Assembly: GCF_003075435.1 (NCBI RefSeq)
Contig: NZ_QCZJ01000022.1
Coordinates: 1 to 64,000, forward strand
Reading direction: 5' to 3'
Source: Terrimonas sp.
GTDB lineage: Bacteria; Bacteroidota; Bacteroidia; Chitinophagales; Chitinophagaceae
Length of the DNA: 64,000 nt
Shown here: positions 1 through 64,000 of the stretch, one piece after another
How the letters are laid out: every line of letters begins with the position of its first letter
How positions within the stretch are numbered: position 1 is the stretch's first letter
Translations under genes and position numbers: made by a program
Notes under the pieces: model-generated
Database searches by the model: none
Told to the model about the DNA's origin: nothing
Seen by the model: the letters and a program-made list of their open reading frames with translations, nothing else

Positions 1-104
1 AATTGACTGCCGGAAAGGTTTTGTGGTATCTTTTTCCATAACATGCAATATGCTCATCAACTCTTATACCTTTTCTATTTTTAATTATTAACATATGTGC
101 ATAT

Positions 105-311
105 CGTTTAATACAAGAGGCCTATTATCAGGAAAAAGGCAGTTCAAAAATCATACTAAAAAAGGGAGATGCAATAAAATGCCCTCCGGGTATTCCGCAT
201 TGGCATGGTGCAAGTGACGATATGGAATTTGTTCAGGTAGCCATTACAGGCAGAGAAAAAGGTGAAACGGTTTGGCTGGAAGAAGTGACGGATAAAGAGT
301 ATCATGATTAA
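105..311 (+). pseudogene. Cupin-domain protein, 5'-truncated remnant
   Basis: The frame ending at the TAA of 309-311 encodes the C-terminal half of a small cupin. It reads AYYQEKG, then a KKGDAIKCPPGIPHWHGAS core (cupin motif 2 with the HWH residues), then a tail ending EEVTDKEYHD. Full-length relatives carry an N-terminal half with a WHxHPGGQ metal-binding motif. Here that half is missing: the same frame has a stop at 39-41 and the sequence at 1-104 does not encode a cupin N-terminus in any frame. No convincing start codon is visible. I read it as a decayed or truncated gene. A sequencing or assembly error near the window edge is the alternative. Confidence 0.55.
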
Positions 312-318
312 TACTGCA

Positions 319-2289
319 TTATTTCGTTTTCTCTTCCAGCTCCATCAATTTGTCAAATATTGTTTCGTATTCAGCATTTGTTTTTTCTAGCGCGGTTGTG
401 CACTGTTTATATGCTGTTTCGGTGGTGAGGAACTTTGTTTTATCCGAGTATATTTCCGGCAGGGCTAACTGATCTTCTAATTCCTTTTTTTGTTGGTTGA
501 GACCTGCTAATTTTTCTTCCAGCAATTGCAGATTGCGTTGCTGCTTTTGTAATTCTTTTTTTAATTCCTTGTCAATCGGAGCATTTGATTTTTGAACCGG
601 TTGTGGCTTTACTTCCTCAACAGGTTTTTGCTCCGGTTGCTTTTTTTCCTGCCTGGGTTGAGCCGGGTTTTGTTTTGCTGCTTCCGCTTTTTTTCTTTCC
701 TTCCATTCCATCCATTCTTCATAGCCGCCGGCAAAATCTTTTATTTCGTGGTTATCAATCTCCCATATACGATTGGCAGCTTTGGAAATAAAATGACGGT
801 CGTGGCTTACCAGTATTACCGTGCCATTATACCGGTTCAATGCTTCAATCAGCAGGTCAATGCTCAGCAGGTCAAGATGGTTGGTAGGCTCATCCAGTAT
901 AAGAAAGTTAGCTTTGCTAACAATGGTTTTCGCCAATGCTACCCTTGCTTTTTCTCCCCCGCTCAATACTTTTATTTTCTTTTCAACATCATCCCCGCTA
1001 AATAAGAAACAGCCTAACAATGTTCGCAGTTCCTGCTCCGTTTTCTGGCTGCCGGAGTTTTTCATTTCTTCCAAAATATTATCCTGTATGTTCAATGCCT
1101 CCAACTGGTGCTGGGCATAAAAACTCTCTTCTACATTATGTCCCCAAATTCTATCTCCTTCAAAAGGCTCTGTACCGGCTACAATGCGCAGCAATGTAGA
1201 TTTACCCTTACCATTAGCGCCTATCAATGCAATCTTATCTCCACGGTTAATTTCCGCCGCGGCATTTTCAACAATGGTGTTACTGCCGAACCTTTTTGTT
1301 ACATGCTTTAATGTGCATATTACTTTACCCGGCACTTTATCTAACTGGAAATTGATCTTTATTTCAGGGCGATCCAATGCTACATCCTCTATGCGCTCCA
1401 GTTTATCCAAACGCTTCATGGCACTTTGCGCCGCTGCAGCTTTGGTAGCTTTTGCACGAAAGCGTTCTATAAAACGTTCCTGCTGGCGTATATACTCCTG
1501 CTGGTTTTCAAAGGCGCGTTGCTGTAATTCAATGCGCATGGCTTTCTCGGTTTCATAAAAATCGAAATTGCCATTATAGAAATGCAGTTGCTGCTGGTAT
1601 AGCTCCACAATTTTTGTAACCATCCGGTTCAAAAAATATTTATCGTGGCTTACTATAACAACAGCACCTTTATAGTGTATCAGGTATTTTTCCAGCCATT
1701 CAATAGAAGGAAGGTCAAGGTGGTTGGTAGGCTCATCAAGCAATAATAAATCAGGCTGCTGTAAAATCATTTTTGCCAGCAGCACACGCATCCGCCATCC
1801 ACCACTAAACTCTTTATAAGGGCGCTGCAGATCGGTATTGGCAAATCCCAATCCCTGCAACACTTCTTCTGTTCTGTGATGAATATTATAACCGCCAAGC
1901 GTTTCTATCTCGTGCAGCTTATCCGAATATTCGTGCAGCAGGTCTTCATTCTCATGTTCTTTTTCAAGCCGCCTGCCTAATTTCTCGATTTCTTTTTCGA
2001 GCAATAATATTTTTTCGAAAGCGCTTAACGCTACCTGCAATATCGAGTCGTTGGTATCAAAGCTTAATAAATCCTGGTGAAGATAACCTATAGTTGTTCC
2101 GCGTCCGCGCTCAACACTTCCCGCTGAGGGAAGGTATTCACCAACCAGTACTTTAAGCAAAGTTGACTTCCCGGTACCATTGTACCCGATCAGCCCGATA
2201 CGCTCGTAAGGCTGAATATGCCAGGTGGCATCGCGTACGATAGTTCTGGCGCCAAATTCAAATGTTACATCCTGCAAACCTGCCAGCAT
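319..2289 (-). CDS. ABC-F family ATPase (translation-type, Uup/EttA-like)
   Basis: A soluble 656-residue protein with two tandem ABC ATPase domains and no membrane segments, which is the ABC-F architecture. Domain 1 has Walker A GYNGTGKST (35-43), signature SGGWR (162-166) and Walker B DEPTNHLD (185-192). A charged helical linker (about 235-310) corresponds to the P-site tRNA interaction region. Domain 2 has Walker A GANGKGKST (357-365), signature LSGGEKARV (442-450) and DEPTNHLD (466-473). The C-terminus (about 535-656) is a Lys/Glu/Gln-rich coiled coil as in Uup and related ABC-F proteins. Family members bind ribosomes or otherwise act in translation and, in some subgroups, antibiotic protection. 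The exact subgroup cannot be decided from the sequence. The start ATG at 2289 gives a standard ABC-F N-terminus. Confidence 0.93.
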   Translation of the reverse strand: MLAGLQDVTFEFGARTIVRDATWHIQPYERIGLIGYNGTGKSTLLKVLVGEYLPSAGSVERGRGTTIGYLHQDLLSFDTNDSILQVALSAFEKILLLEKEIEKLGRRLEKEHENEDLLHEYSDKLHEIETLGGYNIHHRTEEVLQGLGFANTDLQRPYKEFSGGWRMRVLLAKMILQQPDLLLLDEPTNHLDLPSIEWLEKYLIHYKGAVVIVSHDKYFLNRMVTKIVELYQQQLHFYNGNFDFYETEKAMRIELQQRAFENQQEYIRQQERFIERFRAKATKAAAAQSAMKRLDKLERIEDVALDRPEIKINFQLDKVPGKVICTLKHVTKRFGSNTIVENAAAEINRGDKIALIGANGKGKSTLLRIVAGTEPFEGDRIWGHNVEESFYAQHQLEALNIQDNILEEMKNSGSQKTEQELRTLLGCFLFSGDDVEKKIKVLSGGEKARVALAKTIVSKANFLILDEPTNHLDLLSIDLLIEALNRYNGTVILVSHDRHFISKAANRIWEIDNHEIKDFAGGYEEWMEWKERKKAEAAKQNPAQPRQEKKQPEQKPVEEVKPQPVQKSNAPIDKELKKELQKQQRNLQLLEEKLAGLNQQKKELEDQLALPEIYSDKTKFLTTETAYKQCTTALEKTNAEYETIFDKLMELEEKTK

Positions 2290-2398
2290 AATTCTAACTG
2301 TTGTTCTGTATACGGTATTTCATTGTGAGAAGAAAAAAGACAGACGTGAAAATTTCACATCTATCTTCTGTCGTTTCACAAAATAGTACTCTGGTTTT

Positions 2399-5300
2399 TT
2401 ATTTTTTAGTACTGTCTGCTTCAGGAGATGAATCCTTTCCTGCCGCCGGGCTTTCTGTTTTAATTACACCAGGCGTTTCGGGATTATTGTTAACAGCGGG
2501 TGTGTTATATTTTCCTTCTATATAAGCCAAATAGCTTTGTATCTGGAAAGTGCGTTCAATTTCGCTATAAAGCCCACGCTGCTTATTGCTAAGCGCATCA
2601 GGATTTTGCATTTGCTGTACCAGTTCCTGTACCGGCATATTTCCCAATGCGGCATAATAATTCATCTGCTGCTCAATATCTTTCTTTACGGCCTGCAAAA
2701 TTTTATCACCTAATGCTTTATAATCTGAACTATATGCCGCCTCTGCCATTGAAAGGCTTACTACGTTCTGCTGGTTATCCCTGCTCACTAAACCATAAGG
2801 CATATTTTTAGTGTCAATGCCTTTGTCAACTTTCTCCAATAGTTTTCTTGCCTGCTCTTTCCTGCCATCGTTTGCCATGCTTTGTGCAGCGGAGGAATAG
2901 GCCTGGCGAATGGTCATTAAGTGGCGACGGTTTTCTTCATCAAAATATACCCCGGGAGTGCCTGCATTGCCAAAACGGAATTTCTCCGTCATGTTTTTAT
3001 AGGCCACTTCATCATTGACATTACCATCGTTCATTGATGTTCTTGGTTTGGGTTGAACCGGCACAAGACGGTAACTTAAACCATCAGCACGCAAGTATTG
3101 GCTAAAGCCAAGTGAACCGAACGGAGCAGTAAAATATATAGGACGTTTCCATTTATTGGCTGCTATTACATTCAATACCGCAAGATCGTTTTTCATTAAC
3201 GCGTTTTTGTTAGGCGATAAATCAAAACGCAGCTCATTGACCACTACGTCATCCTGGTTAATGGTGCCGTTTTGGCGAACCAAAGCGGTATCTACAGGCA
3301 CACTGAACTTACGAACCGGAAAAGTATTAAATGTATTATTAACACCGTAAGTAATCTGGTTTTTAGGGTCGTCACTTCCAATGATCTGTGTAAGTACCTG
3401 GTCGAGGTACACGTATTGGTTTTGAGGAATGCCGGGATTTTCTTTGAAGTATACCACATTTCTCTTGTCGCCCTCTGTTTTTTCCGGGCCCCATAATAGA
3501 TCAATAGGATCACTATCATTTACTTTATAGTGCAACTGGTTAATATACCAGTCTATACCCAGCAAACTATAGTTGATTACTCTCACATCTTTACGAACGC
3601 CTTCCACTTCCTGCGCAAACCACAAGGGGTAAGTATCATTATCACCAAAAGTGAACAGTATTGCGTTGGGCGCACAGCTTTCAAGATAATCTCTTGCCAG
3701 GTCGGGCGCTAGTGTTTTTTTACTTCTGTCGTGATCATCCCACTCCTGGAAGCCCATAATAACGGGAACGGCCAAGGTACATACTGCCGCCGCGGCATAA
3801 CCTGCCAGCTGGCTGCTCATTACTTTCTGAAACCATTCCTTTACCATCATTACACCAAGCCCTATCCATATAGCAAATGCATAATAAGAGCCTGCATACG
3901 CATAATCACGTTCACGAGGCTGGGGGCCCGCTGCATTTAAATAAAACACTATCGCAAAACCAGTGAAGAAAAAGAGCAGGAATGCAACCAGGAAATCTTT
4001 TTGATCGCGCTTGTATTGATACCACATACCTATTAAGCCAAGTATCAATGGCAGCGCAAATAATTTGTTATTGGCTTTATTGGCCTTCAGTGTGTCAGGC
4101 ATTTTGCTCTGGTCACCATAAAACAGGTTGTCAATAAAAGAAATGCCGGTAATGGTATTGCCGTCTCTTACATTGCCCAGTCCCTGCAGGTCATTTTGCT
4201 TGCCAACAAAATTCCAGCCGAAATAACGCAGGTACATCCAGCCGATCTGGTAACCTATTGCCCAGCGTATATTGTCAATATAGGTTGGCTTGGCATCTTT
4301 ATCAATTCCAAGCCAGCTACGGTAATAATCCGCGTGCCCCTGGTCGTTGCTCGCATCCCATATACGGGGAAGGAACATCATATCTTCAGCATCATATTCA
4401 TATTCAATATTGTCACCAATATTGATATATTTTTTATCTCCCTTTTGCCAACGGGTTCCTTTAACATTCATTACAGGTAAACCATCGCTGGTTCTTTTTA
4501 CATCTGCCGCAAAGGTTTGTCCGTATATCAGGGGAAAATCACCATATTGCTCACGGCCTAAATAACCTGTTAAGCTCATCGGGTTATCTACGTTATACAT
4601 ATCTACAGATGGATTTGCCGCAGAGCGTATCATGGTAGTAAGATAGGTAGAGTAACCAATCAGCATAAAGGCAAAACACCAAAGCCCAAGCTTTAAGAAG
4701 TTGAGTATTTTAGTGCGGTTATGATAAGAAGCGTATATAGCGAGCGCCGTTCCTGCTACAAACAACAGGAATGTTAGTACGGATGAAATAAATGGGAATG
4801 CAAAGAGGAAAATAAAAGCGGCAAGCCATATAGCAAAGCCTGTATAATTATTAATGAGCTTATCTGCCCTGCGTATACCAATTATAATAACAGCAGAAAG
4901 CAAAATAAAATAGGTGGTAAAGCCTGAGAAGAAAGGAAGGCTTAGCCCGTTCACAAACCAGCGGTCAAAAATACCGGCGCCGGTGATGGTGTACTGTATA
5001 ACAAATTTTTGAGTAAACCCGGTAATAACACAACCCACTACAAAAGCCCAGAAAATGCCCCATTTTGTGGTATGGTATCTTTTAAAATAATATACCATCA
5101 CAATGGCAGGAATAGTAAGCAGGTTTAAGAGGTGAATACCTATAGAAAGACCAATAACATAAAATATCAGCACAATCCATCTGTCTGCGCCTGGTTCATC
5201 AGCCGCATGCTCCCATTTTAATATCATCCAGAATACCAGCGCGGTAAGGAAAGAAGAAGAAGCGTACACCTCGCCCTCAACCGCGCTGTACCACAATGAA

Positions 5301-5704
5301 TCACTGAAAGTACTTGCCATAGCGCCAACAAAACCTGCAGCCATTATCGTAAATATCTGCTCACCCGTAAGTTCCTTACTGGCCTTTTGGTATATTTTGC
5401 GGGCAAAGTGCGTAATAGTCCAGAATAAAAAGAGGCTGGTAAAACCACCTGCAAGCGCACTCATTACGTTAACAGCTTTTGCTGCAGTCATGGGGTTATC
5501 ACCAAACAGTACTATGAAAATGCGCCCCATTATAACAAACAAAGGCGCCCCCGGCGGGTGGGGTATCTGCAGCTTGAAGCAGCTACTTACAAATTCGCCG
5601 CAATCCCAAAGGCTACCTCCGGCCTCAGCGGTTAATATATATACGGCACAAGCTATAACACAAACAATCCATCCAGTGATGTTGTTAATCCTGTTGAAAT
5701 TCAT
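2399..5704 (-). CDS. GT117 / DUF2723 integral membrane glycosyltransferase-like protein
   Basis: A 1101-residue protein with about ten or more hydrophobic helices in the first 670 residues, followed by a large soluble region. The N-terminus carries the DUF2723 hallmark: WDCGEF (about 33-38) followed by an HPPGAPLF motif. The family (GT117; related to eukaryotic TMEM260) is thought to act as a protein O-mannosyltransferase-like enzyme at the inner membrane, with the catalytic acidic residues in the first periplasmic loop. The C-terminal 400 residues contain TPR-like helices and a Pro/Ser-rich tail. It is transcribed from a very good Bacteroidota promoter just upstream (5731-5761). The substrate in this organism is unknown. 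Confidence 0.88.
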   Translation of the reverse strand: MNFNRINNITGWIVCVIACAVYILTAEAGGSLWDCGEFVSSCFKLQIPHPPGAPLFVIMGRIFIVLFGDNPMTAAKAVNVMSALAGGFTSLFLFWTITHFARKIYQKASKELTGEQIFTIMAAGFVGAMASTFSDSLWYSAVEGEVYASSSFLTALVFWMILKWEHAADEPGADRWIVLIFYVIGLSIGIHLLNLLTIPAIVMVYYFKRYHTTKWGIFWAFVVGCVITGFTQKFVIQYTITGAGIFDRWFVNGLSLPFFSGFTTYFILLSAVIIIGIRRADKLINNYTGFAIWLAAFIFLFAFPFISSVLTFLLFVAGTALAIYASYHNRTKILNFLKLGLWCFAFMLIGYSTYLTTMIRSAANPSVDMYNVDNPMSLTGYLGREQYGDFPLIYGQTFAADVKRTSDGLPVMNVKGTRWQKGDKKYINIGDNIEYEYDAEDMMFLPRIWDASNDQGHADYYRSWLGIDKDAKPTYIDNIRWAIGYQIGWMYLRYFGWNFVGKQNDLQGLGNVRDGNTITGISFIDNLFYGDQSKMPDTLKANKANNKLFALPLILGLIGMWYQYKRDQKDFLVAFLLFFFTGFAIVFYLNAAGPQPRERDYAYAGSYYAFAIWIGLGVMMVKEWFQKVMSSQLAGYAAAAVCTLAVPVIMGFQEWDDHDRSKKTLAPDLARDYLESCAPNAILFTFGDNDTYPLWFAQEVEGVRKDVRVINYSLLGIDWYINQLHYKVNDSDPIDLLWGPEKTEGDKRNVVYFKENPGIPQNQYVYLDQVLTQIIGSDDPKNQITYGVNNTFNTFPVRKFSVPVDTALVRQNGTINQDDVVVNELRFDLSPNKNALMKNDLAVLNVIAANKWKRPIYFTAPFGSLGFSQYLRADGLSYRLVPVQPKPRTSMNDGNVNDEVAYKNMTEKFRFGNAGTPGVYFDEENRRHLMTIRQAYSSAAQSMANDGRKEQARKLLEKVDKGIDTKNMPYGLVSRDNQQNVVSLSMAEAAYSSDYKALGDKILQAVKKDIEQQMNYYAALGNMPVQELVQQMQNPDALSNKQRGLYSEIERTFQIQSYLAYIEGKYNTPAVNNNPETPGVIKTESPAAGKDSSPEADSTKK

Positions 5705-5730
5705 ATTAGTACTGTCTTTTATAAGATTGG

Positions 5731-5761
5731 CAAACCTACACGAAATTTGATAAGCTACAAA
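5731..5761 (-). promoter_or_regulatory. Bacteroidota-type promoter of the GT117 gene
   Basis: On the minus strand, TTTG (5761-5758), a 19-nt spacer, then TAGGTTTG (5738-5731). This matches the Bacteroidota primary-sigma consensus TTTG-N19-TAnnTTTG exactly. It lies 27 nt upstream of the GT117 start codon, so the leader is about 20 nt. Confidence 0.72.
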
Positions 5762-5887
5762 ACTAAGGGAACGTTAATTTAAGGAGCTGAAAATAAAGAG
5801 AATGGGGTTAAAATTCAATTTGGAGTTTGAGGTTTGTCGTTTATCGTTTCAGACCTCACATTTATGCTCTCCTCAATTTCATATATA

Positions 5888-6817
5888 TTAAGCGCTTTTC
5901 CTGCTCACCGCCCTGTATGCGCCGGGAGTAATGCCTTCCGTTTTCTTAAACAACCGCACAAAATAGTTAGGATCGTTAAAACCGCTTTGCCAACTGATCT
6001 CTGTTACAGATAAATTTGAATCAGAAAGTAAATGTTTGGCAAGTTTTACTCTTTCACGGTTAATATAGTCTACAGGTGTAATGCCAAATTGATCTTTAAA
6101 CAGTTTAAAGAAAGCGCTCCGGTTCATATGGGCTTTAATGCTCAGATCATCAACCTGTATTTTATCGCTGATATGATTACGGATATAATCCAGTATGAAT
6201 TGCAGCCTGCCGGAATTGGAATTGGTTTGCGAATCTTTTGAGATCTGTTGCAGATACTGGCTTTGAACAAGCCGTATCAGCAGTTCTTTAAGATTAAGGT
6301 CTGCGTATATATTTTTTACGACACTCTCACTCCTGCATATCCTGATCAATTTATTTATAAGGTCAGATACATCATTATCGTTGTGAAAATGATACTGGTT
6401 AAACTGAAGCTCCCAGGCATGATCATGTTCACGGGTGTTATAATATTCGTTAAGATAATTGAGTGTATTATGAATATAGCTTTTATCTACAGCCAGTGCT
6501 ATACACTGTGTAGGATTATCCTGCTGCGCTTCGGGAAAATCAATTTTCATGGTTTCGTTAGCAGGTACTATAACCGTTTCTCCTGGAAGATAATCAAAAG
6601 GATCATCGCCTAATAAATGCATAACCTTTTTGCCTCTTACCATACTGGTAATAACAAAATCATTAAAGGTTAAAGGAACAAGATAGGCCTGCTGGTAGGA
6701 TTCAAACACATTCATCTCACAGTTCTCCATATTAAATACCTGCCTGTTTTCTACCAGGGTTTGCAGGTATTTGGGATGGGTGAGGTCAATATGTTGTATG
6801 AATTTACCCTTTGACAT
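5888..6817 (-). CDS. AraC-family transcriptional regulator
   Basis: 309 residues. The N-terminal ~190 residues form a cupin-like ligand-binding domain. The C-terminal ~100 residues are a double helix-turn-helix AraC domain, with MNRSAFFKLFKDQFGITP in the first half and the family signature ISWQSGFNDPNYFVRLFKK in the second. It is divergent from the aldehyde dehydrogenase gene, with 137 bp between start codons. That gap holds two copies of an 11-bp element 21 bp apart, so local control of the dehydrogenase operon, and possibly autoregulation, is the natural inference. The inducer is unknown but is plausibly an aldehyde or alcohol. Confidence 0.92.
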   Translation of the reverse strand: MSKGKFIQHIDLTHPKYLQTLVENRQVFNMENCEMNVFESYQQAYLVPLTFNDFVITSMVRGKKVMHLLGDDPFDYLPGETVIVPANETMKIDFPEAQQDNPTQCIALAVDKSYIHNTLNYLNEYYNTREHDHAWELQFNQYHFHNDNDVSDLINKLIRICRSESVVKNIYADLNLKELLIRLVQSQYLQQISKDSQTNSNSGRLQFILDYIRNHISDKIQVDDLSIKAHMNRSAFFKLFKDQFGITPVDYINRERVKLAKHLLSDSNLSVTEISWQSGFNDPNYFVRLFKKTEGITPGAYRAVSRKSA

Positions 6818-6858
6818 AGCTACAATTTACAAAGCCTGCCTGTTAATATATAATTAAA

Positions 6859-6890
6859 ATACAATTGTGCTACTAAAAGATACAATTGTG
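6859..6890. promoter_or_regulatory. Direct repeat, candidate AraC-type operator
   Basis: ATACAATTGTG occurs exactly at 6859-6869 and again at 6880-6890, giving a start-to-start period of 21 bp (two helical turns). AraC-family regulators typically bind two same-facing half-sites at this spacing. Each copy also contains the 8-bp palindrome ACAATTGT. The repeats lie 65-96 bp upstream of the dehydrogenase start and 42-73 bp upstream of the araC-type gene. The repeat is directly visible; its role is inferred. Confidence 0.6.
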
Positions 6891-6954
6891 AGTGGCTTTC
6901 AAAATTCTTATAACCAAATTTAGGGTATTAATTCACTAACAAAAGCTTGCACAT

Positions 6955-8487
6955 ATGAGTACTACAGCAAAAGCTACCAGTAAGTCTACCCTCGCGTCCC
7001 GCCCGGCATTCAGAGAAAAATACGATCATTTTATCGGAGGTAAATGGGAAAAGCCTGAAAGCGGTGAATACTTTGATAATGTATCTCCAATTGACGGAAA
7101 AGTATTTACAAAAGCAGCCAGGGGCAATGCCAAAGACATTGAAAAGGCTATTGACGCAGCTCATAAAGCATTTGAAACCTGGAGTAAAACTGCGGCGGCT
7201 TACCGAAGTAACCTGTTATTAAAAATCGCACAAATTGTAGAGGACAATCTCGAATATCTTGCTACGGTAGAAACAATAGATAATGGCAAAGCCATCCGCG
7301 AAACAAGGGCGGCAGATCTGCCATTGGTAGTTGACCATTTCCGCTATTTTGCGGGTGTTATCAGAAGTGAGGAAGGAACAGTAAGTGAGCATGATGATAC
7401 AACCGTGAGCATCAACCTGCATGAGCCTATTGGTGTGGTAGGACAAATTATTCCCTGGAACTTTCCATTACTGATGGCAGCCTGGAAAATAGCACCGGCA
7501 CTGGCTGCGGGCTGTACCGTAGTAGTGAAGCCCGCAGAACAAACGCCCACAAGCATTATGTGCTTACTGGAACTGATTGAAGATGTGTTGCCTGCAGGTG
7601 TATTAAATGTAGTGACAGGTTTTGGTATAGAAGCCGGTAAACCCCTCGCGTCTTCTCCAAGAATAAATAAAGTAGCTTTTACAGGTGAAACAACTACCGG
7701 AAGACTGATCATGCAGTATGCGTCTGAAAATCTTATTCCCATAACAATGGAATTAGGTGGCAAAAGCCCGAATATCTTTTTTGAAAGCGTGGCAGATGCA
7801 GACGATGAATTTTTTGATAAAGCAGTAGAGGGCGCGGTATTGTTTGCGCTTAACCAGGGAGAGGTCTGTACCTGTCCTTCAAGAATACTGGTGCATGAAA
7901 AGATATACGATAAGTTCATGAGTAAAGTGGTACAACGAACCAAAGCCATTAAAATGGGCAACCCGCTTGATAGTACAGTAATGATGGGGGCACAGGCAAG
8001 TGAGGATCAGTACAATAAAATTTTAAGCTATCTGGATATTGGTAAACAGGAAGGTGCTGAAGTGCTTACCGGTGGAGAAGCATTTCAGCAGAACAGCGGA
8101 TTGGAACACGGCTATTATATTCAGCCAACCATATTTAAGGGAAACAATAAGATGCGTGTTTTCCAGGAAGAGATTTTTGGACCTGTTGTTTGTGTAACCA
8201 CTTTCAAAACTACAGAAGAAGCGATAGCTATAGCCAATGATACATTGTATGGGCTTGGTGCAGGCGTATGGACAAGAGACGCACATGAATTATACCAGGT
8301 GCCAAGAGCCATACAGGCCGGCCGTGTTTGGGTAAACTGTTACCATGCGTATCCTGCACATGCTCCTTTTGGAGGGTATAAGAAATCAGGCTTTGGCAGG
8401 GAAACACATAAAATGATGCTGAATCATTATCGCCAGACAAAAAACATGCTGATATCATACAATAAAAACAAACTTGGATTTTTTTAG
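6955..8487 (+). CDS. NAD(P)-dependent aldehyde dehydrogenase (ExaC/acetaldehyde type)
   Basis: 510 residues, the normal length for the ALDH superfamily, cytosolic. Oxidises an aldehyde to the carboxylate. Visible motifs: PWNFP (167-171, Asn169), the cofactor-binding Lys192 in [19 protein letters not shown] (243-250), the general base Glu266 in ELGGK, and the catalytic Cys305 in [10 protein letters not shown]. The CTCPSR form and the DUF779 gene downstream place it with the ExaC/AldB-like enzymes that act on acetaldehyde and related short aldehydes. Divergent from an AraC regulator. The preferred substrate cannot be read from the sequence. Confidence 0.93.
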
Positions 8488-8674
8488 AAACACCTGGGCA
8501 TCAGAGAGAACAACAAAAGGAGCTGTACAAAGCACTGATTTCTTATTGGCAATTACCGTTAACCTTGCACATAAGCTTGTAAGAAATCGGCTAACCGTAC
8601 AGCCCTTATTTATTTTATGGGAGACCAGGTTTAAGATTTTCACGTTTACCGTACAACAATTTTAAACAGCCACT

Positions 8675-9031
8675 ATGCCTGAACGTATACTTGCAACAGA
8701 TGCTGCCATAGCTTTAATAGAAAAACTTAGGCAAGAACATGGGAACCTGATGTTTCATCAGAGTGGCGGATGCTGCGATGGGAGCCAGCCAATGTGTTTT
8801 GCAGAAGGCGAATTTAAGATTGGCGGGAATGATATATTGCTTGGCGAAATTGCCGGCTGCAAATTTTACATGCATAAAGATCAGTTTGAATATTGGAAGC
8901 ATACACAGCTTACACTTGATGTAACTCCCGGAAGAGGCAGCAGCTTTTCGCTTGAAATTCCATTGGGGGTGAGATTTATGATCAGGTCGAGAATTTTTAC
9001 CGAGGAAGAACTCCATCAACTACAGGAGTAA
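8675..9031 (+). CDS. DUF779 protein
   Basis: 118 residues matching DUF779 along its whole length. The conserved core is HQSGGCCDGSQPMCF (28-42), with Cys33, Cys34 and Cys41 in a pattern suggesting metal or thiol chemistry. Genes of this family are very often found beside ExaC-type aldehyde dehydrogenases, as here (187 bp downstream, same strand). The molecular function is not established. A partner or maturation role for the dehydrogenase is an inference from context. The 187-bp spacer contains no convincing gene. Confidence 0.85.
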   Translation: MPERILATDAAIALIEKLRQEHGNLMFHQSGGCCDGSQPMCFAEGEFKIGGNDILLGEIAGCKFYMHKDQFEYWKHTQLTLDVTPGRGSSFSLEIPLGVRFMIRSRIFTEEELHQLQE

Positions 9032-9040
9032 ATTTCGGGT

Positions 9041-10144
9041 TTAATAATTGGTAATTACTTTTTCAATATTCAAAGCATCATCAAAAACCACAAAGTCTGC
9101 GGCATAATTTTTTTCAATTCTCCCAAACTGTATTTTTTCATTCAGCAATTGTGCCGGGTATGTTGATGCCATTCTTAAAGCTTCTTCCAGGGAAATACCT
9201 GCAAAGGTTACTGCGTTTTTTACTGCCTGTATCATGGTTAATGCTGAGCCTGATAAAGTACCGTTGGGTAAGGTATACCTGTCTCCTTTGAATACATGTT
9301 GATAACCTCCTTTTGAAGCTTCAGTAACAGCATCAGTAATAAAAAATAATCTCTCGCCCATTAGTCTTTTGCTTATGCTCAAAGCCACAAAATCAACATG
9401 TATACCATCAGCTACAATACTGCTTTTTACATTACTGTTATATACCGCACCCACCATTCCGGGCTCCCGGCTTTGAAAGGGAGACATCGCATTAAACAGG
9501 TGTGTGGCGGCCGGAATACCTAAAGAGAATTTTTGCATTGCTTCGTGATAGGTTGCATTACTATGCCCGGCTGAAACAATAATATTATGCTCCATTAAAT
9601 AGGTAATGATTTCTTCACTGCACATTTCAGGCGCCACTGTCATCATTTTAACAACATCTCTGCCCTTATCAAGCAACATCTTTACTTCGTCCATTGCAGG
9701 CGTTTTGATGCACTCATATATATGTGCTCCTTTTTTTTCAGGATTAAGATAGGGTCCTTCGAGATGAAGACCCAGCAAACCTTTACCTCCCTGGTTCCAG
9801 TATGCTCTTACCACTTCTATGCCTTTTAAAAATACATCTATAGTGTTGGTGGCTATGGTTATCATGAATTGCGAGCAGCCTCCGTCAACACAATACTGGT
9901 ATGTTGCCTCCAACGCCTCAACATTCAACTCTGCTGAAAATAATTTTCCATTGCCCCCATATATCTGCAGATCAATAAACGCGGGTGCAATATTTAATCC
10001 TTTAAGATCTTCCTGCTGCCAGGAGATGTCGATATCTGTATCATTAACCACATCCAGTATGATGTTATTGTGAACCAGTATCGCCTTCCCAGTTAGTTTA
10101 TCAGTGCCGGTAAAAATGCTGCAATTGGTATATGCTTTTTTCAT
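9041..10144 (-). CDS. nagA: N-acetylglucosamine-6-phosphate deacetylase
   Basis: 367 residues, amidohydrolase superfamily. Converts GlcNAc-6-P to GlcN-6-P in amino-sugar catabolism and cell-wall recycling. Metal-site and catalytic residues are visible: Glu129 in HLEGPY, His194 in AGHSNAT, His215 in THLFNAM, and the catalytic Asp271 in FITDAV. The N-terminal segment reads FIDLQIYGGNG rather than the HxH form, as in the single-metal E. coli type. The upstream amidase-like gene ends only 6 bp before it, so the two are probably co-transcribed. No nagB or permease is next to it. Confidence 0.93.
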   Translation of the reverse strand: MKKAYTNCSIFTGTDKLTGKAILVHNNIILDVVNDTDIDISWQQEDLKGLNIAPAFIDLQIYGGNGKLFSAELNVEALEATYQYCVDGGCSQFMITIATNTIDVFLKGIEVVRAYWNQGGKGLLGLHLEGPYLNPEKKGAHIYECIKTPAMDEVKMLLDKGRDVVKMMTVAPEMCSEEIITYLMEHNIIVSAGHSNATYHEAMQKFSLGIPAATHLFNAMSPFQSREPGMVGAVYNSNVKSSIVADGIHVDFVALSISKRLMGERLFFITDAVTEASKGGYQHVFKGDRYTLPNGTLSGSALTMIQAVKNAVTFAGISLEEALRMASTYPAQLLNEKIQFGRIEKNYAADFVVFDDALNIEKVITNY

Positions 10145-10150
10145 TTGGTA

Positions 10151-10966
10151 TTATGGTTCAATTGAAAAGTTGTCCGCATCTTTCCAAAACGGAAATTTTG
10201 ATCTCACCTCTGCTAGTTTATCTTTCTGCAATATAATGGTGTGAACATCTTCCTCATTTGCTTTTGTATGTAATATTTCTCCCATGGGGTCAATTATCAT
10301 AGAATCGCCACTATGGTAAATACCATTGCCGTCATCTCCAACCCGGTTCACTCCTGCAACATAGCATTGATTTTCAATGGCTCTTGCCTGCAATAGTGTT
10401 TTCCATGCGTGGTTGCGGCGTTGCGGCCAATTAGCTACATATATTATCAGGTCGTATTCAGGTAGTTTTTGTGAATTATCCAGGTTGCCGGTATTAATAT
10501 TCTGCTGTCTTACCCATACCGGGAAACGCAGGTCATAGCAAACCTGCAGGTTTATTTTCCAGCCTTTTACTGATGCTATTAAGCGTTTTTCACCACCGGT
10601 ATAATATTTATCCTCACCGGCAAAGGCAAATAAATGCCGCTTGTCGTACCAGCCAAAATTACCATCAGGCAGCATCCATATCAGCCGGTTAAAATATTGC
10701 CCCTTGTCTTCAATGATCAAACTTCCTGTTAAGATGATTTTTTTTTGAGCAGAAATAGTGCGCATCCAGTTCACTGTAAAGCCATCCATTGTTTCAGCTA
10801 ATTTTTCCGGGTGCATCGAAAAGCCCGTACTGAACATCTCGGGTAATATCACAATTTCTGTTTTATCATTTATGCCGCTGATCTTTGATTCAAACATCTG
10901 CAGGTTTGCATCTCTGTCTTCCCAAAAAAGATTGGTTTGAATTGTTGTTAAAGAAATTGTTGACAT
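10151..10966 (-). CDS. Carbon-nitrogen hydrolase, omega-amidase (YafV/Nit2-like)
   Basis: 271 residues, nitrilase superfamily. The catalytic triad is present: Glu43 in LPEMFSTGF, Lys109 in WYDKRHLF, and Cys143 in QVCYDLRFP. This motif set is typical of YafV/Nit2-type omega-amidases, which hydrolyse alpha-ketoglutaramate and related omega-amides in methionine-salvage and glutamine-transaminase repair. It sits 6 bp upstream of nagA, and its start codon follows a terminator hairpin by a few bases. Exact substrate is inferred from family. Confidence 0.87.
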   Translation of the reverse strand: MSTISLTTIQTNLFWEDRDANLQMFESKISGINDKTEIVILPEMFSTGFSMHPEKLAETMDGFTVNWMRTISAQKKIILTGSLIIEDKGQYFNRLIWMLPDGNFGWYDKRHLFAFAGEDKYYTGGEKRLIASVKGWKINLQVCYDLRFPVWVRQQNINTGNLDNSQKLPEYDLIIYVANWPQRRNHAWKTLLQARAIENQCYVAGVNRVGDDGNGIYHSGDSMIIDPMGEILHTKANEEDVHTIILQKDKLAEVRSKFPFWKDADNFSIEP

Positions 10967-10994
10967 AAAAAAGCAGGTTCATCATGAACCTGCT
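10966..10994 (-). terminator. Intrinsic terminator after the response regulator gene
   Basis: Perfect 11-bp inverted repeat AGCAGGTTCAT / ATGAACCTGCT (10972-10982 and 10984-10994) with a 1-nt centre. On the minus strand it is followed by a run of six T. It lies between the response regulator stop (11021) and the amidase start (10966), so the T-run directly abuts the amidase ATG. Confidence 0.75.
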
Positions 10995-11020
10995 GCAAAA
11001 TAATATATTAATACCAGAGA

Positions 11021-11677
11021 TTAATTTATACCCGCATTATTAATAAAATTTACCAATGCCGCGGTGTTCTTTAAATTGAGTTTTTTAAGAATATTATGCC
11101 TGTGCACTTCAACAGTTTTCAAAGTTATATTTAAGTGTTGTGCTATTTCTCTGGAAGATTGTCCCTGTTTGATAAGATCAATGATTTCTACTTCTCTTTG
11201 CGAAAGCAGGTTTACATCCGGTTTTTCCGAATCTTCCAGTATTTGTTCTGAAAGGATGGTTTTTACTTCATTACAGATATATTTATGCCCCATGGCTACT
11301 TCGCTGATGGCAGTTATCATTTCTTCTTTTGATGAGTTTTTGGTTATATACCCAACAGCACCCATCTGCAGCATTTTTTTTGCGTAAGCCGGTTGTGAAT
11401 GCATGGAAACACCAATGATTTTTGAGGATGGAGCGATCTTTCTTATTTCCTTGGTAGCTTCAAAGCCATTCATCGGGCTCATGTTAATGTCCATTAATAT
11501 TATTTCCGGATGACTGCTGTTGGCCAGCTCTATGGCTTGTTGTCCTGAATCTGTTTCCGCAATAACGCGAAAACGATCATCACTGTTTAAAATAAATGAC
11601 CATGTGTCTCTGATCAGTTTGTGATCATCAACAATAAGTATTGTGATTTTATCGGTTAGGGAAGAATTTGATAGCAT
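11021..11677 (-). CDS. NarL/FixJ-type response regulator
   Basis: 218 residues from the ATG at 11677. The N-terminal receiver domain has the DDHKLIRD acidic pair, a phospho-acceptor Asp in ILMDINM, and a conserved Lys in ITKNSS. The C-terminal LuxR-type HTH reads LSQREVEIIDLIKQGQSSREIAQHLNITLKTVEVHR. No sensor kinase lies next to it, so it is an orphan here and its signal is unknown. A longer reading frame from TTG at 11740 exists, but the receiver begins normally a few residues after the ATG, so the shorter form is preferred. Confidence 0.9.
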   Translation of the reverse strand: MLSNSSLTDKITILIVDDHKLIRDTWSFILNSDDRFRVIAETDSGQQAIELANSSHPEIILMDINMSPMNGFEATKEIRKIAPSSKIIGVSMHSQPAYAKKMLQMGAVGYITKNSSKEEMITAISEVAMGHKYICNEVKTILSEQILEDSEKPDVNLLSQREVEIIDLIKQGQSSREIAQHLNITLKTVEVHRHNILKKLNLKNTAALVNFINNAGIN

Positions 11678-12045
11678 GAGAGGATGAGGTTTTTTTAAAA
11701 TTAAGAAATTATGACTTGAATTATAATTGACAAGAGGCAAAGATTGAGTGGGAGAATTCCATTGGGTTAGATGGCTATGCCTGACAGCAAATAATAAGCT
11801 TTTACAAACGTAAGTTAAAGTAAATCAAATATTTCCTATATGGTATATTCTTTTTTCAAAAAAAACTTCTAATAGGTTTTCTTTTATTTTTTAATACGCA
11901 TAAACCATTATTAAATTAATGTGAATGCGGCAAATAAACAAGCTTTTGCATAACTATTTTTAATTATACCTTTACTTTTTCCCATGATGACAGGCAACCT
12001 TTGGTTTTAATTGCCCAACTATTGTTTAACTTAAAAAAAACCATT
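11678..12045. other. Divergent intergenic region
   Basis: 368 bp between the divergent response regulator and DUF937-OmpA genes. It is strongly AT-rich. I see no gene, RNA or long repeat, only a candidate promoter for the rightward gene (listed separately). Confidence 0.6.
11945..11974 (+). promoter_or_regulatory. Candidate promoter of the DUF937-OmpA gene
   Basis: TTTG at 11945-11948, an 18-nt spacer, then TACCTTTA at 11967-11974. This is one mismatch from the Bacteroidota -7 consensus TAnnTTTG with near-ideal spacing. The start codon is about 70 nt downstream. Confidence 0.45.
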
Positions 12046-13293
12046 ATGGCATTCAATCTCCTAAATGCTGTGAATAACTTATTCGACAGCAATCTCCTTA
12101 ATAAAGCAGCAGCTGCTTTTGGAGAAAGCGAAACAGACATCCAAAAGGCAATAAGCGGTACAGTACCTTCTGTATTAACCGGATTATTATCTAAAGCCGA
12201 TAGCGCCGATGGATTACAATCTATCCTGAATATTGCAAAGGATGCGGGAAGCAGCGGTATATTAAGCAATCTGTCAGGGTTTCTCGGCTCTGCAGGCAGT
12301 AGTTTTTCTGGTCTTACTTCAATGATCAATAACCTGTTTGGTGATAAGTTCGGAAGTATAGCAAATATAATTTCAGGTTTTTCAGGAGTAAAGCAATCAT
12401 CTGCCACTTCATTATTAAACATGGTGGCACCAGCCGCATTGGGTGTTTTAGGCAAACATGCTTCCGAAAATAATATGTCTACATCCGGACTGGCTTCATT
12501 TTTATCTTCACAAAAGGATTCCATACTTTCAGCAATCCCTTCCGGGTTAAACATTGCCGGGGCGCTTGGATTGGGCAGCCTTTCTGGTGTTGGTTCAAAA
12601 CTCAGCTCGTTTTTTTCCGGTGCAGAAAGCAAGGTGAGCCATGCAGCACATGAAGTGAAAGAAGCAAGAAAGCCAAACTGGCTGGTACCGGCCATTTTTG
12701 CCATAGCTGCATTCGCATTGTTGTTATATATCTTTAAAGGTTGTGGCGGAAGCAATGAAGCAGCCGTTGAGCCAAAGCACGATTCAGCTGAAATGAAGCA
12801 CGAAGAAATAAAGCCTGCTGCTTCTGCAGAACCGGTGAGAGAATCTTTAAAAGTAAAATTGCCTGACGGTACAGAAATAGATGCGTATAAAGGTGGTATT
12901 GAAGATATGCTTGTAGCTTATCTTAATTCGAATGATGCGGTAAGCAAAGAAAAATGGTTTGACTTTGATGATCTGAATTTTGAAACCGGTAGCGCAACTA
13001 TAACACAGTCGTCAATGAAGCAGGTGCAGAATATAGCTGCCATACTAAAGGCTTTTCCTAACGTAAAAATTAAGATAGGTGGTTATACGGACAATACAGG
13101 CGATTCTGTAGCAAACGTAAAGCTATCCCAATCAAGAGCTGATGCGGTTTTTGCAAAGTTGAAAGCATTAGGTGGTGAGAAACAACTTGATGGCGCTGAA
13201 GGTTACGGACCAACACATTTTGTAGCGTCTAATGATACTGAAGAAAATAAAAAGAAGAACAGGAGGATTTCTGTGAACGTAAGAGCAAAATAA
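12046..13293 (+). CDS. DUF937-OmpA fusion protein
   Basis: 415 residues from the ATG at 12046. An upstream in-frame TTG at 12001 would add a poor 15-residue leader. Residues 1-200 are an Ala/Ser/Leu-rich helical DUF937 region. One transmembrane helix (about 211-230, ending at a GCGG turn) follows, then a short linker, then an OmpA/MotB-like C-terminal domain (about 305-415) with the peptidoglycan-binding signature GGYTDNTG...LSQSRADAV and NRRISV. The topology suggests a cytoplasmic DUF937 part anchored in the inner membrane with an OmpA-like domain reaching peptidoglycan. There is no signal peptide. The cellular role is unknown. Confidence 0.87.
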   Translation: MAFNLLNAVNNLFDSNLLNKAAAAFGESETDIQKAISGTVPSVLTGLLSKADSADGLQSILNIAKDAGSSGILSNLSGFLGSAGSSFSGLTSMINNLFGDKFGSIANIISGFSGVKQSSATSLLNMVAPAALGVLGKHASENNMSTSGLASFLSSQKDSILSAIPSGLNIAGALGLGSLSGVGSKLSSFFSGAESKVSHAAHEVKEARKPNWLVPAIFAIAAFALLLYIFKGCGGSNEAAVEPKHDSAEMKHEEIKPAASAEPVRESLKVKLPDGTEIDAYKGGIEDMLVAYLNSNDAVSKEKWFDFDDLNFETGSATITQSSMKQVQNIAAILKAFPNVKIKIGGYTDNTGDSVANVKLSQSRADAVFAKLKALGGEKQLDGAEGYGPTHFVASNDTEENKKKNRRISVNVRAK

Positions 13294-13318
13294 TAATTAA
13301 TCAATATGTTGCTTAGCA

Positions 13319-13347
13319 GGCTATCTCTTGCAGGGATAGCCTTTTTT
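13319..13347 (+). terminator. Intrinsic terminator of the DUF937-OmpA gene
   Basis: GGCTATC (13319-13325) pairs with GATAGCC (13335-13341) across a 9-nt loop, and is followed by six T. It lies 25 bp after the stop codon and before the convergent caspase-like gene. Confidence 0.8.
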
Positions 13348-13378
13348 AATACCCATTTCTGATGGGTTGAAGGATAAT

Positions 13379-14710
13379 TTATTGCTGCTCCAGCTTATAT
13401 GTTGGTTTTTGTTTGCAAACAATTTTTCTTTCCTTATCGCACCATGTTCTTTGAGCTTTGACAACAGTTTGTTGTTCTGCGTTGTTTAATAAAACCGGCC
13501 ATGAAACATTGTTGGCAAAGTGTCCTACCGATTTTTCAAGTGATTCCCTGAAGTTGAATGTAAAAATGCCACCGGTACTGTTCCCTGCAGATAATTCGCC
13601 TTTTGAGGCAGCGGTCATTAATATTGATGTTGGGCTGTTGCTGAGAAAAAGCGCTCTGCAGTTTTCCATATTCCAGCCGATAGATGAGCTGCGCGTGGTG
13701 GCAACATCTGTGCTGATCGTATTGCTTTGAGACGGATCGGCATTGCAGCAATCGCTTAATATGAGATTCAATCTTGCTCCTTTAGCTTTTATCCGGCTAT
13801 AAATATCTTCCATATTCAGGGTGTATTCCCCGCCATAATTCTGATAGGCTTTGTCTCTCAGGTCGAGGTAAGGAAAAGTGCGGACATCTTTTACATTGGC
13901 AAAACCATGTCCTGAGTAATAAAAAATCACTATATCGCCAGGGTTTGGATTAATGCCATTGATGGCGTTGTCAACATTTACCTTTGTAAAGTCTTTTCCA
14001 AAAATCACTTTGGGTACAAATTGTATCTGCATGAATTCTGCCAGTTGGCTGAATGTTTTATAAGTAGCGTCTTTATCAACCACGCAGGTAGTGCCGATAG
14101 AAATATCTTCCGTATTGGCTACCAGTAACATGAACATGCGGATATTTTTTTGCTCAGGCAGAACAGGTCTTGTGGTGGCCTCTTCAAAAAAATTTTCATA
14201 AAAATCATCCTGTTCCGTAAAATATTTGGATACCAGTTGCTTTGTAAGGTCTTTCTCATCCAGCAACCGGTGGGTGAACTCTCCCTCAATATCTTTTCCA
14301 TCATCGCCGGCAGAAATCACTGAGCCGGGTTCATATATACCGGTAGATGGATTTTTCTGGAACCAGAAAATATCGGGATCATATTTAAGGTCAGCAGGGC
14401 CAACCACTACCTGTGGATCATACCCCTCGAACACAAGAATGTTTTCATCCGTTTGTTTACCGTCTGCGTCAGCATTTAAATAATGTTCCTGCATTTGCAG
14501 GTCTACAATAACAGGTTTATTGGTTTCTTCATCAATAAAATTTACTCTCATAAAACCGGTTCCATCTGCGTTGCGCACCATAAAAGCATTGTATTTCTCA
14601 CGGGTTTTGCCAATGTCAAAATAATAATCAAATTCATAAATAGTAGATTGGGAAAAAACAGGAATGCCGCAAACAATAATGCAACAAAGCAGGAAATACC
14701 TGGTGAGCAT
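13379..14710 (-). CDS. Exported caspase-family (C14-like) protein
   Basis: 443 residues with an N-terminal signal peptide (hydrophobic 5-20, cleavage near FSQS). Residues about 190-400 form a caspase/metacaspase-like fold. The catalytic dyad is recognisable: His268 in FYYSGHGFA and Cys322 in LILSDCCNA. The region before it (25-185) is acidic and not recognised. Relatives cleave proteins after basic or acidic residues. An exported form in Gram-negative bacteria would act in the periplasm or outside the cell. No obvious partner is adjacent; the flanking genes are a DUF937-OmpA and a TPR membrane protein. It has its own good promoter at 14741-14771. Confidence 0.82.
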   Translation of the reverse strand: MLTRYFLLCCIIVCGIPVFSQSTIYEFDYYFDIGKTREKYNAFMVRNADGTGFMRVNFIDEETNKPVIVDLQMQEHYLNADADGKQTDENILVFEGYDPQVVVGPADLKYDPDIFWFQKNPSTGIYEPGSVISAGDDGKDIEGEFTHRLLDEKDLTKQLVSKYFTEQDDFYENFFEEATTRPVLPEQKNIRMFMLLVANTEDISIGTTCVVDKDATYKTFSQLAEFMQIQFVPKVIFGKDFTKVNVDNAINGINPNPGDIVIFYYSGHGFANVKDVRTFPYLDLRDKAYQNYGGEYTLNMEDIYSRIKAKGARLNLILSDCCNADPSQSNTISTDVATTRSSSIGWNMENCRALFLSNSPTSILMTAASKGELSAGNSTGGIFTFNFRESLEKSVGHFANNVSWPVLLNNAEQQTVVKAQRTWCDKERKIVCKQKPTYKLEQQ

Positions 14711-14740
14711 TGTGAAGTGTTTTAATAGACGAGGGATATT

Positions 14741-14771
14741 TAAAGCTACTCATCTATTGGTAGATTTCAAA
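14741..14771 (-). promoter_or_regulatory. Bacteroidota-type promoter of the caspase-like gene
   Basis: On the minus strand, TTTG (14771-14768), a 19-nt spacer, then TAGCTTTA (14748-14741), one mismatch from TAnnTTTG. It lies about 30 nt upstream of the start codon at 14710. Confidence 0.62.
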
Positions 14772-14920
14772 ATAATTTGTTTGATGCTATATGGTATTAA
14801 ATGGTTAATGGAGATTTAAAGTGCAGTTCTGAAATGGCAGGAGCCGTTAAATTATTAATTGCCCATAAAGCGCCACGAAAGGCTTAAATAACTATATTGT
14901 ATAGCCGAAATAGCTCATTA

Positions 14921-16351
14921 ATGATCATCCCTTTTACTAAACTGCATTCCCGGCTAAGATATTTTCTTGCGATTATACTTGTTTGCGGCATTTATAGCAC
15001 ATACGCGCAAAAGCAAAAAGCCGATAGCCTGGAGAAATTGCTGGTAACTGCAGGAAATGATACAACAAAAGTAATATTGATGTGGCAGCTGGCCGATGCC
15101 GTTAGCATGTATCAGCCTGATACCGCTTTAAAAACTGTGCAGCAGGCTTTGTTCCTGGCAAAACGCATAAAGTATACAGAAGGTGAGTCAAGGTCGCTGG
15201 GTATAACCGCAGAAGTTTTCAGGAAGATAGGTAACTACCCTAAAGCGCTTGATTTTAATTTGAGAAAACTGAAGCTTGAAGAAACAAGACAAAACCGGTA
15301 TAACCTCGCCAGTGTGTTAATGAATATCGGCATTGTATACGTTTTCCAGGAGGAATACAGGGAAGGGCTGAAATATTATTTCCAGGCAGATTCGATTATT
15401 ACTACCTATAACATTGAACCGTTCAAATACCATATTGCGCTGAATGTGGGGGATGCATATTACAGGCTCAATATGCCTGACTCTGCGTATAATTATTTTA
15501 ATAAGTCATTGCAGATTGCCCGCCAGCTCGGCGATGGAGATTTTATAGGTACATCAATGACGGGCCTGGCACATTGTTATTTAACAGAAGATGATTACCC
15601 GTTTGCATTGCTGAATTATCAGACAGCGCTCAAATATCTCAGTGCGGCCAATGATGATGATATATTTTGTGAGGCCGCGCTCGGTTTATCCAGGCTGTAT
15701 AAGAGGATGAATAAAATGGATTCGGCAATACATTATGCCGGCATCTCTCTGTTCGTTGCTAAAAAAGATGGCTTTCTTACGCATGAACTGGATGCTACGG
15801 AGATGCTTGTTGATTGCTATAAGGAAACAAGGAATATAGACAGCGCCTTTACATATATGCAGCAAGTATACAAGCTTAATGATGCTATTAACAGCAGGGA
15901 TAAGATCAAGGAAGTTCAAATCATTTCAAGCAATGAACAGTTAAGACAGGTGGAAAGAGAAGAGGAAAAAAGAATTGCATTGAAAGAGCGCTCACAGCAA
16001 CTGCAACTGCTTTTTATCGGCATATTTATCCCTATCTTCTTTGCTTTAACGATTATACTGAGCCGTATAAACATACCCATAAGAGTAATTAAAGGCCTGG
16101 GGATTGTTTCATTATTATTCTTCTTTGAATACCTCACACTTTTGCTGCATCCCTATGTATTGGAAATAACCCATCACACACCGTTACTGGAAATACTCAT
16201 TTTTGTTGTGATTGCAGCTATACTTATTCCCGCGCATCACCGTATGGAACATTGGTTGATAGAAAAACTGATGGATAACAGATCAAAAGTGCATAACAGG
16301 AAATTGAAACTGCTAAAAGTGCAGCAGGAGGATATTAACGGAAATGAATAG
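14921..16351 (+). CDS. TPR-repeat membrane protein
   Basis: 476 residues from the ATG at 14921; an in-frame TTG lies 24 nt upstream. An N-terminal hydrophobic segment with AQ cleavage (SP-like, residues 13-30) precedes about six TPR-like helical pairs (about 40-335). A short coiled-coil stretch rich in Glu/Arg follows, then three hydrophobic helices near 365-450, and a basic cytoplasmic tail. The layout resembles the sensor part of Bacteroidota TPR histidine kinases, but no kinase or DNA-binding domain follows. Function unknown; a protein-protein interaction or signalling role is inferred. Confidence 0.8.
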   Translation: MIIPFTKLHSRLRYFLAIILVCGIYSTYAQKQKADSLEKLLVTAGNDTTKVILMWQLADAVSMYQPDTALKTVQQALFLAKRIKYTEGESRSLGITAEVFRKIGNYPKALDFNLRKLKLEETRQNRYNLASVLMNIGIVYVFQEEYREGLKYYFQADSIITTYNIEPFKYHIALNVGDAYYRLNMPDSAYNYFNKSLQIARQLGDGDFIGTSMTGLAHCYLTEDDYPFALLNYQTALKYLSAANDDDIFCEAALGLSRLYKRMNKMDSAIHYAGISLFVAKKDGFLTHELDATEMLVDCYKETRNIDSAFTYMQQVYKLNDAINSRDKIKEVQIISSNEQLRQVEREEEKRIALKERSQQLQLLFIGIFIPIFFALTIILSRINIPIRVIKGLGIVSLLFFFEYLTLLLHPYVLEITHHTPLLEILIFVVIAAILIPAHHRMEHWLIEKLMDNRSKVHNRKLKLLKVQQEDINGNE

Positions 16352-16384
16352 AAGCAAAGGTTAGCAATCAGCTAAACTGTAAAG

Positions 16385-16585
16385 TTAGTTGCCGCCTTTA
16401 ACCGGTCTGGTGGTAGCGGTATCCATGTGGGTGGTGTCAACCGCAGGGGCTGTATCCACGGGCTTAACTGTTGCAGCCTCTTCTTTTTGCTGTGCTTCCT
16501 GGCTGTTACAGGCTGCAATAGTGAGCACTAACATAAAAATTCCCGAAAGAATGAGAAGGGTTGATTTGCGAAAATGATTAAGCAT
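16385..16585 (-). CDS. Small lipoprotein
   Basis: 66 residues with a lipoprotein signal peptide: basic MLNHFRKS, a hydrophobic core, and the lipobox LTIAAC with the lipidated Cys near residue 26. The mature part is a 40-residue low-complexity Glu/Ala/Thr/Pro stretch with VDT repeats. It ends 33 bp from the convergent TPR gene. Too small and unstructured to assign; probably an outer-membrane or periplasmic lipid-anchored peptide. Confidence 0.65.
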   Translation of the reverse strand: MLNHFRKSTLLILSGIFMLVLTIAACNSQEAQQKEEAATVKPVDTAPAVDTTHMDTATTRPVKGGN

Positions 16586-16722
16586 AATTAAAAAAATTTA
16601 GATACTAAGGTCAACTATAATATTTCAATCATCAAAAATATTTGGGGCAACTGATCAGTTAAAACATTTACCGGCGATTCTTCATCATTAAAGCAAAGGC
16701 AATTTCCGCAAGAAATGATTAT

Positions 16723-17598
16723 TTATTCATTACCTGCCTTTATTATATCAATCACCATTGCTTCGTCCATATTTTTATAGTGTTGCCCGGCTTCTGCAAA
16801 CCACTGTGCAGCTACTGTTCCAAGCTTCGCAACAAAGCCGGCATCCTTTGCTAATGCTAATGCATATAAGGCATCTTTATGGCGTAATGTTGTAGTGAAC
16901 GAAGGATCCTGCAAAAATTTTTTTTCTGCCATTCTGCGTGTATAGCGTATCACCTGGGGACTTGCAGCAGCGCTGGTTTCTATAGATTCGATTACAGTTT
17001 CAGTATCCAGTCCAAGTTTTTCACATAGGGCTATACCTTCTGCCAATGCCGCAATCTGCACAGCTCCCATAAGATTGATCATCAGTTTATAACAGGTGCC
17101 CCTGCCTATGGCGCCAAAGTGCTTTATACTTTTTGAAAATGATTGTAATACCGGCACACATGCTTCAAGTTGATGTTTTTCTGCACCGGCCAATAACGTT
17201 AGCTTACCTTCTGCAGCTGCGCTCGGTATGCCGGTAACAGGGCAATCAATATATACTAATCCTTTTGCAATAACCGCCTCAGAAAGTTTTTGTACATAAT
17301 CCAGCGATAAGGTTGAACATTCAATTACAAATGCTCCTGGCTTTATACTTTGCAAAGCGCCATTTTCGCCAAGCCATACTGTTGCTGATGCGGTATCATC
17401 GCTTAACATTGCTATTACAAAGTCTGCGTTTTCAGCAGCTTTTGCCGGCGTGTCGGCCCATTTTGCACCTGCGTCAAGCACCGGACCTGCTTTTTCAATA
17501 CTGCGATTCCACACCGTAAGGTTTTCACCAGATCTTAAAATACTTAATGCTATTCCCTGCCCCATTTTGCCTAATCCTAATAAAGCTATTTTTCTCAT
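16723..17598 (-). CDS. NAD(P)-dependent beta-hydroxyacid dehydrogenase (HIBADH/GlxR family)
   Basis: 291 residues. The N-terminal Rossmann fold has GLGKMGQG (7-14). The substrate-binding signature DCPVTGIPSAAAEGKLTLLAG and the catalytic Lys in CYKLMINLMG are present. The family reduces or oxidises 3-hydroxyacids such as 3-hydroxyisobutyrate, tartronate semialdehyde or related succinic semialdehydes. The specificity cannot be set from the motifs. It is alone on its strand, so context does not help. Confidence 0.88.
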   Translation of the reverse strand: MRKIALLGLGKMGQGIALSILRSGENLTVWNRSIEKAGPVLDAGAKWADTPAKAAENADFVIAMLSDDTASATVWLGENGALQSIKPGAFVIECSTLSLDYVQKLSEAVIAKGLVYIDCPVTGIPSAAAEGKLTLLAGAEKHQLEACVPVLQSFSKSIKHFGAIGRGTCYKLMINLMGAVQIAALAEGIALCEKLGLDTETVIESIETSAAASPQVIRYTRRMAEKKFLQDPSFTTTLRHKDALYALALAKDAGFVAKLGTVAAQWFAEAGQHYKNMDEAMVIDIIKAGNE

Positions 17599-17833
17599 AA
17601 CAGTAATCCTTTTAAATACAATTAAGGTTTTTGCTTATGATGATTACCATAAGATACAATATTCACAACTTATTCACCGTTATTAGCATGGTTTAAATAA
17701 CGCGTTGTTTTAACTCAGTCCCGTTTTTAAAAACTGATATCCTAAACGTCCGTCCGTAACTCTACTGATTACTTCCCCTGTCAAAATATTATTTGATCCG
17801 GGCCCTGTCATTTTAATCTAAAAAACAGTGTCT

Positions 17834-17938
17834 ATGAAACAATTTATTACGCATTACGCAACAGCAGAAGTAAAAGTTTACCTTATTTCATTGGCATACT
17901 TTTCTGCCATGACCGTTTTCGCAATGTGGTATGTATAA
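17834..17938 (+). CDS. Candidate 34-residue membrane peptide
   Basis: ATG at 17834 opens a 34-codon frame: MKQFITHYATAEVKV, then a hydrophobic segment containing LISLAYFSAMTVFAMW. The polar N-terminus plus one short transmembrane-like helix is typical of small membrane proteins. It stands alone in the 411-bp gap between the dehydrogenase start and the MATE stop. No strong promoter or RBS was found. The composition is gene-like, but this is only a candidate. Confidence 0.35.
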   Translation: MKQFITHYATAEVKVYLISLAYFSAMTVFAMWYV

Positions 17939-17956
17939 TACTCATCTGCGCTGCCA

Positions 17957-17999
17957 GTAAAAGCAAAGGCGGAGCATGAAGGAGCAACGCTTCGCCTTT
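17957..17999 (-). terminator. Intrinsic terminator of the MATE gene
   Basis: An 11-bp stem between 17965-17975 and 17989-17999 (core AAAGGCG / CGCCTTT, with one G-U pair). On the minus strand it is followed by GCTTTTAC. It is directly downstream of the MATE stop at 18010. Confidence 0.65.
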
Positions 18000-18009
18000 C
18001 ACTATATTC

Positions 18010-19422
18010 CTACACTTTTACCAGCTTCCACTTCCCTTTCCTGAAAATCACATAAGCCGCTATGGTAATGGCTGTTTCTGCAACGGGTATAGCTACAAAC
18101 ACACCTGTTGGTCCCCAGCCGAATGTATGTGCCATCAGCCACGCAACGGGTATCTGTAAAAACCAGAAACCAAAAAAATTGATCCATGTAGGAGTGCGTG
18201 TATCACCTGCGCCATTAAATGCATTACCTATCACCATGCCGATACCATAAAACACATATCCGGCACTAATGATGCGCATAGCTGATACCGCGTACTTTTT
18301 TACATCGGTTTCGTTTGTGAAAAAATTAATGATAAATTCTGCGAGAACCAGGAAAATCAGCGATACAACTCCCATAAAGATTGCATTATATTTTACAGTT
18401 GTCATTACCGATCTTTCTGCCCTTTCCGGGGCGCCGGCTCCAAGATTCTGACCAACCAGCGTTGCTGCAGCATTGCTCATGCCCCAGGCAGGCAGAATAA
18501 AGAACATTACTATTCTTAATGCTACCTGGTATCCGGCAGATGCTTCACTATGACCTGTACGCGCAACTATACTTGCCAGCACAATCCAACTGCCAGAACC
18601 AATAAGGAACTGTAATGTTCCGGGCCAGGCAATATTTGCAAGATTTTTCAACACCGGCCAATACGGTTTAAAATGATTCACCGTAATGCGGATGACCTTG
18701 CTGCCATTAAAAAGAGTATATAATTGATATATCACGCCTATACCCCTGCCTATAGTAGTGGCAACCGCTGCGCCGGTTAAACCCATAGCCGGTATGGGTC
18801 CCCAGCCGCGGATGAGCAAAGGGCATAATATGATGTTGCAGATATTCGCCAGCCACAAACTTTTCATTGCAATCATCGGGTTGCCTGCACCCCTGAAAAT
18901 ACCGTTGATAAGAAAAAGCAGCATGATTACCACGCTTGAACCCATAAGCAGGCGGGTATATGTCATACCTTCTTTTACAGTTGCTTCTTCAGCACCCATC
19001 AGGCGCAGAATATCTCCTGCAAAAACTACCCCACATATACTTACAATAACGGTTATCGCTATAGCCAGTATTAGTGATTGTACCGCAGCCTGTGAAGCGC
19101 CCTCTTTATTTTTTTCACCTACGCGCCTTGCCACCACCGCGCTTGCAGCCATGCTGATGCCCATGGCGAGTGAATACACGATCGTAATTACAGATTCGGT
19201 TAGTCCTACAGTGGATGTGGCATGTTTGCCAAGATGGCTTACAAAAAATATATCAACTACTGCAAATACGCTTTCCATACCCATTTCCAGCATCATAGGT
19301 ATGGCTAATAAAAAAATTGCTTTTCGTATGCTGCCCGTAGTGTAGTCATGTTCCTCGCCACTAATGGCGTCTTTTATTGTTTGCCAGACAGAAGTATTTT
19401 GCCTGGTATTTGTTTCAGTCAT
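18010..19422 (-). CDS. MATE-family efflux transporter
   Basis: 470 residues from the ATG at 19422; an extra 20 residues upstream have no support. About 12 transmembrane helices with the two-lobed MATE pattern, including MEMGMESVFAVVDIFFVSHLG in helix 1. It resembles the NorM/DinF-like branch that expels cationic drugs or dyes with Na+ or H+. Inner membrane. No regulator or outer-membrane partner is adjacent; the substrate is unknown. Confidence 0.92.
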   Translation of the reverse strand: MTETNTRQNTSVWQTIKDAISGEEHDYTTGSIRKAIFLLAIPMMLEMGMESVFAVVDIFFVSHLGKHATSTVGLTESVITIVYSLAMGISMAASAVVARRVGEKNKEGASQAAVQSLILAIAITVIVSICGVVFAGDILRLMGAEEATVKEGMTYTRLLMGSSVVIMLLFLINGIFRGAGNPMIAMKSLWLANICNIILCPLLIRGWGPIPAMGLTGAAVATTIGRGIGVIYQLYTLFNGSKVIRITVNHFKPYWPVLKNLANIAWPGTLQFLIGSGSWIVLASIVARTGHSEASAGYQVALRIVMFFILPAWGMSNAAATLVGQNLGAGAPERAERSVMTTVKYNAIFMGVVSLIFLVLAEFIINFFTNETDVKKYAVSAMRIISAGYVFYGIGMVIGNAFNGAGDTRTPTWINFFGFWFLQIPVAWLMAHTFGWGPTGVFVAIPVAETAITIAAYVIFRKGKWKLVKV

Positions 19423-19770
19423 ATAAAAAATAGTAAAACTTGTATAATGAAAATTCAAGGCCGGATGACTCAGGGAATACAAATATCAGATTGGCCTTTT
19501 GGTCTTGCGGCTTCCCTGAGTATAATTACAATTTCATAATGCGTGTATTGAGAGTAGCAAAAATAATAATTCTGTTCGTATTTCAAAACATGGATTATGA
19601 TGAGTGGTATTCCAGGCTGGTTTTCAGCCTTCCGGATGTCGCCATGCTAACAGTAATCGTAATGAATGCAGATGCCTTGTGCTTCTGTATACAGGCTTGC
19701 GGGCAGTAGTAGGCATTGGCATAAATGTTCAACTATTGTTCCACAGCTCAGCATTGTACTACAGTCTGTC

Positions 19771-19789
19771 ACCCCGACGAAGGCGGGGT
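19771..19789. repeat. REP-like palindrome
   Basis: ACCCCG ACGAAGG CGGGGT: a 6-bp inverted repeat with a 7-nt loop, followed by TCTGCAT. Short GC-rich hairpins of this form recur in the gaps of many Bacteroidota genomes. Only one copy is visible in this window. Confidence 0.5.
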
Positions 19790-20016
19790 CTGCATTGAAA
19801 GTGAGAGATTAAATAATAACACATTTTTGATTTAGTGCTGATAGCAAAGTACAAACATTCTACTTGCCATTCGACCCCACCTCATGGAGATTGAATTAGA
19901 GTATGTTACAGCGGTTAAGAAATCTGTTGGGCTATAGTACAAAAGTTGAGCGTTAGCGCCAATATCCGGCAGATATCTCTCCCGCCAGAAGATATCGTAA
20001 CTCAATATAACGTACA

Positions 20017-20063
20017 GGCGGGATCGATATGACGCTGCCCTCAGCCGTCATTGCGATCCCGCC
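20017..20063. repeat. 18-bp imperfect inverted repeat
   Basis: GGCGGGATCGATATGACG (20017-20034) pairs with CGTCATTGCGATCCCGCC (20046-20063). 16 of 18 positions match and the loop is 11 nt. It could form a strong hairpin. It resembles a miniature or REP-like element rather than a terminator, because the left neighbour (MATE) is transcribed away from it and there is no T-run. Confidence 0.6.
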
Positions 20064-20250
20064 CGCATGAAGTTAAAATTAAAGGTATGTTGCGGCGGGT
20101 GAAGCAATCTTTTACAACTTTCACAATTGAGATTGCCTTAGATTTTTCTGAAAGCTAAATCCTGATCAAATCATTAAATAGATTTAAAATTATTTTCCAA
20201 TCACATTCTTTTGTAATTTCCGATTTCCAATCACGATTTCAGAAAAAAAT

Positions 20251-21459
20251 ATGAGTATATCAACAAAAGCCAGGCTGATGATAATGATGTTCCTTGAATA
20301 TTTTATTTGGGGGGCATGGTATGTAACTATGGGAACCTATATGGGTGAGCATTTTAAAGGAGACGGAATTGATAAAATAATTGGCTATGCCTATTCTGCA
20401 ATGGCATTAGCTACTATCATTTCTCCTTTTTTTGTAGGTATGATCGCAGATCGTTTTTTTGCAGCACAACGTATTATGGGTTTTTTACACCTGGGCGGTG
20501 CGGTGCTTTTATATCTTACTACAACTGTTACTTCCAGTACTGTTTTTCCTTTTGTTATTCTGCTGTATGCGCTGTTGTATATGCCTACTATTGCTTTATC
20601 AAACAGCATAGCTTTTGGGCAAATGAACGATCCGGGCAAACAATTTCCCTGGATAAGGGTATTTGGAACATTGGGCTGGATTGTTGCAGGCTTTGTGATC
20701 GGCTCATTAAAAATTGAAAAGGCGAATACTACTTTTTTAATTGCGGCAGCAATTTCAGCCGTATTAGGATTGTTTAGTTTTGCTTTGCCTAATACTCCTC
20801 CCAAAGGTAAAGCAGCTGAAAGCTCCGCTTCGGGTGCTATAGGCGCGGATGCTTTTGTGTTATTTAAAAATAAATCTTACCTCATATTTTTTATAGCAGC
20901 TATTTTGGTTTGCATACCCCTTTCATTTTATTATGGTTTTGCCAACCCGTTTTTAAATGAACTGAATGTAAACGAGCCTGCTAAAAAAATGATACTTGGG
21001 CAGGCCTCTGAAGCGATATTCATTTTAGCTATTCCGTTTTTGTTTACACGCATTGGTGTAAAGAATATGCTCTTGCTGGGAATGGTTGCCTGGATACTCC
21101 GCTATGTATGTTTTGCCTATGGCGATGCTGGCAGCAATCTCTGGATGCTGTATGGAGGGATTATATTACATGGCATCTGTTATGATTTCTTTTTTGTGAC
21201 AGGTTACATGTATACTGAGAAGAAAGCGGGACCAAAAATCAAAAATGCCGCACAAGGTCTCTTCACGTTTGCAACATATGGCGTTGGTATGTTGATCGGC
21301 ACATGGATATCCGGAATTATTGTAGACCTGTATAAGCACACAGACGGCGGGCATGACTGGATGCGTATTTGGTTTGTGCCGGCGTATATTGCTGTTGCTG
21401 TGCTGATATATTTTCTTTTATTTTTTAAAGAGAAAAAAGAAATTGAACAGGCTGTTTAA
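20251..21459 (+). CDS. Nucleoside permease-like MFS transporter (Nuc_H_symport family)
   Basis: 402 residues with 12 predicted transmembrane helices. The N-terminus MMFLEYFIWGAWYVTMGTYM and the MADRFF-like loop match the NupG/XapB-type H+ symporter family widely found in Bacteroidota. The inner-membrane substrate could be a nucleoside or a sugar derivative. In this phylum these permeases frequently sit beside Gfo/Idh oxidoreductases, as here (33 bp upstream of the next gene), suggesting uptake of a sugar-like compound that the enzyme then oxidises. The substrate is not known. Confidence 0.88.
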   Translation: MSISTKARLMIMMFLEYFIWGAWYVTMGTYMGEHFKGDGIDKIIGYAYSAMALATIISPFFVGMIADRFFAAQRIMGFLHLGGAVLLYLTTTVTSSTVFPFVILLYALLYMPTIALSNSIAFGQMNDPGKQFPWIRVFGTLGWIVAGFVIGSLKIEKANTTFLIAAAISAVLGLFSFALPNTPPKGKAAESSASGAIGADAFVLFKNKSYLIFFIAAILVCIPLSFYYGFANPFLNELNVNEPAKKMILGQASEAIFILAIPFLFTRIGVKNMLLLGMVAWILRYVCFAYGDAGSNLWMLYGGIILHGICYDFFFVTGYMYTEKKAGPKIKNAAQGLFTFATYGVGMLIGTWISGIIVDLYKHTDGGHDWMRIWFVPAYIAVAVLIYFLLFFKEKKEIEQAV

Positions 21460-21492
21460 TATCTGATTGCTAAAAATTAAAATAACTTACAC

Positions 21493-22683
21493 ATGAACAT
21501 TGCTATGCTCGGTTCCGGCTTTATCGGCAGGTTTTATGCAGACTCCCTGCAGGGATACAGAAGCAAGGATAAGATCGTAACTATTTATTCAAGGCGGGAA
21601 GAAAGCGCTAAAAAATTTGCACAGGATTATAATGTTGCGTTCCGGACCACCAAAATGGAGGAAGCCATTGCACGCCCTGAAGTGGAAGTAGTCTGTATTT
21701 CACTTCCCAATAATTTGCATGAAGAAGCGGTTATGCTTTGCTGTAAGCATAAAAAAGCGGTTATCACCACAAAGCCTTTAGGCAGGAATGGCGAAGAAGC
21801 TAAACGCATGCTGGAGGCTGTGGAGAAAGCCGGCATCTTTAACGGTTATCTTGAAGACCTTGTATATACGCCGAAATTCATCAAGGCTTTTGAAAGCGTG
21901 AAAGGCGGCGCCCTGGGAAGAATACTCTGGGCTAAATCGAGAGAAACGCATCCCGGCCCGCACAGCGACTGGTTCTGGGATATTGAGCAGGCAGGCGGTG
22001 GATGTATTCTTGATCTCGGCTGCCATTGCGTTGAAATTACCCGCAGTTATATTGGCAAGGATATTAAACCTGTTGAAGTAATGTGCTGGGCAGATACGCA
22101 GGTAAAACCTATTGACGCGGAAGATCATGCTATTGGACTGGTAAAATATGAAAACGGCTCCATAGGACAGTTTGAAGTAAGCTGGACTTTCCGCGGAGGT
22201 CTGGATCTGCGTGACGAAGTAATGGGAACAGAAGGTACCATCTGGATCAACAGTTTTTTGCGTACAGGTTTTGATATGTTCACCACCGGTAAAGGCGCTG
22301 ATTATGTTGCCGAAAAAGCAGAGAGCAACAGCGGCTGGTTATTCCCGGTAGGAGATGAGTTGAATGAATTGGGATATAATCATATGTTTATGGATATGTT
22401 CAATGCTATGGAAGCCGGCACTGCACCCAAGGAAACTTTTTATGATGGATATGTGGTGAACTGTGTACTTGACGCAGCTTATCGCTCAGCAAAAAGTAAA
22501 CAGTGGGAGCCTGTTAAGCTGGATGTGTGGAGGGGGAAAACAGGCGTATCAAAAGATAGCCACCTGGTTTCTTACGATGATGATCATTATCTCGTAAAGG
22601 AAGAGGTAACGCATTACGGCGCAAAGAAGCTCATTTTAAAAGAAAAAAAATCAGGGAAGATTGTAGAGAAGATATTGGAGTAG
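21493..22683 (+). CDS. Gfo/Idh/MocA-family oxidoreductase
   Basis: 396 residues. An N-terminal Rossmann fold (GSGFIGRFYADSL, 7-19) is followed by the family motif with a conserved Lys-Pro in ITTKPLG, and then a GFO_IDH_MocA C-terminal domain. NAD(P)-dependent oxidation or reduction of a sugar, inositol or derivative. ILDLGCHCVEI contains the usual conserved Asp/His positions. It follows the permease gene at 33 bp and is probably co-transcribed. The substrate is unknown. Confidence 0.88.
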   Translation: MNIAMLGSGFIGRFYADSLQGYRSKDKIVTIYSRREESAKKFAQDYNVAFRTTKMEEAIARPEVEVVCISLPNNLHEEAVMLCCKHKKAVITTKPLGRNGEEAKRMLEAVEKAGIFNGYLEDLVYTPKFIKAFESVKGGALGRILWAKSRETHPGPHSDWFWDIEQAGGGCILDLGCHCVEITRSYIGKDIKPVEVMCWADTQVKPIDAEDHAIGLVKYENGSIGQFEVSWTFRGGLDLRDEVMGTEGTIWINSFLRTGFDMFTTGKGADYVAEKAESNSGWLFPVGDELNELGYNHMFMDMFNAMEAGTAPKETFYDGYVVNCVLDAAYRSAKSKQWEPVKLDVWRGKTGVSKDSHLVSYDDDHYLVKEEVTHYGAKKLILKEKKSGKIVEKILE

Positions 22684-22828
22684 CTGATAGCCATCAGGTA
22701 TCAGCGGTCAGCCATCAGCTGATGATGGCCTCCGGCGAGTTTCCCGTGCAGGGGTAGAGACAAGGCAGGACTTGTCTCTACGTTTTTATGGCTAATAGCT
22801 AATAGCTGACCGCTGACCGCTGACTGCT
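22684..22828. repeat. Nested inverted repeats downstream of the oxidoreductase
   Basis: A perfect 11-bp hairpin GTAGAGACAAG / CTTGTCTCTAC with a 6-nt loop sits around 22755-22782. It is enclosed by an outer imperfect arm containing CAGCGGTCAGC on the left and GCTGACCGCTG on the right, plus short direct repeats (CTAATAG, GACCGCTG). This looks like a small dispersed element that could also stop the upstream transcript. Confidence 0.55.
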
Positions 22829-22930
22829 GTTAAACCCTTTCACAATAGTTATAAAATTGTTATACTCCTGAAACTGTTTAAGCATTTTTCTTTGTTTTGA
22901 GTCTTATATGCAGACTTAAAATTAAAGAGT

Positions 22931-23308
22931 ATGAAAAAGATAATTGTGATATTAGCAGTAACATTTTTAGCGACAGGAGTATTCGCTCAAAAAGGTCCTC
23001 GTGGCGGTGTAAGAGTTATAGCTCCGAGGCCTGTGCTTGTAATGGGCGCTTATTCTCCATTTTATTATGGATACAATCCTTACTGGGGCTTCGGTAATCC
23101 GTATGCATATAGCCATTTTTACAATCGCCCTACAAAGCTTGATCTGCAGATAGCTGATATTAAAAACGATTACCAGCAAAAAATTAAATCTGCAAAAAGC
23201 GATAAGAGCATTTCAAAAGCTGAAAGAAAACAAGTTGTTCGTGATTTAAAGCACGATCGCGACCAGGAGATCATTGAAGCGAAAAGAAATTACTATAAGA
23301 TGCGGTAA
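22931..23308 (+). CDS. Small exported protein of unknown function
   Basis: 125 residues. The signal peptide (1-19) has AFAQ-type cleavage. A Gly/Tyr/Pro-rich segment follows (YSPFYYGYNPYWGFGNPYAY), then a highly charged helical region with Lys/Asp/Glu repeats. Periplasmic or outer-membrane associated. Not recognised beyond this composition. AAAGAGT upstream is a plausible RBS. Confidence 0.75.
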   Translation: MKKIIVILAVTFLATGVFAQKGPRGGVRVIAPRPVLVMGAYSPFYYGYNPYWGFGNPYAYSHFYNRPTKLDLQIADIKNDYQQKIKSAKSDKSISKAERKQVVRDLKHDRDQEIIEAKRNYYKMR

Positions 23309-23332
23309 TGTAATTGTAAAAGTATTTGCTAC

Positions 23333-23368
23333 AAAAGAGTCATGCTTTAATGTGTGGCTCTTTTATTT
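23333..23368 (+). terminator. Intrinsic terminator
   Basis: AAAAGAG (23333-23339) pairs with CTCTTTT (23358-23364) and is followed by ATTTTG. It lies 24 bp after the small exported protein gene. Confidence 0.55.
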
Positions 23369-23461
23369 TGGGCATGTTAAAGATGTTATTTTAAATTTTT
23401 AAAACCATTTTTATAAATGCGTAATTCGTTAATTTAATAGCATAAGCTCAACCTTATATCA

Positions 23462-23953
23462 ATGCATATTTCAGCAGGCACTATATTGATCAGCTCATCT
23501 TTAATGGATGATGAAAATTTCAGGAGATCAATTGTTTTTATTGCGGAACACAATGACAGGGGCGCATTGGGCTTTGTGGTAAACAAAGTATTTGACCGTT
23601 CCCTTAATGAATTGGTAGAATTCAGTAAAAGTCCTGCGTTTCCTTTATATACCGGCGGCCCGGTAGACAGAGAACACCTTTATTTTATTCACAGGCGAAG
23701 TGATCTTATTACAGCAGGCATCCCGGTTACAGATAACATATACCTGGGCGGAGATTTTAAACAGGTAATTGAGCATATTAATAATAAGATGTTGTCTGCT
23801 GCTGATATCAAAATATTTATTGGCTACTGTGGTTGGGATACTGATGAACTTGAGAAGGAAATCGCAGAAGGCAGCTGGATTATAATAGACTGTAGTAATG
23901 ACGTGGTTTTTTCGGAATACCCTGGAGTGTTTCCCGGAGGTTTTTTTGATTGA
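23462..23953 (+). CDS. YqgE/AlgH family protein
   Basis: 163 residues matching YqgE/AlgH: the N-terminal ISAGTILISSSLMDD, then IVFIAEHNDRGALGFVVNK, TGGPVDREHLYFIH and YCGWDTDELEKEI are all characteristic. The family has a conserved fold of unclear function; in Pseudomonas AlgH was named for alginate regulation. It is about 20 residues shorter than usual at the C-terminus and ends GGFFD just after a T-rich run, where a frameshift is possible but not demonstrable. Confidence 0.88.
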   Translation: MHISAGTILISSSLMDDENFRRSIVFIAEHNDRGALGFVVNKVFDRSLNELVEFSKSPAFPLYTGGPVDREHLYFIHRRSDLITAGIPVTDNIYLGGDFKQVIEHINNKMLSAADIKIFIGYCGWDTDELEKEIAEGSWIIIDCSNDVVFSEYPGVFPGGFFD

Positions 23954-24089
23954 AGTAACCGAACGAAAATATGTGTAACCCCAGGGTAAACGCACAATAC
24001 TTAACTACACTATAACTTTTGTTTAACGGATATTTGCAGGGCTAAACGTTTTTATTGCCAATTATCTCCATAAATCATAAATATTATCT

Positions 24090-24512
24090 TTGAGACCGAT
24101 AGACAGGCTATACAGGTATCTGAATTACAAAAAAATAAAACCTTACACTTTTGAGCAGTCTTGTAATATTTCCAATGGATATTTAAACAAACAGTTCAAA
24201 GGCAAGGGTGCAATAGGATCGGATATAGTAGAGAAAATTCACAAGAGATATGAGGATCTGAACCTTAAGTGGGTGCTGACAGGGACAGGGGAAATGATTG
24301 TAAGAAATGATAATGACCCTGTAGCTGGTAACTTTAGCCGGGGAGGCGCCGCGCCGTTATCAGCCAGGGAGGAAGTAATTGTTCTGCTACGAAAGCAGGT
24401 GGCTGTGCTGGAAGCAGCGGTGGCAGATAAGGACAGGATCATTGCTTTGCTTGAAGAGCAGCTCAATCTCAAAAAAAATTCCACATTTAAAAACGTTAAC
24501 AAAGAAGATTAG
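24090..24512 (+). CDS. HTH-domain regulator with C-terminal coiled coil
   Basis: 140 residues. The N-terminal 65 residues resemble the phage-repressor-like HTH proteins common in Bacteroidota (IDRLYRYLNYKKIKPYTFEQ, SNGYLNKQFKG, WVLTGTGEMI). After an Asn/Gly-rich linker, residues about 92-130 form a heptad-rich coiled coil, consistent with dimerisation. There is no ATG; the frame opens at TTG (24090) after an in-frame stop at 24078. A TATCTTTG -7-like motif overlaps that TTG, so the start is uncertain. Next gene 12 bp downstream. Confidence 0.68.
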   Translation: MRPIDRLYRYLNYKKIKPYTFEQSCNISNGYLNKQFKGKGAIGSDIVEKIHKRYEDLNLKWVLTGTGEMIVRNDNDPVAGNFSRGGAAPLSAREEVIVLLRKQVAVLEAAVADKDRIIALLEEQLNLKKNSTFKNVNKED

Positions 24513-24524
24513 CGTTCTATACAT

Positions 24525-25964
24525 ATGAAGAAAAGTATTTTTTTCGCCATCTTTATCCTTTTTCAATTTGCAGGTATCGGGCAAGCAGGCTACCAGATTA
24601 AGGTTACACTCAAACCATTTACAAAAGGGTATTTATACCTGGGGCATCATTTTGGCAGCAAGCAATATATTATTGATTCTGTAGCGCTGAATGATAAAAG
24701 TGAAGTAACATTTTCGGGGAAAGACAAACTTCCGGGCGGTGTATATATGGTTATTTTTCCTGCAAAAAACGGGTGGTTTGAAATGCTGATAGATAAACAG
24801 CAACACTTTTCTGTTGCTGCAGATACAACTGATATTATCGGCAAAATAAAATTTACCAATTCCCCGGACAATGACTTGTTTGTGGCATACCAGAAAATTG
24901 CACAGGAAAAAGGAAGGGCAATTGTTGGTCTTCAAAAGCAGTTGAAAGATAATCCTGCCAATCCCGATACTGCAAAAATTAAAACACAGATCACAAAGCT
25001 GAATACGGAAACAACAGAATACCGGGAACAATTTGTAAAAGCACACCCCACGCATTTGTTGTCTGCCATTTTTAATGTGCTGCAGGAGCCCAAAGTGCCT
25101 GATGCAACAAAACATCCGGGGGGCAAATATGACTCATTGTTCGCTTACCAATATTATAAAAAACATTATTGGGATGGCGTTTCATTTGCGGATGAGCGTT
25201 TGATGAGAACGCCGGTATTTGAACCTAAGTTTCAGCGGTATTTCAATAATGTATTGATACAACATCCGGATACATTAAGCAAAGCAGCCAATACCATTCT
25301 TGACATCTCTTCATCCAACAAGGAAATGTTCAAATACCTGCTTTCCACGCTTACAGAAAAATATATTAACCCAACATATATGGGTCAGGATGCTGTATTT
25401 GTAAATCTTTTTGAAAGGTATTATGCTCCCGGAAAAGCAGATTACTGGATGAGTGAAAAATATAAAAAGGCTGTATTTGACCGGGCTTACAGTGTGATGG
25501 CAAATTTGATTGGCGAAAAAGCCGCTGATATGAATATGGTTGACACTTCAGGAAAATCCAAACCCCTGTATAGTGTGAACGCGCCGTATATTGTTTTATG
25601 TTTTTGGGATGCTACATGCGGGCACTGCCAGGTTGAAGTGCCAAAGCTCGATTCACTTTTTCAGCATAAATGGAAAAAGCAGGGAATACAGGTATATGGT
25701 GTAATGACGGATGGAGGCAAAGATGCCTGGCTCAAATTTATACATGAACATCAGTTGAAAGACTGGATACATGTATACCAGTTACCCGAAGTTAAAGATG
25801 CTGAATACAATGCCGGAAAACCCGGCTACAAACAATTGTTTGATGTGTATCAAACACCAATGCTTTACCTGCTTGACAAAGACAAGCACATTATTGCCAA
25901 AAAACTGAATTACGAACAATTGGATGAGCTGATAGAGGTGAAATTGAAAGACAATAAAAAGTAA
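24525..25964 (+). CDS. Exported thioredoxin-like protein (DUF4369/DUF5106-type)
   Basis: 479 residues. Signal peptide at 1-21. The N-terminal ~110 residues are a DUF4369-like beta region (YLYLGHHFGSKQYIIDSVALND). A long helical middle (DUF5106-like) follows, then a C-terminal thioredoxin fold with the redox pair Cys365 and Cys368 in DATCGHC, and the cis-Pro region YQTPMLYL. A periplasmic or membrane-anchored thiol-disulfide reductant is inferred. It is 12 bp after the HTH gene and 44 bp before the parvulin gene. Confidence 0.86.
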   Translation: MKKSIFFAIFILFQFAGIGQAGYQIKVTLKPFTKGYLYLGHHFGSKQYIIDSVALNDKSEVTFSGKDKLPGGVYMVIFPAKNGWFEMLIDKQQHFSVAADTTDIIGKIKFTNSPDNDLFVAYQKIAQEKGRAIVGLQKQLKDNPANPDTAKIKTQITKLNTETTEYREQFVKAHPTHLLSAIFNVLQEPKVPDATKHPGGKYDSLFAYQYYKKHYWDGVSFADERLMRTPVFEPKFQRYFNNVLIQHPDTLSKAANTILDISSSNKEMFKYLLSTLTEKYINPTYMGQDAVFVNLFERYYAPGKADYWMSEKYKKAVFDRAYSVMANLIGEKAADMNMVDTSGKSKPLYSVNAPYIVLCFWDATCGHCQVEVPKLDSLFQHKWKKQGIQVYGVMTDGGKDAWLKFIHEHQLKDWIHVYQLPEVKDAEYNAGKPGYKQLFDVYQTPMLYLLDKDKHIIAKKLNYEQLDELIEVKLKDNKK

Positions 25965-26008
25965 TTATTGCCGTATACATGGTAAGCACAATAATTAAGC
26001 CGGAGCAT

Positions 26009-27952
26009 ATGAAACAAATCTTCATTGCCGTTTTTTTGGTTATATACAGTATCAACCTGTATGCACAAACATTGTTTACTTATAAAGGAGAGAAAGTAGA
26101 CAAGGAAGAATTTTTACGCGCTTTTTATAAGAATAATACCGGCGATAAAAGTGAGCAGGCTATGCGTGAATACCTGAACCTTTTTATTGCTTTTAAGTTA
26201 AAGGTAAAAGCAGCTAAAGATATGCGGCTTGATACATTGGCTGGCCAGAAAAATGATGTTCAAAATTTTCGTGCGCAACTGGAAGAGGAATATACCAATG
26301 ATGAAAAAATGATCCGGAGTTTAAGCAGGGAGGCTTTTGAAAGAAGCCAGAAAGATATACGGTTATCACATATTTTTATTCCGTTTGATAAGAATGCCAC
26401 CAGGCGGGCCACTTCATATACCAATGGTGTTTTTTCAGATACCGCTGCCGCGTTTGCAGTGGCGCAGCAGGCATATACTGCACTGAACAATAAAGAGAAT
26501 TTTACAGCTGTAGCCATGAAGTATTCACAGGATCCATCTGTGGAAACCAATAAAGGAGATATTGGGTATATAACTGTTTTTACCCTTCCTTATGCGCTGG
26601 AAAACATTGCGTATAATTTAAATACAGGTGATTATGCTCCCCCCTATAAAAGCAACCTGGGCTATCATATTATTATGAAAACAGGAGAGCGCCCGGCATT
26701 TGGCAGGATGAGCGCAGCGCAGATATTGCTGGCATATGCTACTCAACCAACTGCAGCAGAAAAAGCCGCACAATCACGCCTGGCAGATTCGTTGTATTCA
26801 ATAATTATAAAAGGTGGAGATTTTGAAGCATTGGCGCGGCAATACAGTGGTGAACGAAATGCCGCTGCAACAGGCGGATTAATGCCTGATTTTGGTGTTG
26901 GACGATATGAACCGGTATTTGAAAATGCGGTATTTTCTTTACAGAAAGATGGTGATGTTACAAAGCCTTTTGAAACACCTTTCGGCATTCATATTGTAAA
27001 ACGAATTAAGCATCAGCCCGTTGCGACAGATACACTGCAGATAAATACTTTGTTCAAAGACCAGGTATTGCAGGATAGCCGTGAAAAAATGGCAAGGGAG
27101 CAATTTGCTAAAGAGGTACTTAATAAAACAGGATATAAAAAAATATTTCAGAACGACGAAGAATTGTGGAACGCGACAGACAGCTTTTTAAATAATAACC
27201 GCATTATACCTTTGAAAGGTATAAATGAAAAAACAGTTTTATTTTCTATAGGCGCCGACCAGGTAACCATGAGTGACTGGACAGCTTATGTACAGGAAAC
27301 GAGAAGAACAACTATTCTGCCCTATAATGAAATGATGAAACAATTTGTTGCATTAAGAGCAAACAGCTACTATCGCCGTAACCTTGAAAAATACGATAGC
27401 CGTTTCCGCGACCAGGTTGCAGAATTTTCTGATGGTAATTTATTATTTGAGGTAATGGAGAGAAAGGTTTGGAATAAAGCTGGGGAAGATAAAACAACTT
27501 TAAAAAAATATTATGATGAACATACGAGTAAGTATATGTGGGGAGAAAGTGCCGGCGTAATATTTTTTACCGTAGCAGATAAAACAACCGCAGAAGAAAT
27601 AAGGAAAGATATTCAACCTTATATAAAAAAATGGAAAGGATTATCAGAAAGTACATCAGGAAAAATTATAGCGGATTCCGCCAGGTTTGATATAGCTCAG
27701 ATTCCCGGCATTAATACCAGTATACAACCTGGCAAACTAACGGAAATGGTTACTGACAGTTCTGACGGCAGCGTGAATTTTGTATATATCATCAATACAT
27801 ATAAAGGGCCTGATCAAAAAAGTTTTGAAGAAGCCCGCGGGCTTGTAATGAATGATTACCAGGCTGTACTGGAAGAGAAATGGCTTACAGAATTAAAGAA
27901 AAAATATCCCGTTAAAGTGAATGAGAAGGTATTTAAATCATTGGTACAGTAA
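26009..27952 (+). CDS. Exported parvulin-type peptidyl-prolyl isomerase
   Basis: 647 residues from the ATG at 26009 (GGAG 7 nt upstream); an upstream ATG at 25979 would spoil the signal peptide. SP at 1-20. Two tandem parvulin (PpiC/SurA-like) domains are visible: the first around 110-225 (HIFIPFDKN...KGDIGYITVF...YHIIMKTGERP), the second around 235-330 (AAQILLAYA...GGLMPDFGVGRYEPVFENAVFSL...FGIHIVKR). A long C-terminal helical region follows. The family folds outer-membrane proteins in the periplasm. Part of the same run as the thioredoxin-like gene. Confidence 0.88.
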   Translation: MKQIFIAVFLVIYSINLYAQTLFTYKGEKVDKEEFLRAFYKNNTGDKSEQAMREYLNLFIAFKLKVKAAKDMRLDTLAGQKNDVQNFRAQLEEEYTNDEKMIRSLSREAFERSQKDIRLSHIFIPFDKNATRRATSYTNGVFSDTAAAFAVAQQAYTALNNKENFTAVAMKYSQDPSVETNKGDIGYITVFTLPYALENIAYNLNTGDYAPPYKSNLGYHIIMKTGERPAFGRMSAAQILLAYATQPTAAEKAAQSRLADSLYSIIIKGGDFEALARQYSGERNAAATGGLMPDFGVGRYEPVFENAVFSLQKDGDVTKPFETPFGIHIVKRIKHQPVATDTLQINTLFKDQVLQDSREKMAREQFAKEVLNKTGYKKIFQNDEELWNATDSFLNNNRIIPLKGINEKTVLFSIGADQVTMSDWTAYVQETRRTTILPYNEMMKQFVALRANSYYRRNLEKYDSRFRDQVAEFSDGNLLFEVMERKVWNKAGEDKTTLKKYYDEHTSKYMWGESAGVIFFTVADKTTAEEIRKDIQPYIKKWKGLSESTSGKIIADSARFDIAQIPGINTSIQPGKLTEMVTDSSDGSVNFVYIINTYKGPDQKSFEEARGLVMNDYQAVLEEKWLTELKKKYPVKVNEKVFKSLVQ

Positions 27953-28039
27953 TCAGCATGAAGTTTTACCTGTAACGTATTCATTTATTCCCGGCGCCTT
28001 TAATGTTTGTTTCCCCATGTGCAGCAAAAAATCGTGATT

Positions 28040-28525
28040 TCAGTTATTATTCCTGTGCGCATCATACTGTTTGGCAAGTATAACAATTTGCCCAAGGTGG
28101 TATGTGTCGTGAGATACAATACCGGAAATAAAAAAATGATAATTATAATTTCTTGCAGGAACTGTTTTTTCAAAAGATGATGTGTTGGATATTAATTCCA
28201 GCAATTCATGTTGTGTTTTTTCCAGAATGGCTTTGATATTACTCCATGCAATATCATTCTCTTTTCCAAATGCTGTAGTATCAAAAGAAGCTTCCTGGTC
28301 TAATTCCCATTTCTCTATACCATTCAAAACCTTTATCAATGCCTGCCGCCATGCAATAATATGACAAACAATCGCTGCAATAGAATGAACATTTCCATGT
28401 GGTTTCCAGAATGCTTTCCCGGTTTCTATCGTAGCCAGTGTATCCTTCAGCGGAATGCAAAGCCAGTTAGGACCTTCATACTCACTTTTTAGTCCTTCTG
28501 TTAACATTCCCGGAATTGTAGTCAT
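28040..28525 (-). CDS. DinB-like four-helix protein
   Basis: 161 residues with the DinB-like metal-binding pattern: a His in the first helix (NVHSIAAIVCHIIAWR) and the C-terminal SHDTYHLGQIVIL motif. The superfamily includes thiol transferases and many uncharacterised cytosolic members. No context hint. The start gives a normal N-terminus. Confidence 0.8.
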   Translation of the reverse strand: MTTIPGMLTEGLKSEYEGPNWLCIPLKDTLATIETGKAFWKPHGNVHSIAAIVCHIIAWRQALIKVLNGIEKWELDQEASFDTTAFGKENDIAWSNIKAILEKTQHELLELISNTSSFEKTVPARNYNYHFFISGIVSHDTYHLGQIVILAKQYDAHRNNN

Positions 28526-28848
28526 AAATATGCAATGATAGATTTTGAAATAATTTGTAATAACATCAATAATGTTGCCGGAAGATGAGTTTCAATTGCT
28601 TAAATAATAATATTTTTTTCTTAACAGCTTAACATTTACGTAATGCTTAGATATTTTTTTTGCATAATGCTATGGCAATTGCGTTCAATTGCTCATTTAC
28701 ACTGATACTTGCCTTGTTACATCAATTCCCGGGAATATTCAAATTACAAAAAAATGCAAACGTTTGCAAGAGTTGTGAACTAACCAAATCAAAATTATAA
28801 TACTATGTTTACCTGCAACAAATTAATTAACCAAAATTACCTAAGCTT
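28526..28848. other. Intergenic region upstream of susC
   Basis: 323 bp between the divergent DinB-like and SusC genes. It holds a perfect 14-bp LacI-type palindrome at 28755-28768 (listed separately). I see no gene or RNA. Confidence 0.6.
28755..28768. promoter_or_regulatory. Perfect LacI-type operator upstream of susC
   Basis: TGCAAACGTTTGCA is a perfect palindrome with the central CG and AA/TT flanks characteristic of LacI-family operators. It lies 81 bp upstream of the SusC start. The palindrome is seen directly; its recognition by a LacI regulator is inferred from family preference. No LacI gene is in the window. Confidence 0.55.
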
Positions 28849-31830
28849 ATGAGACAACGATTGCTATGGTTAATGGTATTGCTATTACCATTATCTCTGT
28901 GCCTGTCGGCGCAAGCTCAAAAAACCGTAACCGGTACCGTTAAAACCGAAACCGGTGAAGCAGTTGCCGGTGCTACTGTTACGGCAGAAAATGTTTCCTC
29001 CAGATCGAGATCAACCGTTACAACTGATGGCGAGGGCGTATTTACTTTTTCAGGACTCGCAAACGGGCGCTACAATTTTACTATAAGTTATGTAGGTTAT
29101 GCTACAGAGTCAGTAAATGGCACTGTTGGTGATAACGGTCTGCAGCTTTCAGTTACTTTAAGAGTGGCTGCCCAAAACCTTGAAGATGTGGTGGTGGTGG
29201 GCTACGGTACCCAGCGTAAAAAAGATGTGACGGGTGCTGTAAAATCAGTAAAGGCTGAATCTTTTAACAGGGGTATTGTAAATAACCCGCAACAATTATT
29301 GCAAGGTAAGGTTGCCGGTGTAAACATCACCAGCACAAGCGGTGAGCCCGGCGCCAATACAAATATCGTAATTCGCGGGGCTGGTACTGTTAGAGGTGGC
29401 AGCGGGCCTTTGTTTGTGATTGATGGCGTTCCGCTTGATAATGCAGGTACCGGCGGCGGAGATCCTTTGAACTTTTTAAATCCACAGGATATCGCGTCAA
29501 TGGATGTACTTAAAGATGCATCCGCTACAGCTATATATGGTTCACGCGGCGCTAATGGTGTAGTGATTGTTACTACCAAAAGAGGACGTGCCGGAACTTC
29601 TACTTTAAATTATACCTCCAGTGCCGGCATTTCGAATGTAGCACGCATGCTGCCTGTATTTTCTACTGAAGAATTTAAAAAGCAGGTAGTAGCTGTAGGC
29701 GGAGATCTTGAAGACGAAGGTTCTTCAACCAACTGGCAGAAGGAAATTTTCAGGAAAGGAACAACTTTCGAAAACAATCTCACATTAAGCGGCGGTGCTA
29801 ATAAGCTGGTTTATTATGCTTCATTAAATGCGCAAAATCAAAACGGTATTTTAAAAGGAAGCAACCTCAAGAGATATACCGGAAGATTTAACGCTACACA
29901 AAAATTTCTTGATGATCGTTTATCCGTTGACGTTAATCTGACGGCAAGCAATACGAATAATCGTCGTCCGCCGATAGAATCTTTATTGGGAAGTGCTATT
30001 TCCAATAATCCTACTTTTCCTGCACGTGATGCTGATGGCAATCCTGCAAAATTCGAGAATATGAGTAACCCGTTGCTCGAATTGGAATTGTATAAAGATG
30101 TGGCAAGCATCAACCGTATAATGGGAAATATTTCCCCTACCGTCAAAATAATTGACGGACTTACTTACCGTCTTAATTTTGGTATTGACAACTCCAACAG
30201 TACCCGCGATTATGTTTCTTATGCAAGCGCGGTTCCTCAAAGGGACGGAAGACTTGAAACGCAATTGACACATATCCGCAACAGGCTTATTGAAAATTAT
30301 CTTACTTATACTACTGATATAAACAAGCATAGCATTTCTGCTTTAGCAGGTCATTCTTATCAGAATATCCTGTATCATTTCCGGGGTTACAGTGTAAATA
30401 AACTACCGATTAATGATCTTGATCCTGTTTACAATCCCGGTAGCGGACAAGAGTTAACGCTTGCAAATAATAAGCCTTATGGTAATGCAAACATTAATGA
30501 GATACAGTCTTTTTTTGCACGTATCAACTATGGCTTTGATAACAGGTATATGCTGACTGTTAATTTCAGGATGGATGGTTCAACCAAATTTGGAGAAAAC
30601 AATAAATACGGCTATTTCCCGTCATTTTCTGCCAAATGGAATATTAAAGGAGAAGAATTCATGAAGAATTCCGCTTTCAGTGCATTGGCACTCAGGGCTG
30701 GCTGGGGATTGACCGGTAACCAGGAAATTCCACCAAAAGTTACACAGGCATTATATCAAACAACCGTTTCTTCAGGTTCAAGTTATCCTTTGTATCCAAC
30801 AGGAGCTTACCCCGGCGGTACGGTATATTCAAGGTTGGCTAATCCCAACCTCAAATGGGAAGTTTCCCGCCAAACCAATATCGGCTTAGACTTTGGATTA
30901 CTGGATGGTGCATTGAGCGGTTCAATAGACTGGTTCCATAAAGTATCAGAAAACATTTTATTATCTATTCCTCCACAAGATCCTGTTCAGCCAAGTCCCC
31001 AGTACTGGGCTAATATACCAGGCATGGAAATTACCAACACCGGCGTGGAAATTGACCTGGAGTACAGAAAAAAATTCTCTGCTAATTTAACCTGGGGTAT
31101 TGGTGGTAATGCCACTTTCATGAAAAATAATGTAACCGGTTCTCCCTACCAGGTAATATTCTCTGGTTATGCAACCGGTTCAGGGCTTACCAGCGCTACA
31201 TTAAATGGTTATATCAATAATCAGCCTATAGGCACATTTTACCTGCTTGAATTTACAGGTATAGGTGCTGATGGTACAAGCCAGTATGCAGATACGGATA
31301 AAGACGGCGTGGTAACTGCAAAAGATCGTATTGCAGCCGGTACAGCTGTACCAAAATACCTCTACAACTTCTTTACCAATCTTTCTTACAAAGGTTTTGA
31401 TTTCAGTGTGAACTTTAACGGCGTTGGCGGTAACAAGATTTATGACAATACTGCTACATCTAATTTTTACAGAGCAAAAATTGCCAAGAATGTAAATACC
31501 ACTTCAGAAGCGGTACAGTATGCTAATGAATCCATTAATAACCCGGCAAGTGTTAGCACAAGGTATCTGAAAGATGGCGCCTTCCTGAGGCTTAATAATG
31601 CTATGTTGGCTTATAACTTCAAAACAAGCAGCCTTGGTATTCAGAAATGGATTACCGGTTTGCGCCTGTCTGTTACAGCGCAAAACCTGTTTGTAATTAC
31701 CAAATATGATGGATACGATCCTGAGGTAAATGGCGAAAGACCGATTGACGGGGTATTGTCTTACGGTATAGATTACCTGAGCTATCCCAAAGCGCGTTCG
31801 GTTATTTTCGGTTTAAATCTGTCATTCTAA
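28849..31830 (+). CDS. SusC/RagA-type TonB-linked outer-membrane transporter
   Basis: 993 residues. Signal peptide at 1-22. An N-terminal carboxypeptidase-regulatory-like beta domain (about 26-105) is followed by a TonB plug (about 110-240) with the SusC hallmark VVVGYGTQRKKDVTGAV and the IYGSRGANGVVIVTTKRG plug end, then a C-terminal 22-strand beta barrel. It forms a Sus-type nutrient uptake pair with the SusD gene 12 bp downstream. Neither a glycoside hydrolase nor an ECF/anti-sigma pair is adjacent, so the ligand is unknown and control is probably by another route, perhaps the LacI-type palindrome. Confidence 0.95.
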   Translation: MRQRLLWLMVLLLPLSLCLSAQAQKTVTGTVKTETGEAVAGATVTAENVSSRSRSTVTTDGEGVFTFSGLANGRYNFTISYVGYATESVNGTVGDNGLQLSVTLRVAAQNLEDVVVVGYGTQRKKDVTGAVKSVKAESFNRGIVNNPQQLLQGKVAGVNITSTSGEPGANTNIVIRGAGTVRGGSGPLFVIDGVPLDNAGTGGGDPLNFLNPQDIASMDVLKDASATAIYGSRGANGVVIVTTKRGRAGTSTLNYTSSAGISNVARMLPVFSTEEFKKQVVAVGGDLEDEGSSTNWQKEIFRKGTTFENNLTLSGGANKLVYYASLNAQNQNGILKGSNLKRYTGRFNATQKFLDDRLSVDVNLTASNTNNRRPPIESLLGSAISNNPTFPARDADGNPAKFENMSNPLLELELYKDVASINRIMGNISPTVKIIDGLTYRLNFGIDNSNSTRDYVSYASAVPQRDGRLETQLTHIRNRLIENYLTYTTDINKHSISALAGHSYQNILYHFRGYSVNKLPINDLDPVYNPGSGQELTLANNKPYGNANINEIQSFFARINYGFDNRYMLTVNFRMDGSTKFGENNKYGYFPSFSAKWNIKGEEFMKNSAFSALALRAGWGLTGNQEIPPKVTQALYQTTVSSGSSYPLYPTGAYPGGTVYSRLANPNLKWEVSRQTNIGLDFGLLDGALSGSIDWFHKVSENILLSIPPQDPVQPSPQYWANIPGMEITNTGVEIDLEYRKKFSANLTWGIGGNATFMKNNVTGSPYQVIFSGYATGSGLTSATLNGYINNQPIGTFYLLEFTGIGADGTSQYADTDKDGVVTAKDRIAAGTAVPKYLYNFFTNLSYKGFDFSVNFNGVGGNKIYDNTATSNFYRAKIAKNVNTTSEAVQYANESINNPASVSTRYLKDGAFLRLNNAMLAYNFKTSSLGIQKWITGLRLSVTAQNLFVITKYDGYDPEVNGERPIDGVLSYGIDYLSYPKARSVIFGLNLSF

Positions 31831-31842
31831 AATTTGAACAAA

Positions 31843-33525
31843 ATGATCAAGAAAATATTTTATATCCTTTCATTATCTGCAGTAGTAACTGTGCTCGGCA
31901 GTTGTACTAAGTTAAATGAAGAAATACTGGATGAAACATCCAGTACAGGATCAACAGATAAAGAAATTGCGGAAGGTATTATAGCGCCTGTATATGCCAT
32001 TCTTCCGGGCTTATTTCAACATACGCAGTATTTCGCATTACAGCAAATATCAACTGATGAGGCTATTCTGCCATACAGGGGCGGAACAGACTGGGGTGAT
32101 AATGGTATTTATATTTCGCTGCACAAGCATGAAACAACCAGTAGTGATCCGAATGTTAGGAATGTTTGGAATAACATTACCCAGGGAATTTCAAGAACTG
32201 TTTTAGCGCTCAATACTTTGAATACTAATACAGATTCAAATACCCCTTTATTTATTGCAGAAGCAAGGGGCATGCGTGCCTATTATAATCTTTTGTGCCT
32301 CGATTTATTTGGAATTGCTTTTCAGAAAGATAACCTGGATGTAACTTCTACTGTTTTAAGAGGGAGTGAGGCAATAGAATACATTAAGTCAGAACTGCTT
32401 GCGATTGAGCCCATCGTTCGCGATGATACAGGGCCGGGCAGGATTACAAAAGCGGCTGTATGGGGATTGCTCGCAAGATTACATTTGCAATCAGCAGTAT
32501 ACAGGGATATTTATGCATCATCATTCTCCTTTACCAGCGATGATATGGATAAGGTGATCCAATACTGCGATAATATCATCAATTCAGGCAAGTTTGCGCT
32601 TTCACCTGAATATTTTGAAGTATTTGATGATGAAAATCACACCAATAAAGAATTGATTTTCGCGGTGGATCAGAGAGCAGATCTGAACGGGCATAACCGT
32701 ATGGCATACTTCTCCCTGTCCGGCGATCAGTTTCCTTTACCTGCTTACCCTGGTGCAAATGGCACAGATGGTCCTGGCATTACTTCAGATTTTTATCAGT
32801 CATGGGCACAGGCCTATGCACCTGATGATCCTGCTGATATGGATGGACGTTTCCTTAAACGTAATCTCGATACAACGCAAACCTGCCTTCCTGCCAACCA
32901 GTTTGAAATTGACCGTGGTATATTAAGGGGGCAACAATATGGACTGATAAGAACAAATGGTGTTTTTGAAACCTGTGGTAACGGAGATATGAAGGTGGGC
33001 AAGTTATATAACAATACCCGTAACCGCCCTGATTTGCCTGTGTACTTTACAGAGTTGATTGATTTCACTACTGCAGGCAGCAATTACAACAACGGTTACA
33101 GAGTAGAGAAATATGAATTCAGCAAAGGTTCAGTAAGTGGCAGAAATTTTGGAGAACATGATATTGTTATTTTGCGCCTCGCTGATATTTACCTGATGCG
33201 TGCCGAAGCTAAACTGCGTAAAGGCTCAGGTAATGAAGCTGCTGCTCTTGCAGATGTAAATACAGTACGTGCTTCAAGAACAGCCCGTATAACTCCCCCG
33301 GCATTAACGGAGATGAATCTCGATTTACTTTTCCGTGAAAGAGGTTTTGAATTGTATTGGGAAAATGTTCGTCGTACCGATATGATCCGTTTCGGAAAAT
33401 ACGAAGGTACATGGACAGAGAAAACAAACTCAGATACTAAAAAGAGAATATTCCCCATACCGCAAAATGCCATTGATGGAGCATCGAGCCTTCCGGGTTA
33501 CCTGGTGCAGAATGACGGATATTGA
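31843..33525 (+). CDS. SusD/RagB-type surface lipoprotein
   Basis: 560 residues from the ATG at 31843; an in-frame TTG lies 9 nt upstream. Signal peptide with lipobox VLGSC (lipidated Cys about residue 21). A TPR-containing SusD-like N-terminal half is followed by the RagB/SusD C-terminal domain (LRLADIYLMRAEAKLRKG, and the RERGFELYWENVRRTDMIRFGKY motif). SusD captures ligands at the surface and caps the SusC barrel. A strong terminator follows. Confidence 0.94.
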   Translation: MIKKIFYILSLSAVVTVLGSCTKLNEEILDETSSTGSTDKEIAEGIIAPVYAILPGLFQHTQYFALQQISTDEAILPYRGGTDWGDNGIYISLHKHETTSSDPNVRNVWNNITQGISRTVLALNTLNTNTDSNTPLFIAEARGMRAYYNLLCLDLFGIAFQKDNLDVTSTVLRGSEAIEYIKSELLAIEPIVRDDTGPGRITKAAVWGLLARLHLQSAVYRDIYASSFSFTSDDMDKVIQYCDNIINSGKFALSPEYFEVFDDENHTNKELIFAVDQRADLNGHNRMAYFSLSGDQFPLPAYPGANGTDGPGITSDFYQSWAQAYAPDDPADMDGRFLKRNLDTTQTCLPANQFEIDRGILRGQQYGLIRTNGVFETCGNGDMKVGKLYNNTRNRPDLPVYFTELIDFTTAGSNYNNGYRVEKYEFSKGSVSGRNFGEHDIVILRLADIYLMRAEAKLRKGSGNEAAALADVNTVRASRTARITPPALTEMNLDLLFRERGFELYWENVRRTDMIRFGKYEGTWTEKTNSDTKKRIFPIPQNAIDGASSLPGYLVQNDGY

Positions 33526-33546
33526 TATTAATTTATAGAAATAGAA

Positions 33547-33580
33547 AACCGGGGTTGCATAATGCAGCCCCGGTTTTTTA
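33547..33580 (+). terminator. Intrinsic terminator of the susC-susD operon
   Basis: AACCGGGG (33547-33554) pairs with CCCCGGTT (33568-33575), extended by GCAT/ATGC inside the loop, then a T-run to 33579. It lies 22 bp after the susD stop. Confidence 0.85.
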
Positions 33581-33652
33581 TTTCAGAACAGGGAGGCTAT
33601 TGAAAGAAAATATCTTTTTTTATACAGCGTTTTAGGTAAAACTCTTTCGCGT

Positions 33653-34189
33653 ATGAAACTGGTTTTTTATGCTATCGGCTGCACTTTCGCTTTATGGTCA
33701 ATCTCCTGCAAAAAAATTTCGGAGTTAACGAAGTTTGATATGAAGTATAATTGCGAAACAACAATACAAGCCGGAGTAGCAACACTCATCCCATTCGACA
33801 TTAATACTCCCGATGTGGAAACTCAATCTGAAGATCAGTTTGAGGGACATAATACTGCTAAAAATCTTATTGAAACAATCACATTAAAAGAGATGAAAAT
33901 TACGATCACCAATCCTGAGGATCAAAGCTTTGATTTTTTAAAAAGTATTGAGGTATATATTTCTGCAGATAGCCAGGAAGAACTGAAAGCCGCCTGGAAA
34001 AATAATATGCCGGATGCCGGTGTGAAGGAGATCGTTTTAGAGTGCAGTAACGCGAATTTAAAACCGTACCTGATGAACGATAAATATAAGCTTCGTTTAA
34101 AAACCACAACTGATAAAGTGCTGAATAAAGATGTAACCATCAGGATATCCAGCACATTTCGTGTTGATGCTAAGATATTAGGATTGTAA
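33653..34189 (+). CDS. Hypothetical lipoprotein
   Basis: 178 residues. Short signal peptide with a SISC lipobox (Cys about residue 19). The mature part alternates predicted beta strands with charged segments, looking like a small immunoglobulin- or beta-sandwich-like domain. It stands after the susC-susD terminator with its own start, and no recognisable family motif was found. Confidence 0.7.
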   Translation: MKLVFYAIGCTFALWSISCKKISELTKFDMKYNCETTIQAGVATLIPFDINTPDVETQSEDQFEGHNTAKNLIETITLKEMKITITNPEDQSFDFLKSIEVYISADSQEELKAAWKNNMPDAGVKEIVLECSNANLKPYLMNDKYKLRLKTTTDKVLNKDVTIRISSTFRVDAKILGL

Positions 34190-34348
34190 CCATGATTGCC
34201 TGCAAGATACAAGCCATGCTTATTGCGCATTTCTGTGGCTATTTAACGAATATTTCTGGCTGTAACACCCCCCTGCAACCTGCAACAAAATTCAGGCTCA
34301 CATCTATCCTTTCACTTCTCAGGTTTTACTAATTTTCCATTCACTAAC

Positions 34349-35116
34349 TTACCGCTTTATCTCCAGGTATACCGGGCAATGATCACTATGCTTTACATCA
34401 GGATATATTTCCGCATCAACCAGCCTGTTGCGCAAAGGTTCGGTAACGTTTATATAATCAATTCTCCAACCTTTATTATTTAGTCTTACGCTCGGAAACC
34501 GCTGGCTCCACCAGCTATATCTATGTGGTTCCGGATGAAATACGCGAAAAGTATCAATCCATTTACTTTCAATATACTTATCCATCCAGGTTCTCTCCTC
34601 CGGCAAAAATCCGGAAGACTTTTTGTTTCCTTTGGGATCATGAATATCTATTTCTTTATGCGCAATATTGTAGTCACCACATAAAATAAGATTAGGGAAT
34701 TGCAGCCGTAATTTTTCGAGGTATACAAAAAACTCATCCAGCCATTCATATTTGAATGATTGCCTTTCATCGCCGCTGGTGCCGGAAGGGAAATAAGCAT
34801 TGATCAGCCGGATATCTCCAAAATCGAGCTGAATTACCCGTCCTTCATCGTCACTTACCTTATGCCCCGTACCAAACACAACATTATCCGGCCTTATTTT
34901 AGTAAATACTGCCACACCGCTATAGCCTTTTTTTTGAGCACTATACCAGTAATCGTGGTAGCCAAGATCATTGAAAAGGGTATGATCAACGTTCTCTTTT
35001 TGCGCCTTGGTTTCCTGGATGCAGATAACATCCGCAGGATCGGTTTTCAGCCAATCTAAAAAACCTTTATTAATAGCGGCACGAATGCCATTGAGATTAT
35101 AAGATATAATACGCAT
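34349..35116 (-). CDS. xthA: Exodeoxyribonuclease III (AP endonuclease)
   Basis: 255 residues, EEP superfamily. Catalytic motifs are visible: the N-terminal ISYNLNGIRAAINKG (Asn/Asp metal position), IQETKAQ (catalytic Glu), CGDYNIAH, RIDYINV and the catalytic SDHCPVYL (Asp/His). It cleaves abasic DNA and 3'-blocked ends in base-excision repair. Divergent from the AsmA-like gene. Confidence 0.94.
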   Translation of the reverse strand: MRIISYNLNGIRAAINKGFLDWLKTDPADVICIQETKAQKENVDHTLFNDLGYHDYWYSAQKKGYSGVAVFTKIRPDNVVFGTGHKVSDDEGRVIQLDFGDIRLINAYFPSGTSGDERQSFKYEWLDEFFVYLEKLRLQFPNLILCGDYNIAHKEIDIHDPKGNKKSSGFLPEERTWMDKYIESKWIDTFRVFHPEPHRYSWWSQRFPSVRLNNKGWRIDYINVTEPLRNRLVDAEIYPDVKHSDHCPVYLEIKR

Positions 35117-35184
35117 ATATAATTTGATAAAACGTTATAAATGCAAGATATGATAAGCGATGCAAAATAGGTATTAGTATATAA

Positions 35185-35219
35185 TTGCTTATTATATTTA
35201 TATTAATGTGGTAGTTTTG
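35185..35219 (+). promoter_or_regulatory. Candidate promoter of the AsmA-like gene
   Basis: TTG at 35185-35187 and TAGTTTTG at 35212-35219 (exact TAnnTTTG). The spacer is 24 nt, slightly long. The -7 box covers the upstream in-frame GTG at 35208, which supports the ATG at 35241 as the real start. Confidence 0.5.
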
Positions 35220-35240
35220 CCGCCGTTATTATTCAAACTT

Positions 35241-38200
35241 ATGAAACCATTTACGAAGGGGGCGCTTGTGAAAGCGCTGAAAATATGTAGTATAGGTATA
35301 CTTTCCATACTCGCGCTTTTATTCATATTACCATTCATCTTTCCGGAGGCTATTTCAAAAAAGATCAAAGCATTTGCTAATGAATCCATTACCAGTAAAC
35401 TGGACTTTTCCGGCGCTTCCCTGTCTTTCTTTAATCATTTTCCTTCGCTTACGCTTACCATAAAAGATGTAAGCATTTTAGGGTCAGCACCATTTCAAAA
35501 AGATACACTGGTGGGTGCTAAGGAAGTGGCATTTGGTATTGACGTAACTACCATTTTTTCTGATGCCATAAAGATCAATAAAATATATTTCTCCAATGCA
35601 GATATTAATGTTAAGGTGAATAAAGAAGGTAAGGCGAGCTACAATATTTACAAATCTTCCTCAACAGAAAGTACAGATACAATTGCTTCCAATACCGGCC
35701 TGCGCCTCGAAAGCATAATACTGGAAAATTGTAACCTGCATTATGATGATGAATCTGTTCCTGTCGCCATTATAGCCAATAACCTGAATTATACCGGCAA
35801 AGGAGACCTCTCAAAATCCGTGTTCGATTTAGATACACGGATGTCTGCTGACTCTTTCAGCTTTGTTTATAACGGTGAAGCCTACGTGAATAAGAAACCG
35901 TTGAAAGCCAAACTTATTACAAAAGTAAATACCAATTCGCTTGCGCTTGTTTTTGAAAAAAACAGGATACGCATTAATCACTTGCCGGTGTTCTTTGAAG
36001 GCCATTTTGATTTTCTGAAGAATGGTTACGATATGGATTTCAGGTTATCTTCTACCAAAGCCACCTTAGAAGAGATCATTTCCGCTATTCCACCCGACCT
36101 GGGAACCTGGCTTGATGATACAAAAGTGAAGGGTAAAGCTAAATTCAATATGCAGTTGAAAGGTATCTACAGTAAGGAAATGAACGCCGCGCCGGATCTT
36201 GATCTGTCTGTTGATATCAATGGCGGGTATATATCACATAAAAACGCGCCGGTTCCTGTGGAAAATCTTTTGATCAGGCTTGATGCAGATATCCCGTCGC
36301 TTAATACCGACAGTATGCATGTGAATATAGATACGCTTTGCTTCACTTTAGGCAAAGGATATTTCAATGCAGTTTCTCATACAATAGGTTTAGCCCAACC
36401 GTTTATCAATTCGGTTGTAAAGGCGGATATTGATCTTGAAAATTGGGACAGGGCATTGGGTTTGAATGATATAGATTTAAAAGGACAATGCACCATTGAT
36501 TTTAAAGCAAATGGCAAATACACAAAAGCCCAGAATCCAGCTAAATGGCGGAAGGATATTATCATCACCAGCATACCTGTATTTCAATTGCAATCAACAA
36601 TAAAAAACGGCTACGTCAAATTTACTTCGCTGCCGCAGGCATTACACGATATCAGCTTTGATATTAAGAGCGCCTGTGCAGACAGCAATTACAGGCATAC
36701 TACTGTAGAGATAGATAATATTAACGCAGTTGCATTGAATAATAACATCAAAGGTTATGCGAAAATTGCTAACCCTGGCGAGCCGGAAATAGAAGCTGAT
36801 ATAACATCCAGTCTTAAACTGGAGGATATCAAACAGTTTATTCCTGTTGAAAAGTTTAATATAGCCGGCGACCTCGTACTGGCTGTAAAAGTAAAAGGCG
36901 TATACAGCCCGGAAAAAAAATTATTCCCGGTTACAGAGGGAAAACTGCAGCTACAAAACGGAACACTGCAAACAATATATTATCCCAATCCTGTTCAAAA
37001 AATAAATATTATAACGGATATAGTTAATGCAGACGGCACATTGGCAGGTACCGCTATACAGGTTCAACCGGTGAGTTTTGAATTTGAAGGACAGCCGTTT
37101 ACCATAAAAGCTGATATCAAAAATCCTGATGATGTGCAGTATAATATTCAATCAGCAGGAACCATTGATCTTGGTAAAATATATAAGGTATTTGCGGTAA
37201 ATGGTTATGATGTTACCGGATTAATAGAGGCAAATCTTAATATAAAAGGAAAACAAAGCGATGCCGCCGCCGGAAAATATCAACTACTGGTAAATTCAGG
37301 AGAGCTGAAATTGAAAGAGGTAAAATTGTACGCCGAATCATTTCCTTTGCCATTTACTATACATACCGGCATCTTCGGTTTTAAGCAGGACAAAATGTGG
37401 TTCAATGAATTTAATGGCGGCTATGGGTCATCTTCTTTTATAATGAATGGATACCTTAATAATGTGATCAATTATTTTGTGGGTAATGATGAAAAGCTTT
37501 ATGGAAAATTTTCGGTAAAATCTGATTACATAAATGTAAGCGAGTTTACCGCGTTCGCATCCGGTGATTCAACACAACAATATACAACCGATACTGCTAC
37601 AGGGCAGGGTGTGGTGATGATCCCGGATAATCTTTCCGTAAGCCTTGATGCCAATATTAAAAAGGTAAATTACGATAGTATATTCATCAATGATTTTAAA
37701 GGACAACTTGCTGTTGATACGGGGAAGATCACATTAAAAGATGTTGCTTTCAAATTAATTGATGCTTCTTTTAAAATGAATGCTTCTTATTATGGCGAAA
37801 CACCGGGCAAAGCTTTTTTTGACTTTAAAGTGAAGGCTGACTCATTTTCTATAGCAAAAGCATATAACGAAATTCCTATGTTTCGCGCAATGGCTTCCTC
37901 AGCATCTTCCATACAGGGAATTACAGGACTTGACTATACATTAGCAGGAAGACTTGATAAAAATATGAATGTAGTATATCCTTCTTTAAAAGGCGGTGGT
38001 GTGCTAACATTAAAGCAGGTAAAGCTTATGGGTTTTAAAATGATGAATGCCGTAAGCAGGGAAACAGATTATAAGGATTTAAAAGATGCCGATGTTAAAG
38101 GTGTAGCAGTAAAAACAAAGATCAATAATAATATCATTACCCTTGAAAGAGTTAAACTTCGCATAGCCGGTTTGCGTCCGCGGTTTGAAGGGCAGGTTAG

Positions 38201-38369
38201 TTTTGATGGCATGTTAAACCTGAAAGGAAGAATTGGCTTACCGCCATTAGGCATTATAGGTATTCCGCTTATGGTTTCGGGTACAAGCGATGAGCCCAAC
38301 GTAAAATTGAAAAGAGATAAAGAAGGTAAATTGCTGCAGGAAAAAGAAGATGAGGCTGCAGAAGAGTAG
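35241..38369 (+). CDS. AsmA-family (AsmA/TamB-like) membrane protein
   Basis: 1042 residues from the ATG at 35241. One N-terminal transmembrane helix (about 15-38, LSILALLFILPFIFP) precedes a very long beta-rich periplasmic region with the AsmA N-terminal signature (SKLDFSGASLSFFNHFPSLTLTIKDVSI) and an AsmA-2-like C-terminal domain (GRIGLPPLGIIGIPLMVSGT). Proteins of this type bridge the envelope and affect lipid transport and outer-membrane assembly. The exact role here is unknown. Confidence 0.85.
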   Translation: MKPFTKGALVKALKICSIGILSILALLFILPFIFPEAISKKIKAFANESITSKLDFSGASLSFFNHFPSLTLTIKDVSILGSAPFQKDTLVGAKEVAFGIDVTTIFSDAIKINKIYFSNADINVKVNKEGKASYNIYKSSSTESTDTIASNTGLRLESIILENCNLHYDDESVPVAIIANNLNYTGKGDLSKSVFDLDTRMSADSFSFVYNGEAYVNKKPLKAKLITKVNTNSLALVFEKNRIRINHLPVFFEGHFDFLKNGYDMDFRLSSTKATLEEIISAIPPDLGTWLDDTKVKGKAKFNMQLKGIYSKEMNAAPDLDLSVDINGGYISHKNAPVPVENLLIRLDADIPSLNTDSMHVNIDTLCFTLGKGYFNAVSHTIGLAQPFINSVVKADIDLENWDRALGLNDIDLKGQCTIDFKANGKYTKAQNPAKWRKDIIITSIPVFQLQSTIKNGYVKFTSLPQALHDISFDIKSACADSNYRHTTVEIDNINAVALNNNIKGYAKIANPGEPEIEADITSSLKLEDIKQFIPVEKFNIAGDLVLAVKVKGVYSPEKKLFPVTEGKLQLQNGTLQTIYYPNPVQKINIITDIVNADGTLAGTAIQVQPVSFEFEGQPFTIKADIKNPDDVQYNIQSAGTIDLGKIYKVFAVNGYDVTGLIEANLNIKGKQSDAAAGKYQLLVNSGELKLKEVKLYAESFPLPFTIHTGIFGFKQDKMWFNEFNGGYGSSSFIMNGYLNNVINYFVGNDEKLYGKFSVKSDYINVSEFTAFASGDSTQQYTTDTATGQGVVMIPDNLSVSLDANIKKVNYDSIFINDFKGQLAVDTGKITLKDVAFKLIDASFKMNASYYGETPGKAFFDFKVKADSFSIAKAYNEIPMFRAMASSASSIQGITGLDYTLAGRLDKNMNVVYPSLKGGGVLTLKQVKLMGFKMMNAVSRETDYKDLKDADVKGVAVKTKINNNIITLERVKLRIAGLRPRFEGQVSFDGMLNLKGRIGLPPLGIIGIPLMVSGTSDEPNVKLKRDKEGKLLQEKEDEAAEE

Positions 38370-38395
38370 AAACCAGGTATGCCTTAATTGGTGCG

Positions 38396-38482
38396 GAGAA
38401 TAGAACACGGATGAAACGGATGTGACGGATATTCACGGAAACTACCCGCTTTATCCGGTGCCATCTTTGTATTCCGTGTGCC
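38396..38482. repeat. Intergenic repeat with ACACGGA arms
   Basis: Tandem-like CGGAT spacing appears three times (ACACGGAT, AAACGGAT, TGACGGAT), and an ACACGGAT...ATTCCGTGT long-loop inverted repeat spans 38405-38479. Sequences of this style recur in Bacteroidota gaps. It lies between the convergent AsmA-like and barrel genes. Confidence 0.45.
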
Positions 38483-38483
38483 A

Positions 38484-39296
38484 TTAACCCTTACTTCTTT
38501 TCCCTATCGGAACATTTGCCCCCACATTTAAAATCATTTCATAAGTACCGAAAGCATGTTTGGCTGTGCCTTCATAAATTTTAAGATTAGAATAACGGGC
38601 ATAATCCAATTTGTTGGCATACTCAATAAAACCGTATTTAAAAAAGCTTGCTTTTAAAGTTGCTTCAACTCCAACATTCCAACCGCCCAGCTGAAAATGA
38701 GGTTTATTTTTATTTCCAAAAAAGCTGTTCTCTACATGCGGTATTACAGGACCTACACCTGCTTTGCCAAGAAAGTCCAGTTTAAAATTACCATGGCTGC
38801 TTTCAAATATTTTATAGCGCTTTACCACATTAAACAGCAGGAAATTTGCCCCGTTATTGAGATAATAAAAAAAGCCATCCCTGTTGGCAAATCGAATAGT
38901 GGTATCAACATTCCGCCCGTTCAGCTTTCCTGTCAGCGATATATCCTGCTCATCTTCAATAATAAACTTGGTGTGGTCAAAATTGATCTCAAATCCCCAG
39001 CCTTTTTCAGGATTAAAAAAATAGCCAAGCCTGTAACTATACTGGGGGATGGTAATGGGTTTTTGCAAAAGCTTGCTATCCCAGCCCCTTCTGTCGTGTC
39101 CTTTTACGCGGTTAAAAGTATAATCGTTGCCTAAAGATGGCTGGTTAATGCGTACGTTGCTCCTGGTATACCATTCTGTATTATATCCCCATGAAAAATA
39201 GAGCTCACCTTTGGATTTTTTATTTTCCTGTGCGAGCAGGTTGCCTGTCAATAATATACAAACTAAAAAGGTGAGGGTTGCTGTTGATTTCTGCAT
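38484..39296 (-). CDS. Outer-membrane beta-barrel-like protein
   Basis: 270 residues. Signal peptide (1-22, NLLAQ). The mature sequence has alternating hydrophobic/aromatic strands (GELYFSWGYNTEWYTR, YSYRLGYFFNPEKGWGFEINFDHTKF) typical of an 8-10-strand barrel, ending in a strand with GTYEMILNVGANVPIG. Not a recognised family. A TAGCTTTG -7-like box at 39344-39351 (minus strand) may be its promoter. Confidence 0.68.
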   Translation of the reverse strand: MQKSTATLTFLVCILLTGNLLAQENKKSKGELYFSWGYNTEWYTRSNVRINQPSLGNDYTFNRVKGHDRRGWDSKLLQKPITIPQYSYRLGYFFNPEKGWGFEINFDHTKFIIEDEQDISLTGKLNGRNVDTTIRFANRDGFFYYLNNGANFLLFNVVKRYKIFESSHGNFKLDFLGKAGVGPVIPHVENSFFGNKNKPHFQLGGWNVGVEATLKASFFKYGFIEYANKLDYARYSNLKIYEGTAKHAFGTYEMILNVGANVPIGKRSKG

Positions 39297-39798
39297 AGTG
39301 AATGGTTGAGCGATGCTTTTCGATGTTTTACTATTTTGGGTGGCAAAGCTAAGTAATTGAATTAAAGAGAGTTATTTTATTTTGGTTAATCAATAATAAA
39401 CGGAAAATCATTCAGGTTAATTGTTCTGCAGTAATTCCTGACTTTACTGCCATCTCTTCATTACCATTTATCAATTAAATATACCACTCATCCAATCATG
39501 AAACTTTTTTTAATAACGTAAAATTTCATGAAATGCAGTGTGGTAGCGTATTCTATTCAAAACCTATAATTATTCACTACCAACTACTGAAATAAAAATG
39601 GTACTATGTATTGCATAGTATTAAAAAAGTATTTAGATTTGTGTCAGATTAGTAATCAATCCAAAATAGCCGGGTAAATATTGAGAAAGGAAATAACGAA
39701 CAGGCGATTTTAGAATAGGATTGAAAAGGATGGAACAAAATTTTTCACAGCCCCCATCATTCACGGCCGGAAGGATGAGGGAAAAATCTCCTAAGATT
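39297..39798. other. Intergenic region upstream of padR
   Basis: 502 bp. No gene or RNA is supported; frames in it are short and lack start signals. The right part contains the padR operator-promoter at 39602-39641. Confidence 0.55.
39602..39641 (+). promoter_or_regulatory. padR operator-promoter
   Basis: TACTATG (39602-39608) and CATAGTA (39614-39620) form a perfect 7-bp inverted repeat with a 5-nt spacer, the form of PadR-family operators. It overlaps a Bacteroidota promoter: TTG at 39611-39613, a 20-nt spacer, then TAGATTTG at 39634-39641. A dimer bound there would block the -33 region. Start codon about 157 nt downstream. Confidence 0.68.
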
Positions 39799-40158
39799 AT
39801 GAATATCGAGAACACGCAGAGTCAGATGAGAAAAGGAGTGCTTGAGTTCTGTATTTTGTCTATCATAAAACGCGGGGAGGTCTACCCGAGTGATATAATA
39901 GATGAAATGAAAAAAGCCAACCTTAATATTCTGGAAGGTACACTGTACCCCCTGCTTACCAGGTTAAAGAACGCCGATTTACTAACTTACCGGTGGGTGG
40001 AAAGTACCGGAGGACCACCCCGTAAGTATTTCTCGCTAACGGATAAGGGTGCAGCATTTTACGCCGAACTGGAAGCAACATGGAACGAGTTAGCTGGCGC
40101 AGTGCAGGCTCTTACTCAAAATGGAGTAAACATCAACTCCGGCAACTTCAACCAATAA
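39799..40158 (+). CDS. PadR-family transcriptional regulator
   Basis: 119 residues from the ATG at 39799; an in-frame stretch from 39721 has no support. The winged-helix PadR core is visible: MRKGVLEFCILSIIKRGEVYPSDIIDEMKKANLNILEGTLYPLLTRLKNADLL...PRKYFSLTDKGAAF. It is followed at 14 bp by the PspC gene, a recurrent Bacteroidota pair, suggesting the regulator represses its own operon through the palindrome at 39602-39620. Confidence 0.9.
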   Translation: MNIENTQSQMRKGVLEFCILSIIKRGEVYPSDIIDEMKKANLNILEGTLYPLLTRLKNADLLTYRWVESTGGPPRKYFSLTDKGAAFYAELEATWNELAGAVQALTQNGVNINSGNFNQ

Positions 40159-40172
40159 AAATTGAACAGATC

Positions 40173-42425
40173 ATGAAAAAGGTAATAAATATAAATTTTC
40201 AAGGCAGGGTAATACCCATAGAAGAAACGGCTTATGAAGCGTTGAAGCAGTATATAGAAAGCCTGCGTCGTTATTTTGCCCATGAAGAAGGAAGGGATGA
40301 GATCATCAATGATATTGAAAACCGTATTGCTGAGTTGTTTGATGAAAAATTAAAGAAAGGAGCGGTTTGTATTACTGATGAAGATGTGAACGCTGTAATG
40401 GTAAGCATGGGCCGGCCGGAAGACTTTGAAGAGCAGGATGCAACTTACGCAGGCAGTGCTACAGATTATGCAAAAGCTGAAAGCAGCCAGTCAACTACTG
40501 CCCAGCAGGTATACGAAGAACCGCGCAGGTTATCAAGAGCTGCTAATGATAAAGTATTAGGAGGTGTTTGCGCAGGTATAGCACATTATATGAAAATTGA
40601 TCCTGCAGTAGTGCGTATCATATTTGCTTTGATTGCTTTTGGAGGATTTGGATTTGGGGTTGTGCTTTATATTATCTTATGGATCATTTTACCGGTAAGG
40701 TCTTTGCAAACCAATGTGCGCAAAAGGCTTTACCGCGATCCGGATAACAAGCTGATAGGTGGTGTGGCCGGCGGTTTGAGTGCCTATTTTAATATAGATA
40801 CCTGGATACCCCGTTTGATCTTCCTGCTGCCGTTTTTATTTGGTATGCTTCCTAATCTTTTCAGCGGGTTCTGGTGGCATTGGAGAGGTCCCTGGGTTGC
40901 ATTCAGTGGTTTGGGCGGTACTTTTTTTGTAACCTATATTATTCTTTGGATTGTATTACCCAAGGCTGTAACGGCAAGTGAAAAACTGGAAATGCGTGGT
41001 GAAAAAATTGACCTGGAAAGCATTAAGAATACCGTGCAGGAAGAGTTGCAGAGTGTAAAAAGCCGCGGCGAGAAATTGGGTACAGAATTTAAGGAAAAGG
41101 CAAAGGTGGTAGGTGAGGAAATGAAAGATACGCTTAAGCAGAGAACACAATCTTTTGCATCTGAAGTAGGCCCGGTAGCAAGAAAAACAGGCACAGGCAT
41201 TGGTAATGCGATCGGGATATTGTTTAAAGCTTTCTTTCTCTGCATAGCCGGCATCATAGCTTTTTCTTTGCTGATTGCATTAATGGCAATATTATATAGT
41301 GGAGTGGCGGTATTCCCTCTTAAAAATTTCTTACTCGAAGGTTTTTGGCAAAATTTCTTTGCATGGAGCGTGATCACTTTATTCATAGGTGTTCCCATTA
41401 TTGCGCTGGTTGTTTGGATTGTAAGAAGGATTATGAGAGTAAGGTCAAAAAACCCATACCTGGGTTACACCTTCGGCAGCTTATGGATTTTAGGATTGAT
41501 CAGCTTGTTTGTGTTGATAGGAATGGTGGGTAGAAATTTCAGGATAAAAACAAGTGTGAACGAAGATGTGACAATTACACAGCCCGCTAATGGCAATATG
41601 TTCATAAAAGTGATGGATGGAAAAGTAAGATATTATAGTTCAGATTGGTTTGATGGTGATTTTCCTTTTCTTTCTTTGAATGAGGATAGCATGTTGCTGA
41701 ATACAGTAAGACTAAAGATTGTTAAAAGTGAAGACAGCATATACCATATTAAGCTGGTTAAATTATCACTGGGCAATACACTCGCAAGTGCGGAGAATAA
41801 TGCAAGCAGCATCAGTTTTCCGATAACCCAACAGGATAGTGTATTTTATTTTCCAAAAGGGTTTCCTGTATCAAGCACTAACAAGTTTCGTAATCAGCAG
41901 GTAATGGCAATTGTTGAAGTGCCTGTTGGTAAAAAGATTATGGTTGACGGAAGCATAGATCGTTACGATTGGTTTGATATAAATTTTAATCGCAGAAGGG
42001 GCTGGAATATAGACTGGAAGGACAGGTGGGACAACTCTTATTCATGGGAAGATAACGTGCAATATATAATGACCGATAATGGATTAGAGAGAACCGATAA
42101 AAAAGAGAGAAATAAGCATATGGACAGTAAAAAAATAAAGAACGGAAAATTCAAACTTAAGGCAGATGATAATGGTGTGGAGATAGAAGCGGAAGGTGAA
42201 CTGGAAGATGGTAAAGGCAGTTACCGGTATAAAAAAAGCGGGGATAATGAGAAAGTAGAGATTGACACAGTTAAGCCAGCAACGCCGGTATCACCCAATC
42301 CACCCAAGCCTGCGCAAAGAAAAATAACAGCTGCTGAAAATAAAAACGCCAAAGAGGAAATCGCGGGGAAAAATATTTCAGAAGATTTTCATCCACCCTT
42401 TCTTTTTCTTACTACCGGCAGATAG
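40173..42425 (+). CDS. PspC-domain membrane protein
   Basis: 750 residues from the ATG at 40173. A soluble N-terminal ~110 residues (MKKVININFQGRVIPIEETA) is followed by two PspC domains: first RLSRAANDKVLGGVCAGIAHYM, second RLYRDPDNKLIGGVAGGLSAYF. Several further transmembrane helices (to about 450) are interleaved with an amphipathic segment rich in Glu/Lys. A periplasmic beta-rich C-terminal region (DUF4097-like) and a Pro/Lys-rich tail finish the protein. The pair with PadR points to membrane-stress homeostasis. Function of this long form is unknown. Confidence 0.88.
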   Translation: MKKVININFQGRVIPIEETAYEALKQYIESLRRYFAHEEGRDEIINDIENRIAELFDEKLKKGAVCITDEDVNAVMVSMGRPEDFEEQDATYAGSATDYAKAESSQSTTAQQVYEEPRRLSRAANDKVLGGVCAGIAHYMKIDPAVVRIIFALIAFGGFGFGVVLYIILWIILPVRSLQTNVRKRLYRDPDNKLIGGVAGGLSAYFNIDTWIPRLIFLLPFLFGMLPNLFSGFWWHWRGPWVAFSGLGGTFFVTYIILWIVLPKAVTASEKLEMRGEKIDLESIKNTVQEELQSVKSRGEKLGTEFKEKAKVVGEEMKDTLKQRTQSFASEVGPVARKTGTGIGNAIGILFKAFFLCIAGIIAFSLLIALMAILYSGVAVFPLKNFLLEGFWQNFFAWSVITLFIGVPIIALVVWIVRRIMRVRSKNPYLGYTFGSLWILGLISLFVLIGMVGRNFRIKTSVNEDVTITQPANGNMFIKVMDGKVRYYSSDWFDGDFPFLSLNEDSMLLNTVRLKIVKSEDSIYHIKLVKLSLGNTLASAENNASSISFPITQQDSVFYFPKGFPVSSTNKFRNQQVMAIVEVPVGKKIMVDGSIDRYDWFDINFNRRRGWNIDWKDRWDNSYSWEDNVQYIMTDNGLERTDKKERNKHMDSKKIKNGKFKLKADDNGVEIEAEGELEDGKGSYRYKKSGDNEKVEIDTVKPATPVSPNPPKPAQRKITAAENKNAKEEIAGKNISEDFHPPFLFLTTGR

Positions 42426-42476
42426 AAAATAAAGGTTAAAGATCGTTTCAATAGAAAGGTTGAAGTTGAAACAAAC

Positions 42477-42508
42477 ACTGCCCTGCAGGTAATGCTGCGG
42501 GGCAGTTG
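42477..42508 (+). terminator. Stem-loop after the PspC gene
   Basis: ACTGCCCTGCAG pairs with CTGCGGGGCAGT across a short loop (one mismatch), followed by a T-rich stretch. Likely terminator of padR-pspC. Confidence 0.6.
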
Positions 42509-42588
42509 TATGTTTTGGGTGAATGGTGAATAAGCAACATTGAAACTTTGTAACCTGAAGCCATTGTCTATTCACCATTCACGATTAC

Positions 42589-43974
42589 TTATTCATCATA
42601 GCCTCTTTTCAACACAAAAACCTGGTAATACATGCCATCTCCATCCTTCACCTTACGGTTAAAGACCAGCATTTTTCCATCATTCGACCATATAGCTGCA
42701 CCGGAAGGAGCCGCATTTTTATCCGCCGCATTCAACCTGTAGGATTGATGTGTTTTAATATCGGTAATGAATACACTGTTATCGGCTATATAAGCAATAT
42801 ACGTATCATCAGGACTAACATTGATCGGACCTTCTACCGAAAATTCATTAAAAGATATTTGCTGAATATCTCCTCCGTTGGGCGAAACAGAAAATACCTG
42901 AACAATGTCTTTTTCATCTTTGGTAAGAAAGAAAATCTTTGATCCGTCAGCAGCCGATTTAAGCCAGTGCCTTGGACCAACTATACCTTTTTCTGTGTGC
43001 GTTATTCTTCTTTGTATAACACCCTGCGGAACTCCAGGTCTTGTTGTGGCTGTGCCTTCGAGCGGCTTGCCCGGAACAGCTTTAGTAATATCATCCGGGA
43101 TATCTGTTACAAAAACTTCGGCTATGGTCTGCTGTTGGTTGTTCTTAACATTACCCTGGAAAGCTATTGCACGGTTTTGCCATGTACCGTCACTTTTTTT
43201 GTACCCCTTCTTACCTACCCAGCCTTCATCAAATGCCTTATCTATTTCATCGCTGCCGGGCTCCGGGTTTTCTTTTACTTCCGCAACTACAGCCGCAAAT
43301 TTTTCACCACTGTTATTGTCCATGGTTGAATCATCCCGGACATTCACTTTGCCTGGCGCCATTACGGCTATGGTACGCAAATCTTTCACTGATGAATCTG
43401 TTTTACCGAGTTGATCAATAATATAGTCGTTATACGTAAAACATATCCATTGTCCGTCACCGCTCCAGGTATAGGCATGTGTGCCACCTCTTAAAGCGCC
43501 CGGGGTAAAAGGTGCTGTAATATCACGGCCATCCATAAAAATGGGGTCAAAGGGTTTATTAATATCAATGGCTACAGCCGTTCTTCTTGCAAAACCATAT
43601 GGCTTTTTTTCATCTGCATTGCGAATGCCATGAATAAATAATACGGTATCGGCAACAGGACTAAAAGTTGCCGCGCCTACACCGGGTCCGAATTTTGTTT
43701 GATTGGCTGTTTTGTACAATTGCTTTATTGCTCCTGTTTCCACATTCACCATTTCTATACTGCCTGTAACGCCAATACCGCCATCATCATTCCTGGTATC
43801 GTATACAATCCATTTATCATCCGGCGAAAAAACCTGTGTTGAATTTAGAAAATGCCCGTATTTATCGTGTGTGAGCTGCGATTCATTAAAATACATATTG
43901 CCTTCTTTTTGAGCGTTGGTACAATTAAAAAAAATAAAACAAAGCATTGCCGAGGCCAGAAATACTTTGTTCAT
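42589..43974 (-). CDS. DUF3748 beta-propeller-like protein (YidR-like)
   Basis: 461 residues from the ATG at 43974; the 34 residues upstream in frame are not gene-like. Signal peptide (1-22), possibly a lipoprotein. PD40/TolB-like repeats are visible, including FSPDDKWIVYDTRNDD at the start and WSNDGKMLVFNRK near the end, matching DUF3748 (E. coli YidR). Function unknown. A 16-bp palindrome CTGGCAGTGCTGCCAG (44006-44021) sits about 32 nt upstream of the start. Confidence 0.8.
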   Translation of the reverse strand: MNKVFLASAMLCFIFFNCTNAQKEGNMYFNESQLTHDKYGHFLNSTQVFSPDDKWIVYDTRNDDGGIGVTGSIEMVNVETGAIKQLYKTANQTKFGPGVGAATFSPVADTVLFIHGIRNADEKKPYGFARRTAVAIDINKPFDPIFMDGRDITAPFTPGALRGGTHAYTWSGDGQWICFTYNDYIIDQLGKTDSSVKDLRTIAVMAPGKVNVRDDSTMDNNSGEKFAAVVAEVKENPEPGSDEIDKAFDEGWVGKKGYKKSDGTWQNRAIAFQGNVKNNQQQTIAEVFVTDIPDDITKAVPGKPLEGTATTRPGVPQGVIQRRITHTEKGIVGPRHWLKSAADGSKIFFLTKDEKDIVQVFSVSPNGGDIQQISFNEFSVEGPINVSPDDTYIAYIADNSVFITDIKTHQSYRLNAADKNAAPSGAAIWSNDGKMLVFNRKVKDGDGMYYQVFVLKRGYDE

Positions 43975-44005
43975 ATGGTTCTGAGGTACAATCATAACTG
44001 GTAAG

Positions 44006-44021
44006 CTGGCAGTGCTGCCAG
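44006..44021. promoter_or_regulatory. Short palindrome upstream of the DUF3748 gene
   Basis: CTGGCAG (44006-44012) and CTGCCAG (44015-44021) with a 2-nt centre. It may be an operator or a hairpin in the leader. No regulator is adjacent. Confidence 0.35.
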
Positions 44022-44061
44022 TGTATAAATATACATAGAGAAAAAAGGAGGGAAATGATAC

Positions 44062-44103
44062 TGCCTTAATTGCCACGCCCTTAAGGGCGTGGCAATTAAG
44101 GCA
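44062..44103. repeat. Perfect 42-bp palindrome (no loop)
   Basis: All 21 base pairs match around a TTAA centre; arms run from GCCTTAATT...GCCACGCCC to the mirror image. It lies 10 nt after the UMF1-type MFS stop and upstream of the DUF3748 start, so it is a strong terminator-like hairpin for the MFS transcript. Only a delayed T-run (about 15 nt further) follows. A perfect palindrome of this length is unusual and may be a dispersed element. Confidence 0.6.
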
Positions 44104-44112
44104 TAGAGACTT

Positions 44113-45423
44113 TTACTCTCTCCTGACCGCCTGCCTTGTATAAAACAATGCAATAAGTGCGGCGGCAAAAAATGCGATCAATACTAAAACTGAATTTCTT
44201 ATGCTGCCGGTAAACTCCTCCAAAAAGCCAAAGGAGAATAACCCGATAACCAGGGCTATTTTTTCTGTGACATCATAAAAGCTGAAGAAGGATGTAGTAT
44301 CTTTCGTTTCAGGTAAAAACTTGGAGTATGTACTGCGGCTCATGGATTGTATACCACCCATTATCAGCCCGACACATGAAGCCAGTATATAAAACTGCAT
44401 TTGTGTTTGCACATAATATGCCCAGATGCAAACAGCTATCCAGATGCAAACGGTAATAATCAGCACTTGTATATTGCCAATGCGCTTTGAAAGTCTGCTC
44501 ATGGCTATGGCACCTGCAATTGCAACCAACTGTATAAGAATAAGTGTAAATAACAGTTTGGGTTCATCTTCCGGGGCAGGAAAAATTTCTTTTTTACTGA
44601 ATCCTGCTGCAACAAGCATAATGGTTTGCACACCCATGCTATATAAAAAGAAGGAAAGTAAAAACCGCTTCAATACCGGCATCTGCTTTAACTGCCGGAA
44701 AACAATACCCAGCTCCTTAAAACCATTGGTAAGCACATTTTTTTTCTCCTGCCGCTCTTTTTTGCTTGGCAAGGGCAAAACACGCAGGGTTATTTGCGCA
44801 AACCCAATCCACCATAAGCCGGTAAGCAAAAAAGAAACACGAACCGGTAAGGTTTTATCTTCTGATACAAGTCCAAAAAATGCTGGTTTTACAATTATTA
44901 CGAAGCAGATAATCTGCAATAATACACTTCCGATATAACCAAGGGTATATCCCCTGGCACTTATCTTGTCCTGGTCTCCGGGTGCTGCAATATCAGGTAA
45001 ATAGGAGTTATAAAATACAAGACTGCCCCAATAACCTAATGCCGCTATAGCGTAAATAATAACGCCATACTCAATTTTGTCAGGATAAAAAAAGAATAAT
45101 GCAGCACATGAAACTGAGCCTACTATGGAAAAAGCGGTGAGATATACCTTTTTATTACGCCGGTAATCCGCTATGGATGACAGGATAGGTGATGAGATAG
45201 CAACAATTAAAAAAACGATGGACAGGGCATAATCCAGCAATGTTGTATTCACAAATTCCCGCCCGAAAAAATTTACTTTATGCTCGCCATTGCTATTACC
45301 TATCTGGGTAATACCAACATAATATGCCGGAAAAATGGTGGTGGTTATAACAAGATTGTAAACGCTGTTAGCCCAGTCGTACATGGCCCAGCCGTTTACC
45401 ACTTTTTTAGATGCTGTCTGCAT
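44113..45423 (-). CDS. MFS transporter, UMF1/Atg22-like
   Basis: 436 residues with 12 transmembrane helices. The UMF1 signature MYDWANSVYNLVITTTIFPAYY is at the N-terminus, with GGIQSMSRSTYSKFLPETKDTTSFFSFYDVTEK in the second half. Substrate unknown; distant relatives act in vacuolar amino-acid efflux. It follows uppP by 15 bp and is probably co-transcribed. Confidence 0.9.
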   Translation of the reverse strand: MQTASKKVVNGWAMYDWANSVYNLVITTTIFPAYYVGITQIGNSNGEHKVNFFGREFVNTTLLDYALSIVFLIVAISSPILSSIADYRRNKKVYLTAFSIVGSVSCAALFFFYPDKIEYGVIIYAIAALGYWGSLVFYNSYLPDIAAPGDQDKISARGYTLGYIGSVLLQIICFVIIVKPAFFGLVSEDKTLPVRVSFLLTGLWWIGFAQITLRVLPLPSKKERQEKKNVLTNGFKELGIVFRQLKQMPVLKRFLLSFFLYSMGVQTIMLVAAGFSKKEIFPAPEDEPKLLFTLILIQLVAIAGAIAMSRLSKRIGNIQVLIITVCIWIAVCIWAYYVQTQMQFYILASCVGLIMGGIQSMSRSTYSKFLPETKDTTSFFSFYDVTEKIALVIGLFSFGFLEEFTGSIRNSVLVLIAFFAAALIALFYTRQAVRRE

Positions 45424-45438
45424 GCAAAAGGATTGATA

Positions 45439-46260
45439 CTATTTCAGGTATCCCGCATAAACCAGGATAAGCAAAATTGCTCCCGCAATAATACGGTAAA
45501 TACCGAATAGTTTAAATCCGTGTTTTTGGAGGTAGCCGATAAAAAATTTTATGGCAAGTATGGCAACTATAAATGCTACCACATTACCAATAATGAAAGC
45601 CTGTGTATTGGCTGCATTACTGAATACGATATCAACCCCTTTTACTTCTCCCTGGGGGGTTGAATATTTTTTAAGAAACAGCTTATATGCCGTTGCCGCA
45701 AACATGGTAGGTACGGCAAGAAAGAAAGAAAATTCCGCGGCAAGCGTTCGGGTAAGTTTTTGCTGCATACCACCAATAATACTGGCAGCGCTGCGGCTCA
45801 CGCCCGGTATCATTGCTATGCATTGCCACAATCCTGTTATAAATGCGTTTTTATAGGTGATGTCTTTATCGTGTGCTATGGTTGGATTTTTAAAAAACCT
45901 GTCAACATACAGCAGCACTATACCTCCAAGTAATAGTGTAATGGCCACGGTGGTCGGGCTTTCCAGCAGTTCATCAATTTTATCCGATAATAATTTGCCC
46001 AATACCAGGGCCGGAATAACTGCAATGATCAGTTTTACATAAAACTGCCATTTGCTGAAATCAAAAAATTTTCTCCAATATAAAACCACCACAGATAATA
46101 TTGCTCCTAACTGAATAGCTATTTCAAAAATCTTGGTAAAATCGCTATCGGAAATGCCCATTAAAGAGCTGGCTATTATCATGTGCCCGGTTGATGAAAC
46201 GGGAAGAAATTCGGTAAGCCCTTCAATTATTGCGATTATGATTGCCTGTACTATACTCAT
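45439..46260 (-). CDS. uppP: Undecaprenyl-diphosphatase (UppP/BacA)
   Basis: 273 residues, multi-pass membrane protein. The two catalytic repeats are visible: EGLTEFLPVSSTGH (13-26) and PGVSRSAA (about 155-162). It dephosphorylates undecaprenyl diphosphate to recycle the lipid carrier for peptidoglycan and other glycans. It lies downstream of the DUF3098 gene, the common Bacteroidota order, although a terminator-like hairpin stands between them. Confidence 0.95.
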   Translation of the reverse strand: MSIVQAIIIAIIEGLTEFLPVSSTGHMIIASSLMGISDSDFTKIFEIAIQLGAILSVVVLYWRKFFDFSKWQFYVKLIIAVIPALVLGKLLSDKIDELLESPTTVAITLLLGGIVLLYVDRFFKNPTIAHDKDITYKNAFITGLWQCIAMIPGVSRSAASIIGGMQQKLTRTLAAEFSFFLAVPTMFAATAYKLFLKKYSTPQGEVKGVDIVFSNAANTQAFIIGNVVAFIVAILAIKFFIGYLQKHGFKLFGIYRIIAGAILLILVYAGYLK

Positions 46261-46290
46261 GCTCTATTCATTTTAAAGCAGGAAAGCCTT

Positions 46291-46325
46291 TTTAAAAAAA
46301 TGCGATGGGAGGCTCCATCGCATTT
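46291..46325 (-). terminator. Terminator-like hairpin between DUF3098 and uppP
   Basis: AAATGCGATGG (46298-46308) pairs perfectly with CCATCGCATTT (46315-46325) across a 6-nt loop. On the minus strand it is followed by a run of seven T (46300-46294). It lies in the 87-bp gap inside what is usually one operon, so it may reduce or attenuate uppP expression. Confidence 0.75.
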
Positions 46326-46347
46326 CAATAACTATTTTTCAGCGTTT

Positions 46348-46596
46348 TTATTTTTCAGAAGCCTTAGGTTTACGCATAATAGCGTACACTTCAATCATTA
46401 AGCCAATCATTAATAGTATTGGCGCCACAGTAATACGTGTTTTACTATATACCTGGTTATAATCAAAAACCTTCGGATCGTCACTTTTTCCCCCTGCCAT
46501 CAGCAATAAACCTATAGCCATTACCACACCGCCTATAGCCATCCACATATAATTCTGCTTATTGAATAAAGTGCCTGTGGCTTTCTTATCTGTCAT
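46348..46596 (-). CDS. DUF3098 small membrane protein
   Basis: 82 residues with two transmembrane helices (about 13-30 and 50-70) separated by KSDDPKVFDYNQVYSKTRI. Matches DUF3098, a small family almost confined to Bacteroidota and often placed with ftsX and uppP. A cell-division or envelope role is inferred only from that neighbourhood. Confidence 0.85.
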   Translation of the reverse strand: MTDKKATGTLFNKQNYMWMAIGGVVMAIGLLLMAGGKSDDPKVFDYNQVYSKTRITVAPILLMIGLMIEVYAIMRKPKASEK

Positions 46597-46801
46597 ATAT
46601 GCAAAATATTAAGGCTGCAAGATAAGCAAACAAAGGGTTTTTATCATACAAAATTTATATTTAACACCCCTGTTGCAGGCAGGGCTGATAGGGCGATATC
46701 TTGCAGTAACATTGTGCATAACCGGCGACACAAAAGCCCCGGGACCATTGTTTTTCACAACATGTTAGTAGTTTCATACTGCATTTTTGACTAATATCAT
46801 T

Positions 46802-46809
46802 TAGGTTTG
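46802..46809 (+). promoter_or_regulatory. Candidate -7 box of the arginase-like gene
   Basis: TAGGTTTG exactly matches TAnnTTTG, 15 nt upstream of the start. No well-spaced -33 TTTG was found, so confidence is limited. Confidence 0.35.
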
Positions 46810-46824
46810 TAAAAATTCATTTCT

Positions 46825-47958
46825 ATGAGTGACGTGCTGCACATCACTGATTTCCTTGACCCGGTTAACCGGCATTATTTATCCCACGATGAGGGTTATG
46901 CAGATGGACAGATCGGCAGCATTATTGAAGCGTACGAAGAAACGATACCCGATTTAAGCAATGCAGATATTGTTTTGGTAGGCTGCGGAGAGCAGCGGGG
47001 AGATGGCTCGGGCGTATACTCACTTGCGCCTGATGTAATACGCGGACAGTTTTACAATTTATATTACTGGCATAAAGAAGTAAAAATTGCAGATGTAGGC
47101 AATATAAAATGTGGCGCGTCTTTAACAGATACCTATGCGGCATTGCGCACGGTTATAACTGAATTATTGGGTATCGGCAAGAAGGTAGTCATTCTCGGTG
47201 GCAGTCACGACCTTACCCTTGCACAATACGATGCCTATAAATGGCTGAACCGGATTATAGAAACAACGGTGGTAGATGCAGTGATTGATTTGTATATGGA
47301 CAGTCCGCTGACGAGCAAAAACTTCCTGATGGAAATGCTTACCGGAGAACCTAATTTCATGCGCCACTATAATCACATTGCTTTTCAAAGCTATTTTGTA
47401 AACCCCAATATGCTTGAAACAATGGATAAGCTGCGTTTTGACTGCTACAGGCTTGGTGTGGTGAGAGAGCATATTGACGAAATGGAGCCTGTGCTTCGCA
47501 ACAGCGACCTGCTTAGCTTTGACATTAGTGCTATACAGCGTGCTGCCGCTCCTTCAAACTATCTTTCTCCTAACGGGTTAGACGGGGAAGATGCCTGCCA
47601 GTTAAGCCGTTTTGCAGGTATGAGCCCGGCTTTAAGCACTTTTGGCATTTATGGATATACTGTTGAGAACGACATTCAGCAGCTTACCGCAAAGCAGATC
47701 GCTCAAATGCTTTGGTATTTTGTAGATGGTATCTGGCAGGGCAAGCACGAAGCTATGCTGGCACAACGTGATAACTTTATTGAATACAATACCGCGTTCG
47801 CGGAAATAGATACCGTGTTTCTGCAAAGCAAAAAAACCGGCAGGTGGTGGATGCAGTTGCCGGACAAATCTTATATAGCCTGCTCTTACCAGGATTATAT
47901 ACAGGCCAGCAGCAATGGAATTCCCGAACGCTGGTTAAGAGCACAGGAAAGGAGTTAA
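46825..47958 (+). CDS. Arginase/formiminoglutamase-fold protein with altered metal site
   Basis: 377 residues of the ureohydrolase fold. GGSHD (125-129) is intact, keeping His128. But the two metal clusters are changed: the usual DAHxD reads DLYMD (155-159), losing its His, and SxDxDxxxP reads SFDISAIQ (231-238), where Asp233 is kept but the next Asp is Ser235. Two Mn ligands are therefore missing, so arginase or formiminoglutamase activity is doubtful. Many Bacteroidota copies are annotated as formimidoylglutamase. A non-catalytic or altered-specificity role is inferred. Confidence 0.8.
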   Translation: MSDVLHITDFLDPVNRHYLSHDEGYADGQIGSIIEAYEETIPDLSNADIVLVGCGEQRGDGSGVYSLAPDVIRGQFYNLYYWHKEVKIADVGNIKCGASLTDTYAALRTVITELLGIGKKVVILGGSHDLTLAQYDAYKWLNRIIETTVVDAVIDLYMDSPLTSKNFLMEMLTGEPNFMRHYNHIAFQSYFVNPNMLETMDKLRFDCYRLGVVREHIDEMEPVLRNSDLLSFDISAIQRAAAPSNYLSPNGLDGEDACQLSRFAGMSPALSTFGIYGYTVENDIQQLTAKQIAQMLWYFVDGIWQGKHEAMLAQRDNFIEYNTAFAEIDTVFLQSKKTGRWWMQLPDKSYIACSYQDYIQASSNGIPERWLRAQERS

Positions 47959-47999
47959 GCGTTATTTATTATTACCTTCGGCATTAATTGTGTTAATTG

Positions 48000-49346
48000 A
48001 TGCAAATACCTGTTAAAAATCTTACAACTATTTTTTCGCTGGTTGCCTTTGTGCAGCTTTTTGCCTCCTGCTCTGCTTCTAAAAATATTCAGCGTTTTGC
48101 AAGCACTAATCTTATTTCCGATTCTGTGCTGATGGATGCGCATATAGGCATCGCCGTTGTAGATGCGGAAACAAATAAACCTGTATATACTTATAACAGC
48201 AATAAATTTTTTATTCCTGCCAGCAACACAAAGATCATTACATTATATGCCGGCTTAAAATATCTTAAAGATAGTTTGCCGGGCATACGGTATGAAGAGC
48301 GTGCTGATTCCATTATACTTTCACCCACAGGCGACCCTGGTTTTCTTCACCCGGATTTTACGAAGCAACCCGTGTTTGATTTTTTGAAGAAACAAACCAA
48401 ACCCATTGCCATAACCACTACCAACTGGAAAACGGATGCTTATGGTGAAGGCTGGATGTGGGATGATTACAGCAGCGGCTATATGGCGGAACGAAGCCCT
48501 TTCCCTGTTTATGGCAATGTAATACGGTGGACACAGGTCAGGGATTCCGGAAGTATTTCGGCGCTTGCGCGGCAGGAAGCATTTATATATTCAGACCCTG
48601 ACATTAACTGGAAAGTAAACTTCAGCTCAGATACCGGCGCGCTAACGTTTTCGGCTCAACGATTTCAAACATCCAATACCTTTTTTATAACACAGGGTAA
48701 GGAGCCAAATGTAACACTTGAAGTTCCTTTTATAACGTATGGGTTAACCAGCGGATTGGAACTGCTGAAAGACAGTTTACTAAAAACAATAGATACAACC
48801 TCAACCCCGGTAAATGCCAAAGGCATTATTTATTCGCAGCCGGTTGATTCTCTTTTTAAATTGATGATGTACCGGAGCGATAATTTTTTTGCAGAGCAAA
48901 CATTAATGATGGTTTCCGGTGAACGATATGGCGTGATAAATGAAAAGAAGTTAATAGCAGATCTCTTACAAAACGATTTAAAGGAATTTCCACAGGCCCC
49001 TGTTTGGGTTGATGGCAGCGGATTAAGCCGCTATAATTTATTTACGCCTGAAGATTATATATGGCTGCTCAATAAATTAAAAAACGAATTCGGACTGGAG
49101 CGCCTCAAAAAAATATTACCTACCGGCGGCACCGGCACCTTGCTGAATTATTATAAAAACGACAGCACATTCATTTTCGCGAAAACAGGCACACTGTCAG
49201 GTGTTGTTGCTCTCAGCGGGTATTTGTATGGAAAAAGCGGAAAGCTGATGCTGTTTTCCGTACTGGTAAATAATCATACACAAGCCGCCTGGAAAATAAG
49301 AAGAAAGGTTGAGGTATTTTTGGAGAAGGTGAGAGCGGAAAATTGA
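48000..49346 (+). CDS. dacB: D-alanyl-D-alanine carboxypeptidase/endopeptidase (DacB/PBP4, S13)
   Basis: 448 residues from the ATG at 48000. A lipoprotein-type signal (FASC, Cys24) suggests an outer-membrane or inner-membrane anchored form. Active-site motifs: SNTK (Ser75-Lys78), SDN (in YRSDNFFAEQ) and KTGTLSG. It trims or cleaves peptidoglycan peptides in the periplasm. 41 bp after the arginase-fold gene. Confidence 0.93.
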   Translation: MQIPVKNLTTIFSLVAFVQLFASCSASKNIQRFASTNLISDSVLMDAHIGIAVVDAETNKPVYTYNSNKFFIPASNTKIITLYAGLKYLKDSLPGIRYEERADSIILSPTGDPGFLHPDFTKQPVFDFLKKQTKPIAITTTNWKTDAYGEGWMWDDYSSGYMAERSPFPVYGNVIRWTQVRDSGSISALARQEAFIYSDPDINWKVNFSSDTGALTFSAQRFQTSNTFFITQGKEPNVTLEVPFITYGLTSGLELLKDSLLKTIDTTSTPVNAKGIIYSQPVDSLFKLMMYRSDNFFAEQTLMMVSGERYGVINEKKLIADLLQNDLKEFPQAPVWVDGSGLSRYNLFTPEDYIWLLNKLKNEFGLERLKKILPTGGTGTLLNYYKNDSTFIFAKTGTLSGVVALSGYLYGKSGKLMLFSVLVNNHTQAAWKIRRKVEVFLEKVRAEN

Positions 49347-49399
49347 GTTAGGGCTGATCATGTTTCAGTATGTGATTTTTGCTTTTACAAAAAGCAGCG

Positions 49400-50365
49400 T
49401 TAGTTTATTATCTTATCTATTACTTCCTTTACCTTCCGCTCCCGGGCTTCATAACTCCCCGAGATCAATACATATTCAATCTTTCTCTTCTCCAGCTCTT
49501 TCCTGAAAATTTGCATCATTTCTTTCCTGTGGTGTCCCTGATCGCGGAGGGGGTCGGCAATCCAGGGTATGTCAATATCAAGCAGAAAATACAGGTCGTA
49601 GGTAGTTTGTTCTTCAAACTCATAAATCTCACGTGGTACTTTGCCAAGATAATGTTGCGAATAGATTTGCGTGGTAATAGCGTCAGTATCGCAGAATAAT
49701 AATTTATTGGCTGTTTTTAATTTCTCCTCAATGTATTGGTGTTGCAGGTTACCGATAGCTATAATTTCTTTCTCTCTAAAATTATTAGATATTAAAATAT
49801 CTCTTGCGGCTTCAGGCACAAATTCGGTATTGTAATGTGCTGCCATTTTTTTTGCCAGGGTTGATTTACCCGTACTTTCAGGCCCGTAAAAACAAATCTT
49901 CTTTACAAAATATGGTTGTATATGCGCGGGAATATATTGCCAGTTGGTTAAGGGTTTACTTCGTATAGCTGTTGCCGATATTGGAACGGATATTCTTTCC
50001 TTATCAAACATGATATGCTCTGCTGCAAGGTTCGCTGCAAACGCTTCTCCATAAAGTTCTGAGCTGATCAATGCGTCTATCCGTGGATAAACATCATTCA
50101 TTTTTTCCGCCCATACTGCCGTGCGTTCTGCTAACGGCAGTTGTTCATTATCAAAATCATCTTTAATCATACGGGGAAGTATGGCAGGATTACTGTTGAA
50201 TTGTTCCTTTATCCAGTTAAAGCGCAATTGCGGATCAATAGGATCAGTATCGGCAAAACTCATAGAAACAATCAACTCATCACATTGTGAAACAGCAAAT
50301 TCAATCAATGCGATATGACCTTTATGCAGGGGCATGAATTTCCCTATTACTAATCCTCTTTTCAT
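49400..50365 (-). CDS. nadR: NadR-type NMN adenylyltransferase / NR kinase
   Basis: 321 residues from the ATG at 50365. N-terminal NMNAT domain with GKFMPLHKGH (8-17) and ISATAIRSKP (129-138). C-terminal ribosylnicotinamide kinase-like P-loop domain with GPESTGKST (161-169). The N-terminal HTH repressor part of enterobacterial NadR is absent. It overlaps pnuC by 4 bp, so the pair converts imported NR to NMN to NAD. Confidence 0.94.
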   Translation of the reverse strand: MKRGLVIGKFMPLHKGHIALIEFAVSQCDELIVSMSFADTDPIDPQLRFNWIKEQFNSNPAILPRMIKDDFDNEQLPLAERTAVWAEKMNDVYPRIDALISSELYGEAFAANLAAEHIMFDKERISVPISATAIRSKPLTNWQYIPAHIQPYFVKKICFYGPESTGKSTLAKKMAAHYNTEFVPEAARDILISNNFREKEIIAIGNLQHQYIEEKLKTANKLLFCDTDAITTQIYSQHYLGKVPREIYEFEEQTTYDLYFLLDIDIPWIADPLRDQGHHRKEMMQIFRKELEKRKIEYVLISGSYEARERKVKEVIDKIIN

Positions 50366-51030
50366 GGGGTCTGCCTGGTGTAAGATTTGTATTCTCTTAT
50401 CCAGTGCCACAAACCAAAGGCTGCAATACCACAAAATACCAGGTACTCAAAACTGTAGAATTTTATGCCCTTTATATAGTACAGAAATGTAGCTACAATA
50501 TCCACTATAATCCATATCACCCAGCATTCTATTTTCTTTTGTATCATGTAAAAAGTGGTAATTATGCTCATTACCATGATAAATGAATCTACGTATGGAT
50601 AAGCGCTGGGCATGCTGAATACCAGGGGAAACCATTCATGCAGGCGGCTGGCAAAATTACCAAGCAGCAAGGTGCCGGCAATGGTAGTTGCAATGGTAAA
50701 TATTAACTGAGATCGTTTCATATAACTAACTTTCAGCTCATCTTTCCTGTCGGCTTCTTCCGGTTTGGGGTGGCTCCACCGCCACCAACCCATAATATTG
50801 GTAATAAAGAAGAAAGCCTGCAAAAACATATCCGGATACAATTGCACCTGGTAGTATAATATGAACGAGAGGATAACATTGATGATGCCTACAGGCCAGC
50901 TCCATATATGCGCTTTGGCAGAGAGCCAAACTGCTACCAGTCCGCTCAGTACACCAAAAAACTCTATATAACTCATGGAGTAACCCAGCAGGTTGAAAAA
51001 CTCGTTGTTTACGTTGAACAGTTCTTTCAA
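50362..51030 (-). CDS. pnuC: Nicotinamide riboside transporter PnuC
   Basis: 222 residues, about seven transmembrane helices. The family signature LQAFFFITNIMGWWRW with conserved Trp and Asn is clear. It takes up nicotinamide riboside by facilitated diffusion. Overlaps nadR by ATGA. No NAD riboswitch or operator is apparent in front of it, because it follows mqnD after 18 bp. Confidence 0.95.
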   Translation of the reverse strand: MKELFNVNNEFFNLLGYSMSYIEFFGVLSGLVAVWLSAKAHIWSWPVGIINVILSFILYYQVQLYPDMFLQAFFFITNIMGWWRWSHPKPEEADRKDELKVSYMKRSQLIFTIATTIAGTLLLGNFASRLHEWFPLVFSMPSAYPYVDSFIMVMSIITTFYMIQKKIECWVIWIIVDIVATFLYYIKGIKFYSFEYLVFCGIAAFGLWHWIREYKSYTRQTP

Positions 51031-51048
51031 AATAATTGCATTTACAGG

Positions 51049-51900
51049 TTAGTGTTGTATAAATACATTGTGATCAATGGAAGATACAGGATTATTATGT
51101 TCATAAATATGTAGAAATTCATTCACGGCTTCTTTGCCATCTTTGCCTATATCAACAGAGTAATTGTTTACATACAGATCAATATGCTGCCGCATTACGT
51201 TTTCTTCCATTTCCTGTGAATGACAGGTTACATATTCAGGCAGATATGGATAATTGCTGAAAGCATATTCAATGCTTTGCTGTATAAGCTGATCTATTTT
51301 AGTTAGAATAGCTGGCGATATATTTTTTTTGATGGCAATGCCGCCTAATGGTATAGGATAACCAGTCTTCTTTTCCCAAAAATCACCGAGATCTATTAGT
51401 TTGTATAAGCCTTTTTGTTGGTAGGTAAACCTGTTTTCATGTATAATAACTCCCAATGTTTTTTGATCAGTACTGTTCAACAGAAAGCCTTCAATCTCAT
51501 GAAAAATTTTAAAGATTTTATTTTTCGCACCGGGAAATGCCAGTGAAAAGAGCAGGTGAGCCGTAGTATGTTCTCCCGGGATCGCGATGGTATAATCATT
51601 GATGTTGAAACCTTCAGCATTAATATCAACCGGATTTGCAGAAATTAATAATGGTCCCACGCCTTTGCCCAATGCCCCGCCGCTGTGTAAAATTTTATAC
51701 TGCTGCACTATCAAAGGCAACACGCCGTAACTTATTTTGCTGATATCGAGTTTGCCATCTATTGCCCACTGGTTCAGGGTTTGTACATCTTCCAGCACCA
51801 CGTCAAATTCAAAGTCACCGGTATCAATTTTTTTATTTACCAGTGCGTCAAAAATAAAAGTATCATTGGGGCAGGGAGAAAATCCAAGTGTAAATTTCAT
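51049..51900 (-). CDS. mqnD: 1,4-dihydroxy-6-naphthoate synthase (futalosine pathway)
   Basis: 283 residues, periplasmic-binding-protein-like fold. LGFSPCPNDTFIFDALV (4-20) and PIPLGGIAIKKNI are characteristic of MqnD, which converts cyclic dehypoxanthine futalosine to 1,4-dihydroxy-6-naphthoate. Lies 70 bp after mqnB, consistent with menaquinone synthesis via futalosine. mqnA, mqnC and mqnE are not in this window. Confidence 0.92.
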   Translation of the reverse strand: MKFTLGFSPCPNDTFIFDALVNKKIDTGDFEFDVVLEDVQTLNQWAIDGKLDISKISYGVLPLIVQQYKILHSGGALGKGVGPLLISANPVDINAEGFNINDYTIAIPGEHTTAHLLFSLAFPGAKNKIFKIFHEIEGFLLNSTDQKTLGVIIHENRFTYQQKGLYKLIDLGDFWEKKTGYPIPLGGIAIKKNISPAILTKIDQLIQQSIEYAFSNYPYLPEYVTCHSQEMEENVMRQHIDLYVNNYSVDIGKDGKEAVNEFLHIYEHNNPVSSIDHNVFIQH

Positions 51901-51970
51901 TAGCGTGTTAAGTTAAAATGTTGCCACAAATGCACAAATGTATTATTGTATTCCCGGCGATATACTTATT

Positions 51971-52630
51971 TCAATGACATAATAAAGGTCTTATCGCTGC
52001 GATCAATTCCCTGTTCAGGTTCTCAATGGCTTCTTTTATAAGCCACCTCGATTTATCGCGCTCTCCCACAAAGTTGGAAACAGCCCTCATCTGAACGAAT
52101 GGAATATCTTCCTGCAAACATACATAATGAAACGCGGCGCCTTCCATAGATTCAACCAATGCATTATACTTTTCCATGAGATGGTGTATCCTTCCTGCGT
52201 TAGTTGTTATTTCGTTTACGCTAACTCCTCTTATCTTTCTTAGTTTTATATTATCCAGGATAGTAGTATGAGGGTTGGCAAGCAATTTATTGGAGAAAGG
52301 AAAACTATTGTTTGCAAGATGCATGTCAAAAATATCTCTAAACACGCCCTGTTCTTCTACGCCAATATCCCCAAAAATTTCTTCATGAACTATATATACT
52401 GATGCAGGAGCATAAAAGGGATGGAAGCTGCCACCGATGCCAGCCTGAATAGCCAGGTCTGGTTTGTTTTTTAATACATATTTTGAAAGCGTATAAGTGG
52501 TATTTACCAGGCCAACACCGGTTATTAAAGTATACACGCTGCAGTCCTTACGCTGGTATCTTTTTTCAGCGAGATATTGCCGGGTAATGGCAACTTCCTG
52601 TGGCGTAGCAGCTACGATCAGAATATTCAT
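51971..52630 (-). CDS. mqnB: Futalosine hydrolase (MqnB)
   Basis: 219 residues, MTAN/PNP fold. The signature VESMEGAAFHYVC near 160, the ITGVGLVNTTYTLSKY phosphate/ribose region, and the C-terminal RAVSNFVGERD match futalosine hydrolase. It releases hypoxanthine from futalosine. First gene in the leftward run. Confidence 0.9.
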   Translation of the reverse strand: MNILIVAATPQEVAITRQYLAEKRYQRKDCSVYTLITGVGLVNTTYTLSKYVLKNKPDLAIQAGIGGSFHPFYAPASVYIVHEEIFGDIGVEEQGVFRDIFDMHLANNSFPFSNKLLANPHTTILDNIKLRKIRGVSVNEITTNAGRIHHLMEKYNALVESMEGAAFHYVCLQEDIPFVQMRAVSNFVGERDKSRWLIKEAIENLNRELIAAIRPLLCH

Positions 52631-52740
52631 ATTACAAATTTCAGGATTTAGGTATACAAAAAGCCAACTTAGCCGGGGATTTCGCTTTTAAAACTCAAAA
52701 CAGTAACAAAACACAAACCCAAAGAGGTGATATTATACTT

Positions 52741-52748
52741 TACCTTTG
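52741..52748 (+). promoter_or_regulatory. Candidate -7 box of the first PTPS gene
   Basis: TACCTTTG exactly matches TAnnTTTG, 18 nt upstream of the start at 52766. A clear -33 TTTG at the right distance is not seen. Confidence 0.45.
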
Positions 52749-52765
52749 CGAAAATTTGAAGCAGC

Positions 52766-53176
52766 ATGGTATATCTTACCCGCATAGAACATTTTAACGC
52801 GGCGCATAAACTTTATAATGAAGCCTGGAGTGTTGAAAAAAATGAAGAAGTCTTCGGGAAATGTGCTAATGAAAACTGGCATGGACATAATTACGATTTA
52901 TATGTAACTGTAAAAGGGAATCCTGACCAGGATACGGGTTTTATTATGGATGTAAAAAAACTGAGCCTGCTTATCAATGAATTTGTGCTTGAAAAGCTGG
53001 ATCATTTAAACCTGAATGAGGATGTGGACTTCATGAAAGGACAGTTTTGCTCAACTGAAAATCTGGCTGTTGGTATATGGAATCAATTAGCAAACCGTTT
53101 GCCGGCAGGAGTACAGCTGCATTGCATTAAGTTGTATGAAACGCCACAGATATACGTGGAGTATTATGGGGAGTAA
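52766..53176 (+). CDS. 6-pyruvoyl-tetrahydropterin synthase/QueD family protein (copy 1)
   Basis: 136 residues. Zinc ligands His14, His39, His41 (WHGHNY); catalytic Cys33 in FGKCANE; Asp79-His80 in LDHLNLN; Glu125 in LYETP. The FGKCxNExHGHNY pattern resembles eukaryotic-type PTPS more than short QueD. The product could be 6-pyruvoyl-tetrahydropterin or 6-carboxy-tetrahydropterin. A second copy lies 1.6 kb downstream with folE. Confidence 0.9.
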   Translation: MVYLTRIEHFNAAHKLYNEAWSVEKNEEVFGKCANENWHGHNYDLYVTVKGNPDQDTGFIMDVKKLSLLINEFVLEKLDHLNLNEDVDFMKGQFCSTENLAVGIWNQLANRLPAGVQLHCIKLYETPQIYVEYYGE

Positions 53177-53177
53177 A

Positions 53178-54737
53178 ATGAAGAACCAGGTATTTGAACA
53201 CATATTTGAGCTTCTTGGTTATACAATATTTATTTCATGCCTGCTTTCCTGCACCCAGCAAAATCGCGGCAGGGCCTATTATTTAAGCAATAATGGAGAT
53301 GATGGTAATGATGGCAGTATCTCAGCGCCATTCAAATCTATTGGTAAATTAAATGTTCTTCAACTTCAACCCGGTGATACTGTTTTCTTTGCAGCAGGAC
53401 AAACATTTACCGGTAGTATATTGCTTGATTCTTCGGATAGCGGATTGGATAAACAGCCTGTTGTTATTACTTCCTTCGGAGCAGGTAATGCTACAATAGA
53501 TGGCGATAGCGCAACGGCACTCACGCTGCATCAGTGCAAGTTTGTACAAATAAAAAACCTGCAGTTTAAGGGATTGGGCAGAAAGGAAGGCAATATAAAA
53601 GATGGCATTATTGTAAATGAATGCAATAATATTTTCCTGGATGGTTTGTCTGTAAAAGGGTTTCAGAAAGCAGGGATGCTTATTTACAATAGTTCAAACA
53701 TAAATATCAACCGTGTAACCGCAACAGAAAACGGCTTTGCAGGAATAAGCATAAGCGGCACGGGAAAGAAAACTGATTGTAAGAATATTAATATACGCAA
53801 TTGCAGGGCAGAAAATAATCCTGGCGATCCGACCAATTTTACCAACCACAGTGGTAACGGTATTATAGCAGGTTATTGTACAAATGTGACGATAGAATAC
53901 TGTACAGCTACCAATAACGGATGGGACATGCCCAGGAAGGGAAACGGACCGGTAGGCATCTGGTGTTATGAAGCAGATAGTGTAGTCATACAGCATTGCA
54001 TTTCGTACAGAAACAGAACAGCACCAGGGGCCGCGGATGGAGGCGGTTTTGATTTTGATGGGGGTGTTACCAACAGCATTATTCAATACTGCCTGTCATA
54101 CGAAAATGAAGGCAGCGCTTTCGGATTGTTTCAGTATGCCGGTGCGGGCAACTGGTATAATAACACCATACGGTATTGTATAAGCGAAAATGATGGAAGC
54201 ATTTCTCCGGCACATGCGGGCGTGTTTGTGTGGAACAACTCCGGTGATCCGGCTCAGTTAAAAGATTGCTATTTCCACAATAATACTATTTATAATGCGA
54301 AAGGCGCGGCAATCAGTTACGAGCCGCAAAGCCTTCACAGTAATTTCCATTTCTATAATAATATTTTTGTTGGGAGGGATTCATTGATCATTGGCAAAAA
54401 TTCCGGTAGTAACTTTTTAGGTAATAACTGGTATAGTTTGAAAGATGGATTTAATATAAAAGGTAGCAGGACATTACAGGAGTGGTTTGCAACAGGCAGG
54501 CAAGAAGGGTATAACGGAAAAGTAGTTGGGCTGAATATTAACCCGCAGTTTGATAGTGCTGCAACCCGGATTACGAACCCTGATTCGCTGAAATATTTTA
54601 ACAAATACCAATTGGTACCATCATCTGCATTAAGGAAGGGTGGCATTAATTTAGAACAGGCTTTTAACATCAACACCGGCGGTAAAGCGTTTAATCAAAA
54701 TGACGCACCTGTAAATGGAATAGGTGCTGTTTTCTGA
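53178..54737 (+). CDS. Right-handed parallel beta-helix lipoprotein
   Basis: 519 residues from the ATG at 53178, one base after the PTPS stop, with GGGGAG just upstream. Lipoprotein signal with LLSC (Cys about 26). The mature part has a DUF1565-like start (AYYLSNNGDDGNDGSISAPFKSIG) and many PbH1-type repeats with ladder residues (N-rich turns, about 90-430). Such folds bind or cleave acidic or plant-type polysaccharides. The catalytic residues are not identifiable. Its position between two pterin genes is probably accidental but tightly coupled. Confidence 0.84.
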   Translation: MKNQVFEHIFELLGYTIFISCLLSCTQQNRGRAYYLSNNGDDGNDGSISAPFKSIGKLNVLQLQPGDTVFFAAGQTFTGSILLDSSDSGLDKQPVVITSFGAGNATIDGDSATALTLHQCKFVQIKNLQFKGLGRKEGNIKDGIIVNECNNIFLDGLSVKGFQKAGMLIYNSSNININRVTATENGFAGISISGTGKKTDCKNINIRNCRAENNPGDPTNFTNHSGNGIIAGYCTNVTIEYCTATNNGWDMPRKGNGPVGIWCYEADSVVIQHCISYRNRTAPGAADGGGFDFDGGVTNSIIQYCLSYENEGSAFGLFQYAGAGNWYNNTIRYCISENDGSISPAHAGVFVWNNSGDPAQLKDCYFHNNTIYNAKGAAISYEPQSLHSNFHFYNNIFVGRDSLIIGKNSGSNFLGNNWYSLKDGFNIKGSRTLQEWFATGRQEGYNGKVVGLNINPQFDSAATRITNPDSLKYFNKYQLVPSSALRKGGINLEQAFNINTGGKAFNQNDAPVNGIGAVF

Positions 54738-54814
54738 TTATGCTTTAGCTTCATGGTCAAACTATATCCTACTATTCCGGTTTGTACGTATTTTTGCCCA
54801 TTGATTACATTGAG

Positions 54815-55228
54815 ATGAGCAAAAAAGTAGCTGTATACAGAAGAGAACGTTTTAATGCTGCACACAGGTTAAATAACCCTGCGTGGGATGATGCCACTAA
54901 TTTTAAGGTATTCGGCAAATGCAGTAACCCCCATTATCATGGGCATAATTATGAACTGGAAGTGAAGGTAATTGGTGAGCCTGCCGCAGAAACCGGTTTT
55001 GTAATGGATCTGAAAGTATTGTCGGATATTATTAAAGAAGAAGTGGTTGAACGGTTCGATCATAAAAACCTGAATCTTGATACAGCAGAGTTTAAGAACC
55101 TGAATCCTACAGCAGAAAATATTGTGGTTGTAATTTACAGCCTGCTTCGTTCGCGTATTGATGCTAAAAACGATATACAGGTAAGACTATACGAAACACC
55201 AAGAAATTTTGTTGAATATCCTGCGTAA
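54815..55228 (+). CDS. 6-pyruvoyl-tetrahydropterin synthase/QueD family protein (copy 2)
   Basis: 137 residues from the ATG at 54815. Metal ligands His17, His42, His44 (YHGHNY), catalytic Cys36 in FGKCSNP, Asp82-His83, Glu127 in LYETP. Related to copy 1 but clearly diverged. It is 27 bp upstream of folE, so it is the more likely physiological partner of GTP cyclohydrolase I. Confidence 0.9.
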   Translation: MSKKVAVYRRERFNAAHRLNNPAWDDATNFKVFGKCSNPHYHGHNYELEVKVIGEPAAETGFVMDLKVLSDIIKEEVVERFDHKNLNLDTAEFKNLNPTAENIVVVIYSLLRSRIDAKNDIQVRLYETPRNFVEYPA

Positions 55229-55255
55229 TTATTCGCATTAAAATTTAATCTGCAC

Positions 55256-55852
55256 ATGGCATACAAAAAGGTTGAGCAATATGATGGAGATACTACTGCC
55301 TCATTGATTGAAACTTACGAAAGGGCATTGGGATTATTAGGTGAGGATCCTCAGAGAGAAGGTTTATTGAAAACCCCGGAGCGCATAGCTAAAGCAATGC
55401 AGTTCATGACCCAGGGATACCAGCAAAGTTCCCGCGATATTCTTAACTCTGCCAAGTTTCATGAGCCAATCAGTGAAATGATTATCGTAAAAGATATTGA
55501 AGTATACAGTATGTGCGAGCATCATATGCTGCCTTTTTTCGGGAAGGCACATGTGGCGTATATACCCAATGGCTGGATAACAGGATTGAGTAAGATAGCA
55601 AGGGTGGTAGATGTTTATGCCCGCCGCCTGCAGGTGCAGGAAAGACTAACCACGCAAATACTAGATGCTATAAAAGATGCTTTGCAGCCTTTGGGCGTTG
55701 CTGTAGTTATTGAAGCTTCACATTTATGTATGATGATGCGTGGCGTGCAAAAACAAAACTCTGTTACTACTACATCAGCATTTTTTGGAGAGTTCGAAAA
55801 GAATGAAACACGAAGTGAGTTTATACGATTAATCGGTTCTTCGCTACATTAA
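55256..55852 (+). CDS. folE: GTP cyclohydrolase I
   Basis: 198 residues, T-fold type I. Zinc ligands Cys87, His90 in CEHHMLPF and Cys158 in HLCMMMRG are all present; [21 protein letters not shown] is the family core. Converts GTP to 7,8-dihydroneopterin triphosphate, the precursor for folate, queuosine or biopterin-type products. Followed by a WYL regulator 1 bp after its stop. Confidence 0.95.
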
Positions 55853-55853
55853 A

Positions 55854-56579
55854 ATGAACAATATGGCTGATACGGAAGTTTCACGTTTATCGAGACTCAC
55901 AGCTATATTAACCTATCTTCAGTCGAGGCGGCTTGTTACGGCAACGGCTATCGCAAAGAAGTTCAATATCAGTACCCGCACTGTATACAGGGATATAAGA
56001 GCACTGGAATCCGCAGGTGTGCCCATCCTTACCGAAGAAGGCAAAGGCTATACTTTATCAGATGGCTATAGCTTACCTCCGTTAATGCTGAGCGAAGCAG
56101 AAGTAAATGCCTTGATTACCGCGGAACAACTGGTGTTAAAAAATAAAGACTCGTCATTTGTGCAACACTATACGGATGCAGTAACAAAGATCAGGGCATT
56201 ACTGCGATACAGTACAAAAGACAAGGCTGAACTTTTAGCAGCCAGGATACATATCCGGTATAATAATCCCGGCGATACCACGAGTAATTTCTTATCTGTT
56301 ATACAACTTTCTATTACCAATTATACCGTATTGAGCATCGGTTATAAATCTATTGAAACAGGGCTAACCACCAATCGTGAAATAGAATCATTGGCATTAT
56401 ACAGCACCAATGAAAACTGGATACTGATTGCATGGTGCAGGATGAGAAAAGCATTGAGGTCATTCAGGCTCGACAAGATTCAGCAACTGCATGTAAGCAG
56501 CGAAAAATTTCAGCCTCACGATTTTGATCTTGAAAAACATTTTGAAACCTGCCGCAAAAATTCTTCTGCCAACCCCTGA
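55854..56579 (+). CDS. HTH-WYL (YafY-type) regulator
   Basis: 241 residues. N-terminal winged helix HTH_11 (SRLTAILTYLQSRRLVTATAIAKKFNISTRTVYRDIRALE), then a WYL-like domain; the canonical WYL triad is not exact, with VLSIGY and WILIAWCRMR in the corresponding strands. WYL regulators sense small ligands or nucleic acid. Starts one base after the folE stop, so it is co-transcribed. Confidence 0.88.
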   Translation: MNNMADTEVSRLSRLTAILTYLQSRRLVTATAIAKKFNISTRTVYRDIRALESAGVPILTEEGKGYTLSDGYSLPPLMLSEAEVNALITAEQLVLKNKDSSFVQHYTDAVTKIRALLRYSTKDKAELLAARIHIRYNNPGDTTSNFLSVIQLSITNYTVLSIGYKSIETGLTTNREIESLALYSTNENWILIAWCRMRKALRSFRLDKIQQLHVSSEKFQPHDFDLEKHFETCRKNSSANP

Positions 56580-56603
56580 CATACTGTTGACACAAAGCGT
56601 TAA

Positions 56604-56611
56604 TAATTTTG
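56604..56611 (+). promoter_or_regulatory. Candidate -7 box of the GyrI-like gene
   Basis: TAATTTTG matches TAnnTTTG, about 20 nt upstream of the ATG at 56632. A TTG at 56587-56589 is only 14 nt away, shorter than ideal, so this is tentative. Confidence 0.35.
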
Positions 56612-56631
56612 TTTTAATTAAAAATGCAACA

Positions 56632-57084
56632 ATGATAAAACAAAATGAAAATGTAATTATTGCCGGGTTGTCAATCAGAACGACCAATGAAAATGGGCAA
56701 TCAGCCCATGATATTCCCGCCCTATGGCAGCGCTTTTTTGCAGAAGATATGCTGAATAAAATACCCGGTAAAATTGATAATACGCTGTATTGTATATACA
56801 CCGATTATGAAAAAGATCATACCAGTCCATATACCACCCTGCTCGGTTGCCGCGTTCGGGTGGAAGTAAATGAACCAGGCATAACAACAAAAGTTTTTAC
56901 CGGGGATAAGTATTATGTATTTATTGCCAAAGGGGCTTTGGACAATGGCATAGTTTATAAAGAATGGCTGAAAATATGGAATGCAGATATAGGGCGTTTA
57001 TATACTACCGATATTGAGATATACGGTGAAAAATCCCGGGATAAATTAAATGCTGAAATTCCGATATTAGTAGCCGTAAAATAA
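56632..57084 (+). CDS. GyrI-like/effector-binding domain protein
   Basis: 150 residues from the ATG at 56632. Resembles the AraC-type effector-binding (GyrI-like, SOUL-fold) domain: an N-terminal VIIAGLSIRTTNENG strand, AHDIPALWQRFF helix, YCIYTDYEKDHTSPYTTLLGCRV and a C-terminal EIYGE strand. Such stand-alone domains bind small molecules or gyrase. It follows the WYL regulator and may be its effector partner; that is inference. Confidence 0.82.
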   Translation: MIKQNENVIIAGLSIRTTNENGQSAHDIPALWQRFFAEDMLNKIPGKIDNTLYCIYTDYEKDHTSPYTTLLGCRVRVEVNEPGITTKVFTGDKYYVFIAKGALDNGIVYKEWLKIWNADIGRLYTTDIEIYGEKSRDKLNAEIPILVAVK

Positions 57085-57091
57085 TTGGATA

Positions 57092-57445
57092 ATGCCTACG
57101 CTCCGCCCGATAGATGTTTTCTTTCTTGAAAAAGAAGAGCCGGTAAAAAGCTGTCTTTTGTTTTTACGCGGCTTTATTCCAAAACAGGATAAACGTATTA
57201 CTGAGGAATGGAAATACGGTTTGCCCTTCTATTACCTCAATGGTAAAATGTTTTGTTATTTATGGATACATAAAAAGTACAGGCAACCTTATATTGGTCT
57301 TGCTGAAGGGAATAAGATCAATCACCCGGATTTATTGCAGGAGAAAAGAGCAAGGATGAGAATTTTACTCATTGATCCTTCAAAAGATATTCCTGTAAAG
57401 AAAATCAAATCGATTTTGAAAGAAGCAATTGCACTGTACAAATAA
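57092..57445 (+). CDS. DUF1801 protein
   Basis: 117 residues matching DUF1801 (YdhG/YjhX-like): EEWKYGLPFYYLNGKMFCYLWIHKKYRQPYIGL. Small cytosolic protein of unknown function. 7 bp after the GyrI-like gene, so co-transcribed. Confidence 0.83.
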   Translation: MPTLRPIDVFFLEKEEPVKSCLLFLRGFIPKQDKRITEEWKYGLPFYYLNGKMFCYLWIHKKYRQPYIGLAEGNKINHPDLLQEKRARMRILLIDPSKDIPVKKIKSILKEAIALYK

Positions 57446-57453
57446 TATCTTTG
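57446..57453 (+). promoter_or_regulatory. Candidate -7 box of the GH43-like gene
   Basis: TATCTTTG matches TAnnTTTG, 16 nt upstream of the ATG. The nearest TTG is 14 nt away, shorter than ideal. Confidence 0.35.
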
Positions 57454-57469
57454 AAGCAAAGATGATTTT

Positions 57470-58411
57470 ATGCATAACAAAATACGGTTGTTGATTGTTG
57501 GGTTGTTAATGAGTTCCCTTCACACTTTTTCCCAAAATGATACAATATACATGTTCTCTTATTTTAAAGGAAACGGAGAAGATGGTTTGCATCTTGCATA
57601 CAGCAGGGACGGTTACAGTTTTACAGCTTTAAATAATGATCAGTCTTTTTTAAAACCCGAACTGAGCAAAGACAAATTAATGCGGGATCCATGTATTATT
57701 CGCGGAGCAGACGGTTTGTTTCATATGGTTTGGACGGTGAGCTGGCATGACAGGGGTATTGGTTATGCATCTTCTCCCGATCTGAAAAACTGGAGCAGGC
57801 AACTATATATACCTGTTATGGAGCATGAGCCTGGTGCGCTGAATACCTGGGCGCCTGAAATTATCTACGACAAAAAGCATAAGCAATATGTTATTTATTG
57901 GGCAACTTCCATTCCTGGTCGTTTCCCGGAAACTGACTCGTCTGGTGATGGCAGTTTCAACCATCGTATGTATTATATCACTACCAAAAATTTTAAAACA
58001 TTCAGCAAAGCGGCTTTATTGTTAGACCCGGGTTTTAATGTGATTGATGCCACTATTCAACCTGGCGGTAATGGATATGTGATGTTTCTAAAAGACGAAA
58101 CCAAGAGACCAAGGGCCGAGAAGAACCTGAAAATAGCATTCAGTAGAAATGTTGCAGGTAAGTATGGAAAAGCCTCGTCGCCAATTACCGGCAATTATTG
58201 GGCTGAAGGACCAACAGTAATTAAAATAAACGGGAAATGGGTTGTGTATTTTGATAAATACATGGATCATAAATACGGCGCTGTAACATCTGCAGACTTG
58301 AAAAATTGGGAAGACATTTCCGGCAAGATCAGTTTTCCTGAAGGCACAAGGCATGGAACGGTTTTCGCTATTACGCAAAATGAATTTGAGCAGATTTTCG
58401 GTAAGCAGTAA
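57470..58411 (+). CDS. Exported GH43-like five-bladed beta-propeller
   Basis: 313 residues. Signal peptide (1-21). The GH43/62-like fold is recognisable: acidic residue in MRDPCIIRGADGLFHMVW (the family RDP general-base motif), WAPEIIYDKKHKQYVIYWAT (Glu/Asp in blade 3), and WAEGPTVIKINGKWVVYFD (candidate acid Glu). The family cleaves arabinose, xylose or galactose linkages. The exact substrate cannot be set. It is not next to the susC-susD pair. Confidence 0.85.
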   Translation: MHNKIRLLIVGLLMSSLHTFSQNDTIYMFSYFKGNGEDGLHLAYSRDGYSFTALNNDQSFLKPELSKDKLMRDPCIIRGADGLFHMVWTVSWHDRGIGYASSPDLKNWSRQLYIPVMEHEPGALNTWAPEIIYDKKHKQYVIYWATSIPGRFPETDSSGDGSFNHRMYYITTKNFKTFSKAALLLDPGFNVIDATIQPGGNGYVMFLKDETKRPRAEKNLKIAFSRNVAGKYGKASSPITGNYWAEGPTVIKINGKWVVYFDKYMDHKYGAVTSADLKNWEDISGKISFPEGTRHGTVFAITQNEFEQIFGKQ

Positions 58412-58504
58412 AACTATATATTCCGCAGTATATGACGCTGCTTACCGTGCGTGGCGTCCTCGCCGCATACTCATGTCTTGCCGGCTCAGACGACATAAAA
58501 CAAA

Positions 58505-58537
58505 TTGAGTATTCGTTTCTCAAATCACCTATTTTTG
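58505..58537 (+). promoter_or_regulatory. Bacteroidota-type promoter of fabD
   Basis: TTG at 58505-58507, 22-nt spacer, TATTTTTG at 58530-58537 (exact TAnnTTTG). Start codon 42 nt downstream. Confidence 0.55.
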
Positions 58538-58579
58538 TCGCATACAAACGCGCAGAAAATTCAACTAAACATAACAATA

Positions 58580-59467
58580 ATGAAACACGCATATGTTTTT
58601 CCGGGACAGGGCTCACAATTTTCAGGAATGGGGAAAGAATTGTATGAGAACAATGCGACTGCAAAGGAATTGTTTGAGCAGGCTAACAGCATAGCAGGTT
58701 TTCGCATTTCAGATATTATGTTCACCGGCTCTGATGAAGATCTGAAACAGACAAAAGTTACGCAGCCAGCTATATTTCTTCATTCTGTTATTTTATATAA
58801 AACATTGGCTGATGCAAAACCGGGTATGGTTGCCGGTCATTCTTTGGGTGAATTTTCCGCACTCGTAGCTAATGGTGTTTTATCATTTGAAGATGGATTA
58901 AAGCTGGTTATTGTAAGAGCTAATGCCATGCAGAAAGCATGTGAAATAAATCCATCATCAATGGCAGCGGTATTGGCATTGGATGATGCTAAGGTAGAAG
59001 AAGTATGTACCGCTATACAAAATGAAACAGGTGAAATTGTTGTGCCGGCCAACTATAACTGTCCCGGTCAACTAGTGATAAGCGGTTCAACCAAAGGTAT
59101 AGAAATCGCCATTCAGCGCATGAAAGAAGCAGGAGCAAAAAGAGCATTAGCATTACCTGTGGGTGGCGCTTTTCATTCTCCATTGATGGAACCTGCAAAA
59201 GCAGAGCTGGCTGATGCAGTTAATGCAACAACTTTCAATGCGTCAGCCTGCCCGGTATATCAAAACTTTACTGCATCGCCTGTAACAGATCCTGATACTA
59301 TTAAAAAGAATATTATTGATCAGCTAACCGGTGCTGTCCGGTGGACACAAAGCGTGCAAAAGATGATAGCTGACGGTGCTGCAACTTTTACTGAAGTTGG
59401 TCCTGGTAAAGTATTACAGGGACTGATTGCGAAGATTGATAAGGGTGTGACGGCTGCGGGGGTATAA
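58580..59467 (+). CDS. fabD: Malonyl-CoA:ACP transacylase
   Basis: 295 residues from the ATG at 58580. FPGQGSQ (7-13), the nucleophile Ser88 in GHSLGEF, and the catalytic His in GGAFHSPLM (about 195) define FabD. It loads malonyl groups on ACP for fatty-acid synthesis. Alone, without other fab genes beside it. Confidence 0.95.
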   Translation: MKHAYVFPGQGSQFSGMGKELYENNATAKELFEQANSIAGFRISDIMFTGSDEDLKQTKVTQPAIFLHSVILYKTLADAKPGMVAGHSLGEFSALVANGVLSFEDGLKLVIVRANAMQKACEINPSSMAAVLALDDAKVEEVCTAIQNETGEIVVPANYNCPGQLVISGSTKGIEIAIQRMKEAGAKRALALPVGGAFHSPLMEPAKAELADAVNATTFNASACPVYQNFTASPVTDPDTIKKNIIDQLTGAVRWTQSVQKMIADGAATFTEVGPGKVLQGLIAKIDKGVTAAGV

Positions 59468-60004
59468 TCATTAAATCAATCAAAATCCCGGGTATTTGCT
59501 TAAAGAAATTGTGTTTATCTGCTGGGATTTTATTTAGAAAATGCAGCATGCTTTTTAAAGTTTAATCAACCTGAAATAGCTGATATCTAAGGGTATCCCC
59601 TGACGGGGCAAATTAAAATAATCGATTTTCTTTCTTCAAACAGGTAGCCGCTACGCGGCAGAATATACCAGGAGCTATTACCATTATTAAGTATCGGGAA
59701 AAGATGTGATCCTGGAATTTAAAATGTACGATTGGAGATTTAAAAATGCTTAATTCATATAGAGAATGTCATCATCTTCTGTACCATCGGCACAACCCCT
59801 TTGTAGAAGATATTGACATATTTTCACAAATGCCCCATAAGGGCTACCCTTTGTATCTTTGTATCCCGAAAGAGAGTCTACCTATGATGCAATAGGCAGA
59901 TGGGTTGTATTAGTTGCAAGAGGCATCCCCTGTATGGCACAGGAAGCAAGCCTATTATTGCCGCCCAATTTGAGGATAAAATTCATAATCTAAACTCCCT
60001 GCTT
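59468..60004. repeat. Gap with array of short hairpin repeats
   Basis: 537 bp, no gene. Several hairpin units are visible. On the minus strand: a GCCGC-GCGGC hairpin (59647-59659) followed by CTACCTGTTTGAAGAAA, and a CCCC-GGGG hairpin (59597-59608). On the plus strand: GTACC...GGCAC (59781-59793) followed by CCCCTTTGTAGAAG, and GCCC-GGGC (59832-59844) followed by TACCCTTTGTATC. The units share a CC(T)TTTG(T)AGAA tail, so this is a repeat family with different stems. Confidence 0.55.
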
Positions 60005-61147
60005 CTATAATATTTTGCCCAATACCTCCACCACATAATCCTGCCGTATCCTCTCCTGCTCCAGTCTTCCGTTATGATATTTCAGGATATTAAAAGCAGC
60101 CTGTTCTTCCCTGGTGAGATGCTCCAATGAAATTGTTTTGTATACAGCATCCTGCTTACCCATTTCACCCGCATGTTGCAGTAAGGTTGCTTCATCCATA
60201 AACACACTTTGCAGGTTATCAGGATAATAGCCATGCATCGCATTCAGCATTTTATATCCCTCCTCATCAAGATCGCCCCAATAAAACAATTTAGCTTTCG
60301 CCAAAAGAGGAACGTCCTTCAGGCTATGCGTTGCCTTACCCTTGCTGAAAACAGCTATCGCATTTTTTCTTTCCGGGATCAAATAGAGGTTGGTTTCATT
60401 CTCCACCAGCCACACTTCTTTAATATCCCAACTGATCTGCTTCAACCAGTCAACCGTTACACCCGTAACTTCCATGCCATGCATGAGCTGCGCTGCTATT
60501 GTTTTATCAAGCCAACGGATCGGGTACAGGTACGGCTTTTGTTTTAACGACAGCAGCTCATCAAGCGTAATTGCACTCGCGGCATATTTTTCCGGGGCTA
60601 TGGTTTTCAAAAGTGAAAACAGGATTGGTCGGTAAGTTTCAATAAACTTGGTATGAACGGGCACCGGGATGCTGCGTATATAATGACCGCTCACATCATG
60701 CACCAGCAAATGGTCAATCACCTTTTGCAGGTCGTTCCACACTGTTTTTAAATCCAATACCCGCTCGGGTTTTTCAATTAAGAAAGATTGAACAGCCGGC
60801 TGCCAGTTCAGTAAAATTTGTAACTGCTGTTTGAAAGCATCAGCTTCCGCTTCTTTTTTTAACAGGTGCAGGTAATCTTCTTCCGTGTCAACGATAATTG
60901 TAGACACCCATTTTTGTTTGCCGAGCTTTTTGCTGCTCCAGTCTTCCCATTCTATTGTCCAGCCCCTGCGTTGCGCTGTCTTTTCATTTTGCCGGAACAA
61001 TGCGATGGCTCCATGGAGATCAACCGTTGTCGCGGGTTTGTTTTTTTCACCCCGAAGCACTACAATGCTAAAAGGTTTGCCTGAAATAATATCCCGCAGG
61101 TATCCCTTATAGTATCTTACAAGTTGTTGCTGATAGGCTTCGATCAT
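60005..61147 (-). CDS. jetD: Wadjet system nuclease subunit JetD (DUF3322/DUF2220)
   Basis: 380 residues. The N-terminal part is DUF3322-like, the C-terminal part is the DUF2220/Toprim-like nuclease. The Toprim acidic set is present: Glu249 in WLVENETNLYLIP, and Asp292 and Asp294 in FYWGDLDEEGY. JetD cuts closed-circular plasmid DNA that the JetABC SMC complex has reeled in. It is the last gene of the cluster. It starts 40 bp after the RibD-C-like gene rather than next to jetC. Confidence 0.88.
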   Translation of the reverse strand: MIEAYQQQLVRYYKGYLRDIISGKPFSIVVLRGEKNKPATTVDLHGAIALFRQNEKTAQRRGWTIEWEDWSSKKLGKQKWVSTIIVDTEEDYLHLLKKEAEADAFKQQLQILLNWQPAVQSFLIEKPERVLDLKTVWNDLQKVIDHLLVHDVSGHYIRSIPVPVHTKFIETYRPILFSLLKTIAPEKYAASAITLDELLSLKQKPYLYPIRWLDKTIAAQLMHGMEVTGVTVDWLKQISWDIKEVWLVENETNLYLIPERKNAIAVFSKGKATHSLKDVPLLAKAKLFYWGDLDEEGYKMLNAMHGYYPDNLQSVFMDEATLLQHAGEMGKQDAVYKTISLEHLTREEQAAFNILKYHNGRLEQERIRQDYVVEVLGKIL

Positions 61148-61187
61148 GGTATAATATTAGCAGTGCTGTTTCTTTTGATTTGGCCTT

Positions 61188-61727
61188 TTAATAGGATCGT
61201 TTCCGCCTGTAAAGCAGTTGTGCCAACCCGGTGTCAAACGATTTTGCGCTCACCAGCTCAAGCCATTGTTCGGGTCTGCCATCTTTAAAAAGCCTTGTTC
61301 CGTTACCAAGCAATACAGGAACGACCGAAATGATCATCTCGTCAATAAGATCATCTTTTAAAAGTTCGTTTATTATTTCCGCACCACCGTCACAATAAAT
61401 ATTTTTACCGTTTTTGCTTTTCAGTTGCCGGACCAATTCCGCAGGACTCCCGTTGTAGAAATTTGTTTTACCAACCTTCGGTCTTACGGTTCTTGTAATA
61501 ACATATACATCCCTCTCCCCGTTGTCGTAATGAGAGGAACCGATTTCTTTGAGCACCCAATCATAAGTTTTCCTGCCGAGAATGATAGTGTCAATGGTTG
61601 ATGTAAATGATGCATACCCATAATCCTCGCCTTCTTTTTCTACTGATTTCAAAAAGCCAAGATCATCATTCGGCTTGGCTATATATCCGTCCAGGCTTGT
61701 TGCTATGTAAATAGATAATATACGCAT
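61188..61727 (-). CDS. RibD-C/DHFR-fold reductase family protein
   Basis: 179 residues. IYIATSLDGYIAKPNDD at the start, ILGRKTYDWV, and the NADPH-binding IYCDGGAEIINELL (about 116-131) are typical of the dihydrofolate-reductase-like RibD C-terminal family, usually seen as stand-alone deaminase/reductase-like enzymes of unknown substrate. It lies between jetC and jetD, 40 bp upstream of jetD. Confidence 0.88.
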   Translation of the reverse strand: MRILSIYIATSLDGYIAKPNDDLGFLKSVEKEGEDYGYASFTSTIDTIILGRKTYDWVLKEIGSSHYDNGERDVYVITRTVRPKVGKTNFYNGSPAELVRQLKSKNGKNIYCDGGAEIINELLKDDLIDEMIISVVPVLLGNGTRLFKDGRPEQWLELVSAKSFDTGLAQLLYRRKRSY

Positions 61728-61904
61728 TGTGATATTGTGTTAAAGCATTGGCAAAGGCAGGGGGATTGTTCGTCTGCCGATACAAATGCTCATTAAAGAT
61801 AAATGTTCATTGGTCGTTCTAAACTGAATAGAAAATGTTCAGCCGATAACTGATGTTGATTAGCGATTTGTCACCGATTGAACTTCCGTCAGCCTTGCTT
61901 TTTG

Positions 61905-62630
61905 TCAATGCATTGTTGCTTGTGGTTTGTCCTGCAGACTTTTCCACTCGTGTTCTACTCTTGTCATCAAAAGCGCATTGTCAAACTGCACAGAACCTTT
62001 GGGAAATATCTTTTCATCTTCATAGAAACTGGAATGAACATCCGTCACTTCAAGCGGTCGCACCTGCCATGTGTAAGCCTGCAACTTAAGTCCTTCATAT
62101 TTGTCTTTGTTCGGGGAGTAACCAACTGCCCCTCTCTCAAAAAAGTCAGAAACATTCTCCAATGTTCGAAAAATTGAGTTCGGGTCAAAGTGATTGGTCT
62201 CCTTAGCGTCTATGGAAATGCTTGTGCTGTCAGAACTGGTAAAGTCAATGTGGTAGTTGTCACCGCCTTCCTTCACGTTGAACTTAGCTAAATAATGTTT
62301 GCCAGGAAATATTCTGCCGCCTAATATTGTGTTCAGTCGTAAAGAAGTATCACGTCTTGGAATGTAAACCCCTTCTTTGGTATTGCCATCTTCGTCCCAC
62401 TCTACAGCAATGCGATGTGCTCCGTTTTCAGAGGAAACGCCGACAAAATCAGGAAGTCCTTTTAGTTTGATGTTTTTTAGTCTGATGAGGCAAATACCAA
62501 CAACAGCTTTGTCTTTATAAATTTTTGGTCTAAATGGCTCGGGAATGACTTTCCGTACAACGCCTGGGTCAGCCGTGAAGTTTATTAAAATGCGTCGATC
62601 AATGTAACCATGTATTGTCGGAAGTCTCAT
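61905..62630 (-). CDS. DUF2071 (YqjF-like) protein
   Basis: 241 residues matching DUF2071: RRILINFTADPGVVRKVIPEPFRPKIYKDKAVVGICLIRL, and HRIAVEWDEDG in the middle. A cytosolic protein without established function. It lies 123 bp after the jetC stop and 177 bp before the reductase start, inside the Wadjet cluster. Confidence 0.85.
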   Translation of the reverse strand: MRLPTIHGYIDRRILINFTADPGVVRKVIPEPFRPKIYKDKAVVGICLIRLKNIKLKGLPDFVGVSSENGAHRIAVEWDEDGNTKEGVYIPRRDTSLRLNTILGGRIFPGKHYLAKFNVKEGGDNYHIDFTSSDSTSISIDAKETNHFDPNSIFRTLENVSDFFERGAVGYSPNKDKYEGLKLQAYTWQVRPLEVTDVHSSFYEDEKIFPKGSVQFDNALLMTRVEHEWKSLQDKPQATMH

Positions 62631-62718
62631 AAGTTTACAGTCTTTTTACCATTGCAAGCAATGTAATTATTTGTTTTGTTAAATCGTGAATAAATATTCA
62701 CTAAACGCACTCGCCCCA

Positions 62719-62749
62719 AACCTGTAACCTGAAACTTGTAACCTGGAAC
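62719..62749. repeat. Short ACCTG-type tandem repeat
   Basis: The unit AACCTG(T/A/G)AAC recurs imperfectly (AACCTGTAACC, CTGAAACTTG, TAACCTGGAACC) just after the jetC stop. Similar low-complexity stretches occur in other gaps of this window. Probably non-functional. Confidence 0.4.
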
Positions 62750-62753
62750 CACT

Positions 62754-64000
62754 CTACTTTTTCATCTTCTTCAACAGTTCCTTGATCGTCATATTATACA
62801 TCACGCTATTCCTGTTATTTACCCTTTGCACCAAATGTACGTGCGCAATATAATCCTGCACGATCTGTATTTTATCGCTCGGCGTTACCACTAATAATTG
62901 CAGGTGTAGTTGCTTGCACAATTCCATCAGGTAAGTAGCTTTGTCCTCATCCTGGTTGCTGAAGCTTTCATCTACCGCAATAAAACGCAGGCTGCGACTG
63001 TTCTTTCCTTCCCGTGTAATTCCGAATTGATAAGCAATAGCGCTGCACAAAATGGTATAAGTCAACTGCGCTTTTTCACCGCCCGATAATTGCCCCATCT
63101 GGCGGTAAGTTTTTTTCAACTCATTGGTATTGCGGTATTTTTCATCCGCCCAAAACTCAAACCAGTTACGCACATCCATTACACGGGCGCGGTAGGTTTC
63201 ACTTTCATCTAAGCTGTCAATCAGCGGCTGCACCTTTTGACGGAAATGCAATGCTTTCTCCTCAAATTTACTTTGCTGCCAGTTCGCCGCCTGCGGCAAT
63301 GCATCTAATAATGCATTACGAAATGCTTTGATGGTAGCATCAGGCACAGAACGTTTGCCCAACTGTATATAAGTATCCGGCAGGCGATTAAAATTAATAG
63401 CGCTCAGCGAATAATTCAGCTTGTTGACGCTGTTGTTGATCTCCCGCTCCCATTTCTCCATCTCTTCATTCAATCCGCCTATTTTATAAGTAATAGTATC
63501 GTTGATGAAATTCTCAAAATCTCGGCGATACTTAGGCAGGTTCTCCGTGGTAAGCTTATCCAACCATTCTTTAAATTCCTCTGCATACGCCGCTTCATCC
63601 GGCAGGAACTGTACATCACTATACCAGTCAGGAAAACGTTGCAGTATGGCAGGCGACGGATTTTTGATCTGGCTGATGCTGCGGTTCAAATGCGTTTCTT
63701 CTTTATACAATTGTTGCTGCACCTGCTGCGCTTCCGAATCCAGTTTGTCTTTAAATACGCGATAAGTTTCATCAATCGTATCTAAGCTAACAGCGCCAAG
63801 CGCCACCGCGTGCTGCTGCTGAAACTGCAACAGCTCATCTTTGTTTTCTGTAGTAATGTGTTGCAGCAATACCTTGAGCGATTCCTTCTGCTGCTGCATT
63901 GCATTCACGCGGTTTTGCAATGTCGTTTTTTCACCGGTAGCGGTTTCCCATTTACGCTCTGCTGCTGTGCGTTGTTCCAATATCTGTTCAAGCTGCGAAG
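62754..64000 (-). CDS. jetC: Wadjet system SMC-like ATPase JetC, C-terminal part (partial)
   Basis: The frame stays open to the right edge, so the N-terminal ~2/3 of a ~1,100-residue protein lies outside. The visible 415 residues contain a long Gln/Glu-rich coiled coil, then the ABC head C-lobe: signature LSGGEKAQLTYT, Walker B plus D-loop in RFIAVDESFSNQDED, then LLVVTPSDKIQIV. This is the MukB/SbcC-like arrangement of JetC, the loop-extruding ATPase of Wadjet. jetA and jetB should lie beyond the window. No start codon belongs here. Confidence 0.87.
   Translation of the reverse strand, partial: SQLEQILEQRTAAERKWETATGEKTTLQNRVNAMQQQKESLKVLLQHITTENKDELLQFQQQHAVALGAVSLDTIDETYRVFKDKLDSEAQQVQQQLYKEETHLNRSISQIKNPSPAILQRFPDWYSDVQFLPDEAAYAEEFKEWLDKLTTENLPKYRRDFENFINDTITYKIGGLNEEMEKWEREINNSVNKLNYSLSAINFNRLPDTYIQLGKRSVPDATIKAFRNALLDALPQAANWQQSKFEEKALHFRQKVQPLIDSLDESETYRARVMDVRNWFEFWADEKYRNTNELKKTYRQMGQLSGGEKAQLTYTILCSAIAYQFGITREGKNSRSLRFIAVDESFSNQDEDKATYLMELCKQLHLQLLVVTPSDKIQIVQDYIAHVHLVQRVNNRNSVMYNMTIKELLKKMKK

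Follow-up and report, generated by a model that had tools for sequence, protein, structure and literature searches.

It is confirmed, at the level of gene content and sequence, that the DNA described here carries a type I Wadjet (JetABCD, MksFEBG) cluster from the family Chitinophagaceae with all four of its genes, and the two genes found between its jetC and jetD are probably passengers, lodged in a branch of the system in which jetD is loosely tied to jetABC. The window, meaning the whole stretch of 64,000 nucleotides that was analysed, is the beginning, from position 1 to 64000, of a contig that has 98,082 bases. When the whole contig is considered, the gene order is jetA-jetB-jetC-DUF2071-RibD_C-jetD on a single strand. 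The features, with the starts of jetA, jetB and jetC placed at the first ATG by our own choice, are as follows.

59583-59664: copy of a dispersed intergenic repeat, outside the system
59773-59852: another copy of this dispersed repeat, or its second part, outside the system
60005-61147, minus strand: jetD, 380 aa, with a DUF3322 N-terminal region and a Toprim JetD_C domain (Pfam; PADLOC JetD1)
61188-61727, minus strand: RibD_C gene (dihydrofolate-reductase-like), 179 aa (Pfam RibD_C)
61905-62630, minus strand: DUF2071 gene (COG2071), 241 aa (Pfam DUF2071)
62718-62750: 14-bp tandem repeat, 2.4 copies, immediately past jetC
62754-64000, minus strand: jetC SMC ATPase, the C-terminal part in the window (Pfam SbcC_Walker_B; PADLOC JetC1)
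Start at contig position 66134, same strand: full jetC, 1126 aa from the first ATG
Contig 66106-66696, outside the window, same strand: jetB, from the first ATG
Contig 66705-68174, outside the window, same strand: jetA, from the first ATG

The assignment rests on all four subunits. The JetA kleisin (DUF3375) matches the type I PADLOC model PDLC00444 (E 5.3e-188), the JetB KITE protein (DUF4194) matches PDLC00487 (E 1.6e-47), JetD matches PDLC00522 (E 4.8e-89) and JetC covers positions 4-1119 of the 1123 in model PDLC00512, with a score of 1118.8 bits. JetC carries a Walker A motif (GANGSGKTT), a signature motif (LSGGE) and a Walker B motif (VDES), and these residues, save Ala49 of Walker A, are invariant in a JetC alignment of 13 rows. 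An earlier, sequence-only reading of the window had placed jetD, RibD_C, DUF2071 and the C-terminal part of jetC, and both the positions and the domains of these reading frames were confirmed, as was its observation that the two middle genes run in the same direction as jetC and jetD, all four being on the minus strand. The same reading had suggested that jetA and jetB be sought past position 64000; both were found there and match type I models.

The cluster thereby shares with known type I Wadjet systems (JetABCD, also termed MksFEBG/EptABCD) the four subunits, the type I PADLOC models, the SMC motifs, a JetD Toprim domain with its catalytic acids and the order A-B-C-...-D. It differs in that jetC and jetD are parted by two unrelated genes, so that all four genes are clustered on one strand without the strict jetC-jetD adjacency that is usual for Wadjet, and which is not treated as defining here. 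It also differs in the N-terminus of JetB, which appears to be shorter than that of Escherichia coli JetB: the match between the two is weak (E 0.03) and begins at residue 20 here versus residue 59 there. In the other Jet operons of the family, most JetB proteins are short too (188-199 aa). The JetB N-terminal motif IFDR is described as a contact with JetD, in the same source in which JetABC is presented as the sensor that extrudes loops, with JetD acting as nuclease (PMC10586767). By analogy, JetABC of the present cluster would detect small circular DNA while extruding loops, JetD would cut the DNA that JetABC has sensed, and the cluster would be expected to restrict small plasmids.

Judged by its sequence, JetD in the window is intact. 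The Toprim residues Glu249, Asp292 and Asp294, which the sequence-only reading had named, are present as claimed and are identical in 21/21 aligned JetD proteins (13 from the window's JetC branch and 8 others). The protein matches the solved MksG/JetD chains 8b7f, 7til and 8q72; by the one-residue offset of the 8q72 match, the counterpart of Glu249 would be position 248 of that chain, which is named JetD(E248A). Within the window's genus, the dN/dS of JetD is 0.107-0.138 (five pairs), comparable with the 0.094-0.128 found for JetD of ordinary operons in eight unsaturated pairs; a ninth ordinary pair, L118/L121, gave a value of 0.43 at a dS of merely 0.019.

The separation of jetC from jetD is confined to a few genomes. 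Adjacency of the two genes was expected from the outset, and it was found that 33 of 37 jetC-jetD pairs (33 pairs from a 294-genome family sample that includes the window's, plus four, L082-L085, from a search of the genus) are spaced by -26 to +33 bp. The remaining four pairs all belong to the window's genus, with gaps of 1606, 764, 1611 and 1591 bp; the first of these is the window's, in agreement with the 1.6 kb and the two enclosed genes reported earlier, and the spacing of 40 bp between RibD_C and jetD likewise held. JetC of the window is found at 96-100% identity in four of the 12 genomes searched in its genus. RibD_C sits between jetC and jetD in all four of these clusters and DUF2071 in three, being missing in G028. 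The earlier concern that the middle genes might occur only here does not hold for the genome, given the four clusters in the genus, whilst it does hold for the genus as far as examined: the Jet loci that were retrieved from other genera have no RibD_C homolog and one remote DUF2071 homolog (28% identity, ~3 kb from jetC; L051, met again as L185).

Relatives of both middle genes are found elsewhere, away from the Jet genes. Away from the clusters, the closest relatives of RibD_C (73-80% identity) occupy seven places in six of the 98 genomes searched, and none of these six genomes has a member of the window's Jet branch, although one (G239) has a distant JetC at 30% identity. A search of 244 genomes for DUF2071 relatives of at least 60% identity gave 12 places, spread over 11 other genomes, and three of these relatives have internal stop codons. 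Six of these genomes also hold the window's JetABC branch, with DUF2071 unlinked to it: the two lie more than 300 kb apart in G119 and G237, and on different contigs in G006, G009, G180 and G015, where separate contigs do not by themselves prove a large distance. Both middle genes are under selection, with dN/dS values of 0.095-0.152 for RibD_C and 0.101-0.115 for DUF2071. The DUF2071 segment is the least diverged part of the cluster (dS 0.053-0.087), which fits a later arrival, and the order of entry was probably RibD_C first and DUF2071 second.

The sequence-only reading had left it between passenger cargo and added components. The first of these gained ground, and the two genes are probably passengers, a reading favoured by the near absence of both from other Jet loci, by the unlinked relatives and by the lack of DUF2071 in G028. 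That they are instead components added to the defence in this genus, such as regulators or accessory enzymes, is considered unlikely on the same grounds, together with the occurrence of RibD_C relatives in genomes that lack the window's Jet branch altogether; even so, their shared direction on the jet strand and the constancy of RibD_C in the genus, just ahead of jetD, leave room for a role or for co-transcription with jetD, and the unit did spread between species with the middle genes inside. Under the passenger reading, RibD_C and then DUF2071 would have entered between jetC and jetD as unrelated single genes, and both would since have moved along with the cluster from one species of the genus to another. 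It is proposed that the insertion may have been tolerated because this JetABC branch ties jetD loosely to jetABC; the insertion itself is unusual and probably incidental.

The cluster has spread between species of the genus as one unit. The rpoB gene normally changes slowly at silent sites. In the same five pairs drawn from four genomes, rpoB has a dS of 0.77-1.27 versus 0.05-0.54 for the cluster genes, which points to horizontal spread after the species had split. The DNA common to the window and to G296/G297 begins 20-30 bp inside the end of jetD and ends ~300-360 bp before the jetA ATG. The repeat-rich gap beside jetD had earlier been put forward as a possible island edge; an edge at the jetD end stands, as sharing stops within ~30 bp of the stop codon, whereas the repeats as its mark were rejected, their copies being dispersed through genomes. 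In the window's own genome, 11 of the 12 matches to the flank other than itself fall within 59581-59667 or 59777-59850, and the flank as a whole has 42 and 26 matches in two relatives, where the majority of those listed lie in the same two stretches. No tRNA was found in the 20 kb around the cluster and no Rfam RNA element at gathering scores in 59400-64000, and a promoter and terminator scan gave counts near chance (12 versus a mean of 8.1, and 2 versus 3.6).

In the JetABC branch to which the window belongs, jetD is patchy, probably through repeated uncoupling and loss, whilst the SMC motor is kept. The branch holds 35 of the 65 rows of a JetC tree, all with a JetC at least 52% identical to that of the window; the 294-genome sample supplied 33 of them, and the search of the genus the other two. 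The tree was built quickly under a simple model, with SH-aLRT support alone, and carries a long-branch warning. It includes rows outside the branch that are without JetD (G177, G039 and G214) and contig-end rows (G259 and G162), and excludes G023:C294, with a stop in jetC, and G218, a truncated case in which jetD overlaps what is left of jetC by 4 bp; G128, G236 and G210, with truncated JetC, lay outside the fetched set. Of the 35 branch loci, 12 have jetD in the operon (among them the four passenger-bearing clusters of the window's genus), one (G119) has it ~75 kb away as a standalone gene, and 22 have no jetD in the operon. Five of these 22 are in genomes that have the JetD of another Jet operon (G253, G209, G270, G036 and G023, in pieces in the last), and the other 17 genomes have no JetD match genome-wide at E 0.001.

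Outside the branch the coupling is much tighter, with jetD adjacent in 25 of 28 decidable rows of the family. Among 345 genomes of the class, 13 from beyond the family have a JetC relative at 1e-60. JetD shares the contig with it in 11 of the 13, the exceptions being G385 and a contig-end fragment, G584. Two further genomes of the class, G543 and G639, have a JetD match and no JetC match at 1e-60. A locus-level scan of named genomes, which overlaps the other genome sample and is not independent of it, gave 77 loci with record names that include Chitinophaga, Niastella, Niabella, Longitalea, Puia and Pinibacter. A full adjacent JetD is present in 15 of these, and 56 lack any match to JetD within the locus despite at least 1.5 kb of DNA beyond jetC, a count that includes five with an incomplete or interrupted jetC. 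Five are undecided at contig ends, with L173 and L181 among them beginning a JetD. In L143 (Niabella sp. BIN26), the last 31 residues of JetD stand alone directly after jetC.

Loss is favoured over gain as the main direction of these changes. The branch's JetD proteins group as a single clade (100/99), and the well-supported parts of this clade track JetC, although its deep inner forks are weak, and an ancestral JetD followed by repeated loss would be the simpler reading of this pattern. The opposite course, in which a JetABC branch originally without JetD gained it many times, is judged unlikely: the JetD clade argues against it, as do the JetC relatives beyond the branch, which mostly have jetD both within and outside the family, and the L143 tail, which shows deletion. 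The JetC tree requires 11 changes between presence and absence, at least 10 of them forced by well-supported branches, and this count gives no direction, which leaves room for gain. Gain also draws on two pairs of relatives, L070/L071 and L065/L066, in which the silent sites of JetD are saturated whilst JetABC has a dS of 0.44-0.96, indicating that jetD can move separately. Fast evolution of JetD was considered for these pairs and partly rejected, the saturation pointing rather to separate exchange of jetD. Besides the L143 tail, direct signs of loss come from shared surroundings: L054, without jetD, and L066, with it, share genes on both flanks and form a same-site pair, and L055 has downstream genes in common with L070/L071. 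Taken with loss as the main direction, jetD in this branch would have been exchanged, displaced or lost repeatedly whilst jetABC was kept.

JetABC without jetD is under strong purifying selection. Over 15 pairs of JetD-less loci the dN/dS of JetC is 0.020-0.049 (several of the pairs have a dS above 1, and in the pair L139/L149 the first locus has just 767 bp after jetC), similar to the 0.031-0.041 of seven branch pairs with jetD. A normal Smc is present in 23/23 branch genomes tested (of 35), hence JetABC is not its replacement in those genomes. No gene that could be a replacement nuclease is shared within the first six downstream ORFs of the compared JetD-less loci; apart from jetD, the sharing of downstream genes in the compared loci is limited to small groups with three or four members. 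Such selection on JetC in a branch where most operons have no jetD, along with the distant jetD of G119 and the remnant in L143, could be taken to mean that the Wadjet of the window is itself in decay, its jetD detached from jetC, its defence lost and its jetABC reduced to an MksBEF-like condensin. This is judged unlikely, since in the window's genus the catalytic residues are intact, JetD evolves as in ordinary operons and jetD is retained in 4/4 clusters. A complete Wadjet with two passengers is the preferred and likely account of the window.

Relatives without JetD are already known in MukBEF and MksBEF, and the present branch would be a recent and recurrent example. In PMC7617805, several members of the Wadjet group are described as being without MksG/JetD, and operons are catalogued there both with and without it. 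The window resembles these nuclease-free complexes in that its nearest JetABC relatives are likewise often without JetD and keep jetABC under purifying selection, and it differs from them in its intact JetD; absence of MksG/JetD, by which MksBEF is recognised, does not apply to it. No report of JetD loss in Chitinophagaceae was found in a literature search of incomplete coverage. We tentatively suggest, as a reading that falls a little short of probable, that Wadjet in this JetABC branch is in repeated transition to an SMC complex that resembles MksBEF and has no nuclease, with the stages coexisting in one family. These stages would be tight overlap of jetC and jetD, separation by passengers (as in the window), displacement by ~75 kb, a remnant tail and complete loss, and JetABC without JetD would keep a selected function beside the normal Smc. 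The passengers themselves are ordinary and the branch around them is the larger result: it offers a natural series for asking how a plasmid-killing SMC complex relates to a DNA-handling one, and the close JetABC sets with and without JetD at one site (L066 versus L054) make a nuclease-free role testable in relatives.

Vertical, 'housekeeping' inheritance of the branch is not claimed, as the distances of JetC and RpoB correlate weakly. Their Spearman coefficient is 0.225 over 34 genomes, with 59/2000 permutations as high, and 0.258 once the divergent G036 is left out (9/1000 permutations). Most genera are intact on the JetC tree, the exceptions being g7 and g23, the latter split by the window's genus: the JetC tree nests that genus within g23 (G119, G237 and G277), whereas RpoB keeps those three together.

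Within the branch of the JetC tree to which the window belongs, jetD is often missing from the operon, and in the Niabella sp. BIN26 locus a 31-residue JetD tail is found directly 3' of jetC, the trace of a jetD deletion. In G119, an apparently intact standalone jetD lies ~75 kb from jetABC, its neighbours being unrelated genes on the opposite strand; the encoded protein shares 62% identity with the JetD of the window. A further locus of the branch, the Jet operon of G109, carries two ORFs between jetA and jetB, making it another case of insertion within a Jet operon.

L041 5165-6346 (G119:C1, ~858 kb): standalone jetD, apparently intact
L065 5434-7027 (G109): two ORFs, opposite strand, between jetA and jetB

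Three genomes of the window's genus (G239, G296 and G297) harbour a different, distant type I Jet operon (L063, L084 and L085), in which JetC is ~30% identical and jetC and jetD overlap by 4 bp.

Upstream of jetA of the window's cluster sits a putative ParD/ParE-like toxin–antitoxin pair, its translations judged by eye, and to the left of jetD is a dispersed intergenic repeat.

L002 14665-15235 (contig 70665-71235, past the window): putative ParD/ParE-like pair
Window 59583-59664, 59773-59852: repeat of ~75-80 bp, intergenic and dispersed

The repeat occurs at several places as two parts spaced approximately 160-190 bp apart; 11 more matches to it within these two stretches were found in the window's own genome, and many in G296 and G297.
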